Shown here: piece after piece, positions 1 to 64,000 of the stretch | How positions within the stretch are numbered: position 1 is the stretch's first letter | Layout: each line of letters opens with the position of its first letter | Origin: Pectinatus cerevisiiphilus | GTDB lineage: Bacteria; Bacillota; Negativicutes; Selenomonadales; Selenomonadaceae | Assembly (NCBI RefSeq): GCF_004341685.1 | Contig: NZ_SMAA01000009.1 | Span: forward strand, 1-64,000 | Reading direction: 5' to 3' | DNA length: 64,000 nucleotides | Program-made: the position numbers and the translations under genes | The notes under the pieces: model-generated | The model's database searches: none | Told to the model about the DNA's origin: nothing | Seen by the model: only the letters and a program-made list of their open reading frames with translations

Positions 1-59
1 TAAGCTGGCAGGCTTATTTACAGGTTAGCACATTAGGGTTCACCGCTTAAGCTCTCTGG

Positions 60-89
60 AACCACGCGACTATCGCGTGGTTTTCTTTT
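60..89 (+). terminator. Rho-independent terminator of a transcript entering from the left edge
   Basis: A perfect hairpin (AACCACGCG, 5-nt loop, CGCGTGGTT) is followed by TTTTCTTTT. It ends a plus-strand transcript that begins outside the window. Bases 1-59 hold no ORF and could be the 3' part of an untranslated or structural RNA; I could not identify it. Confidence 0.75.
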
Positions 90-93
90 ATAC

Positions 94-125
94 AAAAAAA
101 AACGACTGTCCTTTTAGACAGCCGT
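94..125 (-). terminator. Terminator of the metNIQ operon
   Basis: Read on the minus strand, the arms ACGGCTGTC and GACAGTCGT (one G-T pair) are followed by eight T residues. It sits 15 bp past the metQ stop codon. Confidence 0.8.
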
Positions 126-139
126 CTCTAAGCTATTCT

Positions 140-976
140 TTAAAACGCTGGAACTATAGCACCTTTATATTTTTCTTCAATAAAGTTCTTAATCTTTTCT
201 GATTGCAGTGCTGCTACAAGTTTTTTAATTTCAGGGCGATTTTCATCACCTTTTCTTACTGCAATTATGTTCACATATGGTGATGAGGAATCTTCAATCA
301 CCAGTGCGTCTTTGGTAGGCACCAAATCTGCCTGAACAGCAAAATTCGTATTAATTACTGCTGCATCAACATCATCAAGCGAACGAGGCAACTGTGCCGC
401 TTCAATTTCCTGAATTTTAATATTCTTAGGATTATCAACAATATCCTGCACTGTAGCCTTTACGCCTATGCCATCTTTAAGCTTTATAAGGTTAGCCTGC
501 TGTAATAAGAGCAATGCGCGGCCGCCGTTGGTAGGATCATTAGGAATAGCGATCTGGGCGCCGTCTTTGATTTCATCTAAATTTTTTATCTTATGTGAAT
601 AAAGTCCCATCGGTTCAATGTGTATTCCGCCTGCATTGACCAGTTCCATGCCATGTTCAGCATTAAAGTTTTCTAAATATGGTTCATGTTGGAAAAAGTT
701 TGCATCCAATTCCTTATCATTAAGTGCCATATTAGGTTGTACATAATCATTAAATTCTGTGATCTGGAGATCAATGCCTTCTTTAGCAAGATCATCTTTT
801 ACCTGTTCCAGTATTTCTTCGTGCGGTACAGGAGTCGCGCCAACTTTCAAGACAGTTTTTTCTCCACTGCCCGAAGATGACGAACTATCTGCTGATTGAT
901 TAGTATTTGCTCCGCAGCCCGAAAAAACCAGCAACATCATAACAAAAGTAGATAACACAAATAGTATTTTCTTCAC
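140..976 (-). CDS. metQ: Methionine ABC transporter substrate-binding lipoprotein MetQ
   Basis: MetQ is the extracytoplasmic methionine-binding protein (NlpA family) of the MetNIQ importer. The 278-aa product begins with a lipoprotein signal: a hydrophobic stretch, then the lipobox FSGC with the modified Cys at about residue 21, then a Ser/Gly-rich linker. The mature part carries the family motifs VGATPVPHEEIL near 45 and a Gly/Asn-rich segment PNDPTNGGRALLLL near 145. Translation starts at a GTG with GGAGGA about 8 nt upstream. It is the last gene of the minus-strand operon metN-metI-metQ and is followed by a terminator. MetQ-type proteins bind L- or D-methionine and some relatives bind methionine peptides; the sequence does not separate these. 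Confidence 0.93.
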   Translation of the reverse strand: MKKILFVLSTFVMMLLVFSGCGANTNQSADSSSSSGSGEKTVLKVGATPVPHEEILEQVKDDLAKEGIDLQITEFNDYVQPNMALNDKELDANFFQHEPYLENFNAEHGMELVNAGGIHIEPMGLYSHKIKNLDEIKDGAQIAIPNDPTNGGRALLLLQQANLIKLKDGIGVKATVQDIVDNPKNIKIQEIEAAQLPRSLDDVDAAVINTNFAVQADLVPTKDALVIEDSSSPYVNIIAVRKGDENRPEIKKLVAALQSEKIKNFIEEKYKGAIVPAF

Positions 977-1048
977 ACAAAGTCCTCCCTCTATTAATTA
1001 TAAGTATTTTGCTATCCATTGTACTCCATAATATACCATTTCGCAATA

Positions 1049-1702
1049 TTATTTTTTATTCAACCGCATTGCTATCCGATTGCCAATAAACTGTACAAGT
1101 TGTACTACTACAATTAATATCACTACGGTCGCAAGCATGATATCAGGACGAAACCGCTGGTACCCATACCGTATCGCCAAATCCCCAATACCGCCGCCAC
1201 CGATTGTTCCGGCCATCGCCGAAGCACCAATAAGGCCAATGATGACAGTAGTCAGCTGCGATACAATACTGGACAAAGCCTCCGGTAAAAGGACATGCCG
1301 GATTATCTGCAACGGAGTGGCACCAAGGGACTGGGCTGCCTCAATTAATCCGTATGGGACTTCCTTGATAGAATTTTCTACCTGCCGACCGATAAAGGGT
1401 ATCGCTGCCAGCGTAAGCGGAACCATTGCTGCCGTTGTCCCTATGGAAGTGCCTACAATTATACGTGTAAAAGGTATTATTGCTACTAGCAAAATAATAA
1501 ATGGTACTGAACGTACTGCATTGACTATACCTGCCAATACCCTATTAAATGCCACACATTCAAGTATTTGTCCCTTAGCCGTCGTAACGAGTAAAACTCC
1601 TAATGGTATGCCGATCAAAGCTGCTATGACCATCGATACTGAAACCATATATATTGTTTGTCCCAACGCTTCAAACAAGCGCAGTATCATTTCTTCTGAC
1701 AT
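1049..1702 (-). CDS. metI: Methionine ABC transporter permease MetI
   Basis: MetI is the membrane subunit of the methionine importer. The 217-aa protein has about five hydrophobic segments and a BPD_transp_1 (MetI-type) domain. The EAA-type coupling loop reads EAAQSLGATPLQII near residue 122, which contacts the ATPase MetN. The start overlaps the end of metN by 32 nt, so the two are translationally coupled. Length and topology are normal for the family. Confidence 0.93.
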   Translation of the reverse strand: MSEEMILRLFEALGQTIYMVSVSMVIAALIGIPLGVLLVTTAKGQILECVAFNRVLAGIVNAVRSVPFIILLVAIIPFTRIIVGTSIGTTAAMVPLTLAAIPFIGRQVENSIKEVPYGLIEAAQSLGATPLQIIRHVLLPEALSSIVSQLTTVIIGLIGASAMAGTIGGGGIGDLAIRYGYQRFRPDIMLATVVILIVVVQLVQFIGNRIAMRLNKK

Positions 1703-2732
1703 AACCGATCACCTCTACTTTTAGTTCTTGTTTTTCCAGCCATTTTCTTGCCATTTCCACTTTCTCTGCACTGCCCTTCAGTCCTATTATCATCCTGCCA
1801 TAAGGAATCGCCTGGATTTGGTCCAAATCACCAAACAATATACTCGCATCTATGTCTGGTGCATTTTTTATAAGCTGCATAATTACAGGTTCATCTGCCG
1901 ATTCGCCAATAAAAGTCAAGCGCAGTAAAAGATGTCCTCCCTCAATAGGTTCTTTGGAAACAGGCTGCTGCCTAAAAGCACTCGGCAATTCGTCACTGAG
2001 CAGAACACTTATAAATTCACGTGTTATTGCTTGCTGAGGATTTATAAAGACATCTATGACAGGTCCTTTTTCAGCGATCACGCCATGATCAATGACAGCT
2101 ACTTTCGTACATATATCCTTTATCACTTTCATTTCATGGGTGATTATAACAACAGTTATTTGTAACTCCCTATTTATCTTTTTTATAAGATTAAGTATTG
2201 CCTGTGTTGTCTGCGGGTCAAGTGCCGATGTAGCTTCATCACACAACAGGATAGACGGTCCACTTGCCAATGCCCGTGCTATGCCGACGCGCTGCTTTTG
2301 TCCGCCAGAGAGCTGCGCAGGATATTGCTGCGCCTTTTGTTCCAGACCAACCAGTTTAAGTAAAGGCATAACTTTTTCCCTAATGGTTTTCTTATCTGTT
2401 CCTGCCAGCTTTAATGGAAATGCGACATTTTCATATACGGTAGACGAAGAAAGCAGATTAAATTGTTGAAATATCATACCAATCTTTTTACGCACCGCAC
2501 GCAGCTGTTTTTCATTCATTTTTGTCAAGTCTTGCCCATCAATTTCCACTGTCCCCTCGGTAGGACGTTCGAGCATATTAATACACCTGACTAAAGTTGA
2601 CTTTCCTGCACCTGAAAGACCGATAATGCCATAGATCTCTCCCCGGTCAATAGTTAAGCTTACATCTTTAAGTGCTTGTAATGGTCCTGACGAAGTCTCA
2701 TATATTTTCTTTATATGGGAAAGTTTTATCAT
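1671..2732 (-). CDS. metN: Methionine ABC transporter ATP-binding protein MetN
   Basis: MetN is the ATPase of the MetNIQ importer. The 353-aa protein shows Walker A GLSGAGKST near residue 38, the signature LSGGQKQR near 141 and Walker B ILLCDEATSALD near 160. The last ~80 residues form the NIL regulatory domain, which in E. coli MetN binds methionine and shuts off transport (trans-inhibition). It is the first gene of the operon. I saw no SAM riboswitch in the 228 bp between this gene and the divergent neighbour at 2961, so transcriptional control must be of another kind. Confidence 0.94.
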   Translation of the reverse strand: MIKLSHIKKIYETSSGPLQALKDVSLTIDRGEIYGIIGLSGAGKSTLVRCINMLERPTEGTVEIDGQDLTKMNEKQLRAVRKKIGMIFQQFNLLSSSTVYENVAFPLKLAGTDKKTIREKVMPLLKLVGLEQKAQQYPAQLSGGQKQRVGIARALASGPSILLCDEATSALDPQTTQAILNLIKKINRELQITVVIITHEMKVIKDICTKVAVIDHGVIAEKGPVIDVFINPQQAITREFISVLLSDELPSAFRQQPVSKEPIEGGHLLLRLTFIGESADEPVIMQLIKNAPDIDASILFGDLDQIQAIPYGRMIIGLKGSAEKVEMARKWLEKQELKVEVIGYVRRNDTALV

Positions 2733-2960
2733 TTATTTACACTTTCCTTTCTCAAAATAAATGTATTTGTAATATACATTGTTTATCATAAAAAAAACTT
2801 GCTGTCAATGCAACGCCTTATTTCCACCCGCAATTAATCCATAAACGGAATATATGAAAGCCAGCGTCACATTACAGATAGAAGCATTGACTTTAAAGAT
2901 GATACAACGTAAAATAAATAAAGTTGACCGTAATTATTTTTTAATAAGGATGGAATTATA

Positions 2961-3359
2961 ATGGGAATTTTTTCTCGCTTTTTCAATAAGCGTAACAACA
3001 AACAACCGGCACCTATAAAAAATACTGTGCCAGAAGAAAAAAAGACGATAAGAAAAGCTTTCGGCGTATATTGCCATGGTCATCACAACACCAGCGGCAA
3101 AATGCTGTGCCCTAAATGCAATGCGCTGCTCATGACAGCCATGACCAAGATTCAGCGTTGTCCATATGGTATAACCAAACCGCTTTGCCATATATGTGAA
3201 ACACCTTGTTTCGGACAGAAACAGACTATAGCCTTCCGCAAGATAATGAAGAATTCACGAAAAGGCATGTTCCTGCGACACCCCATCATGTTTATCAAGC
3301 AAAAGTTGAAAGAATGGGGCTTTGCCTATATGAAACAGAAACAGTCCCAGAAGAAATAA
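2961..3359 (+). CDS. YgbA-like Cys-rich protein (nitrous oxide-stimulated promoter family)
   Basis: This 132-aa basic protein matches the layout of the YgbA/PF11756 family. The Cys/His pattern runs YCHGHH near residue 38, CPKC near 50, CPYG near 68 and CHICETPCF near 77, followed by the conserved block with RHPIMF near 114. The cysteines suggest a metal or iron-sulfur site. In E. coli ygbA belongs to the NsrR regulon and is linked to recovery from nitrosative stress; the biochemical activity is not settled. The ATG start has AAGGATGG upstream. It is monocistronic, divergent from metN, with a hairpin immediately after the stop. The N-terminal ~30 residues are a Lys/Pro-rich extension. Confidence 0.72.
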   Translation: MGIFSRFFNKRNNKQPAPIKNTVPEEKKTIRKAFGVYCHGHHNTSGKMLCPKCNALLMTAMTKIQRCPYGITKPLCHICETPCFGQKQTIAFRKIMKNSRKGMFLRHPIMFIKQKLKEWGFAYMKQKQSQKK

Positions 3360-3412
3360 ATAAACCGCAGTATCAGCGAAGTATTGCCGATGCTGCGGTT
3401 TATTTATTTTTC
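3358..3412. terminator. Bidirectional terminator between convergent genes
   Basis: A 13-bp perfect stem (AAATAAACCGCAG / CTGCGGTTTATTT) with a 22-nt loop is flanked by A-rich and T-rich tracts. It serves the YgbA-like gene on the plus strand and the binding-protein gene on the minus strand. The left arm overlaps the YgbA-like stop codon. Confidence 0.8.
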
Positions 3413-4220
3413 AATCCTTTTTCGTTATATCTTTACCGAACCACTTCTCTGAAATCTGAGCCATTGTACCATCTTTTTTCATTTCATCTAAAACTTTTTG
3501 TACTTCATCCCGCAAGGACTTATTATCCATAGCAAAACCTATACCAAAACTAGTGACATCACCTATGACAATATCACGTGCTTCAAATTTATCAGGATGC
3601 TTATTCATATAATACCGGCCGGTTATTTCATCCCCTACAATAGCATCGATACGTCCATTTTCTAAATCCATAAAGGCTGCTATATAGTCAGGATATGCTT
3701 TTACTTCTTTAAGGGAATCCTTCAATGCCTGATCCTTATTTAAATTTTCTTCACCGGTAGAACCGCTTTGCGTGCCAACGGTTTTACCTTGTAAATCAGC
3801 TAAGGTATTAATGGATGAACCCTTTGTAACAAATAAAATCTGCCGGTTATCCATATACGGATCGCTGAAAAGCATGTTCTTTTTACGGTCTTCTGTTATA
3901 TCCAAACCGTTCCAAAGCACATCAACACGGCCGCTTTTCAGTTCTGCTTCTTTACTCGACCAATCAATCGGTTTAAATTCAACTTCTCTATTCAAACGTT
4001 TAGCAGCTTCTTTTGCCAAATCAACATCAAAGCCTGTTATTTCATTGTTTTCATCCCTAAATCCCATAGGTGGGTAGTTATCATCAAGGCCGACAACGAT
4101 CTTTCCCCCTTTATCAGAGCTGGAAGAAGATGAAGCGGCTTGGTTCTGGTCTTGCCCGCAGCCAGCCAAAAAAACGGCAGCAAGCATAACGGACAAACAC
4201 GCCAGTACAATTTTTTTCAT
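3411..4220 (-). CDS. Polar amino acid ABC transporter substrate-binding lipoprotein (family 3)
   Basis: A 269-aa lipoprotein with the lipobox LAGC (Cys at about 21) and a Ser-rich linker, followed by a SBP_bac_3 domain. The ligand-pocket motif near residue 48 reads DDNYPPMGFRDENN, and FDVDLAKEAAKRLN follows near 64. The domain binds polar amino acids such as Gln, Arg, His or cystine; the exact ligand cannot be read from the sequence. Its likely partners are the permease (4923) and ATPase (5571), which are transcribed divergently on the plus strand. That split arrangement is less common than a single operon. Confidence 0.9.
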   Translation of the reverse strand: MKKIVLACLSVMLAAVFLAGCGQDQNQAASSSSSSDKGGKIVVGLDDNYPPMGFRDENNEITGFDVDLAKEAAKRLNREVEFKPIDWSSKEAELKSGRVDVLWNGLDITEDRKKNMLFSDPYMDNRQILFVTKGSSINTLADLQGKTVGTQSGSTGEENLNKDQALKDSLKEVKAYPDYIAAFMDLENGRIDAIVGDEITGRYYMNKHPDKFEARDIVIGDVTSFGIGFAMDNKSLRDEVQKVLDEMKKDGTMAQISEKWFGKDITKKD

Positions 4221-4325
4221 TAAAAGTGCCTCCTAAAATATATAAAATACTTGATTTATAAAGTTTTACGCGTAATAATTATATTATAATTTACGTTTTA
4301 CTTTATTGCAATAAAAAATTACAAA

Positions 4326-4847
4326 GTGAAACTACGAAAGGAAAGAGAAAATATAAAAAATTTTTTATTTACGCTTGTCCTTGTGGCTTTCTTGCTCGTA
4401 ACGCCGCTTGCGCATGCTCAATTTATGCAAAATTATGATGAACTGCACGAAGCTTATGCCGTCAGCAGTTGTCTGCATCCTGGCACCCCTTCTATTTCTC
4501 TCTACATACAGAAAATTTTCCCGATGGACGGTTCGCCCGTTTTTTACACATTCGCAGCTTATGACAATACTTGGCGAAATCTTTTTACAGTGGATTCATC
4601 CGTTACTTTTCTCATTGACGGGCAGTCTTTTTCTCCAAACGCAAGGCTATTTTCACGTCAGCTAAGAACTTTCCCCACTGTCCATAATGCTTCCCGAGTC
4701 GAATTTATCTTATCCGACGCACTGATTGCAGGCCTTTCTTATGCACAGGAGGTTTCCATTATTTCCGCTGATGGAAAAATTAATTACAAGCTTCCCCCAG
4801 AAGAAATAGACGAACTAAAAAATATCATAAACCAAAATCATTATTGA
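4326..4847 (+). CDS. Secreted protein of unknown function
   Basis: I do not recognise the family. The 173-aa product has a basic N-terminus, a hydrophobic segment FLFTLVLVAFLLVTP and a plausible signal-peptidase site after AHA near residue 31. The mature part is about 140 aa without repeats or Cys clusters, and it looks beta-rich around residues 70-150. The GTG start at 4326 has no convincing ribosome site; an AAAGGAAAG lies inside the reading frame a few codons later, but no standard start codon follows it at the right distance. The gene lies between the divergent halves of the amino acid ABC importer and is 75 bp before the permease, so it may be co-transcribed with it. Confidence 0.6.
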   Translation: MKLRKERENIKNFLFTLVLVAFLLVTPLAHAQFMQNYDELHEAYAVSSCLHPGTPSISLYIQKIFPMDGSPVFYTFAAYDNTWRNLFTVDSSVTFLIDGQSFSPNARLFSRQLRTFPTVHNASRVEFILSDALIAGLSYAQEVSIISADGKINYKLPPEEIDELKNIINQNHY

Positions 4848-4922
4848 AGTTAATGCGGTTTCGTTTCTATTCCGCACCAACTTTATTCCAACTATAAAAT
4901 CTAGTCTTTCAGGAGTAAATTT

Positions 4923-5567
4923 ATGCACAGTATACTTAACACGATCACTTTAATGCTAGAAGGAACCGAAACTACACTACAGATATTTCTTATTACACTC
5001 GTTCTTTCCATTCCCATAGGCATGCTGGTTTCTTTAGCCAGGCTTTCACCATTAAAGCCGCTCAGCTGGCTTATGGAAATATACATCTGGATAATGCGTG
5101 GTACCCCACTGATGCTGCAATTATTATTCGTTTATTTCGCACTGCCAATGGCCGGCATAAAATTATCTGATATCGCCGCTGCACTGCTGGCCTTTACTTT
5201 AAATTACGCGGCATATTTTGCCGAAATATTCCGTGCCGGAATACAATCGATAAACCGCGGCCAATATGAAGCTGCCAAAACATTAGGAATGAGCTACCAA
5301 CAGACAATGCGCCGCATAATACTACCACAAGTATTACGACGTGTCCTGCCGCCGATAAGCAATGAAACCATCAATTTGGTCAAGGACACCTCACTTATCT
5401 ATATTTTAGCAATGAACGATTTGCTGCGCGTTGCAAGAACCATCGTCCAGCGTGAATTTGACATGACACCGTTTATGGTTGCTGCCGTCTTCTATCTTAT
5501 AATGACATTCGTTCTGACATGGATTTTTAAACGCCTTGAAGCACATTACGGGAAATATGAGGTCTGA
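4923..5567 (+). CDS. Polar amino acid ABC transporter permease (HisM/GlnP type)
   Basis: The 214-aa inner-membrane protein has about five hydrophobic segments and the HEQRo/His-Glu-Gln permease features. These include MRGTPLMLQLLFVYF near residue 58 and the coupling loop EAAKTLGMSYQQTMRRIILPQ near residue 119. Only one permease gene is present, so the transporter probably uses a homodimer. The ATG is preceded by CAGGAG. The ATPase gene starts 3 bp after the stop. Confidence 0.92.
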   Translation: MHSILNTITLMLEGTETTLQIFLITLVLSIPIGMLVSLARLSPLKPLSWLMEIYIWIMRGTPLMLQLLFVYFALPMAGIKLSDIAAALLAFTLNYAAYFAEIFRAGIQSINRGQYEAAKTLGMSYQQTMRRIILPQVLRRVLPPISNETINLVKDTSLIYILAMNDLLRVARTIVQREFDMTPFMVAAVFYLIMTFVLTWIFKRLEAHYGKYEV

Positions 5568-5570
5568 TAA

Positions 5571-6341
5571 ATGGAAAACAATACCACTATGATTCAAATG
5601 GATAATATATATAAAAGTTTTAACACTGTTCCCGTTTTAAAGGGAATCAGCTTAGAGGTAAAAAAAAGTGAGGTACTTGCCGTTATCGGTCCCTCAGGAT
5701 CTGGAAAATCAACATTACTGCGTTGTCTAAATACACTTGAAACAATTGATGACGGTACTATCAAAATAAAAGACGAATACTTGGCAAAAAGTGTAGACCA
5801 TAAAGCTGTATATGTCGATAAAAAAGCGCAAAAACGCATTTTGGGACATATGTGCATGGTTTTTCAACAATTTAATTTATTTCCGCATATGACCGTTCTT
5901 GAAAATCTCTTAGAGGCTCCTATCCATGTAAAAAAAATGGCAAAGACTGAAGTACTTCCCATTGCCGAAGAACTTTTACGCAAAATAGGCTTATTTGCCA
6001 AAAAAGATGCTTTTCCCAGCCGTCTTTCCGGTGGGCAGCAACAACGTGTCGCTATTGCCAGAGCACTTTGCATGTCTCCTGATATCATGCTTTTTGACGA
6101 ACCCACATCAGCACTTGATCCAGAATTAACCGTGGGTGTTTTAAACACCATGCGGCAACTGGCTGAAGAACAAATGACAATGATCGTGGTAACGCATGAA
6201 ATGGGATTTGCCCATGACGCTGCCAACAATGTCATCTTTATGGCAGATGGAAATATAATTGAAAAGGCTCCTCCGCAGGATTTTTTCAATAATCCACAGG
6301 AAGAACGAACCAAATCATTTTTAAAAAATATGCTTAAATAA
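5571..6341 (+). CDS. Polar amino acid ABC transporter ATP-binding protein (GlnQ/HisP type)
   Basis: The 256-aa ATPase has Walker A GPSGSGKST near residue 39, a Q-loop in VFQQFNLFPHMT near 98, the signature LSGGQQQR near 151 and Walker B IMLFDEPTSALD near 172, then the H-loop VTHEM. Compared with GlnQ it has a slightly longer insert (about residues 68-88, with VDHKAVYVDKKAQKR), as seen in the HisP/cystine-type subgroup. It forms an operon with the permease 3 bp upstream and is followed by a strong bidirectional terminator. Confidence 0.93.
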   Translation: MENNTTMIQMDNIYKSFNTVPVLKGISLEVKKSEVLAVIGPSGSGKSTLLRCLNTLETIDDGTIKIKDEYLAKSVDHKAVYVDKKAQKRILGHMCMVFQQFNLFPHMTVLENLLEAPIHVKKMAKTEVLPIAEELLRKIGLFAKKDAFPSRLSGGQQQRVAIARALCMSPDIMLFDEPTSALDPELTVGVLNTMRQLAEEQMTMIVVTHEMGFAHDAANNVIFMADGNIIEKAPPQDFFNNPQEERTKSFLKNMLK

Positions 6342-6363
6342 TTCTAGTTAAATATCTAAAAAA

Positions 6364-6412
6364 AACAGACCGGCTATCATATCAACTGATAGCCGGCCTG
6401 TTCTTTTTTCCA
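6364..6412. terminator. Bidirectional terminator between convergent genes
   Basis: A 16-bp stem with one mismatch (AACAGACCGGCTATCA / TGATAGCCGGCCTGTT) is followed by a T-run on the plus strand and by TTTTTT on the minus strand. It separates the ABC ATPase from the convergent secreted protein gene. Confidence 0.85.
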
Positions 6413-6418
6413 CAATTG

Positions 6419-7066
6419 TCACTTACCATTTCCATAAGCCGCAATTATTTCCTTCACTTTTTCTTTTGTTGTTTTTTCTACAACTGCTGGTGCTGGTTTT
6501 TTATTTGCCGCAATTCCTGCTGCCTTAAGTTCTTCAGGCCTGATTTGGTCATGCTGCCGCTGCATTAACTCAGCTTTATGTGTCGTTGCATAATCAATGA
6601 TAGTGTCATAAAAAATCTTATCCAAATTTTTATTTGACATCTTATCAAGGCTATCAACATTATCCTCCGCAACAGTCGCCAGAGGACTCCACCAAATATC
6701 CAAATATTCAGCTTGCACATAAGTTACCGTACGCGCACTAAGATCAATGTGCACTACTCCTGCAAATCCCCAGAGATTATTAAACTCACTAATATCTCCG
6801 TCGTTCCAGCGTCTCTTTTCTGTTACATCCTGTATTTCTATCCAATCGTACTGTTGCAAAACAGGCACTTCCAAAACATTTGTATCTGCCCAGCCGTCAC
6901 TACCGATTGCATATTTCATTTCCGCCTTATTAAAATAGTAACCTATTCTTGGGGATGACTGTACCCACTGATATACATCACTTGGTATATCCTGCGCTGC
7001 TGCTGTCGGCAAGCTCACTGTCAACAACAAAACTGCTGCTGCAAAAAAGACAATTATTCTATGCAC
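6419..7066 (-). CDS. Secreted protein of unknown function
   Basis: The family is not recognised. The product of about 215 aa has a signal peptide (hydrophobic FFAAAVLLLTVSL, cleavage likely after AAA-Q) and a mature part rich in Trp, Tyr and acidic residues. A charged Lys/Glu tail (KTTKEKVKEIIAAYGNGK) ends it. The start is uncertain: a TTG at 7078 abuts the AGGAGG directly, while the GTG at 7066 lies 12 nt after it. I prefer the GTG. The gene is monocistronic. It is probably a periplasmic or cell-surface protein. Confidence 0.6.
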   Translation of the reverse strand: MHRIIVFFAAAVLLLTVSLPTAAAQDIPSDVYQWVQSSPRIGYYFNKAEMKYAIGSDGWADTNVLEVPVLQQYDWIEIQDVTEKRRWNDGDISEFNNLWGFAGVVHIDLSARTVTYVQAEYLDIWWSPLATVAEDNVDSLDKMSNKNLDKIFYDTIIDYATTHKAELMQRQHDQIRPEELKAAGIAANKKPAPAVVEKTTKEKVKEIIAAYGNGK

Positions 7067-7078
7067 TTTCTTTATCAA

Positions 7079-7431
7079 CCTCCTAAAGGTAACATGCTGA
7101 TATTATACCATATCATTTATTTGGAAACAAAGCCCCAAAAATCCCTTACCGCAACAGATGCCAGCTTTATCTATGATTACCCTCCAAAACCAAAACTAAC
7201 AGCGTTAATCTTTACTATTCCGGCAAAGGTTTCAATAAAAGAACTAAATATAAATAGATTTTTCCCCAAGACTTATAGAGGTTTATCCTCGAAGTTTTAA
7301 ACCAATTTGATCGATTTATTGGCTTGTTACCATATTTCAGCTTGCCTAATTATTCCTCTTTTAGTACAATTAAGAAGTTATAAGATATGTATTATTACTT
7401 ATCTTTATTATTTTTAGGAGGTTGATTTTTA
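7079..7431. other. Intergenic region without a supported gene
   Basis: This divergent upstream region of the 6419 and 7432 genes is AT-rich. A plus-strand ORF here (7061-7300) lacks a ribosome site and family features. I looked for a purine riboswitch before the purine permease and did not see its conserved core. The AGGAGG at about 7419 belongs to the permease. Confidence 0.5.
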
Positions 7432-8736
7432 ATGTCTTTGAATGACAAATTCAAATTCACCGAGCGTAATACGACTTTGAATACTGAAATCATCGCTGGT
7501 ATTACTACTTTCGTAACAATGTCTTACATTGTTATTGTAAACCCAAGTGTCCTGAGCAAAGCCGGTATGGATTTCAACGGTGTATTCATCGCAACGATTT
7601 TAGCTGCTATAATCGGTACGCTAATAATGGGCCTCATCGCAAATTACCCTATCGCCATCGCTCCTGGTCTTGGTCTCAATGCCTATTTTGCATTTGTGAT
7701 AGTTCTTGGTATGGGCATTCCATGGCAATCCGCATTAGGCAGTGTTTTTATATCTTCAGTTGTCTTTCTGCTATTGTCTCTCACTAGTTTCCGACAAGCA
7801 CTGATAGAAGCCATCCCCCGTTCCTTAAAAGCCGGCATAAGCGGCGGTATTGGTCTTTTCATCGCTTTTATCGGCATGCAGAACTCCCATATAGTTGCCC
7901 CTTCTCCTGCAACTATCATAACCCTAGGCAACTTTGCCGAACCAGTCGCCTATATGACTATTATCGGTCTTATTATTACGATCATACTGCTTGTAAATGA
8001 CGTTCCCGCAGCAATTTTTCTAGGAATGTTGATAACAGCCATAGTTTCTTTCCTCATGGGCTATGTAACATTGCCTGATTCCATTTTCAGCCTTCCTACA
8101 GGTTTTGACAATACTTTTATGCACCTTGATATCGCTGGTGCATTTACGCCAAATCTATTTGCAATAATCTTTACCTTCTTCCTAGTAACCTTATTTGACA
8201 CCACTGGTACCATGATTGGTGTAGCCGAACAGGCTGGTTTAATTAAAAACAACAAATTCCCGAATGTCAGAAGTGCTTTATTGGCAGATGCTTTTGCCAG
8301 TACTTTTGGTTCACTGCTGGGCACATCACCGACTTCTGCTTACATAGAATCAGGCGCAGGCGTAGCAGCAGGGGGACGTACTGGGTTTACTTCTGTAGTC
8401 GTCGCTATTTTATTCTTCTTTATGCTTTTTCTCGCACCTATCGCCCAAGTATTGGCAGCCGTTCCAGCAATAACTTCACCTGCTTTGATCATCGTTGGTT
8501 TTCTAATGATGGGTAGTCTCAACCAGGTCGATTGGAACAATATTGAAGAATCTTTACCTGCTTTTTTTGTCTTATTTTGGATGCCTTTATCCTACAGCAT
8601 AACTAACGGTGTAGGCGCTGGCCTTATTCTTTATCCGCTCATAAAAATTTTCCGCGGTAAAATACGTGAGGTACATCCTTTACTATATGTATTTATGGTA
8701 TTATTTATAATACAATTCATTATGATGAATCATTGA
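7432..8736 (+). CDS. NCS2/AzgA-type purine permease
   Basis: The 434-aa membrane protein has 12-14 hydrophobic segments. It carries the AzgA-subfamily features: the N-terminal block TEIIAGITTFVTMSYIVIVNP, APGLGLNAYFAF near residue 83, FLVTLFDTTGTMIGV near 249 and LLGTSPTSAYIESGAGVAAGG near 291. Proteins of this group (AzgA, PbuG, PurP) import adenine, guanine or hypoxanthine with protons; the substrate here is unresolved. The ATG has AGGAGG about 7 nt upstream. The following glucosaminidase gene starts 25 bp downstream. Confidence 0.9.
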   Translation: MSLNDKFKFTERNTTLNTEIIAGITTFVTMSYIVIVNPSVLSKAGMDFNGVFIATILAAIIGTLIMGLIANYPIAIAPGLGLNAYFAFVIVLGMGIPWQSALGSVFISSVVFLLLSLTSFRQALIEAIPRSLKAGISGGIGLFIAFIGMQNSHIVAPSPATIITLGNFAEPVAYMTIIGLIITIILLVNDVPAAIFLGMLITAIVSFLMGYVTLPDSIFSLPTGFDNTFMHLDIAGAFTPNLFAIIFTFFLVTLFDTTGTMIGVAEQAGLIKNNKFPNVRSALLADAFASTFGSLLGTSPTSAYIESGAGVAAGGRTGFTSVVVAILFFFMLFLAPIAQVLAAVPAITSPALIIVGFLMMGSLNQVDWNNIEESLPAFFVLFWMPLSYSITNGVGAGLILYPLIKIFRGKIREVHPLLYVFMVLFIIQFIMMNH

Positions 8737-8761
8737 CATCAGTAAGGAGGATTTGATTTCA

Positions 8762-9571
8762 TTGTTTACATCAAAGAAAATCCTGCCTATCCTTTTTTTA
8801 GCGGCAGGATCATTTTCAATCATTCCTACAAGCAGCTGCTTTGCCAGTAAGTTTGCTGCTCCCCAGCATGACAGTAAAGCAAATACTGTTGTGACTATCA
8901 ACGCTGACCAAGCGCACGTACAACAGACGCACATACAACAACCTCAACAGGCGTCCGATCAACAAACTGTTTCTGGAAGAATCCAAAAGATCTTGGATGA
9001 TTACAACAAAAAAGATACAGCTACGGCTCCTGTTAATCCTATCCTGCCAAATAATGGTCTGGCCGGTTCTTATTCCATTCTTGGCAGTGCAGTGGCGACC
9101 CCTGAACAATGCGTTAGATATTTGTTGCGTGAAAACCCTAAACCTGAAATTACAGTCTCACCGCAGGAATTGGTTTCTTATTATTACCAAGAGGGCAGCA
9201 AAGAAGGCGTACGTCCTGATATAGCCTTTGCGCAAGCGATTGTAGAAACTGGCTTTTTCCGCTACGGCGGTACAGTTACTCCCGACCAAAACAATTACTG
9301 TGGTCTGGGAACAACTAACACGGTTGTCAAAGGTGCCTATTTCGCAACTCCAGAACTAGGTGTCAGAGCGCATATCCAACATTTATTGGCCTATGCGTCC
9401 GATATGCCACCACAGGCGCCTATTGTTGATCCCCGCTATTCATTGGTTAGATCCATCTATCAGCAACATACTCTGACCTCATGGCAGGACCTAAACGGCC
9501 GATGGGCTGTTCCAGGTGATACATATGGACAAAATATTCTTAGGATATACAATGCCATATTAAATTCCTAA
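8762..9571 (+). CDS. Secreted N-acetylglucosaminidase-domain protein
   Basis: The protein of about 269 aa has a signal peptide (ILPILFLAAGSF, cleavage near FA-S), then a Gln/His-rich linker with repeats of QTHIQQPQQ type, then a glucosaminidase (PF01832) domain from about residue 130 to the end. The probable catalytic Glu lies in AQAIVETGFF and is followed by NNYCGLGTT and the AYFATPELGVRAHIQHLLAYA block. The family cuts the glycan strands of peptidoglycan. The TTG at 8762 is chosen because AAGGAGG ends 11 nt before it; the alternative TTG at 8753 is too close. A role in wall turnover is inferred. Confidence 0.82.
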   Translation: MFTSKKILPILFLAAGSFSIIPTSSCFASKFAAPQHDSKANTVVTINADQAHVQQTHIQQPQQASDQQTVSGRIQKILDDYNKKDTATAPVNPILPNNGLAGSYSILGSAVATPEQCVRYLLRENPKPEITVSPQELVSYYYQEGSKEGVRPDIAFAQAIVETGFFRYGGTVTPDQNNYCGLGTTNTVVKGAYFATPELGVRAHIQHLLAYASDMPPQAPIVDPRYSLVRSIYQQHTLTSWQDLNGRWAVPGDTYGQNILRIYNAILNS

Positions 9572-9609
9572 AAGTTAATTTAATTAACTGATCAATAGCC
9601 CTGATAAAA

Positions 9610-9647
9610 ACACCGCCAATACAAAAATATTATTGGCGGTATTTTTA
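9610..9647 (+). terminator. Rho-independent terminator
   Basis: The stem ACCGCCAAT / ATTGGCGGT with a short AT-rich loop is followed by ATTTTTAT. It ends the permease-glucosaminidase transcript and insulates nrdD. Confidence 0.8.
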
Positions 9648-9706
9648 TGCTATAATAAGTGCTTGTGATACGGATACGTTCTTTTTCCTTCTTCTTACTT
9701 CATTTT

Positions 9707-9753
9707 CCATATGTTGTGCTTTCATTGACACAAAGATCTATATATAGTATAAT
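9707..9753 (+). promoter_or_regulatory. nrdD promoter with paired NrdR boxes
   Basis: A consensus-quality promoter is present: TTGACA at 9725-9730, a 17-bp spacer and TATAAT at 9748-9753. Inside the spacer, CTATATATAG (9738-9747) matches the core of the NrdR box (CWATATATWG) exactly. A second, weaker box, CCATATGTTG (9707-9716), lies with its centre 31 bp upstream. That is three helical turns, the usual spacing of NrdR box pairs. NrdR represses ribonucleotide reductase genes in response to (d)ATP. The nrdR gene itself is not in this window. Confidence 0.75.
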
Positions 9754-9850
9754 TTCTTTCGTATTAAGTCACATTTTTTATCGCAGCCAGACACTTTCTA
9801 AATGTTTAATACCCCATTTGCAATCGAAATAAAATGAACGGGAGTAAAAA

Positions 9851-12121
9851 ATGACTACTACAATTTCAATTAAAAAACGTACAGGCGACATCGTTGATTT
9901 TGATGCCCAAAAAATTTTCAATGCAATAAAAAAAGCCAATTTAGAATCTATCGATGATACCTTTTCGCAAGAAAAATTGCATAGCCTGACACAAAAAGTC
10001 ATAGACGCTATAACTGCTTTTGCAATTCCTTCTGTCGAACAAATCCAAGACGCTGTAGAACGCGTATTGATCGCTGATAATTCGGCCAGTACAGCAAAAG
10101 CGTACATATTATATCGCGCCGAACATACTAAAATACGTGAAGCAAAAGTAAATTTGATGGATATTTATCGTGAACTTACCTTTAAGCAAGCTAAAGATGC
10201 TGATTTAAAAAGAGAAAATGCCAACATAGATGCCGATACAGCCATGGGCACTATGCTTAAATATGGTTCCGAAGGATCAAAATACTTTATTGATAACTAT
10301 ATTCTCCCAAAAGATATAGCCGTTGCCCATGTTGATGGAGATATACACATCCACGACATGGATTTTTATATGCTTACCGAAACCTGCTGCCAAATCGACT
10401 TGCTGAAATTATTTCACAATGGTTTTTCCACAGGACATGGAGCACTGCGTGAACCTAATGACATTCGCTCTTATGCTGCTCTTGCCTGCATTGCTATCCA
10501 GGCAAACCAAAATGAAATGCATGGTGGCCAGGCTGTTCCCAATTTTGAATATTCCATGGCACCCGGTGTAGGCAAGACTTTTATAAAACAATATTATAAA
10601 GCATTAACCCAATACCTCATCATAACTTTGGATGAAACTGAAGATGATTCACGGGCACTCGTCCAGAAAATAAAACAAGCCGTCCAGCCGAAGATTACAA
10701 TGGCTTCTGCTGATGCTTTCGGCAATCATTTAATAAAGTTTTTTAATGACTATCATCAAGAAGCTTTATTTGCTCCCATTCCTCTCGATATAATCAAGGC
10801 AGCACACAGTTATGCCGTAAAGACGGCCATTTCCGAAACTGACGCCGCGACTTATCAGGCAATGGAAGCATTTATCCACAATTTGAATACAATGAATTCG
10901 CGCGCCGGTGCCCAAGTACCGTTCAGCTCAATAAATTATGGTACAGATACTTCGCTTGAAGGCCGCATGGTAATGAAAAATCTACTTCTTGCTACTGAAG
11001 CAGGCTTAGGCAATAACGAAACACCTATTTTCCCTGTGCAGATATTTAAAGTAAAAGAAGATGTAAATTATAACCCACAGGACCCCAATTACGATATTTT
11101 CCAATTGGCCATAAAAACTTCTGCCAAAAGGTTATTCCCTAATTTTAGTTTTCTTGATGCCCCTTTCAATAAACAATATTATAAAAAGGGAGATTATAAT
11201 ACAGAAGTGGCCTATATGGGCTGTCGTACACGTGTAATGTCCAATGTCTACGATCCGCAGCATGAAACTACCTGCGGACGTGGTAATCTAAGCTTTACCA
11301 GTATCAATCTACCCCGTCTTGGCATTGAAGCACACGGTGACATTGATAAGTTTTATCACGATCTCGATGCAATGATTGATCTTGTCATCAGACAGTTACT
11401 GCACAGATTTAAAATTCAATCTGCCAAATGCGGCCGTAACTATCCGTTCCTTATCGGTGAACATATCTGGCTTGATTCAGAAAAGATATCTCCCGATGAT
11501 ACAATCGGCGATATCTTAAAGCATGGCACTTTGACTATTGGTTTCATAGGTCTTGCCGAAACACTTAAAGCTCTGATAGGTAAACACCACGGTGAAAGCG
11601 AAGAAGCACAAAAGCTCGGTTTGGCAATCATTGGCCATATGCGGCAACGCATGGATGAAGAATCAGAACGCACACACCTCAACTTCTCGCTCATCGCCAC
11701 TCCTGCAGAAGGCCTGAGCGGTCGTTTTGTAAAAATAGATGCTAAAAGATATGGCCGTATTCCCGGCGTAACAGACCGTGAATACTACACCAATTCTTTT
11801 CATATTCCCGTTTATTATCCGATAAGCGCTTATAAAAAAATTCAACTGGAAGGTCCTTACCACGAACTTACTAATGGTGGACACATCAGTTATATTGAAA
11901 TGGACGGTGATCCGCTCAAAAACTTAAAAGCCTTTGAATCCATTATCCGCTGTATGCATGATAATGGTATAGGTTATGGTTCCGTAAACCATCCTGTCGA
12001 CCGCGACCCTGTCTGCGGTTATACCGGCATAATAGATAATGTATGCCCAAAATGCGGACGCACTGAGGAAGAACATCTGCATCACATGGTCATCCCTCGT
12101 GCCAATTGTTTTTGCTGCTAA
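9851..12121 (+). CDS. nrdD: Anaerobic ribonucleoside-triphosphate reductase, large polypeptide lacking the glycyl-radical tail
   Basis: Class III ribonucleotide reductase makes dNTPs without oxygen. The 756-aa product has an N-terminal ATP-cone (residues 3-95, starting ISIKKRTGDIVDFD), the ten-stranded barrel with HIHDMDFY near 163, MHGGQAVPNF near 223, and the C-terminal Zn-site beginning with VCGYTG and CPKCGR near 725-737. In E. coli NrdD a short glycyl-radical segment (CGYLG) follows the Zn-site. Here the protein stops at a different tail, PRANCFCC, and the radical segment is encoded by the next gene (12258). GGGAG precedes the ATG. Operon order is nrdD, radical-domain gene, nrdG. Confidence 0.93.
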   Translation: MTTTISIKKRTGDIVDFDAQKIFNAIKKANLESIDDTFSQEKLHSLTQKVIDAITAFAIPSVEQIQDAVERVLIADNSASTAKAYILYRAEHTKIREAKVNLMDIYRELTFKQAKDADLKRENANIDADTAMGTMLKYGSEGSKYFIDNYILPKDIAVAHVDGDIHIHDMDFYMLTETCCQIDLLKLFHNGFSTGHGALREPNDIRSYAALACIAIQANQNEMHGGQAVPNFEYSMAPGVGKTFIKQYYKALTQYLIITLDETEDDSRALVQKIKQAVQPKITMASADAFGNHLIKFFNDYHQEALFAPIPLDIIKAAHSYAVKTAISETDAATYQAMEAFIHNLNTMNSRAGAQVPFSSINYGTDTSLEGRMVMKNLLLATEAGLGNNETPIFPVQIFKVKEDVNYNPQDPNYDIFQLAIKTSAKRLFPNFSFLDAPFNKQYYKKGDYNTEVAYMGCRTRVMSNVYDPQHETTCGRGNLSFTSINLPRLGIEAHGDIDKFYHDLDAMIDLVIRQLLHRFKIQSAKCGRNYPFLIGEHIWLDSEKISPDDTIGDILKHGTLTIGFIGLAETLKALIGKHHGESEEAQKLGLAIIGHMRQRMDEESERTHLNFSLIATPAEGLSGRFVKIDAKRYGRIPGVTDREYYTNSFHIPVYYPISAYKKIQLEGPYHELTNGGHISYIEMDGDPLKNLKAFESIIRCMHDNGIGYGSVNHPVDRDPVCGYTGIIDNVCPKCGRTEEEHLHHMVIPRANCFCC

Positions 12122-12257
12122 GCATATAGACAATTATAGTATGTTTAACATTTTATAAAACCAGTAAAAACAGGTTACCACTTATGAACTGGAAAAAGCA
12201 AAAGCAATACAACCTCACTAAAATAATAATTTAACAAAAACAAAGGAAGTGCCCACA

Positions 12258-12542
12258 ATGTTAATAAAAGGTATAGAAATTAATGTAAACGGCGTAAACG
12301 ATATTTCCGAAAAAGAAATAGTAAGCTACATTGACCGCATAGAAAATGAATCTGCCAAAAGATTGAAATCGCTCTCTATAACTGATGGAGGAAATGGTAA
12401 TATAGCGCTTGACTATAAACTCCGCCCCGCCAAATTTGAACGTATCCGCCGCATTACCGGTTACCTTGTTGGCACTACAGACCGTTTCAATAATGCAAAA
12501 CGCGCAGAGGAGCATGATCGTGTAAAACATGGTCTCAATTAA
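12258..12542 (+). CDS. Separate glycyl-radical domain of class III ribonucleotide reductase
   Basis: The 94-aa product has an N-terminal part of about 55 aa (beta/alpha, not recognised) and a C-terminal part. The latter aligns, from recall, with the extreme C-terminus of fused NrdD: FERIRRITGYLVG, then FNNAKRAEEHDRVKHG. In E. coli NrdD the corresponding stretch is RRVCGYLG followed by FNAGKQEEVKRRVKH. Gly68 of this protein occupies the position of the radical glycine. The ATG at 12258 is preferred because AAGGAAG ends 9 nt before it; a GTG at 12249 is the alternative. The gene overlaps nrdG by 14 nt. Its role as a trans-acting radical subunit is inferred from position and similarity. Confidence 0.75.
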   Translation: MLIKGIEINVNGVNDISEKEIVSYIDRIENESAKRLKSLSITDGGNGNIALDYKLRPAKFERIRRITGYLVGTTDRFNNAKRAEEHDRVKHGLN

Positions 12543-13035
12543 AATTGCTGGCACTGTCGATGATTCAATAGTAGATGGGGAAGGTTACCGTTTTACCATT
12601 TTTACACAAGGTTGTCCCCATAACTGCCCCGGCTGCCATAATCCCAATACCCATGCAGCTGACGGTGGTGTAACTGTTGACATTGATACCTTATTTGCCA
12701 AAATATGCCAAAATCCACTGTTATCTGGTGTTACATTCAGTGGCGGTGAACCTTTTTTGCAGGCAGGCGCACTTGCTGCCCTCGCCGAAAAAATTCACAC
12801 GCGACCACTTCTTGATATAACCACTTACACAGGTTATACCTTAGAACAACTTACAGCGATGCATGACAGTGATGTCACACACTTGCTGGCAGCTACCGAT
12901 ATTCTCATAGACGGTCCATTTTTACAGGAAAAACGCGACCTGTCATTGATATTTCGTGGCAGCAGCAACCAACGTATTATTGATATGAATGCGACAAGAG
13001 AAAAAGGCTGTATTGTCCTAAAAAACTTTGATTAA
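12529..13035 (+). CDS. nrdG: Anaerobic ribonucleotide reductase activating protein NrdG (radical SAM)
   Basis: NrdG uses a [4Fe-4S] cluster and S-adenosylmethionine to create the glycyl radical on the reductase. The 168-aa protein carries the radical SAM motif CPHNCPGC near residue 29 and TFSGGEPFLQ near 67. It begins inside the 3' end of the radical-domain gene, so the two are translationally coupled. That fits NrdG acting on that small protein. It is followed by a hairpin terminator. Confidence 0.94.
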   Translation: MVSIKIAGTVDDSIVDGEGYRFTIFTQGCPHNCPGCHNPNTHAADGGVTVDIDTLFAKICQNPLLSGVTFSGGEPFLQAGALAALAEKIHTRPLLDITTYTGYTLEQLTAMHDSDVTHLLAATDILIDGPFLQEKRDLSLIFRGSSNQRIIDMNATREKGCIVLKNFD

Positions 13036-13050
13036 ACATTTATACTCCCC

Positions 13051-13098
13051 GACAGGAAACAGAGCAGAAACCATCTGCCTTGTTCCCTGTCTTTTTAA
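13051..13098 (+). terminator. Terminator of the nrdD-nrdG operon
   Basis: A long imperfect stem (GACAGGAAACAGAGCAGA pairing with TCTGCCTTGTTCCCTGTC) is followed by TTTTTAATTT. It overlaps the end of the convergent sbcC gene. Confidence 0.75.
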
Positions 13099-15839
13099 TT
13101 TATTACTTCCGCATAGCTGCCGCTGTACGGCTTTTTGCTGACCCTTATCTGCTTATCTATACGCTGTTTCAGTTCTCCCACATGGGAGATTATGCCTACT
13201 AGTTTATTTCCTTCAGCAAGTGAATTGAGTACACTAATAGCATATTCCAAGGACTCTTCATCCAAAGAACCAAAACCTTCATCGACAAACATCGTATCAA
13301 GCTGAATACCACCTGCCGATGACTGAATTTCATCAGCTAAGCCCAATGCTAAAGATAACGACGCCTTAAAAGATTCCCCGCCTGACAAAGTTTTTACACT
13401 GCGCCGGCTACCATTATAGTGATCAATGACATCCAACTCCAATCCACTCTGACTTCGTAAATCCTGCCCAGCCACTTTCCGTACCAGTTCATACTGCCCT
13501 GCACTCATAACCATAAACCTGCTATTAGCGCGTTCTATTATTCTATCGAAATATTTCATCTGAATATATGTTTCCAAAGTAATCTTACTCTTACCACTCT
13601 GCATACCGCTTACAGTCTGCGCCAAATCAAGCTGCCAGATATATTTTGCTGTCAAATCTTCATAAATATCCTTCTGCTTAGTAATATCTGCCAAAGCCTT
13701 CCCATTAGCAGCCATTCTTATATTAAACACCATCAGCTGTTCTGCTAAATCTGTTTTTTTAGCTAAAAGTCTATCATGTTCTTCCTGTAATTGGGGCAAA
13801 TCGCCATTACTGCTATTTGCCAATTGCTTATTTAAAGCAGCTAATTTTGCTTTTTCGTTATTTATTAAATTTTCTTTTTCCAAAAAATTTTTCTGTGCTA
13901 TATCAACATTTTTTACCAGAGAAGCTGCATAACTTTCTTGCGCTTTTAATGCCTGTACGGCTTCTTGCTTATTAGCATAAAGAAGCAATTTTACCTTTTC
14001 CGCTTTTTTCCCTTTAATATTTTCTATATTAGCAGATAACACCGCTATTTCCTGTTGCCAAGCTCTTACTTTCTCACCGCTGTCTTCATATTCCTGCTCC
14101 AATGCAGGTACTTCTTTATCCAACTTTTCTTTTAAAACAATCTTTTTTTGCAGCTCCAGCAATTTTTGTTGAAGAGCTTTTTTCTCCTCAGCCAATCTTG
14201 TGCATAATGCTGCTGTTTTTGCTTTTATTTCACCACGTTCGCAATTTTTGAACAGGTATTGGGCTTTTTCCAATACCTGTTTTTCTATTGCACCCAACTG
14301 CCCTTTTAGATCACCCGCCTGCACACTTAGCCTGCTCACTTGTTCATCCAGCCGCTGCCGTCTTTTCTTTATTTCTTCCACTTGCGCTTTTGTTGGCGCC
14401 TTTGCTAATAGAACCGCCGGATGTGGATGCTGCTTTGAACCACATACAGGGCACGGCACATTATCTTCCAATGAAGCGGCTATAATTCCAGCTTGCTCAT
14501 CCAGATACATTCTTTCCATTTTGTCAGCTTCAGCATGTACAAGCAGCTGGGCGGCCTGTTCTTTTTTATATGTATCACGTGCTTTTTTATATTTGAGCAG
14601 GATGGCATTATAGTCCTCCGTCTTTACCGCTAAGTCCTGCAAATCTTCAAACTGTTTTTGCAAGACATCTTCCTGGCGTTTACATTCTTCTTTTTGCACC
14701 AAAACATTCTGTAAAAGAGTTTGTTGCTTTTTACCCTCTACAATTTTTTCTTTAAGTTTTTTTACCTTTTCCGCTGCATTTTGAGTTTCTTTAGAAAGTA
14801 TATTAATGCGGGTATTGGCCTTCTTCTCTTCCTGTAAAATATTTTCAAATTCATCATATGCGGGTAAATTATCCTTTATACCTGTTACAACTTCTATTAT
14901 TTTGGCATATTCATTATCATATTTTTGTTTTATTTGTTCATAATTATCTCTTAAAGACCGTACCAACGATGTATTCTTTTGTATATTTCCCTGACATAAA
15001 ATCGCTTCTTTACGCATTTTCTCCAAAGAAGCAGCATATCCCAATTTTGTGTTATTTTCGGCTAGCCCTTTATCATTAACATCGATTTCTTTATGTAATT
15101 TTTTTAAAAGTTCCTGATCTTCATTCATATAAGCACCCATAGCTGCGATAAAATCGGCTATGATAGGTATGACCGGTAATTCTCTATCGGCTTGCAACTG
15201 TATATTTTTCTTATCGTGCTCGATATTTCTTTTTACTGTTTCAAGCTTTTTGGCAGTTTCCTCAGACTCCTTCTTCAGCCTGTCCTGAAGTTTACGGTAT
15301 AAGCCTGTATTAAAGATCTTGCGGAATATATCACTGCGTTCCTTTGTAGGCGAAAGCAGCAGGCGCAAAAAATCTCCCTGGGCAATCATAGCGATCTGGG
15401 TAAATTGTTCCCTATCAAGCCCGATTAATTCCGTCACCGCCTGTGTAACTTCCTTCAACCCGCTTATTATTTCCCCATCCGGCAGGTTTAATACTGCCGC
15501 AGGTTTTTCCAGCACCATTTTACTGCCTCGTTTGGCAGGTCGTTCATACTCTGGATTACGCTGTAATCTATAATCCTTGTTTCTATAGTGGAAAATCAAT
15601 TCCACATAAGTTTCTGTTCCAGCGGTCGCATATTTACTGCGGAACATATTACTTTCACGTACGGAACCGCTGGCTTCACCGTATAAAGCATAGACTAACG
15701 CATCAAAAATAGTTGTTTTTCCGGCGCCTGTATCTCCACTTATAAGATAAATCCCTTTTTCTCCCAATTTACTAAAATCAATTTCTACCACTCCGGCATA
15801 AGGACCAAAAGCTGACAATATAAGTTTTTTAGGTCTCAT
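13095..15839 (-). CDS. sbcC: Exonuclease subunit SbcC
   Basis: SbcC is the SMC-like ATPase of the SbcCD nuclease, which cuts DNA hairpins and protein-blocked ends. The 914-aa protein has Walker A GDTGAGKTTIFDAL near residue 33 and long coiled coils on both sides of a zinc hook CPVCGSKQHP near the middle. It ends with the signature LSGGESFKASLSLALGLAD and Walker B LDTMFVDEGFGSLD. The ATG at 15839 (MRPKKL) is chosen: GGGAGG lies 7 nt upstream, and it overlaps the sbcD stop in TGATG. An upstream TTG frame start overlaps that ribosome site. Confidence 0.93.
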   Translation of the reverse strand: MRPKKLILSAFGPYAGVVEIDFSKLGEKGIYLISGDTGAGKTTIFDALVYALYGEASGSVRESNMFRSKYATAGTETYVELIFHYRNKDYRLQRNPEYERPAKRGSKMVLEKPAAVLNLPDGEIISGLKEVTQAVTELIGLDREQFTQIAMIAQGDFLRLLLSPTKERSDIFRKIFNTGLYRKLQDRLKKESEETAKKLETVKRNIEHDKKNIQLQADRELPVIPIIADFIAAMGAYMNEDQELLKKLHKEIDVNDKGLAENNTKLGYAASLEKMRKEAILCQGNIQKNTSLVRSLRDNYEQIKQKYDNEYAKIIEVVTGIKDNLPAYDEFENILQEEKKANTRINILSKETQNAAEKVKKLKEKIVEGKKQQTLLQNVLVQKEECKRQEDVLQKQFEDLQDLAVKTEDYNAILLKYKKARDTYKKEQAAQLLVHAEADKMERMYLDEQAGIIAASLEDNVPCPVCGSKQHPHPAVLLAKAPTKAQVEEIKKRRQRLDEQVSRLSVQAGDLKGQLGAIEKQVLEKAQYLFKNCERGEIKAKTAALCTRLAEEKKALQQKLLELQKKIVLKEKLDKEVPALEQEYEDSGEKVRAWQQEIAVLSANIENIKGKKAEKVKLLLYANKQEAVQALKAQESYAASLVKNVDIAQKNFLEKENLINNEKAKLAALNKQLANSSNGDLPQLQEEHDRLLAKKTDLAEQLMVFNIRMAANGKALADITKQKDIYEDLTAKYIWQLDLAQTVSGMQSGKSKITLETYIQMKYFDRIIERANSRFMVMSAGQYELVRKVAGQDLRSQSGLELDVIDHYNGSRRSVKTLSGGESFKASLSLALGLADEIQSSAGGIQLDTMFVDEGFGSLDEESLEYAISVLNSLAEGNKLVGIISHVGELKQRIDKQIRVSKKPYSGSYAEVIN

Positions 15840-16969
15840 CAGTGTTCCTCCCAAATCTGCCTTATCAAGTTTTCCGCAAAATGTTGCTGCTCGTCACTAA
15901 AGGTTTTATTATTCTGTAAAAAATAGAAATCTTTCAACATATCAATGGGTTGTTTATGTTCTTGCGTATCCGCTGTGATAATATTATTTGTCTGTGTCCT
16001 TTTATTATCATAATTTATTTTCATTATATTCGGATAAATAACCCGCAATTTATTTATTGCATCCGGTATTTCATTCTCATCGGTCAACGTGATTGCTAAA
16101 TAATCCTGTGTATTGGTTGTTTCATAATTTTTCCGCAAAGTCAGTTCAGCATAAGTCCCGCGCAATTGGCGCATATCGTGCAATGGATGTAAATTTTTGA
16201 ATTGAATATCTATATTATTTTTTTCTTTAAGCTCCACAATCGTGAGTACTTTTTGATGATTGCATTCAGAAAATGAATATTTTAACGGTGTTCCGGCATA
16301 GCGTATCTTTGCGCTTCCTATTTTTTGCGGCCTGTGGATATGTCCTAAAGCAGCATAATCAAACGGCGCAAATATTTCTGCTGAAATATTATCGAGTCCG
16401 CCTATACTGAGTTCTTCAGAATCGCTTGTCTGCGCGCCTGTCACAAATTGATGCGCAATTATCACATTTCGTTGTTCGCAGTCAATATGCATTTTTGCTA
16501 CGGCAATTCTAATAGCGTCATCATACGTCTGAATATTTTCCTCTGGCCATATTTTTCTCGCGTATATTGGTTTTAAAAATGGCAACATATATATATTCAC
16601 CATACCGTACCGATCATGGATTTTCACGGGCAGCTCTTTTCCCGTAAATACAGAGGTTATATACACGCCGCTCTTCATCAGCAATTCAGTGCCAAAAGAC
16701 AAGCGCTCTGCGGAATCATGATTGCCGCTTATGATGAATACAGACACATGCATCGCTGCCAACTCAGTGAGAAATTTATCTAAAAGCCGTACCGCTTCAA
16801 CTGGGGGGAGCGGTGTATCATAGATATCACCAGCAATAAAAACCGCATCCACTTTCTCTTTTTCTAAAAGCGCAATAATTTCCGCCAGCACATATTTTTG
16901 CTCTTCAATCATAGAGAAATTATTTATTCGTTTACCAATATGCAAATCAGCCAAATGCGCAAATTTCAT
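15839..16969 (-). CDS. sbcD: Exonuclease subunit SbcD
   Basis: SbcD is the Mre11-like metallophosphoesterase nuclease of SbcCD. The 376-aa protein shows the metal-site motifs in order: HLADLHIG at the N-terminus, GDIYD near 49, SGNHDSAERL near 84, NVIIAHQF near 170 and GHIHRPQ near 210. The ATG at 16969 has GGAGG 6 nt upstream; the in-frame ATG four codons earlier overlaps that site. A 1-nt stop/start overlap couples it to sbcC. Confidence 0.93.
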   Translation of the reverse strand: MKFAHLADLHIGKRINNFSMIEEQKYVLAEIIALLEKEKVDAVFIAGDIYDTPLPPVEAVRLLDKFLTELAAMHVSVFIISGNHDSAERLSFGTELLMKSGVYITSVFTGKELPVKIHDRYGMVNIYMLPFLKPIYARKIWPEENIQTYDDAIRIAVAKMHIDCEQRNVIIAHQFVTGAQTSDSEELSIGGLDNISAEIFAPFDYAALGHIHRPQKIGSAKIRYAGTPLKYSFSECNHQKVLTIVELKEKNNIDIQFKNLHPLHDMRQLRGTYAELTLRKNYETTNTQDYLAITLTDENEIPDAINKLRVIYPNIMKINYDNKRTQTNNIITADTQEHKQPIDMLKDFYFLQNNKTFSDEQQHFAENLIRQIWEEH

Positions 16970-16981
16970 AAAAACCTCCAT

Positions 16982-17027
16982 AAAAAAATTCTCATTTCAG
17001 CCGCAAGCCCAGCTAAAATGAGAATTT
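16982..17027 (-). terminator. Terminator downstream of the CheR-type gene
   Basis: On the minus strand, AAATTCTCATTT pairs with AAATGAGAATTT (12 bp, extended inward by AGC/GCT) and is followed by TTTT. It lies between the cheR-type gene and sbcD, ending 12 bp before the sbcD start codon. SbcD mRNA must therefore start in or next to this hairpin or come from read-through. Confidence 0.75.
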
Positions 17028-17073
17028 ACTTCTTCGCCAAGTAATACGACATCATTCCTTGGACTATATTATA

Positions 17074-17961
17074 TCATGAATTAAAAGGTCTTCTATAGAA
17101 GAAAGGGCGGTGGTTTTCATAGCCCATCTCGCGATAGTTCAACACCGCTTCTGTTCCTCCTACGAATAAAATACCACCAGGCTTCAACGCTTTAAAAAAT
17201 TCCTTATAAAGCTTATCCTTCGCTTCTTCTGTAAAATATATAACAACATTACGGCACAAAATAAGATCAAACCCTGTTTCAAAAGGATCTTTTAATAAAT
17301 TATGCCGACGAAATTCAATTTTTGCTTTTATAGCTGCACTAACGGCATATTTACCATCATCTGTTTTAGTAAAATACCGCTGCTTGCGGCCGATAGCAAT
17401 AGCTTTTAATTCATTATCCGTGTAGATACCTTCTTTAGCCTTAGCCAGAATATCGACATCCAGGTCAGAAGCTAAAATGCGGTGACGCGTTCCCGGTGTT
17501 TTCTCATCCAATATCATTGCAATGGAATAAGGTTCCGCCCCTATAGAACATCCTGCGCTCCATATATTGAGCTTTGGACTTTTTTGCAATAATTCCGGAA
17601 TAATGACACTCTCAAGTTCTGAAAACTTTTCCGGTGTACGAAAAAATTCAGACACATTTATCGTCAAATACTCTATGAAAGAGGCAAACTCATCTTTATC
17701 CTTGACGGCGAAATCAAAATATGTTGAAAAAGTTTGGTAGCCTTTGCGCATAACGAGATTATTAATTCTTCGTTTCATTTGTGCTTCTTTATATAAATCG
17801 AGATCAATTCCTGTTTTATTCTTCAGTTTTTGTTTAAAAATGCTCCAATCTTGTTCATTCACTTGAGTGATATCTTCCTCTCGGTTATTTTTCAGCGTAT
17901 ATATTGGCATTCCCCATGTTTCGTCGATCTGTAAAGCCTTGTTTTTTTTCTGCGCATCCAT
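17074..17961 (-). CDS. CheR-type protein-glutamate O-methyltransferase
   Basis: CheR transfers methyl groups from S-adenosylmethionine to glutamates of chemoreceptors. The 295-aa protein has the N-terminal CheR domain (KTGIDLDLYKEAQMKRRINNL near residue 49). A SAM-binding domain follows, with NVSEFFRTPEKF near 105, IWSAGCSIGAEPYSIAM near 135 and LILCRNVVIYF near 228. About 38 residues of charged sequence precede the usual start. No other che genes flank it; a soluble chemoreceptor lies far away at 44327. It may serve chemotaxis from a remote locus or another CheR-dependent system. Confidence 0.87.
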   Translation of the reverse strand: MDAQKKNKALQIDETWGMPIYTLKNNREEDITQVNEQDWSIFKQKLKNKTGIDLDLYKEAQMKRRINNLVMRKGYQTFSTYFDFAVKDKDEFASFIEYLTINVSEFFRTPEKFSELESVIIPELLQKSPKLNIWSAGCSIGAEPYSIAMILDEKTPGTRHRILASDLDVDILAKAKEGIYTDNELKAIAIGRKQRYFTKTDDGKYAVSAAIKAKIEFRRHNLLKDPFETGFDLILCRNVVIYFTEEAKDKLYKEFFKALKPGGILFVGGTEAVLNYREMGYENHRPFFYRRPFNS

Positions 17962-18126
17962 GCGTATTCATCCTCATATCATATACATTATAAAGCTGCT
18001 ATCATTTTATCATAAAACAGGCATTAAGAATAGAATGATATTTCCACTTTTAGCGAAAAATTTATTTATCTCCAACTATATAGCTGCTACCGTCTTATTT
18101 TAAATGGACATTCTTCCACAAAATCA

Positions 18127-19365
18127 TTATTCCTTTTGATAATGGCTGAAACTGCCAATAGAAATATCTGGAAATTCCCCTTTCAATCCACCAAAAAACA
18201 TTTTTGTACCCAATGGTGGTGTAAACTGGGGCATAACTTTTGCAAATTCATCTGGATCTATATTTAAATTGCGCACTTGAATCATATCCACTGGCGCCAT
18301 ACGCAAGAATTTCCGCCATGCGGCTGACTCTGTTTTACTGTCATTAAAGCCCGGAAAATAAAGCATATTCAGGGAAATATAAACACCCTTGCGCTTGGCA
18401 TATTGTATCGAAGCAATAACATCTGCCAATTCATAATTACAACGGTAATAGGCCTTATAATTTTCAGGCACCGCACTTATTATGCTCACACGCATACTAT
18501 CAAGACCAGCATCCGCCAATCTTGCTATTCCTTCTGTAAAACCTGCATTTGTATTTATGTTTATCTGCCCTTTGTCTGTATGGGCTCTTATCATTTTTAA
18601 AGCCGGAACCAGATTATCAACCGCTAGGGAAGGTTCACCTTCACACCCTTGGCCAAAGCTTATGATCGCATCAGCTGCCCTGGAAAGATGATATGTACCA
18701 ATTTGTGCTATAGTTTCCGGCGACGGGCTGAACTTTATCCTACTTTGCGGTGAAGGACAGCATTCTGCCGCTTGCAAAGATATACAACCAAGACATGCCG
18801 CATTACAAACAGGTGATACAGGAATACCTGCTTCCCATCTTCCGTAAAAAAGATTCTGTGCTGTACAACAATGCCATTGCAACGAACAATTTGCCAAATG
18901 ATCTACAAGAATATTATCAGGCATGTCCTTTTTGACCCTATCAATCAGCATAGGTAAATTGTCTGTATTATAACGAGCTGGGTCCCATTTATCATTTTTA
19001 TCTGTATAAACAGCAGCCGCATACATTTCGTCTTTATACAAGGCAACAGCTGTATAACCATATAAAGGCAGTACTTTCGCATTTTCGCTTTTCTGGAACG
19101 CGGGCATATAAAGCCTTGTGTATCCAGCAGGCAACAACGCTGCTACAGCCTGTCCCGAAATCGGCATGGTTTCGCCATTTTTCTGTCCTAACGGCATACG
19201 ATCTGGCAAATACATAAGATCAGCACTTTCCGGCAGCGGCAATAAATCTTTAGTTCGCAATACCACGTTTTCATTGCCCGTTCTTCCCATAGCGCTTATC
19301 CCCGGTGCATCAAAGATCTCTCCCGCCTCGTCAGCATAAAGAAGTGTTATCTTTGCTTTATTCAT
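18127..19365 (-). CDS. Radical SAM protein of unknown substrate
   Basis: The 412-aa protein has an N-terminal ~150-aa region of its own, with LPAGYTRLYMPAF and YKDEMYAAAVYTD. A radical SAM core follows, with the cluster motif CNAACLGC near residue 188 and GQGCEGEPSL near 243 in place of the usual GGEP. INTNAGF and SISAVPENYKAYYR-like strands lie further on. Additional cysteines occur before the cluster motif (NCSLQWHCCTAQN near 159) and after it (AECCPSP near 204). These could hold an auxiliary cluster or bind substrate. The product is unknown. Its start overlaps pth by 8 nt, so it is co-transcribed with it. Confidence 0.75.
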   Translation of the reverse strand: MNKAKITLLYADEAGEIFDAPGISAMGRTGNENVVLRTKDLLPLPESADLMYLPDRMPLGQKNGETMPISGQAVAALLPAGYTRLYMPAFQKSENAKVLPLYGYTAVALYKDEMYAAAVYTDKNDKWDPARYNTDNLPMLIDRVKKDMPDNILVDHLANCSLQWHCCTAQNLFYGRWEAGIPVSPVCNAACLGCISLQAAECCPSPQSRIKFSPSPETIAQIGTYHLSRAADAIISFGQGCEGEPSLAVDNLVPALKMIRAHTDKGQININTNAGFTEGIARLADAGLDSMRVSIISAVPENYKAYYRCNYELADVIASIQYAKRKGVYISLNMLYFPGFNDSKTESAAWRKFLRMAPVDMIQVRNLNIDPDEFAKVMPQFTPPLGTKMFFGGLKGEFPDISIGSFSHYQKE

Positions 19366-19975
19366 TATTAGCTGCCTTTCCCGTCGCCAGTTTCGTCAAT
19401 GCTTTTTTTGCTTTGCGTGGATTATATTTATTCATTGCCTTATCAACAGACTCTGTAATGATACATTCTACTGCCGGAATTAGAGTTTCAATAGCACTTT
19501 CGACAGCTTTCTGCGCATCAGCAGAAAACGGGGAAAGTACATGGTCATTTACTTTCCAGTTTGGCAAGGGTCGACCAATACCTATGCGGACATGGATAAA
19601 TTCATTACTTTTTATACATGCTATTATTGACTTTATCCCATTATGTCCGCCAGAACTTCCTTTGACACGTATTCTGATCATCCCTGCTGGCAGATCCATA
19701 TCATCATGCACAACAATAAGATCCGTTGGTTTTAATTTATACCAGTTCATCGCCGGTGCCACTGCGTTTCCACTCAAATTCATAAACGTTGACGGTTTCA
19801 ACAAAAGCACCTTTTCCTGCCCGACCATTGTTTGTGCCGCACAGCCATTAAACTTTTCCTGCCAGTTATTAACTGCCAATTTTTTTGCTAACGCATCAAC
19901 AAACATAAAACCAACATTATGTTTGGTCTTTTCATATTCTTTTCCTGGATTGCCAAGACCGGTAATTATTTTCAT
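19358..19975 (-). CDS. pth: Peptidyl-tRNA hydrolase
   Basis: Pth releases tRNA from prematurely dropped peptidyl-tRNAs. The 205-aa protein has GLGNPGKEYEKTKHNVGF at the N-terminus (catalytic His near residue 20), KPSTFMNLSG near 60, VVHDDMDLPAG near 88 and GSSGGHNGIKSI near 108. The length is slightly above the usual ~190 because of an Ala/Lys-rich tail. It leads a two-gene unit with the radical SAM protein. Confidence 0.94.
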   Translation of the reverse strand: MKIITGLGNPGKEYEKTKHNVGFMFVDALAKKLAVNNWQEKFNGCAAQTMVGQEKVLLLKPSTFMNLSGNAVAPAMNWYKLKPTDLIVVHDDMDLPAGMIRIRVKGSSGGHNGIKSIIACIKSNEFIHVRIGIGRPLPNWKVNDHVLSPFSADAQKAVESAIETLIPAVECIITESVDKAMNKYNPRKAKKALTKLATGKAANNE

Positions 19976-20025
19976 CGTGATATCCTCCTGTTAACCATTT
20001 TACCACTGCCATAAATTCACAAGCA

Positions 20026-21795
20026 TCACGTTTTTACCAATAGCTGCTCCATCGATTCAGTAACATCAAAAATAGATATATAGAAAAAGCTGCACCGATG
20101 CAATTCAGCAACTGTAAACAGCCGTATTTTAAGCCAACATTTATTTTTATTTTTTCTTTTTAAAACTACTATCATATCCGCTGGCGTATTTTCCAACAAA
20201 ACCTTTTTTATATTCTGCTTTATCTTTTCCCTATCGACATTGTCTAAAAGTTCAATTATATCAATGTCTGCATCCTGCCCCAGACCATTGTGCCGTATTA
20301 TATACCCATATTCTTCATTTGCCTGTTGCAAATGGAGCTCATCATTTTTATAAGAATATATCGCCAAAGCTCCTATTATTTTTCCTAAGAGCTGGCTGCC
20401 TAGAACGTTTTCATGAAACAGTCCATCTATGTCTGTCGGCATATATTTTTCATCTGTTAAATACTTGCCCATCGGATAATCAATTATCTCTGATTTATCT
20501 ATAAGTTTTTCAAAAGCCTTTTCTTCCATAGCCCGATAATAGAAAAATCCTTGTGCGTAGGTGCAGCCTATTTTGCGCAGGAAATCAACCTGTTCCTGTT
20601 TTTCTACCCCTTCCGTTATAATGAGCATATTAAGCCAGCGTCCCATATATACCACTGATTGAATGATATCCTTGCTCTTTTTATCTTCAGTTTCTAAAAA
20701 GCGCATATCTATTTTCAGTACGTTTGCCTTAATATCTTTTAGTATATTCAAAGATGAATAGCCGCTGCCAAAATCATCTATCTGGACGATAAATCCATAA
20801 TCCATTAATCTTGCTGATAAATTAATTATTTCTTCAGTTTTATCAATATAAGCACTTTCCGTAATTTCCAATTCCAAGAAATGTGGGTCTATTTCATACT
20901 TTTCTACAAGTCTTGTCAAAAATGAATAAACATCCATATTAGTTATATCAGTACGGGAAATATTAACCGATAAAGGTACTACATTCGCACCCATTTCAAT
21001 ACGTTTTTTTAGCCAAATTACAGTTTCTTCCCATATATAACTGTCTAGTTTTTCAATAAAACCATTTTTTTCAAACAAGGGAATAAACACCCCTGGCATC
21101 ACAATACCCTTACGCGGATGCAGCCAGCGGATAAGAACTTCCGCGCCAACTATTTTCCCATTATTCATATTGCATTTAGGTTGGAAATACAGTTTAAATT
21201 CACCATTACTCAACGCTTCCTCAGCAATACTCAGCAGAGCCTGCTCTTCCAACATTTTTTCTCTTATAGTGTCATCAAAAAGTGCCACATGCCGAAAATA
21301 ATTACGCTTTATCGAGCGCAATGCCAAAATAGCCCAATCACACAAAAAACTAACGGCCGTATTCTCTTTGACACGACAGATGCCAACAGCCGGAACTATT
21401 TTCATTGGCACAGGAGCATTAGTGAAAATACTGAACACATTGTCCAGAAACTTTTGTTGTTGTTTATCCTGTAAACATACCGCAAATATGTCACCACCAA
21501 TACGGCCGATGACAGCTTCGTCCGTCAGGCTTTCCTGCAAATAATGCGCTATGTACCATAGAATAAAGTCACCTGTTTCATTACCATACAAAGCATTAAC
21601 AAAACTAAACTTTTCTATATCTATACAGATGATTATATAATCACCTGTTTTCTTATCTTGTAATAATTCTGCTGCTTTTTTATAAAAAGTCATCTTATTA
21701 TAAATCTGCGTTAATGCATCATTGTCTCTATATGACTCCAATTTTTCTTTAAGTATTTTTATTTGTGCGTGAAAATCCGCAATTTCATCTGGCAT
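20026..21795 (-). CDS. GGDEF/EAL-domain protein with C-terminal PAS-like region, probable c-di-GMP phosphodiesterase
   Basis: The 589-aa cytosolic protein has a short N-terminal coiled segment, a GGDEF domain (about 25-180) and an EAL domain (about 190-430). The last ~150 residues look PAS-like and end with FDVTESMEQL. The GGDEF signature is degenerate (RIGGDIFAV, Glu replaced by Ile), so cyclase activity is unlikely. The EAL domain keeps EVLIRW, ITES, DDFGSGYSSL and TEGVE, which is consistent with c-di-GMP hydrolysis. The start at 21795 (MPDEIADF) has AAGGGAG 8 nt upstream; the longer frame start lacks this. No membrane segments are visible. Confidence 0.83.
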   Translation of the reverse strand: MPDEIADFHAQIKILKEKLESYRDNDALTQIYNKMTFYKKAAELLQDKKTGDYIIICIDIEKFSFVNALYGNETGDFILWYIAHYLQESLTDEAVIGRIGGDIFAVCLQDKQQQKFLDNVFSIFTNAPVPMKIVPAVGICRVKENTAVSFLCDWAILALRSIKRNYFRHVALFDDTIREKMLEEQALLSIAEEALSNGEFKLYFQPKCNMNNGKIVGAEVLIRWLHPRKGIVMPGVFIPLFEKNGFIEKLDSYIWEETVIWLKKRIEMGANVVPLSVNISRTDITNMDVYSFLTRLVEKYEIDPHFLELEITESAYIDKTEEIINLSARLMDYGFIVQIDDFGSGYSSLNILKDIKANVLKIDMRFLETEDKKSKDIIQSVVYMGRWLNMLIITEGVEKQEQVDFLRKIGCTYAQGFFYYRAMEEKAFEKLIDKSEIIDYPMGKYLTDEKYMPTDIDGLFHENVLGSQLLGKIIGALAIYSYKNDELHLQQANEEYGYIIRHNGLGQDADIDIIELLDNVDREKIKQNIKKVLLENTPADMIVVLKRKNKNKCWLKIRLFTVAELHRCSFFYISIFDVTESMEQLLVKT

Positions 21796-21953
21796 CTTAC
21801 ATACTCCCTTCTCTTCAATGCTTTTACCGCATCCCTGCATAATTTTTTATCTTATCAGCGCAGTATTTATAATAACGAGCTTAACGCAGAAATAATACAA
21901 ACTATTTTACACTTTTTCCAGTATAAACAACAACTATATTGTCTTACCAGCGG

Positions 21954-21994
21954 AAAAAAATAAAAGTTTCCATTTATCAGATGAAAACTTTTAT
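21954..21994 (-). terminator. Terminator downstream of uppP
   Basis: On the minus strand, AATAAAAGTTTTCATC pairs imperfectly with TGGAAACTTTTATT and is followed by TTTTTCC. It ends the unit containing uppP. Confidence 0.7.
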
Positions 21995-22016
21995 TCTTCC
22001 TACATATCAAATCTAT

Positions 22017-22841
22017 TTAGCCTAGCAAAAGGAAATATGCAAAAACAATAACACCTAATATTATTCTGTACCAGCCGAAAGCCTTAAAATCATTTTTCTT
22101 TATATATAGTAACAAGAATTTTATAGATGCAATAGAAACTAAGAAAGCAACAACCATACCTACAAGCAAAATAACGACTTCATCGGTAGAATAATTAAAA
22201 CCAAACTTGACCATCTTTAGAAGACTGGCTCCAAACATAACTGGAATAGCCAGAAAGAAAGTGAACTCAGCAGCCACATATCTGGAGGTGCCAAGAATGA
22301 TACCACCCAAGATAGTAGCGCCTGACCGTGATGTTCCTGGCACTAATGACAGGACTTGAAAAACACCTATAATAAAAGCTGTTTTATAATCCAATGTCTC
22401 TAGTGTATTTATACGCGGCTCCCTGCGTTTATTGTAATTTTCTACTACAATAAATAATACTCCATATAAAATCAATGTAAACGCGACTACATGGGCATTC
22501 ATAAAATGCTCTTCCATATATTTATTGAAAAGTAACCCAATAACACATGCCGGAATACAGGCAATGACTACTTTTGACCATAAGCAAAAGGTCTGTCTTT
22601 TTTCAATTGCAGTCTTACTTGCAGCAAATGGATTAAGTTTTGTAAAATTCAATACAACTACTGCCATAATTGCACCCAATTGGATAACTACCAAAAACAC
22701 ATCCATAAACTTCTGATCCACTGCCATTTTTATAAACTCATTGACAAGGATCATATGACCTGTACTACTTACCGGCAGCCATTCGGTAAGGCCTTCAACA
22801 ACCCCCATAAGAGCCGCTTCCATTATTATCACTAAATCCAA
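22017..22841 (-). CDS. uppP: Undecaprenyl-diphosphatase UppP (BacA)
   Basis: UppP removes a phosphate from undecaprenyl diphosphate so that the lipid carrier can be reused in peptidoglycan synthesis. It also gives intrinsic bacitracin tolerance. The 274-aa membrane protein has the family motifs [17 protein letters not shown] near residue 16 and [14 protein letters not shown] near 167, with about eight hydrophobic segments. The length is normal. A gap of about 110 bp separates it from prs upstream. Confidence 0.95.
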
Positions 22842-22950
22842 ATATCGTGTCCTCCTAAAACGTCAATTTTAAGCTAACTGAAAAGCTCGTATCTGCTAGC
22901 TTAAAAAACTTGTATCTGCAAATTACTCCACACAATGCAGATTGATATAA

Positions 22951-23925
22951 TTAAACCTTTGTCTGTACAGCATCAGCTATATCAAATAATTTACTTACTG
23001 AGGTCTGTGTATAAATGCGTGTAATAGCTTCTCCGATAGCCGGTGCCATCGACAAGGATATTATTTTACTGGAATGTTTATCTTTTGGTAGAGGAATGGT
23101 ATTTGTAATCACTAATTCGTCTATAGGTGAATCATCAATGCGTTGAATGGCCGGATCACTTAAAATACCATGCGTACAACAAGCATGTATTGATTTCACA
23201 CCGCGTGCCTTCAATGCCTTAGCCCCTTCACACAAAGAGCCGGCTGTGTCTACTATATCGTCAATAATCACAGCATTTTTATCTTTTACTTCACCTATCA
23301 GGCTCATTACTTCAGCCTTTCCAGGCATTGGCCGTCTTTTTTCAATGATAGCAATAGGTGCTTCTAAACGGTCTGCAAGACTGCGGGCACGTGTTACTCC
23401 GCCCAGATCCGGAGAAACGACTACTATATCTTGCAGATTTTTAGCGCTGATATATTTGGCCAAAATAGGAGCGGCAGCCAAATGGTCAACAGGAATATCA
23501 AAAAAGCCCTGAATCTGTCCTGCATGCAAATCAACGGTAACTACTCTATTTACACCGGCAGTAGTCATGAGATCAGCAACTAATTTAGCAGAAATGGGTT
23601 CACGCCCACGTGTTTTTCTATCTTGGCGGGCATATGCATAATATGGTACGACTGCTGTTATGTTACGGGCTGACGCTCTTTTGCAGGCATCAACCATTAT
23701 AAGTAATTCCATAAGACTGTCATTCACAGGCTGGCTGGTAGGCTGAATAATGAATACATCCTTGCCACGGATACTTTCGCTGATCATCACCTGTGTTTCT
23801 CCATTGTTAAAATGCCCCACAAACGCATGACATAACTCCACACCAATATAATCTACTACCTCTTGTGCCAGCTGTGGATTAGCATTACCGGTAAGAATAC
23901 ATAGTTTGTCTGTGTCCAAAATCAT
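22951..23925 (-). CDS. prs: Ribose-phosphate pyrophosphokinase
   Basis: Prs makes PRPP from ribose 5-phosphate and ATP for nucleotide, His and Trp synthesis. The 324-aa protein has FNNGETQV near residue 40, YYAYARQDRK near 98, the catalytic DLHAGQIQGFFDIPVDHL near 132, VVSPDLGGVTRARSLA near 170 and the PRPP loop VIIDDIVDTAGSL near 221. The ATG at 23925 is preferred over the adjacent TTG; AGGAGG lies about 7 nt before it. It follows glmU in the conserved glmU-prs order. Confidence 0.95.
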   Translation of the reverse strand: MILDTDKLCILTGNANPQLAQEVVDYIGVELCHAFVGHFNNGETQVMISESIRGKDVFIIQPTSQPVNDSLMELLIMVDACKRASARNITAVVPYYAYARQDRKTRGREPISAKLVADLMTTAGVNRVVTVDLHAGQIQGFFDIPVDHLAAAPILAKYISAKNLQDIVVVSPDLGGVTRARSLADRLEAPIAIIEKRRPMPGKAEVMSLIGEVKDKNAVIIDDIVDTAGSLCEGAKALKARGVKSIHACCTHGILSDPAIQRIDDSPIDELVITNTIPLPKDKHSSKIISLSMAPAIGEAITRIYTQTSVSKLFDIADAVQTKV

Positions 23926-24108
23926 CAATTTTCCTCCTGCATTATATATGCATAAATAAATTTTTATTATTAAAGATATATTTTTATATCTTAATAAACG
24001 AAAGTTTTCCGTTGTGACAAAATCTTACTCTCCATTAAATCAGCCTATATATTTTTTAAAATGAGTGCCAAGGTTTCAGCCAATTTATCAACCCTGTACT
24101 CACTCTTA

Positions 24109-25479
24109 TCATTTATTTCTTTTATCCCGCCATTTGGCGATATTGGTCTGCCGTGCCCTGCCTACAGCTAATTCACCAGCGGGCACATCCTTCGTAATCG
24201 TGGAGCCTGCACCTATATAGGAATTTTCTCCCACTTTCACAGGTGCGACCAGATTAGAATTACAGCCGACAAAAGCATTATCTTCTATTGTTGTTCTATA
24301 TTTTTTACTGCCATCGTAATTAACGGTGATACAACCACAGCCCATATTGACACCTGCTCCTACATCACTATCACCGATATAACTCAAATGGGGCAGCTTT
24401 GTTCCCTTGCCTACATTAGAATTTTTAACTTCAACAAAATTACCAATATGTGCTTTATCGGCGATTTTGGTATTCGGGCGTAAATGTACATATGGTCCCA
24501 TTGTAACAGCTGTGCCGATCTCACATTCATGTGCGTAAGAAAAAGAAATTACTGATCTATCGCCTATAGTCGTGTCGCAAAAACGGCTGCACGGCCCTAT
24601 TTCACACTCAGTACCAACGACAGAATTTCCCTGTATCCATGTAGACGGATAAATAATAGTGTCACGGCCAATCTTTACATCACTATCAATATATGTTGTA
24701 TCAGGGTCCATGATAGTCACACCTGCGGCCATAAGCTGCCTATTTTTACGCTGATGTAGTATTTTTTCAGCTTGGGCAAGTTGTTCACGTGAATTTATCC
24801 CCAATGTTGCCTTATAATTTTCAGCAATAACTGCTGCCACTTTTTTGCCATCGGCATGAATTATTTCCAGTACATCAGGTAAATAGTATTCTCCTTGGGC
24901 ATTGTCACGGCCAATTTTCCCCAAAGCTGCAAAAAGCTCGCCAGCATTAAAGCAATATATTCCTGTATTCACTTCAGTAACAGCTTTTTCCGAAATACTT
25001 GCATCTTTATGCTCAACTATCTTCTTAAATTCTCCACTGAAGGTTCTTATTATCCGACCATAGCCTGACGGGTCCGGCATAACAGCAGTCATTACAGAAG
25101 CATGTGCCTGTTCTTCTGTATGTTTTTCATAAAAATGGCGCAGAATATCAGCCGTAAGCAACGGTGTATCACCGCACAGAACCATCACTGTATCCTTCTT
25201 ATCAATCATCGGTTCTGCCTGCAAAACAGCATGGCCGGTGCCAAGCTGTTCTTCTTGGATAACTACCTGTGCACCGTTTCCTATAACTTGCTGTACCTTT
25301 TCACGGCCAAACCCGATAACAATGACATTGTTCTTTGCCCCGGCTCCTTTTGCCGCATCAAGGACATGTTGCAGCATCGTTTTTCCGCCAACCCGATGCA
25401 GTACCTTCGGCAATGCCGATTTCATACGTGTTCCTTTACCAGCGGCCAGTATTATGGTAGAAAAATTTTCCGTACTCAA
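24109..25479 (-). CDS. glmU: Bifunctional UDP-N-acetylglucosamine pyrophosphorylase / glucosamine-1-phosphate N-acetyltransferase
   Basis: GlmU catalyses the last two steps to UDP-GlcNAc, the precursor of peptidoglycan and LPS. The 456-aa protein has the uridyltransferase domain (LAAGKGTRMKSALPKVLH near residue 11, QLGTGHAV near 78, LCGDTPLL near 101, EVNTGIYCF near 170). It ends with a left-handed beta-helix acetyltransferase domain of hexapeptide repeats, with HIGNFVEVKNS near 342 and the catalytic-loop region NYDGSKKYRTTI near 388. The start overlaps the GntR gene stop by 4 nt (ATGA type). Confidence 0.95.
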   Translation of the reverse strand: MSTENFSTIILAAGKGTRMKSALPKVLHRVGGKTMLQHVLDAAKGAGAKNNVIVIGFGREKVQQVIGNGAQVVIQEEQLGTGHAVLQAEPMIDKKDTVMVLCGDTPLLTADILRHFYEKHTEEQAHASVMTAVMPDPSGYGRIIRTFSGEFKKIVEHKDASISEKAVTEVNTGIYCFNAGELFAALGKIGRDNAQGEYYLPDVLEIIHADGKKVAAVIAENYKATLGINSREQLAQAEKILHQRKNRQLMAAGVTIMDPDTTYIDSDVKIGRDTIIYPSTWIQGNSVVGTECEIGPCSRFCDTTIGDRSVISFSYAHECEIGTAVTMGPYVHLRPNTKIADKAHIGNFVEVKNSNVGKGTKLPHLSYIGDSDVGAGVNMGCGCITVNYDGSKKYRTTIEDNAFVGCNSNLVAPVKVGENSYIGAGSTITKDVPAGELAVGRARQTNIAKWRDKRNK

Positions 25480-26231
25480 CTATTTTCACTTTTCCCTTCT
25501 ATATTTCCGTCATTTCCATCCTCATTTTCATCTTCAATTTCCATATTTTGCTTTATATCCTTCATGCTCTTCAATAGTGTCTGTTCTGATTTTTCCATAT
25601 GTTTTTCTGCAGCCTTTTGAGCATCCGCAACATTTCCTTGTGCAATAGTATCAACTATCTGCCGATGCTCTTCCAATGTCTCCCGCAGACGTCCAGGATA
25701 AGACATAGATTTTGTGCGAAAACTCGTTAACTGTTCCCGCAAATTGGAGATTATACCAACCAACCGATTATTTCTGCTGGCTTTGTATAACAAATCATGG
25801 AATTTAGTATCAACTTCAACAATCTTATTCATATCATTTTCTTCAATATATTCACCGATTTGTACTAAGAGTCGTTGAAGTTCTTCAAGCTCATCTTCTG
25901 ATATTCTCTCTGCCGCCAAACCACTTGCCAAAGAATCTAACGCTGTGCGTATTTCAAAAACTTCATTGACATCGCGGATGGATAAATTTGCCACATAAGT
26001 ACCGCGGCGCGGCATCATGATCACATAACCTTCCAGCTCCAATTTTCTAATGGCTTCCCGCACCGGTGTGCGGCTGACACCAAGCTGTTCCGCCAAATGG
26101 ATTTCCATAAGGCGCTGCCCCGGCTTTAATATCCCTGTCCTAATAGCATTCCTCAAAGTTTCAAAAACAACCTCACGCAATGGCTGGTAACTGTCCAGCT
26201 TTATCGGCATGAGTTTTTTATTGTTACCCAT
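25476..26231 (-). CDS. GntR-family transcriptional regulator, FadR/FCD type
   Basis: The 251-aa protein has an N-terminal winged helix (LREVVFETLRNAIRTGILKPGQ, then QLGVSRTPVREAIRKLELEGYV, residues 17-75). A C-terminal FCD ligand-binding domain follows (about 90-225), with DTKFHDLLYKAS, a His-containing EEHRQIVDTIAQGN and AEKHMEKSEQTLL; these Asp/His positions often bind a metal. The tail is an acidic Glu/Asp/Asn-rich stretch. It lies between ispE (11 bp upstream) and glmU (4-nt overlap), so it is co-transcribed with cell-wall and isoprenoid genes. The ligand is unknown. Confidence 0.9.
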   Translation of the reverse strand: MGNNKKLMPIKLDSYQPLREVVFETLRNAIRTGILKPGQRLMEIHLAEQLGVSRTPVREAIRKLELEGYVIMMPRRGTYVANLSIRDVNEVFEIRTALDSLASGLAAERISEDELEELQRLLVQIGEYIEENDMNKIVEVDTKFHDLLYKASRNNRLVGIISNLREQLTSFRTKSMSYPGRLRETLEEHRQIVDTIAQGNVADAQKAAEKHMEKSEQTLLKSMKDIKQNMEIEDENEDGNDGNIEGKSENS

Positions 26232-26242
26232 AATACTTCCCC

Positions 26243-27112
26243 CTACTTCCTTGCACTCGCAGGTACTGCCTCGTATACTTCCAGTTCTGCATAATCATTA
26301 CGCATCCTGTCAGCAACCTTCCTGGCAACCTGTATATTTTCGCAAACAGCGAAAATACTCGGCCCGCTTCCTGACATCAACGCTGCCTTAGCACCATACC
26401 GGCAAAGTTTTTCTTTATATGCAGCCAGTTGGGGATATGCACCAATGGTTACACTTTCCAAAACATTCCCTAATGAACCACAAACCCCGTTAAGGTTTTT
26501 ATCTTCCAGCTCTCGTAGCATCAATCTGTTATTCGGATGCTTTTTCACACGCTGTGCCTGATAATTCTTATATACCCACGCTGTAGAAACACCAAGCTGT
26601 GGTTTTATAAGAACAAAGGCACATCCCGCGGGCAATGAAGCCACCGGTGCCAGCTTTTCACCTCTGCCCTTAGCCAGCATCGTCCCTCCCCTTACACAAA
26701 AAGGGACATCCGACCCCAGCTTCGCTGCCAGAGTACAAAGTGTCTCCACCGATAGACCACACCCGAACAAATCATTCATGCCACACAATACAGCAGCCGC
26801 ATCCGTGCTTCCGCCCGCAAGACCAGCTGCAACAGGAATATTTTTTTCCAAGGATATTTTTACGCCGCAATCTATATTATAGGTTCGCAAAAACAAATCA
26901 GCCGCTTTATAAATGAGGTTGTCTTTTTTATTTAATACTCCCTTTACAACACAATCAAGTATTATATCGCAAATATCTATTTTTTCAATTGTAAGTTTAT
27001 CACTAAGGTTTATCGACTGCATGACCATCTCAACTTCATGATAGCCATCATCCCTTTTCCCAAGAACATCAAGCGTAAGATTGATTTTCCCGTTTGCCAT
27101 AATTGTAATCAA
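26243..27112 (-). CDS. ispE: 4-diphosphocytidyl-2-C-methyl-D-erythritol kinase
   Basis: IspE phosphorylates CDP-methylerythritol in the MEP pathway of isoprenoid synthesis. The protein of about 285-289 aa has the N-terminal GKINLTLDVLGKRDDGYHEV, the GHMP loop PVAAGLAGGSTDAAAVL near residue 96 and the C-terminal AALMSGSGPSIFAV near 255. Start choice is open: the TTG at 27112 follows GAGTGGG at fair spacing, while the ATG at 27100 gives the usual family N-terminus but lacks a close ribosome site. It is the first gene of the ispE-GntR-glmU run. Confidence 0.93.
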   Translation of the reverse strand: MITIMANGKINLTLDVLGKRDDGYHEVEMVMQSINLSDKLTIEKIDICDIILDCVVKGVLNKKDNLIYKAADLFLRTYNIDCGVKISLEKNIPVAAGLAGGSTDAAAVLCGMNDLFGCGLSVETLCTLAAKLGSDVPFCVRGGTMLAKGRGEKLAPVASLPAGCAFVLIKPQLGVSTAWVYKNYQAQRVKKHPNNRLMLRELEDKNLNGVCGSLGNVLESVTIGAYPQLAAYKEKLCRYGAKAALMSGSGPSIFAVCENIQVARKVADRMRNDYAELEVYEAVPASARK

Positions 27113-27477
27113 AATTTCCCACTCATCTCATATAATAAAGTGTCTTTTTCAGGTAAAACTTTTCTATCATAAAAATTTCCCCTCACACCTGCGTAAAGCT
27201 CTATTAGCAATTATTAAAGAAAATACAATAAGATTGTAACAATTTTTTATTCAAACAGCAATAGTTTGCGTCTTTCTTCTTGACATTATTAGTAATAAAT
27301 CGCATAATTGAGGTGAAATTAATAGTTTTATATATTAAATTTATTGTTCATAATTATATTAAATTTACAAATTCAATATAATTTTATCAGTGGTCTCGCT
27401 AAATTTTGTATTTACAATACATATTCGCAAATTTATCGAAACCACTGATTTTATTATCATCGAAGGAGTTATTCTTT
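27113..27477. other. AT-rich divergent intergenic region with a plus-strand promoter
   Basis: Between ispE and the P-type ATPase homologue there are 365 bp without a supported gene. TTGACA (27280-27285), a 17-bp spacer and CATAAT (27303-27308) form a good plus-strand promoter. It leaves a leader of about 165 nt before the ATG at 27478. I found no recognised metal-regulator operator or riboswitch in the leader. Confidence 0.55.
27280..27308 (+). promoter_or_regulatory. Putative sigma-70-type promoter
   Basis: TTGACA and CATAAT are separated by 17 bp, upstream of the P-type ATPase homologue. Confidence 0.55.
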
Positions 27478-29496
27478 ATGTCCCTCCATCCCATCATACA
27501 TACGAAGGCAAACAACAACGCCACAAAATATCCCCGTCTCATATTATCCACATCCATAATTGCCTCACTATTCCTACTTTACATTTATTTTGCGCCATTG
27601 GCAGGTGCTCCTTTACCTGCAATCATAAATCCACATTATGATCAATGTGCTTTTTTGACCGCCCGTTTCTTCATTATCATATTAATATTACTCATCAATT
27701 ACCAATATTACATAAATAGCAGCAAAGGGCCTAATAACTTTTGGAATTATGACATATTGATCTGTGCCAGTACTATAATACTATTCTTCCTTAGTATCAC
27801 TACGGCGGTTCCCATATTTATGGGTTCTAATCTTCCCACAAATGCTTTTTGGGGAGAAACAGCCGCTCTTATTATCACGTTCGCTGTTGCATTGAAAACT
27901 TATACACTGCATCTCCTGCAAAAATCAGCTGACTCTCTTGACCAGTTCGTCTCCCTTCCTGCTTTCACTACGGTTCTTGATCTTGATACCGACGAAGAAA
28001 AACAGCTTCCCTGCTCAGCCTTGCAAAAAGACGATATTGTCATAATAAAAGACAAGCAAATCATTCCTGCTGATGGAAATATTTTTTGGGGAAATGGTAG
28101 TATTGACGAATCCTGTCTTACAGGGAAAAAAGAGAAAGCAGATAAAGCCTCAGGTGACAAGGTTTTTATGGGAACAATCAATACCAAGGGAACATTCCAT
28201 TATCGTGTATCAGCGTCACAGGATAATTCTGTATTTACCCAGCTTCTTAATATAAAAAACACTTCGACAACTGTAAACACCGCGACGGATCTGTTCGCGC
28301 TAAAAATATCAAAATACTTTACTATATTTACTTTACTTATGGCCGTTTGCACGCTTATTCTTTCTATTTATCTCCAAAAATCTCCTGCTTTCATTTTTTC
28401 CCTTTTGGCCGCTATTTTCGTGACCGGCCTGCTTCACTCTTTTATCAGTTGTACACGCATACAATTTTTAACAACACTCAATAAATTTGCCCGCGCTGGT
28501 ATTTTTTTTAAAACCCCCGCCACAATTGAACAGGCCCGCCACATTGATACAGTCATTCTTGGTAAAACAGGAATACTAACAGAAGGACATCCCGTTGTTA
28601 CCGCGCTCCAAGCAGAAGGTATAACGCCAAAAGTCCTTTTGGCACTGGCCGCAAGTGCAGAAAAAGATTTTGATGTTCCTTTAGCAAGGGCATTAGTCAC
28701 CTCTTCTATAAAAAACCAAGCGCATTTACAACGTATTTCCTCAGCACAACTGCTAACCGGAAAAGGGGTTGAAGCTCTCATCAACGGTGATATCATTCGT
28801 GTGGGAAAAGCTTCATGGTTAGAAGACGAAGGTGTCAAAATCAGCAATGAGCTGCAAATGAAAGCATTCCAGATTGCCCAAGAAGGTGGTACACCTATTT
28901 TTATTGCTTTAAGAAAATATTGTCATGGTGTTTTAACACTGCTTGATCCTTTAAAATATCGTTGCAAAGCTGCGCTCGCACTTCTTCAGCACATGAAAAT
29001 CAACACGATTCTTTTTACCAGCGATAATAAAAATACCGCCAAAACGATTGCCAAAGATTTGTCAATCGATCAATATAGAGCCGAGTTACTGCCCACTGAT
29101 AAGGCACGGGAAATTGATTTGCTGCACACCCATGGACTTACCATTGCAGCCGTTGGCAATGCCGACAATGATTTACCTATGCTGCATGCGGCAGATATAG
29201 GTGTATATCTAAATAACGACATCCAAGCCAATGTTGTCACTGCGGCTGATGTTATCATCCCTGCCAACTCCCTGTATGAAGTAGGCGAAATGATCAGTTA
29301 TTGCCAGTACATAATGAAAAAAATACACCGCAGTTTTTTATTTTCTGGACTCTGCTTATTTTTCATTCTCGTTGGTATCCTAATCTCTCCACTTTACTTT
29401 GCGCAAGCTGCCTTTCTTCCTATAGCAGCCGCTGTTTTAGCGGGAGGTTTAAGCTTTTTGCAGATTAACTTTTCCCACCACTCACGAAAATTCTAA
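27478..29496 (+). CDS. P-type ATPase homologue of the P1B type with degenerate catalytic motifs
   Basis: The 672-aa membrane protein has the overall plan of heavy-metal P-type ATPases: N-terminal membrane helices, actuator domain (IDESCLTG near residue 208), core helices, P- and N-domains, and two C-terminal helices. The key motifs are broken. DKTGT reads GKTGI with Gly362 in place of the phosphorylated Asp. TGES reads TGKK with Lys217 in place of the dephosphorylating Glu. The metal-site CPC is replaced by non-Cys residues. GDGxND reads GNADND near 560, and SEHP is absent. Flanking sequence such as LTEGHPVVT, AELLPTDKA and NDLPML keeps the fold recognisable. Transport by phosphorylation is not expected. 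ATG 27478 has GAAGGAG upstream. The reading frame is intact, so selection for another function is inferred. Confidence 0.82.
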   Translation: MSLHPIIHTKANNNATKYPRLILSTSIIASLFLLYIYFAPLAGAPLPAIINPHYDQCAFLTARFFIIILILLINYQYYINSSKGPNNFWNYDILICASTIILFFLSITTAVPIFMGSNLPTNAFWGETAALIITFAVALKTYTLHLLQKSADSLDQFVSLPAFTTVLDLDTDEEKQLPCSALQKDDIVIIKDKQIIPADGNIFWGNGSIDESCLTGKKEKADKASGDKVFMGTINTKGTFHYRVSASQDNSVFTQLLNIKNTSTTVNTATDLFALKISKYFTIFTLLMAVCTLILSIYLQKSPAFIFSLLAAIFVTGLLHSFISCTRIQFLTTLNKFARAGIFFKTPATIEQARHIDTVILGKTGILTEGHPVVTALQAEGITPKVLLALAASAEKDFDVPLARALVTSSIKNQAHLQRISSAQLLTGKGVEALINGDIIRVGKASWLEDEGVKISNELQMKAFQIAQEGGTPIFIALRKYCHGVLTLLDPLKYRCKAALALLQHMKINTILFTSDNKNTAKTIAKDLSIDQYRAELLPTDKAREIDLLHTHGLTIAAVGNADNDLPMLHAADIGVYLNNDIQANVVTAADVIIPANSLYEVGEMISYCQYIMKKIHRSFLFSGLCLFFILVGILISPLYFAQAAFLPIAAAVLAGGLSFLQINFSHHSRKF

Positions 29497-29570
29497 ACCA
29501 TGTATTATTTGGCAATAAAAATTGGCAAAGGTTTACTGTATATTACAATTTATTTCAGGAGGTCCTTATC

Positions 29571-29783
29571 ATGTTAAAAATGTATATTGATGGTATGAAA
29601 GATGAACATTGCGCTTCTCTTATCAGAGCTGCCTTAGGTGACCTTGAGGGAATGCATGAAATACGGGAAGTCAACTGCTACAAACATTATGCCCTTATCA
29701 GTTGCAATACCGATGAAAATATTTTGCGTGACGCAATCGAAAATGAAGGTTATAATGTAAGCAAAATAGAAAAATGCGACTAA
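29571..29783 (+). CDS. HMA-like small protein with one cysteine left of the metal motif
   Basis: The 70-aa protein has the size and layout of a heavy-metal-associated (CopZ/Atx1-like) domain. The usual GMxCxxC motif reads GMKDEHC here, so the first Cys is Asp and only Cys14 remains. The rest fits a beta-alpha-beta fold (EIREVNCYKHYALISC, then ILRDAIENEGYNV). It follows the degenerate P-type ATPase gene by 74 bp with its own AGGAGG, and the two have probably diverged together. It may bind metal poorly, or it may have become a protein-protein module. Confidence 0.72.
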   Translation: MLKMYIDGMKDEHCASLIRAALGDLEGMHEIREVNCYKHYALISCNTDENILRDAIENEGYNVSKIEKCD

Positions 29784-29811
29784 CAAAAATCTTAGCAAAA
29801 GGACTTCATCT

Positions 29812-30507
29812 ATGAAAAAAACACTATTATTTCTTTTTTTTCTGCTTCTTTTCATGCCCCTTACCACACATGCTGAAATACGCCAAACAGAAAATGGTAC
29901 AGTTACTGCCAGAGAAAGTGCCTTCACATATCTCCAGCCCGTATCTGCCAATGATACACAGCCTCCCGCAGAAAATAATAATACTGCCAACAAAAAAAAC
30001 AGCTCCACCGTTAAACCAGAAAACCTATTTACTGTTTATGTAAAAACAACACGTTTTTATGATCGCCACAAAAATCATTTCCGCGAATTAGATGAACTTT
30101 CCCTTACTTCGCATAACCAAGGAACTGATTTACTGTTCGATAAAGATTTACCGCCCAAAATCGAATATACCAAAGACGGTATAACCCAAACGCTTCCCTT
30201 GAAAAAAATTTCCTACAACAACCAGTATTTTATATCTTTTAAAATCAAGCATGATTCGCTGACACCGCTTTATACTGCTGATAAAGTAGAGATTGTATTT
30301 CCGGTAATAACTAATGGCAGTCATATACGCCACGTTAAGGATAAAAAAACAGGTAAGGAAAAAACTTTTTATAGTAAACAATCTTTAAAAGAAGATTCTA
30401 CAGTCATCGAAAAGCGTTATACACTACCACCTGAAATCATAAATGAATGGCAACAGGTCCTGACTGCCGACCTAGCTCCTGGTACTATAAAAGATACCCT
30501 GTCATAA
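29812..30507 (+). CDS. Secreted protein of unknown function
   Basis: The 231-aa product has a clear signal peptide (LLFLFFLLLFMPLTTHA, cleavage before EIRQT), then a Pro/Asn-rich low-complexity stretch (about 50-70). A lysine-rich beta-type region follows, with LDELSLTSHNQGTDLLFDK near 90 and KTGKEKTFYSKQSL near 182. No family was recognised. It is 28 bp after the HMA-like gene, probably in the same operon as the P-type ATPase homologue, and the operon ends at the hairpin at 30559. Confidence 0.6.
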   Translation: MKKTLLFLFFLLLFMPLTTHAEIRQTENGTVTARESAFTYLQPVSANDTQPPAENNNTANKKNSSTVKPENLFTVYVKTTRFYDRHKNHFRELDELSLTSHNQGTDLLFDKDLPPKIEYTKDGITQTLPLKKISYNNQYFISFKIKHDSLTPLYTADKVEIVFPVITNGSHIRHVKDKKTGKEKTFYSKQSLKEDSTVIEKRYTLPPEIINEWQQVLTADLAPGTIKDTLS

Positions 30508-30558
30508 AACCAAATGGTTAGTATATATTTTATTCATCTGGAAGGTTTAAAACAAAGC

Positions 30559-30610
30559 AAAAGGAATCATGCAGCAATATTATACTATTGTGTGCATGAT
30601 TCCTTTTGTT
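30559..30610. terminator. Bidirectional terminator
   Basis: The stem AAAAGGAATCATGCA / TGCATGATTCCTTTT is followed by TGTTTTATT on the plus strand and by T-rich sequence on the minus strand. It separates the secreted protein from the convergent dhaM. Confidence 0.8.
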
Positions 30611-30613
30611 TTA

Positions 30614-31003
30614 TTATAATTTCGGCATATTTTTAACTTTTGCCGCCACTTCCAAAACTTTCTCCACGGGACTTCCCAATGATGCTTCCACTGCTGCTAT
30701 GACTGCCCCTTCTAAAACAGGCGCATCTGCTACATAAATACCTTTCTTATTTAATTTTCTTTCATTTTTAATCATATCAGCACAAATTATCGCACTTCCC
30801 AAATCTACAAACAGGACTACCCCATCATCTTTATCTGCCGCTTCAATAGCAGCTTCTACTTTATCAAGGTCAATTCCCAGCCGCCCGTCTTCACTGCCAC
30901 CCGCAGCAGTAATTGGCTGGCCAGGCTTTCCCATCTCAGCAGCAATTTCTCTAATTCCCTCCGCCGCTTTTAAGCTATGCGATACTATTACAATTCCTAC
31001 CAT
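30614..31003 (-). CDS. dhaM: PTS-dependent dihydroxyacetone kinase phosphotransfer subunit DhaM (EIIA-Man type)
   Basis: DhaM accepts phosphate from HPr on a His and passes it to DhaL-ADP, which then phosphorylates dihydroxyacetone bound to DhaK. The 129-aa protein begins MVGIVIVSHS with His9 as the phospho-site. It has ITAAGGSEDGRLGID near residue 32 and VVLFVDLGSAIICADM near 62, as in single-domain DhaM. The partner genes dhaK and dhaL are not adjacent, which is unusual. A DhaM lookalike from another mannose-type EIIA system is possible but less likely, given the GS-DLGSA motif. Confidence 0.85.
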   Translation of the reverse strand: MVGIVIVSHSLKAAEGIREIAAEMGKPGQPITAAGGSEDGRLGIDLDKVEAAIEAADKDDGVVLFVDLGSAIICADMIKNERKLNKKGIYVADAPVLEGAVIAAVEASLGSPVEKVLEVAAKVKNMPKL

Positions 31004-31277
31004 TCATATCCATCCTCATTTTATAAAATATATGTACTGTTTATTGGGATTTTTTACGGTGATGATTCATCATTTGCTCATATATACAAAATAATCAATA
31101 TTATTTTAAATGATTGATTTTTCTCCATTATACCACAGTCAGCCCTGATATAAAGTATATTTTTACTCTTAGCCTGCCATTATAAATACCTACAATAACC
31201 ACAAAAGAGTAAAGTCATTGTTAATATATATTATATCTGATAAAATAATACATATATTACATTAGGGGGTAAATAAA

Positions 31278-31640
31278 ATGAAATTCAAGTTTGTACATAA
31301 CAATCTCAATGTTTTAGATTTAAAAAAATCAATGGCGTTTTACGAAAAGGCACTCGGTCTTAAAGAGGTTCACCGGAAAGAAACCCCAGATTTCACACTC
31401 GTGTATTTGAGTGATGGGCAAACTCCCCATGAATTAGAACTAACTTGGCTTAAAGCCCGTAAAGAAAAATATAATCTAGGTGACAATGAAGTACATTTGG
31501 CTTTTACAGTTGACGATTTTGCAGCAGCACATAAAATGCATGAAGAAATGGGCTGTATCTGCTACGAAAATAAAAAAATGGGCATTTATTTTATAAGTGA
31601 CCCTGATGGCTATTGGTTGGAAGTTCTTCCCCAAAAATAA
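31278..31640 (+). CDS. Glyoxalase I-like VOC-family protein
   Basis: The 120-aa protein has the paired beta-alpha-beta-beta-beta modules of lactoylglutathione lyase. The likely metal ligands are His7 (KFVHNN), a Glu in HELELTW near 55, His74 in NEVHLAF and the Glu in YWLEVL near 116. Close homologues in anaerobes are annotated GloA. They act on methylglyoxal-thiol adducts, but many VOC proteins have other substrates. The ATG follows AGGGGG. The hexokinase gene begins 53 bp downstream. Confidence 0.78.
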   Translation: MKFKFVHNNLNVLDLKKSMAFYEKALGLKEVHRKETPDFTLVYLSDGQTPHELELTWLKARKEKYNLGDNEVHLAFTVDDFAAAHKMHEEMGCICYENKKMGIYFISDPDGYWLEVLPQK

Positions 31641-31692
31641 TAACAAATTGATTCAACATAATTTAGTGGAAAATGGAAAAGAGAGCATCATA

Positions 31693-32964
31693 ATGGAACA
31701 CAGCTGTTTTGCACAAGCAATCAAAGAATTTAATGTACCAGCGGCTGCTTTATCACAAGTTGCTGCCTGTGTACGCTATGATATTGAACAAGGTCTTATC
31801 GATGGATTTAGTTCTCTAAAAATGCTTAAATCTTATATAGGCCTTCCTGCGGGGAACGAATCTGGTGAATACCTAGCCCTTGATTTTGGTGGTACCAATC
31901 TGCGCGCTGCTTTGGTACAGCTAAAAGGCAACGGCAATTTCAACATTCTGAAAAAAGTCGCCAAACCACTGAAATTTTCAGGTCTTTATGACTTCACCGG
32001 CCCAGATTCAACCAGCAGCGACTTATTTGACTTTATTGCTACTGTCATTGATGAGGCAATCGACGGTGATAGGAAGAAAAAATATTATTTAGGCCATACT
32101 TTTTCTTTCCCATCTAGCCAGACTAACATCTACAACGCAAAATTAATAACATGGACAAAAGAATTTGCTACCAAGGGTGTCGTTGGTGAAACAGTCAATG
32201 ACCTGCTCAAACAGGCATTGGCAAGACAAGGTGTTGTCAATGTAGAACCTGTAGCTGTCATCAACGATACTGTTGCTGTATTGCTGGCCGCAGCCTACCA
32301 ATCAACCAATACGTATATAGGCTCTATTTACGCAACAGGACATAATACATGCTATTTTGAAACTGATACCAGTAAAATAGAAAAACCAATGATAATAAAT
32401 TTGGAAATAGGTGGCTTTAATAAACTATCTATCAACAAATATGATAAAAAATTGGACAGTGTCTCTGAACATCCCTATGAACAACGCTTGGAAAAAATGG
32501 TTTCAGGCCGTTATCTGGGGGAATTGTTCGCATTTTGTGTACAAGACATATTTAAACTGCCTGCAAAGCCGTCCTTTACCAGTGTAGACCTCTCTCATAT
32601 TTTAGAAGATGCCGATCCCGGTCTTTCCTCTACCATTAAACTTTTTCATACACACACTGGCATCACTTTGACAAAAGATGATGCTGTTTCTCTACAAGAA
32701 TTGGCAACCGCAATAATGAACCGGTCAGCTCGTCTTACCGCTGCAACTTACTGCGGAATTTTATGGCATATATTTCCCAAAGCTATCCCCGCCCACAAAA
32801 TTTTCATTGATGGTTCTCTTTTTGAAAAAGTTCCCAGCGCAGCACGTAATATGCAACAAGCACTCAGTGAAGTGTTAGGTGAAAATGCTGCCAAGATCAG
32901 TCTAGAGCTGGAAAACGGCGGCTCAATTTTAGGTGCAGCCGTAGCAGCGGCTATGAGTAAATAA
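31693..32964 (+). CDS. Hexokinase of the eukaryotic type
   Basis: The 423-aa enzyme would phosphorylate glucose or other hexoses with ATP. It matches the Hexokinase_1/Hexokinase_2 architecture rather than the ROK or bacterial Glk families. The phosphate-binding loop reads LALDFGGTNLRAALVQL near residue 58. The sugar-binding block has FSFPSSQTNIYNAKLITWTKEF near 137. VAVINDTVAVLLAAAY near 193 carries the likely catalytic Asp. IYATGHNTCYFE and INLEIGGFNKL follow, and KMVSGRYLGEL is conserved. The ATG at 31693 (MEHSCF) is preferred over upstream in-frame starts that lie inside the VOC gene. Neighbours give no sugar-specific context. Confidence 0.83.
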   Translation: MEHSCFAQAIKEFNVPAAALSQVAACVRYDIEQGLIDGFSSLKMLKSYIGLPAGNESGEYLALDFGGTNLRAALVQLKGNGNFNILKKVAKPLKFSGLYDFTGPDSTSSDLFDFIATVIDEAIDGDRKKKYYLGHTFSFPSSQTNIYNAKLITWTKEFATKGVVGETVNDLLKQALARQGVVNVEPVAVINDTVAVLLAAAYQSTNTYIGSIYATGHNTCYFETDTSKIEKPMIINLEIGGFNKLSINKYDKKLDSVSEHPYEQRLEKMVSGRYLGELFAFCVQDIFKLPAKPSFTSVDLSHILEDADPGLSSTIKLFHTHTGITLTKDDAVSLQELATAIMNRSARLTAATYCGILWHIFPKAIPAHKIFIDGSLFEKVPSAARNMQQALSEVLGENAAKISLELENGGSILGAAVAAAMSK

Positions 32965-32983
32965 AATCAATGAGGTCAGTAAA

Positions 32984-34348
32984 ATGAAACAAGATTTACA
33001 CCTTAGCATAAAACAGAAAATGGTCATGACTCCTAAAATGCAGCAAGCTGTCAAAATCTTGCAAATGTCATCACAGGAGCTGCATGAAATAATTGAGCAG
33101 GAATATAATGACAATCCTACCCTTGAATTTGCTGAGCCTGCATCTGATGCTGCTACCGATACACCAGAAAAATTAAATACGGAAGACATTAAACATCTCG
33201 CAGAATTTCTCGAAGGAGGAACTCCTGTCCACCATTCTGGAACAGCGGGCGATGGCTATGATTTTAAACGGTTGCCCGCTCCCGGAAAGGGGCTTGCCGA
33301 TAATCTTTACGAAGAAGCAGGCATGACATTTAATGATGAGGAAGAACACCGTATTGCCAATTATATAATAGGCTGCATTGATGAACGAGGCTATCTTACA
33401 GTATCCGTTGAAGAAATAGCCTCGCTCATAAACGCAGCCCCCCAATTGGTAAATAAGGTCTTACAGGTTATCCAAACCTTTGAACCTGCCGGTATAGGTG
33501 CACGTAATCTTGCGGAATGTTTGCGGCTGCAAGCTTGCAGTCTGGGACTTTACGAAGGCCTCATTGCCGTTATCATTGATAAATATCTTCACAATCTTGC
33601 CAAAAATCAATTGAAGCTGATAGCGGAAAAGGAAAATTGTTCTATTGTCGATGTCCAAAACGCTGTTAACGTCATCAAAACACTTGATCCCAAACCTGGT
33701 GCGGCATATAGCAATGAAGAAATAGAACACATTATCCCCGATGTGACAGTACGGAAAATTGATAATAAATATATTGTTTTTGTAAATGAATATACTGTGC
33801 CCAGTCTGCGGATCAGCGATCTTTACCGCAATACCCATAACATGGATCAACAAACTAAAAAATACGTAGAACAGCGTGTCAACTCAGCTATATGGCTGAT
33901 TAACAGCATAACCCAGCGCAGGCAGACCCTTTACAATGTCGTGACACAAATTGTCAACCACCAAAAACCTTTTTTTGATAAAGGTTTATCTTACTTACGT
34001 CCCTTATCAATGAAGACAATAGCAGAAACATTGCATATCCATGAATCGACAGTGAGCCGCGCTATCGCCAACAAATATATGGAAACACCACACGGTATTA
34101 TCAGTATAAGAAAATTTTTTGCAGCCAATGTTGTCTCTACACCTACAGGTGAAGAATTAATAGCTGTACAGATAAAGCAAATTATAAAAGACCTTATCGA
34201 AAACGAAGACAACGCAAAACCGCTAAGTGACCAGAAAATATGCGATCTTTTAAAACAACGTACTATAAATATATCCCGTCGAACAGTGATGAAATATAGA
34301 GAACAACTCGGTTATCAGTCATCAACCAATCGAAAACAATATAAGTAG
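32984..34348 (+). CDS. rpoN: RNA polymerase sigma-54 factor
   Basis: RpoN directs transcription from -24/-12 promoters with the help of enhancer-binding ATPases. The 454-aa protein has the N-terminal region I (LSIKQKMVMTPKMQQAVKILQMSSQEL), the core-binding domain in the middle, the HTH (LHIHESTVSRAIANKY near 350) and the C-terminal RpoN box ISRRTVMKYREQL. It starts 19 bp after the hexokinase stop with GAGGT upstream and is probably co-transcribed with it. Confidence 0.95.
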   Translation: MKQDLHLSIKQKMVMTPKMQQAVKILQMSSQELHEIIEQEYNDNPTLEFAEPASDAATDTPEKLNTEDIKHLAEFLEGGTPVHHSGTAGDGYDFKRLPAPGKGLADNLYEEAGMTFNDEEEHRIANYIIGCIDERGYLTVSVEEIASLINAAPQLVNKVLQVIQTFEPAGIGARNLAECLRLQACSLGLYEGLIAVIIDKYLHNLAKNQLKLIAEKENCSIVDVQNAVNVIKTLDPKPGAAYSNEEIEHIIPDVTVRKIDNKYIVFVNEYTVPSLRISDLYRNTHNMDQQTKKYVEQRVNSAIWLINSITQRRQTLYNVVTQIVNHQKPFFDKGLSYLRPLSMKTIAETLHIHESTVSRAIANKYMETPHGIISIRKFFAANVVSTPTGEELIAVQIKQIIKDLIENEDNAKPLSDQKICDLLKQRTINISRRTVMKYREQLGYQSSTNRKQYK

Positions 34349-34492
34349 TTGCTTTTCTTCAAAGTGCTTTTTTATTATTCATAAAAACCTATCTAAACAA
34401 CATATTATTTTATCGATAGATGAATAATTATCTTACCGCATGCATATTTGTTTGTAAATAATTCGTTGATTAAAATGATAGTGGAGGATGCT

Positions 34493-34909
34493 ATGAGTAC
34501 TTCTTGCAAATTTAAAATAGGACAAACTATAACACATGCGGAATTAATAAATGAATTTCGGTGCGGAAATATGGGCGGAATGCGTCGTTCAAGAGCAACT
34601 AACTCGTTGATAATAATATCAGACCATACAAAAAAATTATACAAGGATGAGTGGTTCGATAATATTTTACATTATACAGGTATGGGGAAAAATGGTGATC
34701 AAGATTTATTTTTTATGCAAAATAAAACTCTAGCTCAATCCAACACAAATGGTGTCGTCGTTCATCTATTTGAAGTCTTAGTTCCTACTAAATACATATA
34801 CCGCGGTGTTGTAGCTTTAGCAGATAAACCTTATCAACAAATACAAAATGGTGCTGATGGTATTCCCAGAAAAGTATGGATTTTTCCCTTAAAATTACAA
34901 ACGCAATAA
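34493..34909 (+). CDS. Stand-alone SRA-like domain protein (modified-DNA reader, ScoMcrA-type)
   Basis: The 138-aa protein resembles the SRA-like domain found in front of HNH nuclease domains in ScoMcrA-type modification-dependent restriction enzymes. Recognisable blocks are GNMGGMRRSRATNSLIIISDHT near residue 24, LHYTGMGKNGDQDLFFMQNKTLAQS near 62, VHLFEVL near 94 and the end RKVWIFPLKL. Such domains recognise modified bases or phosphorothioate DNA. No nuclease domain follows, so this is a solitary reader or a relic of a restriction gene. The ATG at 34493 has GGAGG 6 nt upstream. It opens the accessory island and is followed by a terminator-like hairpin. Confidence 0.62.
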   Translation: MSTSCKFKIGQTITHAELINEFRCGNMGGMRRSRATNSLIIISDHTKKLYKDEWFDNILHYTGMGKNGDQDLFFMQNKTLAQSNTNGVVVHLFEVLVPTKYIYRGVVALADKPYQQIQNGADGIPRKVWIFPLKLQTQ

Positions 34910-34962
34910 AATAGTTTTATATTAAATGTTGACATAAACAAAAACTTAAAAATTCTATACTA

Positions 34963-35010
34963 AATGTTGGGGTAAGCAAAAATTCAAGCTTACTCCAACA
35001 TTATTTTTTT
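34963..35010 (+). terminator. Rho-independent terminator
   Basis: A 15-bp stem with one G-T pair (AATGTTGGGGTAAGC / GCTTACTCCAACATT) and a 10-nt loop is followed by ATTTTTTTT. The left arm repeats part of the sequence 40 bp upstream (TAAATGTTG at 34923), so it may derive from an IS end. Confidence 0.65.
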
Positions 35011-35085
35011 GCAAAAAAAGAGCATAAAACAAAAAAATCCGTTACAATTAAAGTTCCTACACTAAAAAGAAAGGATTGATGTTTT

Positions 35086-35403
35086 ATGCTCAAAGAGAAT
35101 TATACTATAGAATTATTAAATTTAAAAGGATTTAACGTAATAAGGACAGCTGGCAAGGTAATTACTATTTGTCTACCGGTCAAACCACATATATGCCCAC
35201 AGTGTAAGAATGAAACAAGGAAGATACATGATTATAGGTTACAAAAAGTTAAACATTTGCCTGTAGCACATACAAGCTACACTATTTTAATAAAAAAACG
35301 TCGTTATAAGTGTCCTCACTGTAATAAGCGGTTTTATGAGAATAATAGCTTATTGTCTAAATATAAGTCCATAAAGGATCCATACAAAATTTTATGCTAT
35401 TAG
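35086..35403 (+). pseudogene. ISL3-family transposase, N-terminal fragment
   Basis: The 105-aa ORF carries the ISL3-type N-terminal zinc-finger region: CPQCKNETRKIHDYR near residue 38 and the second pair CPHCNKRFYE near 75. Full-length transposases of this family are about 400 aa. After the stop the DDE catalytic part is missing and unrelated sequence (the yafQ gene on the other strand) begins within 50 bp. It is therefore an inactive IS remnant. Confidence 0.72.
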
Positions 35404-35450
35404 TATATCACGTTAAGCAGGTAAATGTGTCCGTGATATTACTCATGCTG

Positions 35451-35726
35451 CTAAAATAATTGGGAATGGCTGCCCAAACGATACAAAAGAAGAACAAGTA
35501 CATCTTCTCTTATTTCATAAACGAGGAGCCAATCTGGATCAATATGGCATTCCCGGCAATCTTTGTATGTTCCACCTAAATTATGGTCTCTGTATTTTTC
35601 ATCCAATTGTTTTCCTTTGGCTAATTGCTCAATGACAGAGAACAGCACATCTATATCTTTGTTCTGCTTCTTTGCTAATTTCAAATCTTTCTTAAATTGA
35701 GTGGTGAATTTTACTTCGTACTTCAT
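35451..35726 (-). CDS. yafQ: YafQ-family mRNA interferase toxin
   Basis: YafQ is a RelE-superfamily ribonuclease that cuts mRNA on the ribosome. The 91-aa protein has FKKDLKLAKKQNKDI near residue 11, the AKGKQLDEKYRDHNLGG block near 36 and the catalytic region ECHIDPDWLLVYEI near 59, with a C-terminal LYRLGSHSQLF. The His and Asp residues typical of YafQ are present. It is translationally coupled to the antitoxin gene by a 4-nt overlap. Confidence 0.88.
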   Translation of the reverse strand: MKYEVKFTTQFKKDLKLAKKQNKDIDVLFSVIEQLAKGKQLDEKYRDHNLGGTYKDCRECHIDPDWLLVYEIREDVLVLLLYRLGSHSQLF

Positions 35727-35995
35727 TTTTCAAGGGCTACACGCAAATCTGTCATATTAGTATACCCTTTTACTTTTTTATCAGTGGCGATTCGGTTGCC
35801 TTCTTCAATAGCAGACCTAGTTATTGCATTAGGAACGTCAAGAGTGAGACGGAAGGGAATGCCATTTTCTCGTATCGTTGTTTTTAAGAAGATGTTTACC
35901 GCTGTCGTCATATTCATTCCCAATGCATTGAATATTTTCTCAGCCTGATTTTTTACTTCCTTATCCGTCCGGATATTCAAATTTGTATTTACCAT
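35723..35995 (-). CDS. dinJ: RelB/DinJ-family antitoxin
   Basis: The 90-aa antitoxin starts with a ribbon-helix-helix DNA-binding domain (LNIRTDKEVKNQAEKIFNALG, then MNMTTAVNIFLKTTI). It ends with a tail that would wrap the toxin. The ATG at 35995 (MVNTNL) has GGGGGTG 8 nt upstream; the open frame extends further upstream without a ribosome site. DinJ with YafQ represses its own promoter in other bacteria. Confidence 0.87.
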   Translation of the reverse strand: MVNTNLNIRTDKEVKNQAEKIFNALGMNMTTAVNIFLKTTIRENGIPFRLTLDVPNAITRSAIEEGNRIATDKKVKGYTNMTDLRVALEK

Positions 35996-36125
35996 ATTCA
36001 ACACCCCCATTTCTGTCTTAAATGTAGCATTATTCTTTGCTGATGTCAACACAATATTAACACAGCGACACAACAAACACACGAATAAAAAATATATTCA
36101 AGGAAACGTTCAGACTGTATAATGG

Positions 36126-36948
36126 TTAATTGTAAAATGAAATTGAACAGATAAAAATCCATAGTGACCTCGTGTTATGATTTAGGTGTCTAATCAAAAA
36201 TATAACCTGAGGTAATCACTATGGACTACAACAATCATAACACGACATTACGTACAAATAAACACTTAAATTTAGAAGAACGTTTTTATATTGAAAAAGG
36301 TTGCTTGCTGGAGATAGTATAACCTCTATAGCCAGTGATCTAGGCCGCTCCAGAACTACAATTTACAACGAAATTAAACGAGGCAGTGTAGTTCAAATTA
36401 AGCAAAATAAAGCAGGTCTTACGTATTTAGCCGATACAGGGCAAACTGTGTATAAAAGGAATCGCCAAGGATCTTTTAATACGTTGCGAGCAGGTTTTAT
36501 TGAGCCTTTTTTATCGCAGATTATATGTAGCGTTACGCTGTCCTTCAGCAAAAGCTGCTAATGTAAAGAATACATTGGCAGATTGGCTTGGGTCTTTTTC
36601 TAAAAACTCAAGTTTAGCTGCTTTATGCAAAACTATTACTTCTGACAATGGTCAAGAGTTTGCAAAAATATCTGAGCTTGAGCGTAGCGGATTGGATATA
36701 TTCTTTGCCCATCCATATTCAGCTTGGGAACGTGGTTCTAATGAAAGACATAATGGGTTGATTCGTCGTTTTATACCTAAGGGTGTTCCTGTTAAAACCA
36801 TTACTGAAGATACCTTAAAACGTGCCATTTATTGGTGTAACAATTTACCTCGTAAATTATTGGGATATAAAACTCCTCAAGAAGTATTTTTAGAAGAAGT
36901 TGGGCAGTTAGTGGATTTACAAACTGTTCAATTTGATATTACAATTTA
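36126..36948 (+). mobile_element. IS30-family insertion sequence remnant with terminal inverted repeats
   Basis: Imperfect terminal inverted repeats of 23 bp (20 matches) lie at 36126-36148 and 36926-36948. They bracket a broken IS30 transposase gene, so both ends of the element survive while the interior is frameshifted and deleted (about 820 bp against the ~1.1 kb usual for the family). Confidence 0.7.
36159..36244 (+). promoter_or_regulatory. Alternative leader hairpins covering the IS30 transposase start
   Basis: Two nested inverted repeats precede and overlap the start codon at 36222. CCATAGTGA with CTC (36159-36171) pairs with GAGGT and TCACTATGG (36209-36224). CGTGTTATGATT (36171-36182) pairs with AATCATAACACG (36233-36244). 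The first hairpin buries the ATG in read-through transcripts, as is known for protection of IS10 and IS50 transposase genes from external promoters. Here this is an inference. Confidence 0.5.
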
Positions 36949-36949
36949 A
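36222..36949 (+). pseudogene. IS30-family transposase, frameshifted and internally deleted
   Basis: The N-terminus (MDYNNHNTTLRTNKHLNLEE, then RFYIEKG) is followed by a frameshift near 36300. The HTH continues in another frame (LLAGDSITSIASDLGRSRTTIYNEIKRG). Central catalytic sequence is missing around 36490-36540. The C-terminal DDE part resumes with TSDNGQEFAKISELE, FAHPYSAWERGSNERHNGLIRRFIPKG and LNNLPRKLLGYKTPQEVF-type sequence. The gene cannot make an active transposase. Confidence 0.85.
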
Positions 36950-37219
36950 GAAAAGATAAAAGATGCAAGGCAAGAGAAAAAGTATAAGACACGCCTAACG
37001 AAATAGTTCACTTTTGACAAAAGCCTAATTAATCCATACTAAACATCCAATAATCACTTTTAGTTAATCATAAAAATACAATTAAAATATTTAAAGCACG
37101 CTAACAAATTAGTTAAATAAGAATACTAAATGTAAGCGAGCAATCAAATGATATATAGCAATAATGCCGCTAATCTTGTATTCTAAATTACAAGGACTAG
37201 CAGTATTTCACATGTATGA

Positions 37220-37392
37220 TTATTGACTACAGTTGTTTTTTATTTCGTCACTCCACGGCAGATAATTTTCTATCAGCACAAAATTATGAATAATCGGCTG
37301 GTTAGGCAGATTTTTAAATATATACCAAAGATATTTATAGATATCTATTTTATTTGCCTTACATGTTTCTATTATTCTGTACCATAATAATA
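37220..37392 (-). pseudogene. IS66-family transposase, C-terminal fragment
   Basis: On the minus strand an open stretch ends at a TAA (37220-37222) and encodes about 56 residues. They include RIIETCKANKIDIYKYLWYI, then IFKNLPNQP and the end ENYLPWSDEIKNN, as in the C-terminus of IS66 TnpC. The rest of the element is absent. The stretch 36950-37219 before it has no recognisable gene. After it, 37393-37569 includes a plus-strand open segment (IIRGKTIVPEELTGSQLSFDF at about 37475-37550) that looks like another gene's tail and was not identified. Confidence 0.7.
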
Positions 37393-37569
37393 AAAATTTT
37401 GATGGTTATTGCATTTTGAGTAGCAAATTTGATATGATTTTGTCATGAGGACTCTTCTCCTTTGGGATGTATATTATTCGTGGCAAAACTATTGTACCAG
37501 AAGAACTAACAGGGTCTCAACTTTCATTTGACTTTACAATGCGAATAAATAATTAAGGAGAATTTTATT

Positions 37570-38061
37570 TTGAAAAATAATATAGAAACTGTGACGGAAG
37601 AAACACTGTTCCATATTTTAAACTTTTTCGAACATATGAAAGTACCTTATTGGTTAGACGGTGGCTGGGGCGTAGATGTCTTAACCGGTCAGCAAAACCG
37701 AAAACATAGAGATATTGATATAGATTTCGATGCTAAATATACGGAATCTGTTATTTCAAAATTAAAGGAAATTGGCTATATCGTCAATGTTGACTGGATG
37801 CCTTCCCGTATGGAACTTAAACATGATAAATATGGATATTTAGATATCCACCCTATTGATTTTAATGCAGATGGTTCTATCACTCAAGCAGATCCACAAG
37901 GGGGAAAGTATATTTTCCAGAAAGAATGGTTTACTTCAACAGAATATAAAGACCGAGAAATACCCTGTATCTCAAAAGAAGCGCAGCTACTGTTTCATTC
38001 AGGTTACGAATTGAGTGATAAGGACCATATTGATATTGATAATTTGAACTCCATTCAATAA
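37570..38061 (+). CDS. Lincosamide nucleotidyltransferase, Lnu(C)-like
   Basis: Enzymes of this family inactivate lincomycin and clindamycin by adding a nucleotide to a hydroxyl. The 163-aa protein has the size and motifs of the small Lnu(C)/Lnu(A)-type transferases. ILNFFEHMKVPYWLDGGWGVD near residue 15 is followed by the metal-site HRDIDIDFDA near 46, then DWMPSRMELKH, YGYLDIHPIDF near 97 and ISKEAQLLFHSGYE near 138. The TTG start at 37570 has AAGGAG upstream. It lies between IS66, IS30 and GrpB remnants, consistent with acquisition by mobile DNA. Resistance is inferred, and activity on other substrates is possible. Confidence 0.78.
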   Translation: MKNNIETVTEETLFHILNFFEHMKVPYWLDGGWGVDVLTGQQNRKHRDIDIDFDAKYTESVISKLKEIGYIVNVDWMPSRMELKHDKYGYLDIHPIDFNADGSITQADPQGGKYIFQKEWFTSTEYKDREIPCISKEAQLLFHSGYELSDKDHIDIDNLNSIQ

Positions 38062-38088
38062 ATTCCCTAAAATAAAATATATTTTAGA

Positions 38089-38292
38089 GGTTTTGCAGAA
38101 AAAGTATAGCATTTGCATATAAGCTATGAAGGCGATAATGCAAAACTTTATTTTAGGGATTATCTTATTGAGAATGTAACCATTGCTAAAAAATATGAGT
38201 ATAACCGAGATGCGTATACAGATACAAAAACAAATTTCATTGTAAAATATACGAAACAAGCCAAAGTGTTATATAAGAATAGGTATCACTAG
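38089..38292 (+). pseudogene. GrpB (UPF0157) family fragment
   Basis: The frame encodes GFAEKV, a TAG stop, then HLHISYEGDNAKLYFRDYL and the rest of a typical GrpB C-terminus (AYTDTKTNFIVKYTKQ and AKVLYKNRY) up to a TAG at 38290. GrpB proteins usually read RVFHLH at the stop position, so the stop is a disabling mutation, and the N-terminal two thirds are missing. GrpB-like genes often travel with nucleotidyltransferase resistance genes. It follows the lnu-like gene by 27 bp. Confidence 0.65.
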
Positions 38293-38623
38293 TATTAATA
38301 TCACTACTATTTGAAAAATATTTTGAAATTTAAAACATTATTGTAGTAAACACACTACTAAGTTAAATAACAATTTGATAATATTAGTAAACAGGAACAG
38401 GATACTTTACAATACTGGTTGTAGAGCATCTTGTTCCTGTTTAATTATAATATTTTTATCAACATGTAATTTTATAAATAAACATCATACTTGACCTGTG
38501 CTTAGTAAAGAAATTTTTTTTAACATGTTATTCGATTGAAAGTACGTTTTTCATACACTCTTATCCAAGTAAATACAGCATTAGTGTTTTGAATGTACAA
38601 TCCACTATCTATTTCGAACTATA
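38293..38623. other. AT-rich intergenic region closing the accessory island
   Basis: No ORF is supported. The region holds a terminator hairpin at 38389-38446 and otherwise AT-rich sequence without visible repeats. Confidence 0.5.
38389..38446 (+). terminator. Hairpin terminator after the accessory genes
   Basis: AAACAGGAACAGGA pairs with TCTTGTTCCTGTTT (one bulge) across a 26-nt loop and is followed by AATTATAAT; the T-run is short. It is probably the terminator of the lnu-GrpB transcript. Confidence 0.55.
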
Positions 38624-39160
38624 TTACTCATTTTGAGATGAAAGCTGATAAATTCTGCTTTTGTCATTTTTAGATAATAATAAATCCATAATTTTAACCA
38701 TTAACAATATAGCAGGGACATCTAATGCATATCGCAGTAACATAAAATTCCATCCCATTATAGATGCCTCAAACAAGGATATGGGAATCTTTGTAGCAGA
38801 CCAAGCACCGATAAAAATAATAATATTTGTGAATTTAGCCCCTTTACGCATCAGCACTTCAGTAAAAGGGAATGCCATATAACCGGGACCAGCAGCAACT
38901 GAGCCAATAAAAAATGCAATGAAAATGCCACGAATTCCAGAATTTTTTCCCATGAATTTCATCATAGTTTCTCTATCAACCCAAATATCTAAAAAACCGA
39001 GTAAAATAAAAATTGGTGGCATAATAAGTAACATTTCTCCCAAACTTCCAAAGCTCTCAACCAGTGCAGCCTTACCACGCGCTGGATCTATAAGGTATAG
39101 AATGAAATAAATTATCAAAACAGCAATTAAAAGCTTGTAGCGCGAAAGTAAATGTTTCAT
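38624..39160 (-). CDS. Permease-family membrane protein, second half (YraQ/ArsP-like)
   Basis: The 178-aa protein has about five hydrophobic segments and the permease-family motif FFIGSVAAGPGYMAFPF near residue 82, then KGAKFTNIIIFIGAWSATKIP. This corresponds to one repeat half of the YraQ/ArsP permease family. It starts inside the stop of the preceding gene (4-nt overlap), so the two half-size proteins are made together and probably form one transporter. The substrate is unknown; some relatives export organoarsenicals. Confidence 0.75.
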   Translation of the reverse strand: MKHLLSRYKLLIAVLIIYFILYLIDPARGKAALVESFGSLGEMLLIMPPIFILLGFLDIWVDRETMMKFMGKNSGIRGIFIAFFIGSVAAGPGYMAFPFTEVLMRKGAKFTNIIIFIGAWSATKIPISLFEASIMGWNFMLLRYALDVPAILLMVKIMDLLLSKNDKSRIYQLSSQNE

Positions 39161-39636
39161 TGTAGCAACGCCTCCATAGTAAATGCAATTATTAAAGAAA
39201 AAAATATAGCTAATACATTACGAATATACGCCGATTTTTTCCCAAAGTATTGTATTTCCAATGGTAAAGTAAGCACACCAACCATTACAGAAGTTGAAAT
39301 GAACATAATAATCTGCAACATACCCGCACCATTTTCTAATAAAGTACGGGCTAAAGGAAATGTAACAAACCCAAGGATAACCGTACATGAACCTACAATC
39401 GCGGCAAGCAATGTACCATGCCAACCAGATTCACTGCCTAAAAGATAAGCAATTGTTTGTGGTGTTAAAAATGAAAGAATGAGCCCAATACAAAAAACAA
39501 TTAACAAGAAAATGGGCAAAATATTTTCAAAAGAGTGCCAACCTTTTAATAAAGATTGCTTAGTTTTTGTACGATCTTTGTAGCTTGACCAAATAATTAT
39601 CAAACCAGCCAACAAATAAAAAATAAGAGTAATCAT
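39157..39636 (-). CDS. Permease-family membrane protein, first half (YraQ/ArsP-like)
   Basis: The 159-aa protein has four to five hydrophobic segments. The pseudo-symmetric counterpart of its partner's motif is AAIVGSCTVILGFVTFPLA near residue 73, followed by LLENGAGMLQIIMFIS. It is the first gene of the pair, divergent from the padR-type regulator that shares the promoter region 39637-39778. Confidence 0.75.
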   Translation of the reverse strand: MITLIFYLLAGLIIIWSSYKDRTKTKQSLLKGWHSFENILPIFLLIVFCIGLILSFLTPQTIAYLLGSESGWHGTLLAAIVGSCTVILGFVTFPLARTLLENGAGMLQIIMFISTSVMVGVLTLPLEIQYFGKKSAYIRNVLAIFFSLIIAFTMEALLQ

Positions 39637-39685
39637 AATATCCCCCCAATAAATGTTTTAAACATCTTAGTGTTCTTTACAGTAT

Positions 39686-39751
39686 AATATAAAATGCTTT
39701 TTCATTTATGTCAAGAAAGATTGACGTAATAATGGTTAAAGCAGTATACTG
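39686..39751. promoter_or_regulatory. Divergent promoters of the permease pair and the PadR gene with a candidate operator
   Basis: Minus strand: TTGACA (39709-39714) and TATATT (39686-39691) with 17 bp between. Plus strand: TTGACG (39721-39726) and TATACT (39745-39750) with 18 bp. The palindrome CAGTATACTG (39742-39751) covers the plus-strand -10, and ACAGTATAAT recurs over the minus-strand -10. These are good candidates for the PadR operator. Confidence 0.55.
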
Positions 39752-39778
39752 TTTTTAACATTTAGGAGAGATGCAATT

Positions 39779-40141
39779 ATGAACATTGGTAAAGTCCAAC
39801 AACATAGACACTTACCTGCTTTTATTTTATTGGAATTGGCACATGGTAATGCGCATGGAGGTGCTATTTATAATGCCTTGATTAATAATATACCTGATTT
39901 TCAATGTGACACAGCTGCAATTTATCGTACCTTAAATCAATTAAATAAAGATGGTGCCGTCACTTTCTCTTGGGATACAAGTCATGCTGGTCCCGCCCGA
40001 AAGATTTACAGCATCACACCAATAGGATATGAGCAGTTAACATTATGGAAATCGGACATAGAGCAAAGAATAAAAAAATTACAATTCTTCTTGCATACAT
40101 ACGAAACGACATTTGAAGATAAACGCGCAAAGAAAAGATAA
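39779..40141 (+). CDS. PadR-family transcriptional regulator
   Basis: The 120-aa protein has the PadR winged helix: HLPAFILLELAHGNAHGGAIYNAL near residue 10, DTAAIYRTLNQLNKDGAVTFSW near 42 and a C-terminal dimer helix (LWKSDIEQRIKKLQFFL). PadR proteins usually repress a neighbouring transporter or detoxification gene and respond to small aromatic or drug-like ligands. The divergent permease pair is the likely target. The ATG has TTAGGAGAG upstream. Confidence 0.85.
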   Translation: MNIGKVQQHRHLPAFILLELAHGNAHGGAIYNALINNIPDFQCDTAAIYRTLNQLNKDGAVTFSWDTSHAGPARKIYSITPIGYEQLTLWKSDIEQRIKKLQFFLHTYETTFEDKRAKKR

Positions 40142-40330
40142 TAGAAAGCTTTCCCTTAGAATTATATTGTTGCAGACTCAAGATACATGAGACAACCGTA
40201 TCAATGTCAAAACTACTATTTCACTAAAATAAATTAAAACAGTTCCAGATAAATTCCAATGGCTTTGACTAAAAAAATGATAGGAAATAACTAACCACCT
40301 CTATTACAAGTCTTGGAGGATAGCTATTAT

Positions 40331-40822
40331 ATGAAAAAGGTAATAGTAATTGGATGTCCCGGTGCAGGAAAAAGCGAATTTGCCCGCAGATTAAAAAATA
40401 CTACACAGCTTCCACTTTATTATTTAGATATGTTATGGCATAAAGCTGACAAAACTAATTTTACACAAGATGAATTTGATATAAAACTAATTAATATATT
40501 GAAACAAGACAAGTGGATAATTGACGGGAATTATCTTCGTACACTAGAAATAAGATTAAAAGAATGCGATACTGTATTTTTATTAGACTATTCACTTGCT
40601 ACCTGCCTTTCAGGTGCGAATTCTCGTATAGGTAAAAAACGTGAAGATATGCCTTGGATAGAAACTGAATTTGATGGAGAATTTAAACAATGGATTATGA
40701 ATTTTCCAGTAAAACAATTACCACAGATTTATAACTTATTAAGAAAATACAAGCAAAAAAATATCAATATATTCAAATCAAGAGAAGACGCAGACAACTA
40801 TTTGCATTTGCTAAAGAAATAA
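40331..40822 (+). CDS. P-loop kinase-like protein (FlaR/topology-modulation family)
   Basis: The 163-aa protein has Walker A IGCPGAGKSEF near residue 7, then LPLYYLDMLWHK near 28 and WIIDGNYLRTL near 64. These are typical of the small AAA/adenylate-kinase-like proteins annotated as DNA topology modulation protein or FlaR. The function in cells is not established. ATG 40331 has TTGGAGGA at good spacing; the frame open upstream is not used. It is monocistronic with its own terminator. Confidence 0.75.
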   Translation: MKKVIVIGCPGAGKSEFARRLKNTTQLPLYYLDMLWHKADKTNFTQDEFDIKLINILKQDKWIIDGNYLRTLEIRLKECDTVFLLDYSLATCLSGANSRIGKKREDMPWIETEFDGEFKQWIMNFPVKQLPQIYNLLRKYKQKNINIFKSREDADNYLHLLKK

Positions 40823-40924
40823 TCACTTCACACCAATTTTAAACATAATATAATTTGACATTACAATATAAAAATGATATTATTGCTACAATTTATATTC
40901 ATTTCGGTGCTAATCAGAAAGCTG

Positions 40925-40968
40925 AAGGCATAAAATTCTTAAACGAATTTTATGCCTTTTTGTTTTAT
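40925..40968 (+). terminator. Rho-independent terminator
   Basis: AAGGCATAAAATTC / GAATTTTATGCCTT with a 6-nt loop is followed by TTTGTTTT. Confidence 0.85.
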
Positions 40969-41003
40969 AAATATGATTTAGAATTATTTACTCACTATTG
41001 ATA

Positions 41004-41393
41004 TTAAAATCGACTTAAACTTTTTACCTCTGTACCATTTATACGTCCCTTTAGATAATTGATTTTATATTCCACAATTCTTTGATAATTTTCTAATTCT
41101 TTCAACTGTCCTTCAATAACATTTTTTTGAGCTTGAAAAAGTGCAAGCCTTTTTTTGAGAGTCGCATCTCCCTGCATACACCAATCCATATAAGTTCGAA
41201 TTTGTTTTAAAGGCATTCCTGTGTTTTTTAAACATTGTAAAACAGTAATCCACTCATAATCTGTCTCATTAAACAAACGATTCCCATTTGCCGAACGTTC
41301 AATGAAGGGAAGTAATCCTTCTCTATCATAATAACGTAATGTATGTATAGAAATGCCTGTTTTTTTAGAAGCCTGCGCAATTGTATCGTGCAT
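41004..41393 (-). CDS. MerR-family regulator, AdhR-like
   Basis: The 129-aa protein has the MerR N-terminal winged helix (KKTGISIHTLRYYDREGLLPF near residue 9, RLFNETDYEWI near 38) and a C-terminal dimerisation coiled coil. No Cys-rich metal loop is present; a single Cys in DWCMQGD near 71 could be redox- or aldehyde-sensitive. The divergent alcohol dehydrogenase gene and the operator palindrome at 41508 make this an AdhR-type activator of that gene by inference. Confidence 0.83.
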   Translation of the reverse strand: MHDTIAQASKKTGISIHTLRYYDREGLLPFIERSANGNRLFNETDYEWITVLQCLKNTGMPLKQIRTYMDWCMQGDATLKKRLALFQAQKNVIEGQLKELENYQRIVEYKINYLKGRINGTEVKSLSRF

Positions 41394-41502
41394 ATTTTTT
41401 CTCCCGCCTAATAACGATCAATATTCAATATAATTTATAGGTATAAATATACACCATGTCAATAATTATTTATAGAACACCTATGTTTTTTAAAAATTTT
41501 TC

Positions 41503-41533
41503 TTGCGCTTGAGTATACTCAAGGCCTTACAGT
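41503..41533 (+). promoter_or_regulatory. MerR-type promoter with palindromic operator
   Basis: TTGCGC (41503-41508) and TACAGT (41528-41533) are 19 bp apart, the long spacer typical of MerR-activated promoters. Within it lies the perfect 16-bp palindrome CTTGAGTATACTCAAG (41508-41523). It drives the alcohol dehydrogenase gene. Confidence 0.75.
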
Positions 41534-41561
41534 AATATTACAAAATTATAGGAGGTAAAAC

Positions 41562-42740
41562 ATGAAAAATTTTGAGTATTATGCCCCTACACGGGTCGTT
41601 TTTGGGAAAGAGACAGAGAAACAAGTTGGTTCATTAATTCATTCACTTGGCTGCCAAAAAGCACTTGTACTTTTTGGGGGAAATAGTGCACAACGTTCTG
41701 GTTTATTAGAACAGATATATGGCTCATTGTCTGAATTTGGTATCTCCTTTATTACTTTGGGCGGAGTTGTCCCTAATCCAGTATTATCTAAAGTATATGA
41801 AGGCATCAAAATTTGCAGAAATGAACGAGTCGATTTTATTCTAGCCGTTGGTGGAGGCAGTGTTATTGATACTGCTAAAGCAATTGGCTACGGTGTAACA
41901 AATGAAGGTGATGTTTGGCATTTTTATAATGGGAAAAGAAAGCCTTCCTCTTGTTTGCCAATTGGTACGATTTTAACAATAGCTGGCTCTGGAAGTGAAA
42001 TGAGCTATTGTTCGATTATTACTAATGAAGACGGAAATTTAAAAAGGGCATGTAATTCTGATTTGGGAAGATGCAAATTTGTCATTATGAACCCCGAGCT
42101 CACTTACACATTACCAAAATGGCAGACAGCCTGTGGTTGTACAGATATTCTCATGCACTCTATGGAACGATATTTTTCTTCTGAACCATCAATGGAAGTT
42201 ACAGATAAAATCAGCGAAAGTATTATGCGTACCGTAATTCATAATTCTAAAATTTTAATGAAAGACCCCAAAAACTATAAAGCACGTGCTGAAATTATGT
42301 GGACAGCGAGTTTATCCCACAATGACTTAACAGGTTGCGGTGCTGCAAGTGATTGGGCAACACACCAACTAGAGCATGAATTAAGCGGTATGTTCAATAT
42401 TTCGCATGGCGCGGGCTTAGCTGCGCTATGGGGAAGCTGGGCACGCTATGTATTAAAAACCAATCCGAACAGATTTATGCAATTTGCCTCCCAAGTCCTA
42501 AATATCCCATGTAATTTTTTTGCACCCGAAAAAACAGCACTTGAAGGAATTGAAACATTAGAAGAATTTTTTATTTCTCTTGGTATGCCTGTCAAAATAA
42601 GCAATTTAAAGATAGCATTAACAGAATCACAAATTGAAGAACTCGCACAAAACTGTAGTTTTAAAAACCAAAGAACAATAGGAAATTTTAAGGTGCTTTA
42701 TAAAGAAGACATGAAAAAAATATATAGAATGGCTTCATAA
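41562..42740 (+). CDS. Iron-containing alcohol dehydrogenase
   Basis: The 392-aa protein belongs to the group III (Fe-ADH, butanol-dehydrogenase-like) family. The N-terminal domain has FEYYAPTRVVFGK and the NAD(P)-binding AVGGGSVIDTAKAI near residue 95. The metal-binding His/Asp residues lie in DILMHSMERYF near 194 and in ATHQLEHELSGMFNISHGAGLA near 265-287. It would reduce aldehydes or oxidise alcohols. It is monocistronic and controlled by the divergent MerR regulator. A role in aldehyde detoxification fits AdhR-type systems but is inferred. Confidence 0.9.
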   Translation: MKNFEYYAPTRVVFGKETEKQVGSLIHSLGCQKALVLFGGNSAQRSGLLEQIYGSLSEFGISFITLGGVVPNPVLSKVYEGIKICRNERVDFILAVGGGSVIDTAKAIGYGVTNEGDVWHFYNGKRKPSSCLPIGTILTIAGSGSEMSYCSIITNEDGNLKRACNSDLGRCKFVIMNPELTYTLPKWQTACGCTDILMHSMERYFSSEPSMEVTDKISESIMRTVIHNSKILMKDPKNYKARAEIMWTASLSHNDLTGCGAASDWATHQLEHELSGMFNISHGAGLAALWGSWARYVLKTNPNRFMQFASQVLNIPCNFFAPEKTALEGIETLEEFFISLGMPVKISNLKIALTESQIEELAQNCSFKNQRTIGNFKVLYKEDMKKIYRMAS

Positions 42741-42877
42741 TAAAAAAGATATTTTTTATTATAGTAACTTAATTCAATTTATGAACGGCAGAAAATCTAA
42801 ACTACATCTGATTTTCTGCCGTTATGCATTTATAAAGACCAATAGATGTAAAATATCCATAAATTTTTAAAAGTACC

Positions 42878-42908
42878 TTGACTTAAAGTGCGCTTTAAGT
42901 GATATTTT
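42878..42908 (+). promoter_or_regulatory. Second MerR-type promoter with palindromic operator
   Basis: TTGACT (42878-42883) and TATTTT (42903-42908) are 19 bp apart, with inverted repeats ACTTAAAG (42881-42888) and CTTTAAGT (42893-42900) in the spacer. The regulator downstream would control its own operon. Confidence 0.75.
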
Positions 42909-42931
42909 AGGTATGTGAGGAGGTGCTTCGT

Positions 42932-43309
42932 ATGGCAGACATTGAAATAAGCGATATGGCAAAATTAATGAACTTAAATTCAAGTACTCTAAGGTACTAC
43001 GAAAGCATTGGCCTAATTACAGATATAAAAAGGAATGCTTCAGGGAAAAGAGTATACAGTGAAAGGGACATAAAATGGATAGAAATGATAGGCAGACTTA
43101 GAGAAACCGGAATGAATATAAACAAAATGAAAAAATATGCTCAACTGCGGAAAATGGGTGATTCAACTATTACAGAAAGAAAAAATATTATGCAGGAACA
43201 CTTAAATTTCATTGAAAATAAAATTGAAGAATTGGCAAAGTCACGTGATTACGTTGCCAAAAAGGTAGAAATTTATACTAAAATGGAGGAAAAAATAAAT
43301 GGAAAATAG
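42932..43309 (+). CDS. MerR-family regulator, autoregulated
   Basis: The 125-aa protein has the MerR HTH (MAKLMNLNSSTLRYYESIGLI near residue 7, GKRVYSERDIKWIEMI near 38) and a C-terminal coiled coil ending in KVEIYTKMEEKINGK. It has no cysteines, so it does not resemble thiol or heavy-metal sensors. ATG 42932 has AGGAGG 9 nt upstream. Its 3' end overlaps the CMD gene by 11 nt, so regulator and enzyme are coupled. Confidence 0.83.
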   Translation: MADIEISDMAKLMNLNSSTLRYYESIGLITDIKRNASGKRVYSERDIKWIEMIGRLRETGMNINKMKKYAQLRKMGDSTITERKNIMQEHLNFIENKIEELAKSRDYVAKKVEIYTKMEEKINGK

Positions 43310-44111
43310 ATTAAAACGAGGATTGGCAAAATTACAGGAAGTGGACGGGAAATCCGGTGATGCTGTAGTAAATAGTATGAACACTATATTTCCAGATTTG
43401 GTTAAATATATGATCGAATATACTTTTGGTGATATATATTCAAGGGATATACTGGATCTAAAAGCAAAAGAAATGGCCGTAGTTGCCGCATTAACCGCAC
43501 TGGGAAATGCAAGGCCACAATTGAACGTCCATATAAACGGAGCACTAAATGTTGGCTGTTCAATTAATGAAATTAAAGAAATAATACTTCAAATGTCCGC
43601 ATATGCTGGTTTTCCAGCAAGTATAAACGCGATGAACGAATTAAAGGATGTATTAAAAGAACGTGAAGAACAAGGCATCAACGACTGTATTGGCAAGGAA
43701 CCAACCAGTAGCGTTTTACCTGCGGAAAGATATGAAGTTGGCCTAAAGGAACTTTCTGAGCTGGACAGCCAGCAAGCGGAACTACTTAAAGAAGCTTATA
43801 AGGATATTGCACCAGAACTTGTCCAGTTCATAATATGTGGACAAGCGGATATCATGGCAAGAGATAATCTAAATAAAAAATTTAGGGAACTTTCCACTAT
43901 TTCAGCTTTAACAGCGCTGGGAACTGCCGGTCCACAATTAAAATTCCACATCAGTGCAGGTCTCAACATAGGTTTAACGGCTGAGGATATTAAGGAAATT
44001 ATGCTTCTAATTTCCGTCTATGCAGGCTTCCCACAAGCCATAAACGGAACAAACATTTTAAAAGAAGTTCTAACAGAAAGATCTGCTAAAGAAAAGGTAA
44101 AAGCTGAGTAA
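43299..44111 (+). CDS. Tandem carboxymuconolactone decarboxylase-domain protein
   Basis: The 270-aa protein holds two CMD domains in tandem. Domain 1 (about 25-125) has LTALGNARPQLNVHINGALNVG and AYAGFPASINAMN. Domain 2 (about 150-255) has LTALGTAGPQLKFHISAGLNIG and VYAGFPQAINGTN. Single CMD proteins are about 120 aa and form oligomers. Neither domain has the CxxC of AhpD peroxidases, so a thiol-reductase role is unlikely. Related duplicated CMD proteins are often under MerR control in anaerobes, with unknown substrates. It is co-transcribed with the overlapping MerR gene and ends at a strong terminator. Confidence 0.82.
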   Translation: MENRLKRGLAKLQEVDGKSGDAVVNSMNTIFPDLVKYMIEYTFGDIYSRDILDLKAKEMAVVAALTALGNARPQLNVHINGALNVGCSINEIKEIILQMSAYAGFPASINAMNELKDVLKEREEQGINDCIGKEPTSSVLPAERYEVGLKELSELDSQQAELLKEAYKDIAPELVQFIICGQADIMARDNLNKKFRELSTISALTALGTAGPQLKFHISAGLNIGLTAEDIKEIMLLISVYAGFPQAINGTNILKEVLTERSAKEKVKAE

Positions 44112-44157
44112 CACTATAAAAATTTTATAATTTCCAATTTGCATTTCCAAACTAAAA

Positions 44158-44206
44158 AACAAGTGCTTATCCCCATTTTCAATAGGAATAAGCACTTGTT
44201 TTTTGT
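44158..44206 (+). terminator. Rho-independent terminator
   Basis: AACAAGTGCTTA / TAAGCACTTGTT with a 19-nt loop is followed by TTTTT. It ends the MerR-CMD operon. Confidence 0.8.
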
Positions 44207-44326
44207 AAGTAGTAATTGCAATTTTTATACCGGACTGCCCGTCCGAATATTTAAAACTGCGGAAAATTGCGCTGGCTGCAAAATCAGATCCATGCTGCCA
44301 TGCCCAAAAGACTTATGTACAAATAT

Positions 44327-45169
44327 TTATTTATATTTTTCAATAAAAGAATCCAGTTGTTCAGCTGCTTTCGTGATATGCGCAAGTGTAGCTGTTATTT
44401 CTTCTGTAGAAGCCGCTTGTTCTTCACTGATTGCTCCCACAGTTTCTATTGACTTAAATATCGCCGCAACGGCATGATTCATTTCTTCCAAAATAGAATG
44501 TATCTGTTCAGTTGCTGTTTTAGATTGATCAGCAAGTTTGCGGACTTCTTCAGCAACAACAGCAAAACCTCTGCCATGTTCACCTGCTCTAGCCGCTTCA
44601 ATAGCTGCATTAAGTCCCAGTAAATTGGTTTGTTGGGCAATGTTATTAATAAATTCAATTACTTTTGCCGTTTCGCCGCTTTTTTGTTTTAGATTACCAG
44701 CTTCGGTTATTGAACCTTGGCCTGACTTTGCCAGTTCACCAGCACTATTTGCCACCTGTTCAATGGATTGATAGGCTGCCTGGGCTGATTTTACTACATC
44801 CTGCACTCCTTCTAACAGTTTAGCATTTTCTTTCATATCAATGCCACTGCCTATCGTGCCGATGACCTCACCCTTTAGCCCAGAAATAGGCACAAAAGTT
44901 GTTTTAATAGGAACCCCATATACATTAGCTTCCGTATCTTCCTGAACAGCAGCTTTGTTCCTTATACTCTTTTCTATAGACGTCGTAATGGGTTTTCCAG
45001 TTTCGATATTAATATCAACTTTTTTCCCTTTTTCGTATGCTATATATTTTTCGCAATCAGTGAGGGCAACGACCATATCCTCACGGACAATTTGTTTTAT
45101 ATACGGCATAACCACTTTAAACGCGTTCAAAATATCCTCATTGGTTTTTATGTTATCTGGATAATTCAT
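44327..45169 (-). CDS. Soluble methyl-accepting chemotaxis-like protein
   Basis: The 280-aa protein has no membrane segment. The N-terminal ~120 residues form a sensor region of PAS/Cache-like appearance, with [19 protein letters not shown] near 92. The rest is a short MCP signalling domain with the conserved hairpin tip region [24 protein letters not shown] near residue 172 and [15 protein letters not shown]. This is a cytosolic chemoreceptor type. The only chemotaxis enzyme in the window is the CheR-type protein at 17074. It lies divergent from ndh and may sense an intracellular or redox signal; the ligand is unknown. Confidence 0.85.
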
Positions 45170-45313
45170 TATACTGTACTCCTCCCTGAGTCAAAATAAT
45201 TCTAAAATATCAATTATTGAACGATATAATCCTTTTCTGATTGTAGTTTATCGATGCCTAAAAGTCAACATAACCAGCAACGCAAATCGGGCTTAAATTT
45301 AATCTTTGTAAAA

Positions 45314-45366
45314 AAGTGATTTTATTCACAAATGTACTTGTTATTTTATTCACAATTGTTTATAAT
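45314..45366 (+). promoter_or_regulatory. ndh promoter with two Rex-like operators
   Basis: Two sites fit the Rex pattern TTGTGA-N6-TCACAA: AAGTGATTTTATTCACAA (45314-45331) and TTGTTATTTTATTCACAA (45338-45355). The second overlaps the -35 (TTGTTA, 45338-45343) and spacer of a promoter whose TATAAT lies at 45361-45366 (17-bp spacer). Rex is released from DNA when NADH rises, which suits control of an NADH dehydrogenase. Confidence 0.65.
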
Positions 45367-45454
45367 AACTTTGTGACAAAAGGTACGTATTTATCGTGCT
45401 ATACTATCATCCATAATTGTAGTTAATCATATTTAATTCTAGGAGTGGGAAAAT

Positions 45455-46723
45455 ATGTCAGAAAAAAGACCTCATGTAGTAATCATTGGCGCCGGATTCG
45501 GGGGAATTAAGGCTGCCTTGTTACTCGCTCGGGAAAATGTTGATGTAACATTGATTGACCGCAATAATTTTCATTTATTTCAACCATTGCTCTATCAGAT
45601 ATCTACTTCAATGTTATCAATTGATGAAATTGCTTATCCGACAAGAGCATTTTTCCGCAAGTACAAAAATGTCCGTTTTATGCTGGCACACGTACAAGGG
45701 TTTGATGTAGAAAACAAGGAAGTAATTACCCCTTACAAACGCGTAAAATACGATTATCTCGTTCTTGCCGCAGGCTCAACTACCAACTACTTCGGCATGA
45801 ATAAGTTATCCTATTCCACGTATGGTATGAAAACCTTGCGCGAAGCTATCCATATCCGCAATCATGTTCTTCACATGTTTGAACGTGCCGAACGCGAAAC
45901 CGATCCAGAAATCCGCAAAAGAATGCTTACCTTTGTTTGCGTTGGCGGCGGCCCTACGGGGATTGAAGAAGCCGGCTCTTTGTCAGAACTAGTTTATATC
46001 GCCATGAAAGATGAATATCATGGTCTTGACCTAAATGATGTTTCCATCATCTTGATCGAAGCTACCGACAAAGTATTGCCAATGATGCCAGAAGACCTTC
46101 GCAAGGAAACGGTACGAGTCCTCCGTTCCAAAAAAGTGGATGTACGCCTCAATACCCAGGTTGTTGACTGTGACGAAAACACCCTTACATTGAAAGACGG
46201 TACCACTATTGCCACTAACACTGTAATCTGGGCTGCCGGTGTAAAAGCAGTACCTGTCATCGAAAAATTAGGTTCTGAAGTAGACCGTGCCGGAAGAGTT
46301 ATTGTCAAAAAGACTTTGCAGGTTCCTGACCATCCAGAAATTTTTGCAATAGGTGACTGTGCCCATTTAGAACAAAACGGACGTCCTTTAGCGACTATTG
46401 CCCCTGTTGCCACCCAAGGTTCAGTTGTTTGTGTAGAAAATATCAAGAAACTTATAAAAGGGCAAACCGATTTAAAAGAATTTGTCTACCATGATGTAGG
46501 CAGCATGGCAACAATTGGCCGCGGACAGGCTGTCATGTTCAAAGGCAGTTTAAAAATGAAAGGCTTTTTTGCTTGGTGTGCATGGATGCTTATTCACTTG
46601 ATGCGACTAGCAGGCACCCATACCAACATCACTGTAGCTTTGAAATGGGGTTGGAATCTATTATCAGGTATACGCTTAGGCCGTATTATTACCAATATCC
46701 CAGACAATCGCAACGAACAATGA
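45455..46723 (+). CDS. ndh: Type II NADH:quinone oxidoreductase
   Basis: NDH-2 passes electrons from NADH to quinone through FAD without pumping protons. The 422-aa protein has the FAD-binding IGAGFGGIKAAL at the N-terminus, HLFQPLLYQISTSMLS near 44, the NADH-binding VGGGPTGIEEAG near residue 170, FAIGDCAH near 302 and a C-terminal hydrophobic/amphipathic anchor (FFAWCAWMLIHLMRLAG). Close relatives act in respiration or in NADH recycling. It stands alone behind a Rex-regulated promoter and before a terminator. Confidence 0.9.
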   Translation: MSEKRPHVVIIGAGFGGIKAALLLARENVDVTLIDRNNFHLFQPLLYQISTSMLSIDEIAYPTRAFFRKYKNVRFMLAHVQGFDVENKEVITPYKRVKYDYLVLAAGSTTNYFGMNKLSYSTYGMKTLREAIHIRNHVLHMFERAERETDPEIRKRMLTFVCVGGGPTGIEEAGSLSELVYIAMKDEYHGLDLNDVSIILIEATDKVLPMMPEDLRKETVRVLRSKKVDVRLNTQVVDCDENTLTLKDGTTIATNTVIWAAGVKAVPVIEKLGSEVDRAGRVIVKKTLQVPDHPEIFAIGDCAHLEQNGRPLATIAPVATQGSVVCVENIKKLIKGQTDLKEFVYHDVGSMATIGRGQAVMFKGSLKMKGFFAWCAWMLIHLMRLAGTHTNITVALKWGWNLLSGIRLGRIITNIPDNRNEQ

Positions 46724-46746
46724 ATTCTCTCTTCACTACATATAAG

Positions 46747-46784
46747 AAGTACCAAATCATGCAATATGGTTTGGTACTTTTTAT
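46747..46784 (+). terminator. Rho-independent terminator
   Basis: AAGTACCAAA / TTTGGTACTT with a 13-nt loop is followed by TTTATAT. Confidence 0.75.
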
Positions 46785-46907
46785 ATATAGCACATTTTTT
46801 TAAATTTTTCTTAGCCCAAAATAATTTATGGTATAATAATGTTTGATATTTTCTTTTATCATTTCCATACCAACTTTCAAAAATTCTTTAAAGGATGTGC
46901 GTTACAT

Positions 46908-48176
46908 TTGTTTAAAGCCATACTAATATCTTGCGTTACCACCTTGCTTGCCTTACAGTTTTCCTATACATATGCAGCTGTTCCTACTCCCACGAAAGCT
47001 GTACAAGAGCAGGAAAAAATAGAAAAAATCAGCCTCGTGTGGCCGCCCATTGCCAGTGCCGTCCAATACGAACTAAATATTATCGATCCAGTTACCATGC
47101 AGCAGGTACTAAATATAAAACCTATATATGCCGCAGGTTATGAGCTTGATGCAAAGTCTTTACCTGAAAACCCTGGCAAATTTCTATGGCAGGTACGCGG
47201 TTTAGATTATGATGGCCAACCCGTAAATAATTACAGCCAGCCCGAGCCTTTAAACAAAGCTTCCATTAACGCCAACAGTCCCATTACCACTACCCAATTT
47301 GAGCAAATGGCTTATACCCCTCTTTATCCCGTATACTCATGGATACCATACTTACGTGCCGCCAAATATACTGTTCGTATCTATTACGGTGAAGATGATA
47401 ATAGTTTAACACCTGCTAAACTTATTAATGAATATCAAGTTGATGGCCACGATTCATTCGATTTTTATGATCCGGCTTCCTATACACAAGCCGGCCAATA
47501 CTATTGGACGGTACAAGCACGTGATATTAATAACCTTCCCATAAGTCGTTGGTCAGCACCTGTCAAATTTTATGTCACTACACAAAATATAACAACAGCT
47601 GCATTAGGAGACAGTATTACCCACGGCGGTGGTGCCATCAGCACACCTCCCGGTTATACATTATATGACTGGCAGACTTATTCTTCCGTACCGGTTTTAA
47701 ACCTCGGTTACAGCGGTGACACAACAGCTGCTATGCTGCAGCGTTTTGCCAAAGATGTATTACCCTTTCATCCGCGCATTTTAGTTATAATGGGTGGTGT
47801 AAATGATGTCCGTACCGGTGTCAGCGCAGAAGAATCCATCCAGAACCTTTCTGCAATACGGGATTTATGCATAAAAAATCATATAATCCCCGTCATGGTC
47901 ACAGCCAGCCCTATCTGTCCGCAAAAAATGCAAGAAACTATTGATATCACCCCCGCGCCTGACTGGCAGGAACAGTTATCCTTACTCAACCATTGGATAT
48001 TGTCCTATCCTGGTTCGATAGACACATATTTACTTCTTTCTGACAACCAAGGCTTACTTAAAAGCAATTTGACGACTGACGGTCTTCATCCTGACGCCAC
48101 CGGAAAAAGAATAATCGGGGAAACCATTGCTGCTTCACTACGCCAAAGCTATCCAAACATCTTTACGCAGCAATAA
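46908..48176 (+). CDS. Secreted SGNH/GDSL-family hydrolase with N-terminal beta domains
   Basis: The protein of about 422 aa has a signal peptide (ILISCVTTLLALQFSYTYA). Two beta-sandwich, fibronectin-like segments follow (about 35-240), with LVWPPIASAVQYELNI and SWIPYLRAAKYTVRIYYG. The C-terminal SGNH esterase domain carries block I ALGDSITHGGG near 249, GYSGDTT near 285, block III MGGVNDVR near 312 and block V DGLHPDATG near 393. That gives a complete Ser-Asp-His set for ester hydrolysis. The substrate is unknown, probably a carbohydrate ester. The TTG at 46908 follows AAAGGATG at 11 nt; an ATG 69 bp upstream would add a non-signal stretch. Confidence 0.8.
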   Translation: MFKAILISCVTTLLALQFSYTYAAVPTPTKAVQEQEKIEKISLVWPPIASAVQYELNIIDPVTMQQVLNIKPIYAAGYELDAKSLPENPGKFLWQVRGLDYDGQPVNNYSQPEPLNKASINANSPITTTQFEQMAYTPLYPVYSWIPYLRAAKYTVRIYYGEDDNSLTPAKLINEYQVDGHDSFDFYDPASYTQAGQYYWTVQARDINNLPISRWSAPVKFYVTTQNITTAALGDSITHGGGAISTPPGYTLYDWQTYSSVPVLNLGYSGDTTAAMLQRFAKDVLPFHPRILVIMGGVNDVRTGVSAEESIQNLSAIRDLCIKNHIIPVMVTASPICPQKMQETIDITPAPDWQEQLSLLNHWILSYPGSIDTYLLLSDNQGLLKSNLTTDGLHPDATGKRIIGETIAASLRQSYPNIFTQQ

Positions 48177-48203
48177 GCATTCTCTTTTTAAAGGTATAGA
48201 TAA

Positions 48204-48374
48204 ATGAAAAATAATACTGATTTCGAAAATATTGAAAAAGCGATCAGCGCGATTGATAAATTGTGCAGCCATTGCTCTATATGTACCCCTGACTGCCACG
48301 TGGCCATAGCCAGACGTGCCATGGAATCACTTCGCTATGACCTGCAACAATTTTACAATAACGAAGAAAAATGA
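48204..48374 (+). CDS. Small Cys-rich protein (56 aa)
   Basis: A short ORF with AAAGG about 9 nt before the ATG encodes 56 residues. A helix is followed by CSHCSICTPDCHVAIARR (residues 22-39), in which four cysteines with a CxxCxxCxxxC spacing could bind zinc or an iron-sulfur cluster. A second helix follows. It starts 28 bp after the SGNH hydrolase stop and may share its transcript. I do not recognise the family. Confidence 0.55.
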   Translation: MKNNTDFENIEKAISAIDKLCSHCSICTPDCHVAIARRAMESLRYDLQQFYNNEEK

Positions 48375-48471
48375 CTCTTTAATAAAAATCGCTTAAAATT
48401 TTATACCGACCTAATAAATGTTAAAACTTTTTTAGCAGGACAGTATAATAATTGTAAGCGATTTTATTATC

Positions 48472-48500
48472 TTTACAAGAAATTATTAAATAGCTATAAT
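48472..48500 (+). promoter_or_regulatory. Promoter of the IclR regulator gene
   Basis: TTTACA (48472-48477) and TATAAT (48495-48500) with a 17-bp spacer. The ATG begins only 7 nt past the -10, so the mRNA would be leaderless. TTGTAAG at about 48452 and TTTACAAG here form a loose inverted repeat that the regulator might bind. Confidence 0.6.
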
Positions 48501-48506
48501 TTAAAT

Positions 48507-49280
48507 ATGGATAAACTACACATGCCTACGCTTCGGGTCTTAAATATTTTTGAAGCGATATACAATAGTAAAAAAGGTCTTACTTTGACTGAAATTTCGC
48601 ATAATACGGGTATAGCAAAAGGAACACTTCATCCGATTATTACAACACTTGTAAAAAAGGAGTACCTCGAAAATACCGGAACGGTCATCTCAATCGGTAA
48701 AAGTGCTTTCAAATTAGGTTATGCCTATGCCCATTCGCTCAGTTATTTATATATTCTCAAACCCCATATGCGTGAAATCGTCATTGCCTGTGATGAAATA
48801 TGCCAACTCGGCGTTCTGGATGGAAACGACGTGCTTTATATTGAAAAAACCGAACCTAAACAGGCAATCCGCATCGAATCATCTGCCGGAAAAACCATCA
48901 AGGCTTACGCAACTGCATTGGGAAGGTGTCTGCTCAGTGACCTGTCTAGCAAAGAAATCGCAGCATTATATCCAGAAGGTCTTTCTGCGTATACTGCGAA
49001 CACTGTTACTGACAAAAACACACTCCTAAAAATTTTGTCCGCAGTCAGACAGAAAGGTTATGCCCACGAAGTTGGGGAAACAAACATTGATATCGAATGC
49101 ATTGCAGTTCCAATAAAAATAAAAAATAAAATCTATGCTGCCATTAGTGTAAGCCTGCCTATTTTCCGCTCCAACCCTGAAAAAATAATGCATATAATAA
49201 ATGTTCTACAATTTCATCAAAGGGCTATTGAGACAGAAATTTCAGCATTGCCTGATGGCATAAAACTATTCTCCGATTAA
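48507..49280 (+). CDS. IclR-family transcriptional regulator of the fucose-type operon
   Basis: The 257-aa protein has the IclR winged helix (LRVLNIFEAIYNSKKGLTLTEIS near residue 9, GIAKGTLHPIITTLVKKEYL near 34). The C-terminal effector domain has AYATALGRCLLSDLS near 131, GYAHEVGETNIDIECIAVPI near 188 and AAISVSLPIFR. The position directly before the sugar operon matches Cj0480c of the C. jejuni fucose locus, so it probably responds to a pathway intermediate. No ribosome site precedes the ATG. A terminator separates it from the structural genes. Confidence 0.87.
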   Translation: MDKLHMPTLRVLNIFEAIYNSKKGLTLTEISHNTGIAKGTLHPIITTLVKKEYLENTGTVISIGKSAFKLGYAYAHSLSYLYILKPHMREIVIACDEICQLGVLDGNDVLYIEKTEPKQAIRIESSAGKTIKAYATALGRCLLSDLSSKEIAALYPEGLSAYTANTVTDKNTLLKILSAVRQKGYAHEVGETNIDIECIAVPIKIKNKIYAAISVSLPIFRSNPEKIMHIINVLQFHQRAIETEISALPDGIKLFSD

Positions 49281-49306
49281 TAGCCAATTTAAAAACCAAC
49301 TTATAT

Positions 49307-49350
49307 AAACACCTTGCTAAACTCTAACCAGAGCATGCAAGGTGTTTTTG
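49307..49350 (+). terminator. Rho-independent terminator
   Basis: AAACACCTTGC / GCAAGGTGTTT with a 19-nt loop is followed by TTGTATAG. It ends the IclR gene transcript. Confidence 0.8.
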
Positions 49351-49398
49351 TATAGTTAACAGAAAATTTATATTAGAATCATTTGTTTAAATATTAGC

Positions 49399-49447
49399 TT
49401 GACGGCTGTTTATAGTTTTGTTATACTTTTCTTGTAAGTATATACAA
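49399..49447 (+). promoter_or_regulatory. Promoter and candidate operator of the fucose-type operon
   Basis: TTGACG (49399-49404), a 17-bp spacer and TATACT (49422-49427). Directly downstream, TTGTAAGTATATACAA (49432-49447) has inverted TTGTA/TACAA ends and covers the expected transcription start. It is a likely site for the adjacent IclR-type regulator. Confidence 0.6.
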
Positions 49448-49484
49448 ACTATATTAATATATGCAAACGAAGAGGAAGATTCTA

Positions 49485-51002
49485 ATGAAAGCAATCCATG
49501 TAAATAAACTGGACAATGTCGCTACAGCCTTGGCATCCTTACACAAGGGTGATACTGTTCTAGGTACGCTTCTCCTTCAAGATATACCACAAGGCCATAA
49601 GTTTGCTATTAAAGACATTGCCCAGGGTAATCCAGTTATAAAATATGCGTCACATATTGGTATTGCCATTTGTGCTATAAAAGCAGGCCAATGGGTTCAT
49701 ATCCACAACCTTGAAGGTGAACGCGGGCGAGGCGATACAGATTCATCAGTAAGAGAAATTAAGCAAAGTTCCCATCCTTCTTTAAATATTGCACACAGCA
49801 ATAAAAAATACGCACTTATGGGCTTTCGTAGAAGTGATGGCAGCTTTGGTCTACGCAACCACATTCTCGTCATTCCTAGTGTACATTGTGCAAACAATGT
49901 GGCCGCCCGCATAGCCAATACAGTCATTTACAGTAATACAGCCACTTCACCAGAAACCAACGTTGTTTATGTGACACATCAGCACGGTTGCAGTGAATTA
50001 TCATATGATGCCTTGCAGACGAAATCGGTAATCGTCGGTACAGCTGCGAACCCGAATGTATACGGTGTATTAGTGGTCGGTCTCGGTTGCGAAGGTGTGC
50101 AAGCAGATGTTGTCGCCAAAGAGATCCAGAAACGTTCTCCGTATAAAAAAGTACAATACCTTATAATCCAAAAGGCAGGAGGTGTCAATGCTACTATCAG
50201 ACAAGGAACAAAAATCGTAAAGGAAATGCTCGCAGAAGCTCTCCAAGAAAAAAAGGCTGCCGGCTCCCTAGCAGATATTGTTTTAGGTACCGAATGCGGT
50301 GGCAGCGACAGTTTTTCTGGCTTAAGTGCTAATCCCAGTCTTGGCACAGTTTCTGATATCGTCATTGAACAAGGCGGCAGCGTCATTCTTGCAGAAACCA
50401 CCGAATTAATTGGGGCAGAACATCTTTTGGCTGAACGCGCCAAAAATCCAATAATAAAACAGCAAATTCTTGATACCGTTAAAAATTTTGAAGAAGCTGT
50501 TATTCATGCACATGCTGATATCCGTGGTGCTAATCCAAGCCCAGGAAATATCGAAGGGGGGCTCAGCAGTATTGAAGAAAAATCATTGGGCTGTATTTAT
50601 AAAGCAGGCAACCAGCCAGTAATAGCTGTTAAACAATATGCCGAACAAATAACTGACAAAGGTCTCACTCTTATGAATACACCAGGAAATGATATTGAAC
50701 AATTAAGCGGCATGGTCGCTGGTGGATGTAATGTTTGTGTGTTCACGACAGGACGGGGAACGCCTACCGGCAGTCCCATTACTCCGACCATAAAGGTATC
50801 TTCTAACTCCGAAATATTTAAAAACATGAATGATACTATAGATTTAAATGCCGGCGCCATTATCGAAGGAGAAAAAAATGTTCAGCAAATGGGCGAAGAA
50901 ATTTTAGATTTTATTGTATCGGTAAGCAATGGAAAAATGACAAAAGCCGAAATAAACCAACAAAACGATTTTTCTATCTGGCGGCTTGCGACCACAGTTT
51001 AA
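49485..51002 (+). CDS. UxaA-family sugar-acid dehydratase (probable L-fuconate-type dehydratase)
   Basis: The 505-aa protein combines an N-terminal SAF domain (about 1-85, ending HIHNLEGERGRGD) with the catalytic domain of the altronate/galactarate dehydratase family. The latter has GLRNHILVIPSVHCANNVA near 123, THQHGCSE near 164, GCEGVQADVVAKE near 203 and GTECGGSDSFSGLSANP near 273. The family removes water from aldonates to give 2-keto-3-deoxy acids. In this operon the expected step is L-fuconate to 2-keto-3-deoxy-L-fuconate. ATG 49485 has GAGGAAG upstream. Its counterpart in C. jejuni is uxaA (Cj0482/0483). Confidence 0.82.
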   Translation: MKAIHVNKLDNVATALASLHKGDTVLGTLLLQDIPQGHKFAIKDIAQGNPVIKYASHIGIAICAIKAGQWVHIHNLEGERGRGDTDSSVREIKQSSHPSLNIAHSNKKYALMGFRRSDGSFGLRNHILVIPSVHCANNVAARIANTVIYSNTATSPETNVVYVTHQHGCSELSYDALQTKSVIVGTAANPNVYGVLVVGLGCEGVQADVVAKEIQKRSPYKKVQYLIIQKAGGVNATIRQGTKIVKEMLAEALQEKKAAGSLADIVLGTECGGSDSFSGLSANPSLGTVSDIVIEQGGSVILAETTELIGAEHLLAERAKNPIIKQQILDTVKNFEEAVIHAHADIRGANPSPGNIEGGLSSIEEKSLGCIYKAGNQPVIAVKQYAEQITDKGLTLMNTPGNDIEQLSGMVAGGCNVCVFTTGRGTPTGSPITPTIKVSSNSEIFKNMNDTIDLNAGAIIEGEKNVQQMGEEILDFIVSVSNGKMTKAEINQQNDFSIWRLATTV

Positions 51003-51035
51003 AACAAACATAAAATAACTTTAGGAGGGATTTCT

Positions 51036-51815
51036 ATGGATTTACAACTAAATAAAAAAGTTGTCTTGATTACAGGCGGTGGAAAAGGGATTGGCAGTGG
51101 TATTACTCTTGAATTAGCAAAAGAAGGTGCTATCCCCATAATTTTATCACGTTCTAGTATTTTACCTGCCTTCAAGGAACGTTTAGAAAAACATACTGAT
51201 AATTATGAATTTATCCAAATTGATTTAAACGAAGCAGACAAAATAAAACCTATAGTAGATGATATCGCCAAAAGGTATGGCAGCATATATGGCATTGTCA
51301 ATAATGCTGGTGCAAATGACAACAAAGATTTAGAAACCACTTCATGGCAAGAATTTGAAAAAAGCCTGCACGGTAATTTAACCCATTATTATGAACTCGT
51401 CCACGCATCAGTTAAGTATCTAAAAGCCAGCCGCGGTTCAATTCTTAATATCACCTCCAAAACAGCCTTTACCGGCCAAGGAAAAACGAGTGCTTACGCC
51501 GCTGCCAAAGGAGCTATCCTCGGTCTGACACGTGAATGGGCTTCCGCCCTTTTTAAGGATCATGTAAGAAGTAATGCCATAGTTGTCAGCGAATGTTGGA
51601 CACCACTTTATGCCAAATGGATTAAAACTTTTGCTGATCCTGAAGCACGTAAAAAAATAATTACTGATAAAATTCCCTATGAACATCGTTTTACTACAAT
51701 AGAAGAAATTGCCGCTACAGCAGTTTTTGTATTATCTCCTATATCTTCACATACTACAGCCCAATGGATATTTGTCGATGGTGGGTACGTCCATCTTGAT
51801 CGAGCTTTAACTTAA
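51036..51815 (+). CDS. SDR-family sugar dehydrogenase (FucX-like)
   Basis: The 259-aa short-chain dehydrogenase has the cofactor loop TGGGKGIGSGI near residue 14, NNAG near 89, the catalytic Ser in LNITSKTAF near 139 and YAAAKGA near 153. It is the best candidate for oxidising L-fucose to its lactone, the first step of the non-phosphorylative route. In C. jejuni the equivalent gene is Cj0485 (FucX), which also acts on D-arabinose. The ATG has AGGAGGG upstream. The permease gene follows after 14 bp. Confidence 0.83.
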   Translation: MDLQLNKKVVLITGGGKGIGSGITLELAKEGAIPIILSRSSILPAFKERLEKHTDNYEFIQIDLNEADKIKPIVDDIAKRYGSIYGIVNNAGANDNKDLETTSWQEFEKSLHGNLTHYYELVHASVKYLKASRGSILNITSKTAFTGQGKTSAYAAAKGAILGLTREWASALFKDHVRSNAIVVSECWTPLYAKWIKTFADPEARKKIITDKIPYEHRFTTIEEIAATAVFVLSPISSHTTAQWIFVDGGYVHLDRALT

Positions 51816-51829
51816 GAAAGGAAAAGGAC

Positions 51830-53062
51830 ATGAGAAATAATGCAAATACTAAAATCATAAAAATTGCTTTTTGCCTGGTTACTATCTTATTTTTCCTATG
51901 GGGATTAAGTTACGGATTACTCGATGTTATGAATAAGAACTTCCAAAATCAATTAGGTATTACTAAAGCTACCTCCGGACTGCTTCAAGCAGCTTATTTT
52001 GGCGGTTATTTCATATTTGCCACACCAGCATCATTAATAGCCAAAAAGTACGGATTTAAAGGCGGTATTATAATGGGATTATTTTTGTATGCTGTAGGAG
52101 CCTTATTAATTATTCCTGCAAGTAATGTACACAATTTTCTCATGTTTCTCGGTGCCTTTTTCATCCTTGCCTGCGGTCTTGCCAGCTTGGAAACAAATGC
52201 CAATCCTTATATAACTAAGCTGGGGCATGATAAAGATGCTGCTTTTCGTATTAATGTAGCCCAAAGTTTTAATGGTGTCGGTCAATTTATCGGCCCTATT
52301 ATAGGTGGCAGTTTATTTCTTTCCATTACCAATGGCTCTGATATAATATCCAATATGCAGAATGTACAAATGGTTTACGTCGGCATAGCTGCCATTGTCA
52401 TATGCCTGCTCCTAATTTTTCTATTAGTAAAGTTACCAGAAGGTTCAGAGATTTCTAACGGTGAAGATAAAGCTCAAGGCAACGGTTCCTATGGACAGCT
52501 TTTTAGCTATCGTCATTTTTGCTTCGGCGTATTAGCCCAATTTTTCTATATAGCCGCGCAAGTAGGCGCGGGTGCCTTTTTCATAAACTATAGCGTTGAA
52601 CACTGGCATGCCTTATCAGACACCAGAGCTTCTTATTTCTTTGGCATAGCTTTGATTGCCTTCATGGTCGGTAGAATTATAACTACTCCATTGATGAAAA
52701 AATTTAGTGCCAATAAAATTCTGGGAATATATTCCATTATCAATGTTTTCCTAATGCTGCTCCTTAACGTTACTTCAGGCAGTATAAGCGTAGTGTTACT
52801 AATTGCTTCTTTTTTCTTCATGTCCATCAGCTTCCCTACAATTTTTGCTTTAAGCATAGTACACATACCAGAAAATCTTGTAAAAACAGCTTCAAGCATC
52901 CTTATTATGAGCATTGGCGGCGGTGCGATTATGCCTTTCTTCATGGGACATGTAGCTGATAACTTCGGCATAGCTGCTGGCTATTTACTTTTAGCACCAT
53001 GTTATTTGTTTGTCGCCTGGTATAGCTTTAAAGGATGCAAACCAAAAATGGTAGCTCATTAA
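51830..53062 (+). CDS. fucP: L-fucose:H+ symporter FucP (MFS)
   Basis: The 410-aa MFS protein has 12 hydrophobic segments and FucP-subfamily features: FFLWGLSYGLLDVMNKNFQ near residue 20, AAYFGGYFIFATPAS near 49, LASLETNANPYITKLG near 116 and NVAQSFNGVGQFIGP near 141. FucP imports L-fucose and some relatives with protons. Placement among the sugar-oxidising genes fixes the pathway. The ATG has AAAGGA upstream. Confidence 0.85.
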   Translation: MRNNANTKIIKIAFCLVTILFFLWGLSYGLLDVMNKNFQNQLGITKATSGLLQAAYFGGYFIFATPASLIAKKYGFKGGIIMGLFLYAVGALLIIPASNVHNFLMFLGAFFILACGLASLETNANPYITKLGHDKDAAFRINVAQSFNGVGQFIGPIIGGSLFLSITNGSDIISNMQNVQMVYVGIAAIVICLLLIFLLVKLPEGSEISNGEDKAQGNGSYGQLFSYRHFCFGVLAQFFYIAAQVGAGAFFINYSVEHWHALSDTRASYFFGIALIAFMVGRIITTPLMKKFSANKILGIYSIINVFLMLLLNVTSGSISVVLLIASFFFMSISFPTIFALSIVHIPENLVKTASSILIMSIGGGAIMPFFMGHVADNFGIAAGYLLLAPCYLFVAWYSFKGCKPKMVAH

Positions 53063-53096
53063 ATATCACTAATCTAAAACATGATTGGAGGAAAAA

Positions 53097-54209
53097 ATGT
53101 TAGAAATCTTTGACAGTCATTTTCATATCTGGGATCTAAATGTTCTGAACTTGCCTTGGCTCAAATCATGCCCTGCAATAAACAAAAGTTACGCGATGGA
53201 TGATCTTTGCAAGGCATATGCTGAACATCATGACGTAATCTTTAAAGGTGGGGTTTATGTAGAAGTAGACTGTGATGACACTAAAAAAGAAGATGACTAT
53301 ATTTGCCAATTAAACCATCCATTGATACTTGCTAAAATAGCACATGCCCAGCTCCACAAAAGTATGCGGCTTCCTCTCGGCATCGTAGGTGTCAGGGAAC
53401 CCCTTCATGTAAAACAAGCATCACCGGGGCGGTGTCTTGAAAAAGATTTTATTGAAGGCTTAGAAATCCTAGCGGAAAATAAGCTTCTTTTTGAAAGCTG
53501 TAACCGCACAGAAGAATTGTCCGACCTATATAAATCCCTATCCACTGTGCCCCAAGTAACAGCTGTGATTAACCATTGCGGCAATGTAACAAAACTCACT
53601 GCCGGCTATAAAAGGGATATGGAAAATTTGGCAAAGCTGCCAAACATCTATTGTAAATTATCTGGTATCCCCACACAAAATAAAATATTTGTGCGTGAAC
53701 TACTCGATTTTCTGACAAGTACTTTCGCTCCGTCACAATTACTGTATGCATCAAATTTTCCAGTTATTTCGCTCTATTCATCTTTCAATGAACATTTAAA
53801 TCTATTGCGCGAGTACTTTCATGATGATGCAGATTTCTTCAGTAAAAATGCTAAAAAACTATATAAAATAAATAAGCCACAAATTATTGCCAATGTAATA
53901 CGACTCCGTCCCGATAAAGCTGCCTATTACAAAAAACTACATGCCGCCCCATATCCCGGTGTAAATAAAATGATTAAAGAATGTGGCATAAGCAAATACA
54001 AAATTTTCAACCGTGATGACCTGCTTTTCTCTATCATGGAATATTGCGGTGACGATTACAAATATGACATGGCAAAAATGGAACATGACCCGGAAACTTT
54101 ACGTTGGTGGAAGGAAACTGATCCCTGTCAAACGCGCATAGAAGGCGCAACTAAAGACGAATGGTGGGCCGACATGGATCTCGTATATGATTTAAACAGA
54201 AAAATTTAA
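53097..54209 (+). CDS. Sugar lactonase (amidohydrolase_2) fused to a RhaM-type mutarotase domain
   Basis: The 370-aa protein has two parts. Residues 1-260 form an amidohydrolase_2 barrel (FDSHFHIWDL with HxH at the start, VINHCGNV near 157, YASNFPV near 218) of the kind that opens sugar lactones such as L-fuconolactone. Residues 266-370 match the L-rhamnose mutarotase (RhaM/PF05336) fold: VIRLRPDKAAYYKKLH, YPGV, RWWKETDPCQ and EWWADM. In C. jejuni these are separate genes (Cj0487 and Cj0488). A fusion couples anomer interconversion of the sugar with lactone hydrolysis. ATG 53097 has TTGGAGGA upstream. The fusion is visible in one open frame. Confidence 0.8.
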   Translation: MLEIFDSHFHIWDLNVLNLPWLKSCPAINKSYAMDDLCKAYAEHHDVIFKGGVYVEVDCDDTKKEDDYICQLNHPLILAKIAHAQLHKSMRLPLGIVGVREPLHVKQASPGRCLEKDFIEGLEILAENKLLFESCNRTEELSDLYKSLSTVPQVTAVINHCGNVTKLTAGYKRDMENLAKLPNIYCKLSGIPTQNKIFVRELLDFLTSTFAPSQLLYASNFPVISLYSSFNEHLNLLREYFHDDADFFSKNAKKLYKINKPQIIANVIRLRPDKAAYYKKLHAAPYPGVNKMIKECGISKYKIFNRDDLLFSIMEYCGDDYKYDMAKMEHDPETLRWWKETDPCQTRIEGATKDEWWADMDLVYDLNRKI

Positions 54210-54225
54210 AAGGAGAATGAATTTC

Positions 54226-55119
54226 ATGGAATGTAAATATATTTGCCCCATTTTAACATCAATAGATAAGCAAGGTAATGTACTTTATGAAGATATGCAT
54301 AAGCTGTATGACAATCTTATCGAAGCGGGAATAGATGGTGTTTTAAGCGGTGGTAGTGCAGGCGAATTTTACGCATTCACCTATGATGAAGTAAAAGCCC
54401 TTATCCTCGATGCCATAAAGTACATCAACCACCGCGGTATTGTTCTCGCCGGTACTGGGCGCATGGCAAAATCTGAAACAATCAGCCTTTCCAACATAGC
54501 CTTGGAGGCAGGCGCAGATGCGGCAATTATCGTAGGTCCTTATTATAGTGCTTGCAGCCAAACGGATATATTTAATTATTATGACAGTGTCCTTACACAA
54601 ATTCATGGCAATGTATTCATTTATAATTTTGCTGACCGTACTGGCTACGATATATCCAGTGATACCATTCTCCGCTTATTAGCAACACACAAAAATCTTG
54701 TTGGCGTAAAAGATACACATCCAGTCTTACGCCATACCCAGAAATACATCATAGATATTAAAAGTAAATATCCTAACTTTGCTATTTTCACCGGTTATGA
54801 CAATAACTGCATCCCTTCTGTTATCTCCGGCGGCAATGGTTGTATCGGCGCAATCTCTAATGTTTATCCCAAGCTTTGTCATGAAATCGCCACAGCATTA
54901 CGTCAGGAAGATTTGGGACAAATAAAAAATTTGCAGCACCAGATAGACAAATATATGAGTTTTTACGAAATATATCCTACCTTTAACCCCATCATGAAAT
55001 GGGCACTGAAGGAAATGCATAAACCAATACAGGAATATTGTAAAGAGCCACTTTCTGCGCTGCCGGACAAGATCAAAGAAAAGTTAAGCCCAGCAGCAGA
55101 TATCTTATGGCGTAAATAA
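54226..55119 (+). CDS. DapA-family aldolase (probable 2-keto-3-deoxy-sugar-acid aldolase)
   Basis: The 297-aa protein belongs to the DHDPS/N-acetylneuraminate lyase family. It has GVLSGGSAGEFYAFT near residue 41 (family GTTGE-type loop), VGPYYSA near 103, the Tyr in VFIYNFADRTGYD near 132 and the Schiff-base Lys in LVGVKDTH near 161. In this operon it would cleave 2-keto-3-deoxy-L-fuconate to pyruvate and L-lactaldehyde. ATG 54226 lies 10 nt after AAGGAG; the ATG at 54217 is too close. It is the last gene of the operon and corresponds to Cj0481 in C. jejuni. Confidence 0.85.
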   Translation: MECKYICPILTSIDKQGNVLYEDMHKLYDNLIEAGIDGVLSGGSAGEFYAFTYDEVKALILDAIKYINHRGIVLAGTGRMAKSETISLSNIALEAGADAAIIVGPYYSACSQTDIFNYYDSVLTQIHGNVFIYNFADRTGYDISSDTILRLLATHKNLVGVKDTHPVLRHTQKYIIDIKSKYPNFAIFTGYDNNCIPSVISGGNGCIGAISNVYPKLCHEIATALRQEDLGQIKNLQHQIDKYMSFYEIYPTFNPIMKWALKEMHKPIQEYCKEPLSALPDKIKEKLSPAADILWRK

Positions 55120-55204
55120 ATATTTTATGAAGGCAGATAAAATTCAAGGATATTCCCTTCATCTAAAGCTCTCATTGACAAGTATTATTTTATCTGCTAG
55201 ACTA

Positions 55205-55415
55205 AAAATGCTTGCGATGAACAGTATTATTCGATTTTAAAATAAAGCGAGGCGTGACAGTGAAAGGCGCTGCCAAAATCGGAGGGCAGACTGCGAGCAT
55301 AAACTTAATTGCAGATTAAAAAGCGGGCATATTGCCAATCAGGGTGGAACCGCGGATTATAAACAAATCCGTCCCTGTGATGTTTTAAAGCATCACAGGG
55401 ACGGATTTTTATTTT
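55205..55415 (+). promoter_or_regulatory. T-box riboswitch, glycyl-tRNA responsive
   Basis: The leader of glyQS holds the T-box sequence AGGGTGGAACCGCGG (55341-55355). The bulge TGGA pairs with the ACC-plus-U73 end of tRNA-Gly. The terminator follows: an 18-bp stem (55365-55382 with 55391-55408) and a T-run. Stem I lies upstream at about 55205-55310, with a GGC triplet at 55266 as a possible specifier. Uncharged tRNA-Gly would favour the antiterminator and expression of glyQS. Confidence 0.85.
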
Positions 55416-55483
55416 ATATATCAACGAATTTTCTCATGTCTGCTGTAAAAAATACTATTTTACTCAAGGAGGTTTTTATTTTG

Positions 55484-56362
55484 ATGACATTTCAGGAAAT
55501 TATCCTGACGTTACAAAAATTTTGGTCTGAGCAAGGCTGCATTCTAGCTCAGGCTTACGATGTAGAAAAGGGCGCAGGGACGATGAATCCTTCCACTTTT
55601 TTACGCGTATTGGGGCCTGAACCTTGGCATGTAGCATATGTTGAACCATCCCGCCGCCCTGCTGACGGACGTTATGGAGAAAATCCAAACAGGCTTTTCC
55701 AGCATCACCAGTTCCAAGTAATTATGAAGCCTTCACCGGATAATATCCAGGAACTTTATCTGGCCAGCCTTAAAAAGCTCAATATCAATCCTGAAGAACA
55801 TGATATCCGTTTCGTCGAAGATAACTGGGAATCCCCCACACTCGGTGCCTGGGGACTCGGTTGGGAAGTCTGGTTAGACGGCATGGAAATCACCCAGTTC
55901 ACCTATTTCCAACAAGTAGGCAGTGTTGATATAAAACCAGTAGCTTCAGAAATCACTTATGGTTTGGAACGTCTGGCAATGTATATCCAAGGGAAAGAAA
56001 ATGTATTTGATCTCGTTTGGTCAGGCGCCTACACCTATGGTGATGTATTCAAACAAAATGAATTTGAACAATCAACCTACAATTTTGAATTATCGGATGC
56101 AGCGCTCCTTTTTGATCTATTCGACAAATACGAAAAAGAAGCCCTGCGTATAATCAAGCTTGGTTTTGTCCATCCTGCCTATGATTATGTGCTGAAATGC
56201 TCGCACACCTTTAACCTGCTTGATGCCCGTGGTGCCATCAGTGTATCAGAACGCACAGCTTTCATTGGCCGTGTAAGAAACCTTTCCCGGTTATGTGCCA
56301 AATGTTATTTAAAACAGAGAAAAGATCTTGGTTATCCGATGTTAAAACGAGGTGACAAATAA
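55484..56362 (+). CDS. glyQ: Glycyl-tRNA synthetase alpha subunit
   Basis: GlyQ is the catalytic alpha subunit of the bacterial heterotetrameric GlyRS. The 292-aa protein has [13 protein letters not shown] at the N-terminus, [18 protein letters not shown] near 29, [18 protein letters not shown] near 55 and [12 protein letters not shown] near 140. ATG 55484 (MTFQEI) has AGGAGG upstream. The frame open further upstream overlaps the T-box and is not used. The stop overlaps the glyS start by 1 nt. Confidence 0.95.
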
Positions 56363-58407
56363 TGAGCAAAGATTTATTGTTGGAAATAGGCACTGAAGAA
56401 ATCCCTGCCCATTTTATGCCTGCTATTCTCAAACAGCTGAAAGAAAAAGCTGAAGCAAAGTTTTCTGAACTGCATATTGATTTTGCTGAAGTAAAAACAT
56501 ATGGGACACCACGCCGTATTGCCCTTTTCATAAAAGAGCTGGCGAAAAAACAAGCTGACATTTCTACAGAACACAAAGGTCCCTCTATAAAAATTGCTTT
56601 TGATGCTGATAATAAACCGACAAAGGCGGCTATCGGTTTTGCCCGCGGCAAAAATATAGCGGTTGACCAGCTCACGGTCAAAGACGGTTACGTCTATGCG
56701 GCTGTACATGAACAAGGCCAACGTACAGTTGAACTGCTGCCCAGCATTCTGCCGCAATTGATTGAAGACCTCAGTTTCCCTAAAAATATGCGCTGGGGCA
56801 ATCTTGATTTTCGTTTTGTCCGTCCTATCCGCTGGATTGTAGCTCTTTTGGGTGATGAAATCATCCCCTTTACAATAGCGAACGTACATTCCGGCAACAA
56901 AACACGCGGCCATAGATTTTTAAGTGATGGAACGCATGTAATAGAAAACGCTTCAGATTATAAAAAAGCGATGAAAAAATTATTTATCGTTGTCGACCAA
57001 AATAAACGGCGTGACATGATCAAGGAACAAATCAATGCCCTTGCCGCCAAAAACAATGGCCATGCCCAGATAACGGAAGATCTTTTAGAAGAAGTAACCT
57101 ATCTGGTTGAATACCCTACTGCATTATGCGGCAAATTCGAAGAAAAATATCTCAAACTGCCTAAGGAAGCAGTCATCACTCCTATGCGTGAACATCAACG
57201 CTATTTCCCTGTTATTGATGATGCCGGCAACCTGCTGCCGCTGTTTATTACCATCCGCAACGGCGGTGATAAAGCACTGTCCACTGTCCAGCATGGTAAT
57301 GAACGCGTACTAAGGGCCCGTCTTGCTGACGCGCAATTTTTCTTTGACGAAGATCGGAAAAAGAAACTTGTCGACTATCTGGAAAAATTAAAAACTGTAG
57401 TATTTCAGGAAGGCCTTGGCAGTGTTTATGATAAAGCGCTGCGCTTGCAAAAGCTTACCGAATATCTAGCTGCTGTATGCGAAATAGCCCCTTCTGTAGA
57501 AAGATCTGCCAAACGGGCAGCACTGCTTGCCAAAGCCGATCTCGTTACCGCTATGGTATGCGAATTTACCGAACTGCAAGGTATAATGGGACGCGAATAT
57601 GCACTGCTTGACGGCGAAGATGAAAGTGTCGCCAAAGCAATAGACGAACATTATATGCCGCGTTTTGCCGGTGACAAGCTTCCCTCCACAGTACCAGGTC
57701 AGCTCGTCAGCCTTGCTGATAAAATGGACACCATCACAGCTACCTTCAGCCGTGGCCTAATTCCTACCGGCTCACAGGACCCCTTTGCCCTGCGTCGTCA
57801 GGCACTGGGGATTGTCAACACATTAATCAGCGCTAAGATGAATATTTCCTTAAATGCTTTTATCGAAAAGACCATGGAATTGCTGTCAATAAGTGCAGAC
57901 AAACAAAACGCCTTAGCTGCCAGTATCATTGAGTTTATAAAACTACGTCTTAAAAATGTGCTTACAGAAGCAGCTATCCGTTATGACATAGTAGATTCCG
58001 TACTCGGTGACATTGACAACGTCTACGCCGTTTACGAAAAAGCACTCGCCCTCAATAATAAATTAAAGACAGAAGATTTGACCGGTGCGATCCAATCCTT
58101 TGTCCGTGTTGGCAACATTGCCAAACAGAATCTTTTCACAATCGACAAAACGCTATTTTCCGTTCCCGAAGAAAAAGCATTGTACCAAAGCTATCTCGAT
58201 GTTAAAAACGAGCTTCAAGCATTGGGAAATGATTACAATACTATCATAGATAAGCTTGCCACCCTATCCACTCCCATTGATAATTTCTTTAATAAGGTAA
58301 TGGTTATGGATAAAGATGAAAAAATTAAAAACAATCGACTTGCGCTACTCAAAAATATTGACAAATTAATCAAAACAATTGCTGACTTTAATAAAATCGT
58401 TCTTTGA
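56362..58407 (+). CDS. glyS: Glycyl-tRNA synthetase beta subunit
   Basis: GlyS binds tRNA-Gly and supports aminoacylation with GlyQ. The 681-aa protein starts with LLLEIGTEEIPAHFMPAIL, has MRWGNLDFRFVRPIRWIVALLG near 142 and an HD-like core (REHQRYFPV near 276, then LADKMDTI and the SQDPFALRRQALG block near 470). The length is normal. It is translationally coupled to glyQ. Confidence 0.95.
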   Translation: MSKDLLLEIGTEEIPAHFMPAILKQLKEKAEAKFSELHIDFAEVKTYGTPRRIALFIKELAKKQADISTEHKGPSIKIAFDADNKPTKAAIGFARGKNIAVDQLTVKDGYVYAAVHEQGQRTVELLPSILPQLIEDLSFPKNMRWGNLDFRFVRPIRWIVALLGDEIIPFTIANVHSGNKTRGHRFLSDGTHVIENASDYKKAMKKLFIVVDQNKRRDMIKEQINALAAKNNGHAQITEDLLEEVTYLVEYPTALCGKFEEKYLKLPKEAVITPMREHQRYFPVIDDAGNLLPLFITIRNGGDKALSTVQHGNERVLRARLADAQFFFDEDRKKKLVDYLEKLKTVVFQEGLGSVYDKALRLQKLTEYLAAVCEIAPSVERSAKRAALLAKADLVTAMVCEFTELQGIMGREYALLDGEDESVAKAIDEHYMPRFAGDKLPSTVPGQLVSLADKMDTITATFSRGLIPTGSQDPFALRRQALGIVNTLISAKMNISLNAFIEKTMELLSISADKQNALAASIIEFIKLRLKNVLTEAAIRYDIVDSVLGDIDNVYAVYEKALALNNKLKTEDLTGAIQSFVRVGNIAKQNLFTIDKTLFSVPEEKALYQSYLDVKNELQALGNDYNTIIDKLATLSTPIDNFFNKVMVMDKDEKIKNNRLALLKNIDKLIKTIADFNKIVL

Positions 58408-58576
58408 AATTAATCACTTCAAACTTCCTATTACTATTTTCACTACTAGCCGCACTAAGCAACCTTTATCCTATTTCCCCAGTTCAGACTATTTGTGCTG
58501 CTTTGACTGTAAAGTGCAGCTGTATTTTTATAATACCGAAGTTTGAACAAATATGGTAAATTATGGGGTGAAATAA

Positions 58577-59974
58577 ATGGAAGAAAAGAAATTACAACGC
58601 AATCTCAAAGCACGTCATGTCGAAATGATCGCTCTAGGTGGAACTATTGGTGTAGGGCTCTTTATGGGCTCCGCCAGTACTATCCAGACCGCCGGTCCCT
58701 CCGTACTACTTTGCTATGGAGTTGCCGGACTTGTCATCTTTTTCATAATGCGTATTATGGGTGAAATGCTCTACTTAGAACCGGTAACTGGCTCTTTTGC
58801 CTCTTACGGTTATAAATACATCCATCCTTTTGCTGGCTATTTGACCGCATGGTGCTACTGGTTTTTATGGGTGACGGTCGGCCTTTCGGAAATAACTGCC
58901 ATTGGCATTTATGTAAGATTCTGGTTTCCCCTAATACCACAGTGGGTCTCGGCTTTCGGCGGTATGGCCATTGTAGCTCTGGCAAATATAGCAGCAGTAA
59001 AATATTATGGTGAATTTGAATTTTGGTTCTCTATCATAAAAATTACTACTATAGTCGTGATGATAATTGTAGGTTTCGGTGTTATATTATTTGGCTTTGG
59101 TTACGGCGGGCAACCACTCGGTTTCTCCAATCTGTGGTCACACGGAGGATTTTTCCCCAATGGCCTGACAGGTATGCTCACTGCTTTATGTATTGTAACG
59201 GCTTCCTTCCAAGGCGTAGAATTAGTCGGCATAACAGCAGGTGAAGCACAGCATCCACAGCATACGCTTAAAAAAGCCATCAAAGGAATTGTTTGGCGCA
59301 TCCTGATCTTTTATATTGGTGCTATTTTTATAGTTATCACTATTTATCCATGGGACCAACTTAATATGATCGGCAGTCCTTTCGTAACTACTTTTGCTAA
59401 AATTGGCATACCGGCAGCAGCAGGCATAATCAATTTCGTTGTACTGACAGCCGCTCTTTCTGGCTGTAACAGCGGTATCTACAGTGCAGGCCGTATGCTT
59501 TATACCTTGGCAGAAAACAACCAGGCGCCCAAATGGCTTGGCAAATTATCAAAAACCGGTGTACCCCAAAATGCTATTATTTTTACAATAGCATTATTAA
59601 GCATTGGTGTCATTTTAAACTACCTGATACCAAATTCTAAACTGTTCCTATATATATACAGTGCCAGTGTTTTCCCCGGCATGATTGCTTGGTTTGTTTT
59701 AGCCGTTGCCCAGAAAAATTTCCGCCAAAAACATGGGAAAAAGATTATGGCTGAACATCCTTTTAAATCCCCATTTTATCCGTACAGTAACTACTTCTGT
59801 ATAATTTTCCTCGCTTTGGTCACGGTTGGTATGTGGGTTAATAACGATACCAGGATGTCTCTAATCATTGGTTGGATATTTTGCGCCCTATTAGCGATAT
59901 ATTATTTCTTCAATCTGAAAAATAAAATTTATCCTGATATCAAAATTACACCAGTAAAGACAAATCGTCATTAA
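58577..59974 (+). CDS. Amino acid permease, AAT (APC) family
   Basis: The 465-aa protein has 12 hydrophobic segments and the AAT-family motifs: [24 protein letters not shown] near residue 9, [21 protein letters not shown] near 60 and [22 protein letters not shown] near 296. Relatives (AroP, LysP, ProY, GabP) import amino acids with protons; the substrate is not clear. It lies between glyS (169 bp upstream, ending weakly) and the pheS T-box. The ATG has TGGGGTG upstream, a poor ribosome site. Confidence 0.88.
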
Positions 59975-60055
59975 TTGTCTTCCCATCTGTTTTATGTTAT
60001 AATTTTTAGTAATGTAAAAATTTATTTTCCATTGTATTATATTGTAATTTAACGA

Positions 60056-60325
60056 TGATAAAGAGAGTATGTTCTTGCTTTTTGTACAGAAAGCATTGTT
60101 TCAGCTGAGAACAATGCCAGAAGGCTGAACAGAAATTCACTTTTGAGTTCTATGGTGAAGATTCGGCAGAAATATTTCAGTATAACTTTTTTATACTGTT
60201 TATAGATATTTATTTTGCCAATTGCGTAGTCATTGCGTCGGCGGCGTTAACGCATTTAAAGTATCAATTAGGGTGGTACAGCGAATCCTTACCTTCGCCC
60301 CTTACAGGGCGGAGGTTTTTTTATT
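60056..60325 (+). promoter_or_regulatory. T-box riboswitch, phenylalanyl-tRNA responsive
   Basis: The leader of pheST contains the T-box sequence AGGGTGGTACAGCG (60270-60283). Its TGGT bulge fits the A73-CCA end of tRNA-Phe. The terminator is CCTTCGCCC / GGGCGGAGG (60292-60315) followed by TTTTTTT. Stem I begins near 60056 (AAAGAGAG). TTC triplets at 60136 and 60148 are candidates for the Phe specifier. Confidence 0.87.
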
Positions 60326-60368
60326 TTCTTTGAATTTATCAACCCAACTTCATCAGGAGGTATTAATT

Positions 60369-61394
60369 TTGGAACAGCAATTATCCCAAATCAAACAAGA
60401 CGCTATAGCAGCTATAAAAGCGGCTACTAGTTTAAGTGAGCTCAGTGAACAACGCGTAAAATATCTTGGTAAAAAAGGTTCCCTTACTGCCATTTTGCGT
60501 GGTATGGGGAAACTAGCCCCGGAAGACAGGCCACGCGTCGGCCAACTGGTCAACGATGTTCGCAAAGAACTGGAAACATCATTAGACGACAAGCAGGCAG
60601 CTTTGAAAGCCAATGAACTTGCCAACCGCTTGTCAACCGAAAAAATAGACGTGACACTGCCTGGCCGTCATCATGAAATAGGCCATCTGCATCCGCTTAC
60701 ACTGACTTTAAATAAAATTAAAGGCATATTTAAAAGTATGGGGTATTCTATAGCGGAAGGCCCGCAGATAGAAACAGATTATTTTAATTTTGAAGCCTTA
60801 AATTTACCTAAAGACCATCCCGCCCGCGACATGCAGGATTCTTTTTATATAACAGAAGACATCCTCATGCGCACACAGACATCTCCCGTCCAGGCACGAA
60901 CCATGCAGGCACATGATCCTAACAGCCCTATCCGTATAATAGCACCGGGCCGTGTCTTTCGGCGTGATGATTACGATGCCACCCATTCTCCCATGTTCAC
61001 ACAGGTAGAAGGTTTGTGTATTGACAAGGACATTAGTTTTTCCGATCTAAAGGGAACGCTGACTTCAGCAATGCGCCAGCTTTTTAGCGATGATCTTGAA
61101 CTGCGTTTTCGTCCAAGCTTTTTCCCTTTTACAGAACCCAGTGCTGAAGTGGATATCACCTGCGTGATGTGCCATGGTAAAGGCTGTCGTGTCTGCAAAG
61201 GTACCGGCTGGCTTGAAATATTAGGTTCAGGTATGGTGCATCCACATGTTTTGGAAATGAGCGGTTATGATCCGAAAAAAGTTAGTGGTTTCGCCTTTGG
61301 CCTTGGTGTTGAACGCATTGCCATGCTTTCCTATGGAATCGAAGATTTACGTTTATTTTTCGACAATGATATACGTTTCTTAAAACAATTTTAA
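60369..61394 (+). CDS. pheS: Phenylalanyl-tRNA synthetase alpha subunit
   Basis: PheS is the catalytic alpha subunit of the (alpha-beta)2 PheRS. The 341-aa protein has the N-terminal coiled coil ([14 protein letters not shown]), then [16 protein letters not shown] near 105, [17 protein letters not shown] near 130, [20 protein letters not shown] near 197 and [14 protein letters not shown] near 302. The start is the TTG at 60369, with AGGAGG 9 nt upstream. The open frame extends 5' through the T-box terminator, but that part is not coding. Confidence 0.95.
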
Positions 61395-61415
61395 AAGAAA
61401 AGGAGACTCTTAAAC

Positions 61416-63848
61416 ATGCAGGTATCTATAAAGTGGCTTAAAGATTACATAGATTTCAAGGAAACACCCGAAAAACTTGCGGATATGCTCACAATGGCAG
61501 GTGTCCCCGTAGAAAATATAATAGACCCTGGGGCTGGCCTTGAAAAAGTGATAACGGGACGCATTGAAGAATTAAAACCACACGAAAATTCAGATCATCT
61601 CCAAATCTGCACTATGAATGTCGGCTTACCAGAAAACATCATCATAGTCACCGGCGCCCAAAACGTAGCCCAAGGACAGATTGTCCCCGTTGCCATGATC
61701 GGCGCACACTTGCCTAACGGCATGAAAATTTCCAAAGGAAAACTGCGCGGTGTAATGTCGTATGGTATGCTTTGTTCCGCACAAGAGCTCAAGCTTGATC
61801 TCGAAGCCCTGCCCGATAAACAAAAGACCGGCATTTATATACTGCCCGCCGATACACCTGTCGGTGTCCCTGTCAAAGACTTACTCGGTCTCAATGATGT
61901 AATCCTTGAATTTGAACTCACTGCCAACAGAAGTGATTGTTTCAGTGTTTTCGGCCTAGTACGTGAAATAGCCGCATTGACTGGGAACACTCCTAAATGG
62001 CCTGCTATCACGCTTGAAGAAAATTCTTCAGATAAAATAAATGATCTGCTCTCAATCGAAATCAAAGACGCTGATCTTTGTCCGCGTTTTTCCTGCCGCA
62101 TGTTAAAAAACGTGAAAATCGGTCCTTCTCCCGAATGGATGCAGCAACGTCTTGAAGGTGCCGGTATACGGGCAATAAATAATGTCGTAGATGTGACAAA
62201 TTTTGTCATGATCGAAATGGGGCAACCGCTGCATGCTTACGACTATGATGCCATAAGCGGACATAAGCTGATTGCCAGACGCAGCATAGAAGGAGAATTA
62301 CTGCATACGCTTGACGATACTTCGCGCAAAGCGAAAAAAGACATGCTCGTCATTGCTGATACCGAAAAGGCTGCCGGACTAGCCGGTATAATGGGCGGCT
62401 TTGAAACAGAAATCACAGATAAAACTACAACGGTTGTCCTCGAAGCTGCCAAGTTTTATGGTGCCTGCATACGCCGTACCGCCCGTTCCTGCGGACTTGC
62501 CTCCGAAGCTTCAGGACGTTTTGAACGCGGTACTGATATAGAAAATACAATCCGCGCATTAGACAGGGCTGCCCAACTGCTCGTCCAGATGAATGCTGGT
62601 ACTGTAGTAAAAGGTGTCCTCGATGTATATCCTGAAAAGAAAAAACCAACCACAGTTGACTTTACTGTCGAAGCAGTAAACAGACACTTAGGAACTGCTC
62701 TCGACAAACAGACCATGCTTAATATCCTTGCTAAACTGGAAATAAAAGCTGAAGAAAAAAACAACGTTATTACTGCCCATATTCCTTCATGGCGCGGTGA
62801 CATTACCTGTATGCAGGATATCTCAGAAGAAGTATCGCGTATCTACGGCTTCGACAAGATAACCTCAACTCTCCCATCCGGTCTGGCCTTACAGGGTAAA
62901 CAATCTGAAAAACAGACCTTTGTCGATAAGATAAAAGACATTATGGTAGGCCTCGGTCTCTGTGAAACAGTTTCCTTTAGTTTCACACATCCATCCCTCT
63001 TTGATAAACTCAACGTTCCTGCTGACCATACTATCCGCAAGGCCATTCCTATTATGAACCCACTCACCGATGAATATCCGCTGGTTAGAACCTGTCTTTT
63101 AACCTCAGTAATGGAAAATCTCACACGTAACTTTTCCCGTAAAAATAATGACATAAAAATATTTGAAGTAGGCACTACATTTCTGCCCAAAGCTTTACCA
63201 GTAACTGAACTACCTGATGAACACCTGAAAGTTGCCGGTGCAATAGCAGGACGCAGAAATCCAGTCGGCTGGAATGAAGACAATGCTTCAGTTGATTTTT
63301 ATGATGCCAAAGGCATCGTTGAAGAATTATTGAAAAACCTGTCTATCAGCCGCTACAAAGTGGAAGCCGGCGAACATTTTGCCATGCATCCTGGTAAAAC
63401 CGCCCTCTTTAAAAAAGGACGCGACACTATTTTCACCGTAGGCGAACTGCATCCTTCGGCAGCAGCGGCATTTGCCATCAACAAACCTGTTTATATCTTC
63501 TCTGCCGATATAGACACACTCATCAAATATGCGGCTAAAACCATAAAGAGCAAACCATTGCCAAAATACCCTGCTACTACGCGTGATCTTGCTATAATTA
63601 TTGATACTTCTGTTGATGCTGCTTCAATCGAAAAAACAATAACAAAATCAGCCGGACAATATCTTATTTCTCTTGATTTATTTGATGTATATGAAGGCAA
63701 GCAAATTGATGCCCACAAAAAAAGCCTGGCCTTTTCTTTAACCTTCCAAGCCAATGAAAAAACATTAACAGACGCGGAAATAGATGCTGCTTTTAAAAAT
63801 ATTGTTACTGCATTGCAAAAAAATTACGATGCAGCTCTGCGTGCATAA
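61416..63848 (+). CDS. pheT: Phenylalanyl-tRNA synthetase beta subunit
   Basis: The 810-aa PheT has the N-terminal tRNA-binding (EMAP) domain (ITGRIEELKPHENSDHLQIC near 48), B3/B4 editing domain (RAINNVVDVTNFVMIEMGQPLHAYD near 250), B5 domain, catalytic-like core with RTARSCGLASEASGRFERGTD near 354 and the C-terminal ferredoxin-fold anticodon domain (FPATTRDLAIIID-type sequence near 720). Its start is 21 bp after pheS, and the operon ends at the hairpin at 63881. Confidence 0.95.
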   Translation: MQVSIKWLKDYIDFKETPEKLADMLTMAGVPVENIIDPGAGLEKVITGRIEELKPHENSDHLQICTMNVGLPENIIIVTGAQNVAQGQIVPVAMIGAHLPNGMKISKGKLRGVMSYGMLCSAQELKLDLEALPDKQKTGIYILPADTPVGVPVKDLLGLNDVILEFELTANRSDCFSVFGLVREIAALTGNTPKWPAITLEENSSDKINDLLSIEIKDADLCPRFSCRMLKNVKIGPSPEWMQQRLEGAGIRAINNVVDVTNFVMIEMGQPLHAYDYDAISGHKLIARRSIEGELLHTLDDTSRKAKKDMLVIADTEKAAGLAGIMGGFETEITDKTTTVVLEAAKFYGACIRRTARSCGLASEASGRFERGTDIENTIRALDRAAQLLVQMNAGTVVKGVLDVYPEKKKPTTVDFTVEAVNRHLGTALDKQTMLNILAKLEIKAEEKNNVITAHIPSWRGDITCMQDISEEVSRIYGFDKITSTLPSGLALQGKQSEKQTFVDKIKDIMVGLGLCETVSFSFTHPSLFDKLNVPADHTIRKAIPIMNPLTDEYPLVRTCLLTSVMENLTRNFSRKNNDIKIFEVGTTFLPKALPVTELPDEHLKVAGAIAGRRNPVGWNEDNASVDFYDAKGIVEELLKNLSISRYKVEAGEHFAMHPGKTALFKKGRDTIFTVGELHPSAAAAFAINKPVYIFSADIDTLIKYAAKTIKSKPLPKYPATTRDLAIIIDTSVDAASIEKTITKSAGQYLISLDLFDVYEGKQIDAHKKSLAFSLTFQANEKTLTDAEIDAAFKNIVTALQKNYDAALRA

Positions 63849-63880
63849 AGCATATTTATTCAATAAAATCTTAAGCTATA

Positions 63881-63927
63881 AAAAACAGGAACTGTGACTA
63901 ATTACGTCACAGTTCCTGTTTTTTTAT
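63881..63927. terminator. Bidirectional terminator
   Basis: An 18-bp stem (63881-63898 with 63906-63923, core CAGGAACTGTGAC / GTCACAGTTCCTG) has a 7-nt loop, with a T-run on each strand. It lies between pheT and the convergent gene at the right edge. Confidence 0.85.
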
Positions 63928-63940
63928 TCTATACCAAAAG

Positions 63941-64000
63941 CTATTTTATCCCCATGTCTGCTACATCTTTAACAATCTGTAAAGTTAAGCGGGCTGTATC
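63941..64000 (-). CDS. C-terminal end of an unidentified gene
   Basis: On the minus strand the last 19 codons of a frame that enters from the right edge read DTARLTLQIVKDVADMGIK before a TAG at 63941-63943. It is too short to assign. Its position 14 bp from a bidirectional terminator supports a real gene end. Confidence 0.5.
   Translation of the reverse strand, partial: DTARLTLQIVKDVADMGIK

Follow-up and report, generated by a model that had tools for sequence, protein, structure and literature searches.

Pectinatus cerevisiiphilus appears to encode a two-component class III ribonucleotide reductase (RNR), in which an NrdD lacking its glycyl-radical segment would work together with a separate 94-aa radical protein and the NrdG activase, and on the sequence evidence we put the probability of this reading at about 0.85. 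The genes lie in the same direction, in the order nrdD, 94-aa ORF, nrdG, within the window (the whole 64,000-nucleotide stretch of DNA that was analyzed), with the following features:

9705-9720 and 9736-9751, + strand: two NrdR-box-like sites, 31 bp apart, found by a scan upstream of nrdD
9725-9730 (TTGACA) and 9748-9753 (TATAAT), + strand: sigma-70-type promoter, flanked by the NrdR-box-like sites
9851-12121, + strand: nrdD, class III RNR catalytic subunit without a glycyl-radical segment, 756 aa (PF13597, PF03477, NF005497)
12244-12249, + strand: Shine-Dalgarno-like AGGAAG, 8 nt 5' of the ATG at 12258, read directly from the sequence
12258-12542, + strand: gene for the putative separate glycyl-radical subunit, 94 aa plus stop (PF13597 positions 533-562)
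12258-12431, + strand: part of the small gene encoding aa 1-58, an N-terminal domain that AF2 predicts as beta-alpha-beta-beta
12432-12539, + strand: glycyl-radical segment of the small protein, aa 59-94, KFERIRRITGYLVGTTDRFNNAKRAEEHDRVKHGLN, by alignment to Prevotella copri NrdD around Gly711
12459-12461, + strand: codon of the radical Gly68 of the small protein, aligned with P. copri Gly711
12529-13035, + strand: nrdG, radical SAM activase (TIGR02491, 140 bits, above its cut-off)

An earlier sequence-only reading of this DNA had given the small gene a ribosome site of its own and an overlap with nrdG. The AGGAAG ahead of the ATG bears out the first point, although an in-frame upstream GTG at 12249 is an alternative start that would add three residues, and the overlap is 14 nt, between the small-gene stop (12540-12542) and the nrdG start. 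The gap from the NrdD stop to the small-gene ATG is 136 nt, and the two genes are in different frames.

The NrdD family model is divided between the two chains. In a profile search, NrdD covers positions 1-532 of the 562 in PF13597 (E 2.5e-191) and the small ORF takes up the remainder, 533-562, with an E of 1.7e-7 that passes the Pfam cut-off; since the two matches abut exactly, the partition is clean and chance is excluded. The proposals that NrdD stops just after its zinc site, and that the missing radical segment forms the C-terminus of the next gene's product, both agree with these boundaries. NrdD also matches NF005497 at 1060 bits, above its cut-off, and carries an ATP-cone (PF03477) at residues 6-93. 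The radical segment is not on the chain of the NrdD barrel but on the 94-aa protein, which the protein-family libraries searched label merely as an NrdD fragment. A second, fused nrdD had been named as the thing to look for elsewhere in the genome, which is 100% complete; a PF13597 search of it found these two genes and no third match.

Residue roles in NrdD were assigned by alignment to P. copri NrdD, with the functions taken from PMC11226230. C458 (position 11222) is the radical cysteine and aligns with P. copri Cys416, C179 (10385) is the partner cysteine and aligns with Cys171, the flap is N123-x-N125 (10217), and the Asn of a formate-type site lies in RGN (residues 477-479). On the small protein, KFERIRRITGYLVGTTDRFNNAKRAEEHDRVKHG is the stretch that aligns around P. 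copri Gly711. In the P. copri enzyme the interface between the glycyl-radical domain and the barrel includes the contacts Tyr712-Glu581 and Arg719 to the NxN flap (PMC11226230), and the corresponding residues are kept in trans here, as G68/C458, Y69/E620 and R76/N123-x-N125 (small protein/NrdD).

We propose that NrdD contributes the barrel and its active-site cysteines, together with the ATP-cone and the zinc site, while NrdG would install the storage radical on Gly68, probably with the small protein already bound to NrdD. The GYLVG loop of the small protein would then enter the NrdD barrel with Gly68 facing C458, the placement that the C-terminal loop has in fused enzymes, and the radical would be relayed from the Gly68 loop to C458. 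The sequence-only reading had also claimed a new N-terminal domain of about 55 aa on the small protein, and the domain we find occupies aa 1-58, with a beta-alpha-beta-beta prediction by AF2 (pLDDT 83-90 over residues 1-60); a Foldseek search of the small protein against the PDB gave no match with E <= 0.001. This domain probably docks the small protein to NrdD or NrdG. For the complex we used an AF2 monomer run on a read-through NrdD-plus-small-protein chain of a congener (L007) whose two genes share a reading frame, the stop codon between them being treated as an amino acid. The NrdD part of that model is sound, with P. copri NrdD as its best PDB matches, and the radical loop has a pLDDT of about 42 in a monomer prediction from a shallow alignment of 41 rows.

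Survey of the family argues for the split as a settled arrangement. The family was taken to be Selenomonadaceae on the basis of named contigs such as Megamonas, Anaerovibrio, Mitsuokella, Schwartzia and Selenomonas, and the sample comprised 61 of its genomes from 30 genera, 58 of them with PF13597 matches. A small gene accompanies the truncated NrdD in 54 of the 54 assessable genomes that have one; NrdD ends there at about profile position 530-540, and the separate gene holds positions 532-562. One genome whose NrdD runs off its contig (G023) was left out of this count. Three genomes (G011, G030 and G052) have a fused NrdD alone and no small gene, and the association of truncated NrdD with small-gene presence has a Fisher p of 3e-5. 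An extra fused NrdD besides the split pair occurs in one genome (G010), and a single small gene accompanies two different truncated NrdDs in Anaerovibrio RM50 (G021), which share only about half of their residues in the alignments. The small gene is often on a different contig from nrdD and, when apart from it, usually lies ahead of nrdG. Among the matches listed, the split occurs in Selenomonadaceae alone and the other families of Negativicutes have fused enzymes, the outcome of a survey that the sequence-only reading had called for. Its further claim, that the split is the normal arrangement, is supported for Selenomonadaceae by sequence comparison: the pair is near-universal there, G68 is invariant, and the small gene adjoins nrdG or, where it is unlinked, bears NrdR-like boxes. 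Extra small genes in three genomes (L051, L065 and L038, in G018, G027 and G040) lie near genes that cluster with phage-contig neighbors, among them an N-acetylmuramoyl-alanine amidase-like protein and a terminase-like protein, and on account of these phage-type neighbors the copies look prophage-borne.

An alignment of 52 Selenomonadaceae relatives of the small protein shows no variation at G68 or in 18 further columns, nearly all of them in the radical segment. Among congeners, this segment has a dN of 0 to 0.08 and a pN/pS of 0 to 0.14; between the window species and one congener its dN is 0 and the pN/pS of the whole small gene is 0.10, with synonymous sites near saturation. Selection on the radical segment is thus strongly purifying, and the N-terminal 58 residues evolve faster.

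These data bear on the possibility that the class III enzyme encoded by the pair is inactive and in decay and that deoxynucleotides are made by the class II NrdJ, which is the other RNR of this genome (L032, C4:182108; TIGR02504, 466 bits). The presence of NrdJ means that class III activity need not be essential, yet some 28 genera retain both genes, their catalytic residues intact, the small gene is under purifying selection, nrdG is intact, and NrdR-like boxes are found on nrdD and on unlinked small genes, so that we consider decay very unlikely. The NrdJ scores well below the cut-off of NF006417 (vitamin B12-dependent RNR). Equally improbable, in our judgment, is a regulatory or decoy role, in which the small protein would present NrdG with an imitation of the NrdD C-terminus while NrdD itself ran without a glycyl radical. 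The frequent position of the small gene beside nrdG would fit such a role, but the glycine and its surrounding residues are invariant, NrdD retains its radical cysteine and flap, and no alternative radical source is visible.

The small protein is probably one member of a larger group of NrdD-type radical proteins that stand alone. A profile search with it found standalone relatives of about 86-100 aa in Clostridia, in Coriobacteriia and in one MAG labeled Verrucomicrobia, and further relatives on many phage contigs, some of just 50-68 aa and without the N-terminal domain. That domain is also absent from some clostridial versions, so the docking proposed for it would not apply throughout. Outside Selenomonadaceae, most cellular genomes that were examined have a full-length fused NrdD as well, two examples being Ruminococcus flavefaciens FD-1 and Adlercreutzia hattorii. 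Of 108 genomes sampled class-wide around R. flavefaciens, three have the fused enzyme plus a small protein (G217, G288 and G302, the last with the two genes adjacent) and one has the split (G323); in the coriobacterial class, 9 of 60 genomes have the fused NrdD plus a small protein. The standalone genes of Clostridia and Coriobacteriia are unlinked, with no nrdD or nrdG within the fetched flanks, and no recurrent gene was found among the clostridial neighbors, where antisense ORFs add noise. Phage small genes adjoin nrdG. Six viral contigs (L190, L191, L212, L216, L220 and L232) carry radical-loop ORFs of 54-68 aa with no N-terminal domain and no nrdD nearby, and such very short ORFs perhaps supply the host NrdD during infection. 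Eggerthella phage EL753P1 (OP172808.1, L263) has, at 650-4081, an NrdD with an intein-like insertion at the radical cysteine (MGC|RTR) that ends after the zinc site, followed by a radical-loop ORF with a frame change between FERIRRI and TGYLTG; this ORF is either broken or frameshifted, or reflects a sequence error.

NrdR is a repressor of RNR genes, and nrdR is present in the window genome. We searched for its sites with a consensus of our own and with ORF-based proxies for gene calls, taking as background the sequence ahead of other genes whose upstream gaps were similar. The best box pair upstream of the window nrdD scores 24 of 32. An NrdR-like site lies upstream of 32 of the 52 standalone genes of Clostridia and Coriobacteriia but of just 13 of 210 other genes (p = 2e-17), and upstream of 21 of 40 small genes of Selenomonadaceae, against 35 of 192 others, some of which are themselves nrd genes. 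The phage small genes have no such excess (1 of 38 against 2 of 218). The NrdR-like sites thus connect the standalone protein with ribonucleotide reduction by a route that does not depend on sequence similarity.

The nearest functional parallels are YfiD/GrcA and T4 Y06I, the spare parts of pyruvate formate-lyase (PFL), which are likewise small standalone proteins bearing the radical glycine of a larger enzyme (PMC8683613). These two are the only validated spare parts, both for PFL, and others have been considered possible (PMC8683613). The window protein differs in being of the NrdD type, with a match to PF13597 and none to PF01228, the PFL-type Gly_radical domain, and in being the only radical carrier in Selenomonadaceae: the window genome has no full-length NrdD to repair. 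The relatives in Clostridia and Coriobacteriia do coexist with a full-length enzyme, and for them YfiD/GrcA and Y06I are a functional parallel. This coexistence suggests a YfiD/GrcA-like spare part for RNR, and the standalone proteins beside fused NrdDs in Clostridia and Coriobacteriia are likely to be spare parts. The comparison with YfiD/GrcA made in the sequence-only reading is apt as an analogy and extends further than it was drawn, as the small protein accompanies fused NrdDs in these classes.

It could then be asked whether the small protein merely repairs O2-cleaved NrdD in Pectinatus as well, as YfiD does for PFL, and is not the normal radical carrier. Repair is the likely role wherever a fused NrdD also occurs, and PMC8683613 suggests such parts for other glycyl-radical enzymes, but the window genome and nearly all of its relatives in the family have no NrdD bearing a radical glycine of its own, and we think a repair-only role there less probable still than decay or a decoy. 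Because NrdD lacks its own radical segment in Selenomonadaceae and in some phages, the small protein would be obligatory in them.

Other RNRs are also known in pieces. The split class II NrdJa/NrdJb of Pseudomonas aeruginosa (PMC9669993) and the genes-in-pieces NrdA of Aeh1 (PMC2988022) are both reported to form a functional RNR from two chains, but they belong to other RNR classes, and what is detached in them is not the radical cofactor. Introns or inteins split some phage nrdD genes (PMC3653736), again leaving nrdD in pieces; there, however, intervening elements or fragmentation cause the break, whereas here the break is at a domain border, a domain is added, the arrangement is conserved in cellular genomes, and the pieces can be unlinked. 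What lies between the pieces in the window is not an intervening element but the 136-nt gap, followed by the added, conserved N-terminal domain. The least probable account of all is that the radical segment is joined to NrdD at the RNA or protein level (by frameshift, bypass or splicing) to give a fused enzyme, as the adjacency of the two genes in the window might suggest, against which stand the stop codons inside the gap, the ribosome site of the small gene, the conservation of its extra domain, and its place on another contig, beside nrdG, in many genera. Relative to fused NrdDs (P. copri 8p23, T4 1h7a), the two-chain enzyme of Pectinatus has the same ATP-cone, barrel, radical cysteine, zinc site, GYLVG loop and NrdG, and differs in that NrdD ends after the zinc site and a second polypeptide, which has an N-terminal domain of its own, carries the radical loop. 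A search of open-access PMC text turned up no paper describing a split class III RNR in a cellular genome or a spare part of the NrdD type.

A tree of NrdD built without the radical segment places the split enzymes in several positions: the window clade, a second Selenomonas-type clade (grouping with a phage enzyme, L177, on long branches, and thus uncertain), a phage clade, and two Clostridia (L253 and L261) nested among fused NrdDs. The whole tree requires at least seven changes between fused and split. Two fused enzymes (L003 and L004, from G011 and G052) are nested in the window clade, and a single grouping of that clade's split enzymes is rejected (AU p = 0.002), which implies either re-fusions or several splits. 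These two and a further two fused enzymes (L266 and L268) lie at the edge of or inside the split Selenomonadaceae clade and have radical segments nearly identical to the small proteins; all four are possible re-fusions. In one clostridial genome (G323) the order is nrdD, a 66-aa radical ORF and nrdG, and another (G364) has a similar operon. A distinct NrdD subfamily (PRK08270 type, with NrdG2) is split in five Coriobacteriia genomes, where NrdD ends in EACCA or alike and an ORF of about 65 aa carries RVMGYHRPVxSFNxGKQGEYAERV. As far as these sequences allow, the separation apparently arose several times independently, in this family, in other bacteria and in phages. A frameshift or remnant origin was considered for the two clostridial split NrdDs and rejected, as their ends are clean and L253 runs straight into nrdG. 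An apparent radical-domain remnant after the NrdD stop in G026 was a chance alignment.

In the literature searched, class III RNRs have their radical on the catalytic chain, and cleavage by O2 at the glycine ruins the enzyme. With the O2-labile residue on a small protein, the damaged unit would be exchangeable and the 85-kDa subunit would not have to be discarded. We give roughly even odds to a broader reading, in which the glycyl-radical domain is an exchangeable protein cofactor: a widespread, NrdR-controlled family of spare parts for fused NrdDs, able to serve more than one NrdD per cell and host enzymes during phage infection, would have let NrdD repeatedly drop its own domain. Such losses would have been convergent, in two NrdD subfamilies and in phages, and now and then followed by re-fusion. 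If the two-component reading is true, anaerobes could swap the damaged radical part of their class III RNR, and the detachable subunit would keep radical storage physically apart from catalysis, much as the beta subunit does in class I RNR. With the two-chain enzyme, radical transfer, docking of the activase and control by dATP could be followed cleanly in vitro. The question of spare parts for enzymes other than PFL (PMC8683613) also becomes testable, with the small genes that bear NrdR-like boxes in genomes with fused NrdDs as the candidates.

The end of the catalytic chain itself also has some features of interest. The zinc site described in the sequence-only reading is present before the C-terminus, with the refinement that it comprises three cysteines (C722, C732 and C735), an arrangement likewise seen in fused NrdD relatives. 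The tail runs ...HMVIPRANCFCC, and the Cys-rich end NCFCC to which that reading had drawn attention is there in the sequence. Many truncated NrdDs, including some from apparently independent splits, end in a Cys pair or cluster (12089-12118 in the window; L008, L009, L018, L055, L290 and L298, for example), although this is not universal. The forms include NCFCC, CCSN, SCCDD, SCCE, ECCYGK and EACCA, and these ends are reminiscent of the redox-active C-terminal Cys pairs of class I and class II RNRs.

Follow-up and report, generated by a model that had tools for sequence, protein, structure and literature searches.

A P-type ATPase pseudo-pump cluster that appears to descend from a copper-export operon

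The window (the whole stretch of DNA analysed here, 64,000 nucleotides from Pectinatus cerevisiiphilus) carries a three-gene cluster in which a copper-pump homologue without its catalytic residues is followed by a small HMA-like protein and a secreted protein. Comparison with related genomes establishes, at the level of sequence, the origin of the cluster in a csoR-copA-copZ operon, the loss of the catalytic residues, the absence of a CsoR operator and a purifying selection that is centred on the nucleotide-binding (N) domain of the former pump. From the same comparisons we infer nucleotide binding, partner binding, expression and a sensor or scaffold role. The reading that explains these features best, to which we give a probability of about one in two, is that of a pseudo-pump that binds ATP without hydrolysing it and that would serve as a membrane-anchored, nucleotide-dependent regulator, sensor or scaffold. 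The fuller account is more tentative, at somewhat short of even odds: a single conversion may have made a whole copper-export operon into a membrane receptor or scaffold that binds ATP but does not hydrolyse it, with a CopZ free of metal as its soluble partner and a secreted protein as a new recruit, giving a conserved P-type pseudo-pump family.

P-type ATPases are defined by their phosphorylated aspartate, and it is this residue that the first gene of the cluster has lost. The gene lies on the forward strand at 27,478-29,496 (672 aa), starting at ATG 27,478 with a Shine-Dalgarno sequence, AAGGAG, nine bases upstream (27,463-27,468). Its product is one of five P-type ATPases in the 2.63 Mb genome and is homologous to P1B ATPases along its full length: both Pfam domains are present (PF00122, E1-E2_ATPase, 1.4e-28; PF00702, HAD hydrolase, 4e-15), a profile search of the PDB finds A. 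fulgidus-type CopA (3j08, 4e-93), and TIGR01525 gives 310 bits, below its cut-off of 346. An earlier note, made from the window alone, had described all the P1B signature motifs as altered, and the sequence bears this out: DKTGT reads GKTGI (Gly362), TGE reads TGK (215-217), GLLHS stands in place of CPC, and GDGxND reads GNADND (560-565). The same sites are changed throughout the genus. Across the five species examined, the phosphorylation site is G/G/G/G/A, the TGE glutamate needed for dephosphorylation is K/D/S/I/K, the metal-binding CPC triad of the membrane is LLH/CPY/YPP/YPQ/YPY, and Asn replaces the first Asp of GDG in every one. The N-terminal HMA domain has been deleted in the window species (G000) and in G003, and what remains of it in the other three is degenerate. 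The earlier note had held that sister species keeping DKTGT would mark a recently inactivated copy; none of the five keeps it, and recent inactivation or sequencing error is ruled out by changes common to all. Replacement of the phosphorylated Asp by Gly in human ATP7A is known as a classical Menkes variant, and the altered protein does not complement yeast ccc2 (PMC5428812), so the pseudo-pump is very unlikely to pump.

The nucleotide pocket has fared differently. In P1B N-domains the adenine contact is a Glu five residues before the His of the HP motif (E640 and H645 in HMA6; PMC5089723), and the residue roles used here are taken from that work. The corresponding E395 and three pocket glycines (G428, G430 and G443) are invariant in all five pseudo-pumps, as are the Lys of DKTG (K363), the second catalytic Lys (K542) and D565. 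The claim that the SEHP motif is missing thus stands only in part: the window protein has EKDFDVPL in place of ESGSEHPL, with VP for HP, but it retains the adenine-contact Glu. A preserved pocket combined with neutralised catalytic aspartates suggests that nucleotide is bound without turnover. In Na,K-ATPase, removal of the phosphorylated aspartate (D369 mutants) reportedly raises the affinity for ATP. Two points count against the nucleotide-binding reading: the isolated N-domains of some P1B ATPases have no measurable ATP binding (PMC5089723), and the HP His, which meets the nucleotide, is Val in the window species, alone among the five. The conservation of the N-domain could also come from a protein interface.

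Selection on the cluster is purifying, and its pattern along the pump is inverted relative to active CopA. The frames of all three genes are intact in the five species. A pairwise maximum-likelihood codon fit, written for this analysis and applied to G000 and G002, gave dN/dS of 0.10 for the pump, 0.04 for its N-domain (residues 379-500), 0.07 for the HMA-like gene and 0.14 for the secreted-protein gene, with 0.01-0.07 for neighbouring genes; saturation of dS makes these values rough, yet the fit strongly rejects omega = 1. Averaged over all pairs of the five species, identity between pseudo-pumps, compared with that between active CopAs, is 26% versus 76% for TM1-4, 40% versus 73% for the A domain, 29% versus 77% for TM5-6, 49% versus 81% and 43% versus 78% for the first and second parts of the P domain, and 16% versus 87% for TM7-8. 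Only the N-domain departs from this trend (57% versus 55%): it is the best conserved domain of the pseudo-pumps, whose remaining sequence averages 34%, and the least conserved in active CopA of both types, where the remainder averages 77%. When the N-domain label was shifted circularly, an equally large contrast arose in only 6 of 650 cases. Of the residues that never vary in the ten active CopAs, 55 occur in no pseudo-pump; the N-terminal and central membrane blocks hold 32 of them, the N-domain five.

These patterns bear on two rival explanations. In one, the operon became redundant after a second csoR-copA took over and is now slowly drifting, as might be read from the fast substitution in the membrane segments, the loss of the N-terminal HMA domain in G000 and G003 and the loss of the CxxC motif from the small HMA protein in four species. 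Such decay is very improbable, given that the frames of three genes have stayed intact in five species despite saturated synonymous divergence, that dN/dS is about 0.1, that the promoter is conserved and that the D-to-N change in GDG is uniform; the suggestion in the earlier note that the changes are not random decay, made from intact frames and good ribosome sites, therefore holds up, and the dN/dS near 1 that would have spoken against it was not found. The other explanation, a passive metal or ion channel built from the membrane domain, had also been put forward there, and the hydrophobic segments are indeed retained in all five proteins. It fares just as badly: constraint is weakest in the membrane part of the protein, the helices of the five species share no polar or metal-ligand residue, and CPC has been replaced differently in each. 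The accompanying idea of a sensor or scaffold agrees with the preservation of the N-domain and is the one that we carry forward.

The ancestry of the cluster can be read from its chromosomal position. In three genomes of two sister genera (G018, G076 and G077), the ispE-adjacent place is occupied by an intact csoR-copA-copZ, whose CopA keeps TGE, CPC, DKTGT, SEHP and GDGIND together with an N-terminal GMTCxxC, and whose CopZ keeps GMxCxHC; the cluster is thus a converted copper-export operon. The pump tree groups the five pseudo-pumps in a single clade (100/100) and gives the CopAs of G018 and G012 as their nearest active relatives, a placement that leans partly on synteny because the pseudo-pump branches are long. 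Each of the five species also keeps a separate active csoR-copA elsewhere (CopA of 855-858 aa). A CopZ-like HMA domain is fused to the C-terminus of this active CopA (L047:6759-9650), so that a separate CopZ would be dispensable. A GC-rich, CsoR-box-like palindrome, ATACCCC-N-GGGGTAT, precedes the active csoR-copA in all five (one arm is one base shorter in two), and the sister genera have a related palindrome before the csoR that lies beside ispE. Upstream of the pseudo-pump cluster, in all five species, there is neither a csoR gene nor a CCC-N-GGG palindrome. The cluster accordingly resembles a P1B-1 CopA operon in whole-length homology, chromosomal place, domain order and the order of pump then HMA gene, and differs from it in the lost phospho-Asp, TGE, CPC, GDG Asp, csoR and CsoR box, in the degenerate or deleted N-terminal HMA domain, in the extra secreted-protein gene and in the inverted conservation pattern.

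The same three genes stand in the same order beside ispE-gntR-glmU-prs in all five species, which answers the question of cluster conservation that the first reading had raised. On the other flank, the stretches compared carry complete or partial dhaM-like and rpoN-type genes and genes for a glyoxalase and a hexokinase. In G001 different genes stand in place of all of these but the dhaM-like one; just beyond the cluster there (L043:14412-15945), a permease, a regulator of the ArsR type and a small protein resembling thioredoxin were assigned by eye. Further along the window, at 35,086-36,949, transposase-like fragments flank a RelE/DinJ-like toxin-antitoxin pair (35,451-36,082), likewise assigned by eye. 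Searched against 189 genomes from the family and 381 from the class, a profile built from the five pseudo-pumps found no further one: the next-best matches score about half as high, and the six checked keep DKTGT.

The second gene (29,571-29,783, forward strand, 70 aa; Shine-Dalgarno AGGAGG at 29,557-29,562) encodes a CopZ-derived HMA-like protein. It matches PF00403 (25.7 bits, cut-off 24.8), its predicted fold is the beta-alpha-beta-beta-alpha-beta of HMA domains, and Foldseek places the model with Atx1 and CopZ (E about 0.003-0.005); fold, Pfam match and position after the pump gene are all as in CopZ. The metal site is not: the loop reads GMKDEHC instead of GMxCxxC, as already described from the window alone, and CxxC is gone in four of the five species, having been lost, as read on the tree, perhaps about three separate times. 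Only G002 keeps it, and a metal role may persist there. Also unlike CopZ, the protein has a new clade-invariant block, AALGDLEGMH, which by predicted topology would lie at the other end of the domain from the former metal loop; Cys45 is clade-invariant as well.

The third gene (29,812-30,507, forward strand) encodes a protein of 231 aa whose N-terminus resembles a signal peptide and which a low-confidence model shows as beta-rich. Searches of Pfam, NCBIfam and the PDB returned no useful domain or relative, and the family has no Pfam entry; IalB-like and P19-like folds were considered and discarded (TM 0.2-0.3, with a poor model of pLDDT 57). The family is sparse: two genomes from another genus of the same bacterial family have stand-alone relatives (L060:8688-9347 and L061:8525-9166, with no pump nearby), and weak ones occur in three other families, so the tie to the pump is specific to the window genus. 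A functional partnership with the pump, as suggested in the earlier note, may exist; its basis is the linkage in five genomes.

The cluster is probably driven by a sigma-70-like promoter, TTGACA-N17-CATAAT (27,280-27,308, forward strand), whose hexamers are invariant in all five species. With this promoter and no CsoR-box palindrome, the former copper operon would have been uncoupled from copper control and remodelled. Just 5' of the pump's ribosome site is a leader hairpin followed by TTTTATTAT (27,386-27,450, forward strand), nearly identical in G002 and similar in G004, with a different hairpin in G003 and none in G001. It folds far better than shuffled sequences (z-scores of -4.8, -5.9 and -4.3 in G000, G002 and G004) and is unique to the pseudo-pump locus in the genomes searched; an Rfam search gave no credible match, and an attenuator or stabiliser is a possible role. 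The cluster ends in a long hairpin with T-rich flanks (30,554-30,614), probably a two-way terminator shared with the gene at 30,614-31,003.

Two further explanations read the conserved residues of the cluster differently. The N-domain may have been kept only because other proteins bind to it, either the HMA-like protein or the cell's own active CopA, with nucleotide binding incidental; the product would then be a plain scaffold, or a partner that inhibits the active pump or assembles with it. Residues that are invariant specifically in this clade and lie outside the pocket (P384, I420, Q424, I439, Y481, H483 and H550) would suit such a surface, as would the missing HP His in one species, the new invariant block of the HMA-like protein and the presence of an active CopA in every species. 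The invariance of all four residues of the adenine pocket, together with that of the two active-site lysines, exceeds what an interface alone needs, and we regard this explanation as unlikely, if the strongest of the competitors. Improbable to a greater degree is a new form of metal handling, in which a non-pumping receptor for copper or another metal has its ligands at new Cys, His and Met positions. Met28-His29 and Cys45 of the HMA-like protein and Cys482-His483 and His550 of the pump are invariant in five species, and H29 (start of strand 2) and C45 (end of strand 3) would be hairpin neighbours in the predicted fold. That closeness is one of predicted topology; the CopZ-type ligands are lost, there is no copper-type operator, and Cys482 is also found in the active CopA of G018 and G197.

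The ATP-binding pseudo-pump thus remains the preferred reading, and its history may be pictured as follows. From a csoR-copA-copZ operon at the same chromosomal place, the ancestor of the genus would have lost csoR and the operator, while the phosphorylation Asp of the pump became Gly or Ala and the magnesium-binding Asp of GDGxND became Asn. The membrane transport path and the dephosphorylation Glu would also have gone, with the nucleotide-binding domain retained, a secreted-protein gene added and the chaperone disabled. The product, most likely, would be anchored in the membrane and bind ATP (or ADP) without hydrolysis, acting as a sensor or scaffold through its nucleotide-dependent conformation; its cytosolic partner would be the CopZ-like protein, now free of metal, and the secreted protein would perhaps join it on the outside. 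Expression would probably be from the cluster's own promoter and independent of copper.

Pseudoenzymes as a kind are well known, and the pseudo-pump resembles pseudokinases in that catalytic residues are lost, the nucleotide pocket is conserved and the protein is retained by a whole clade. Among P-type ATPases, a survey found DKTGT in 99.77%, with 22 scattered single-mutation exceptions that may be sequencing errors, non-functional proteins or highly specialised pumps (PMC3896382); no conserved P-type ATPase pseudoenzyme family is described in the open-licence literature searched. With the aspartate lost long ago and selection focused on the ATP-binding domain, the cluster would show how, in nature, a pump can become a membrane protein that responds to nucleotides. 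Intact operons at the same place in sister genera make the order of losses readable and testable, and the cluster would offer a clear system for what a transporter fold can do without transport.
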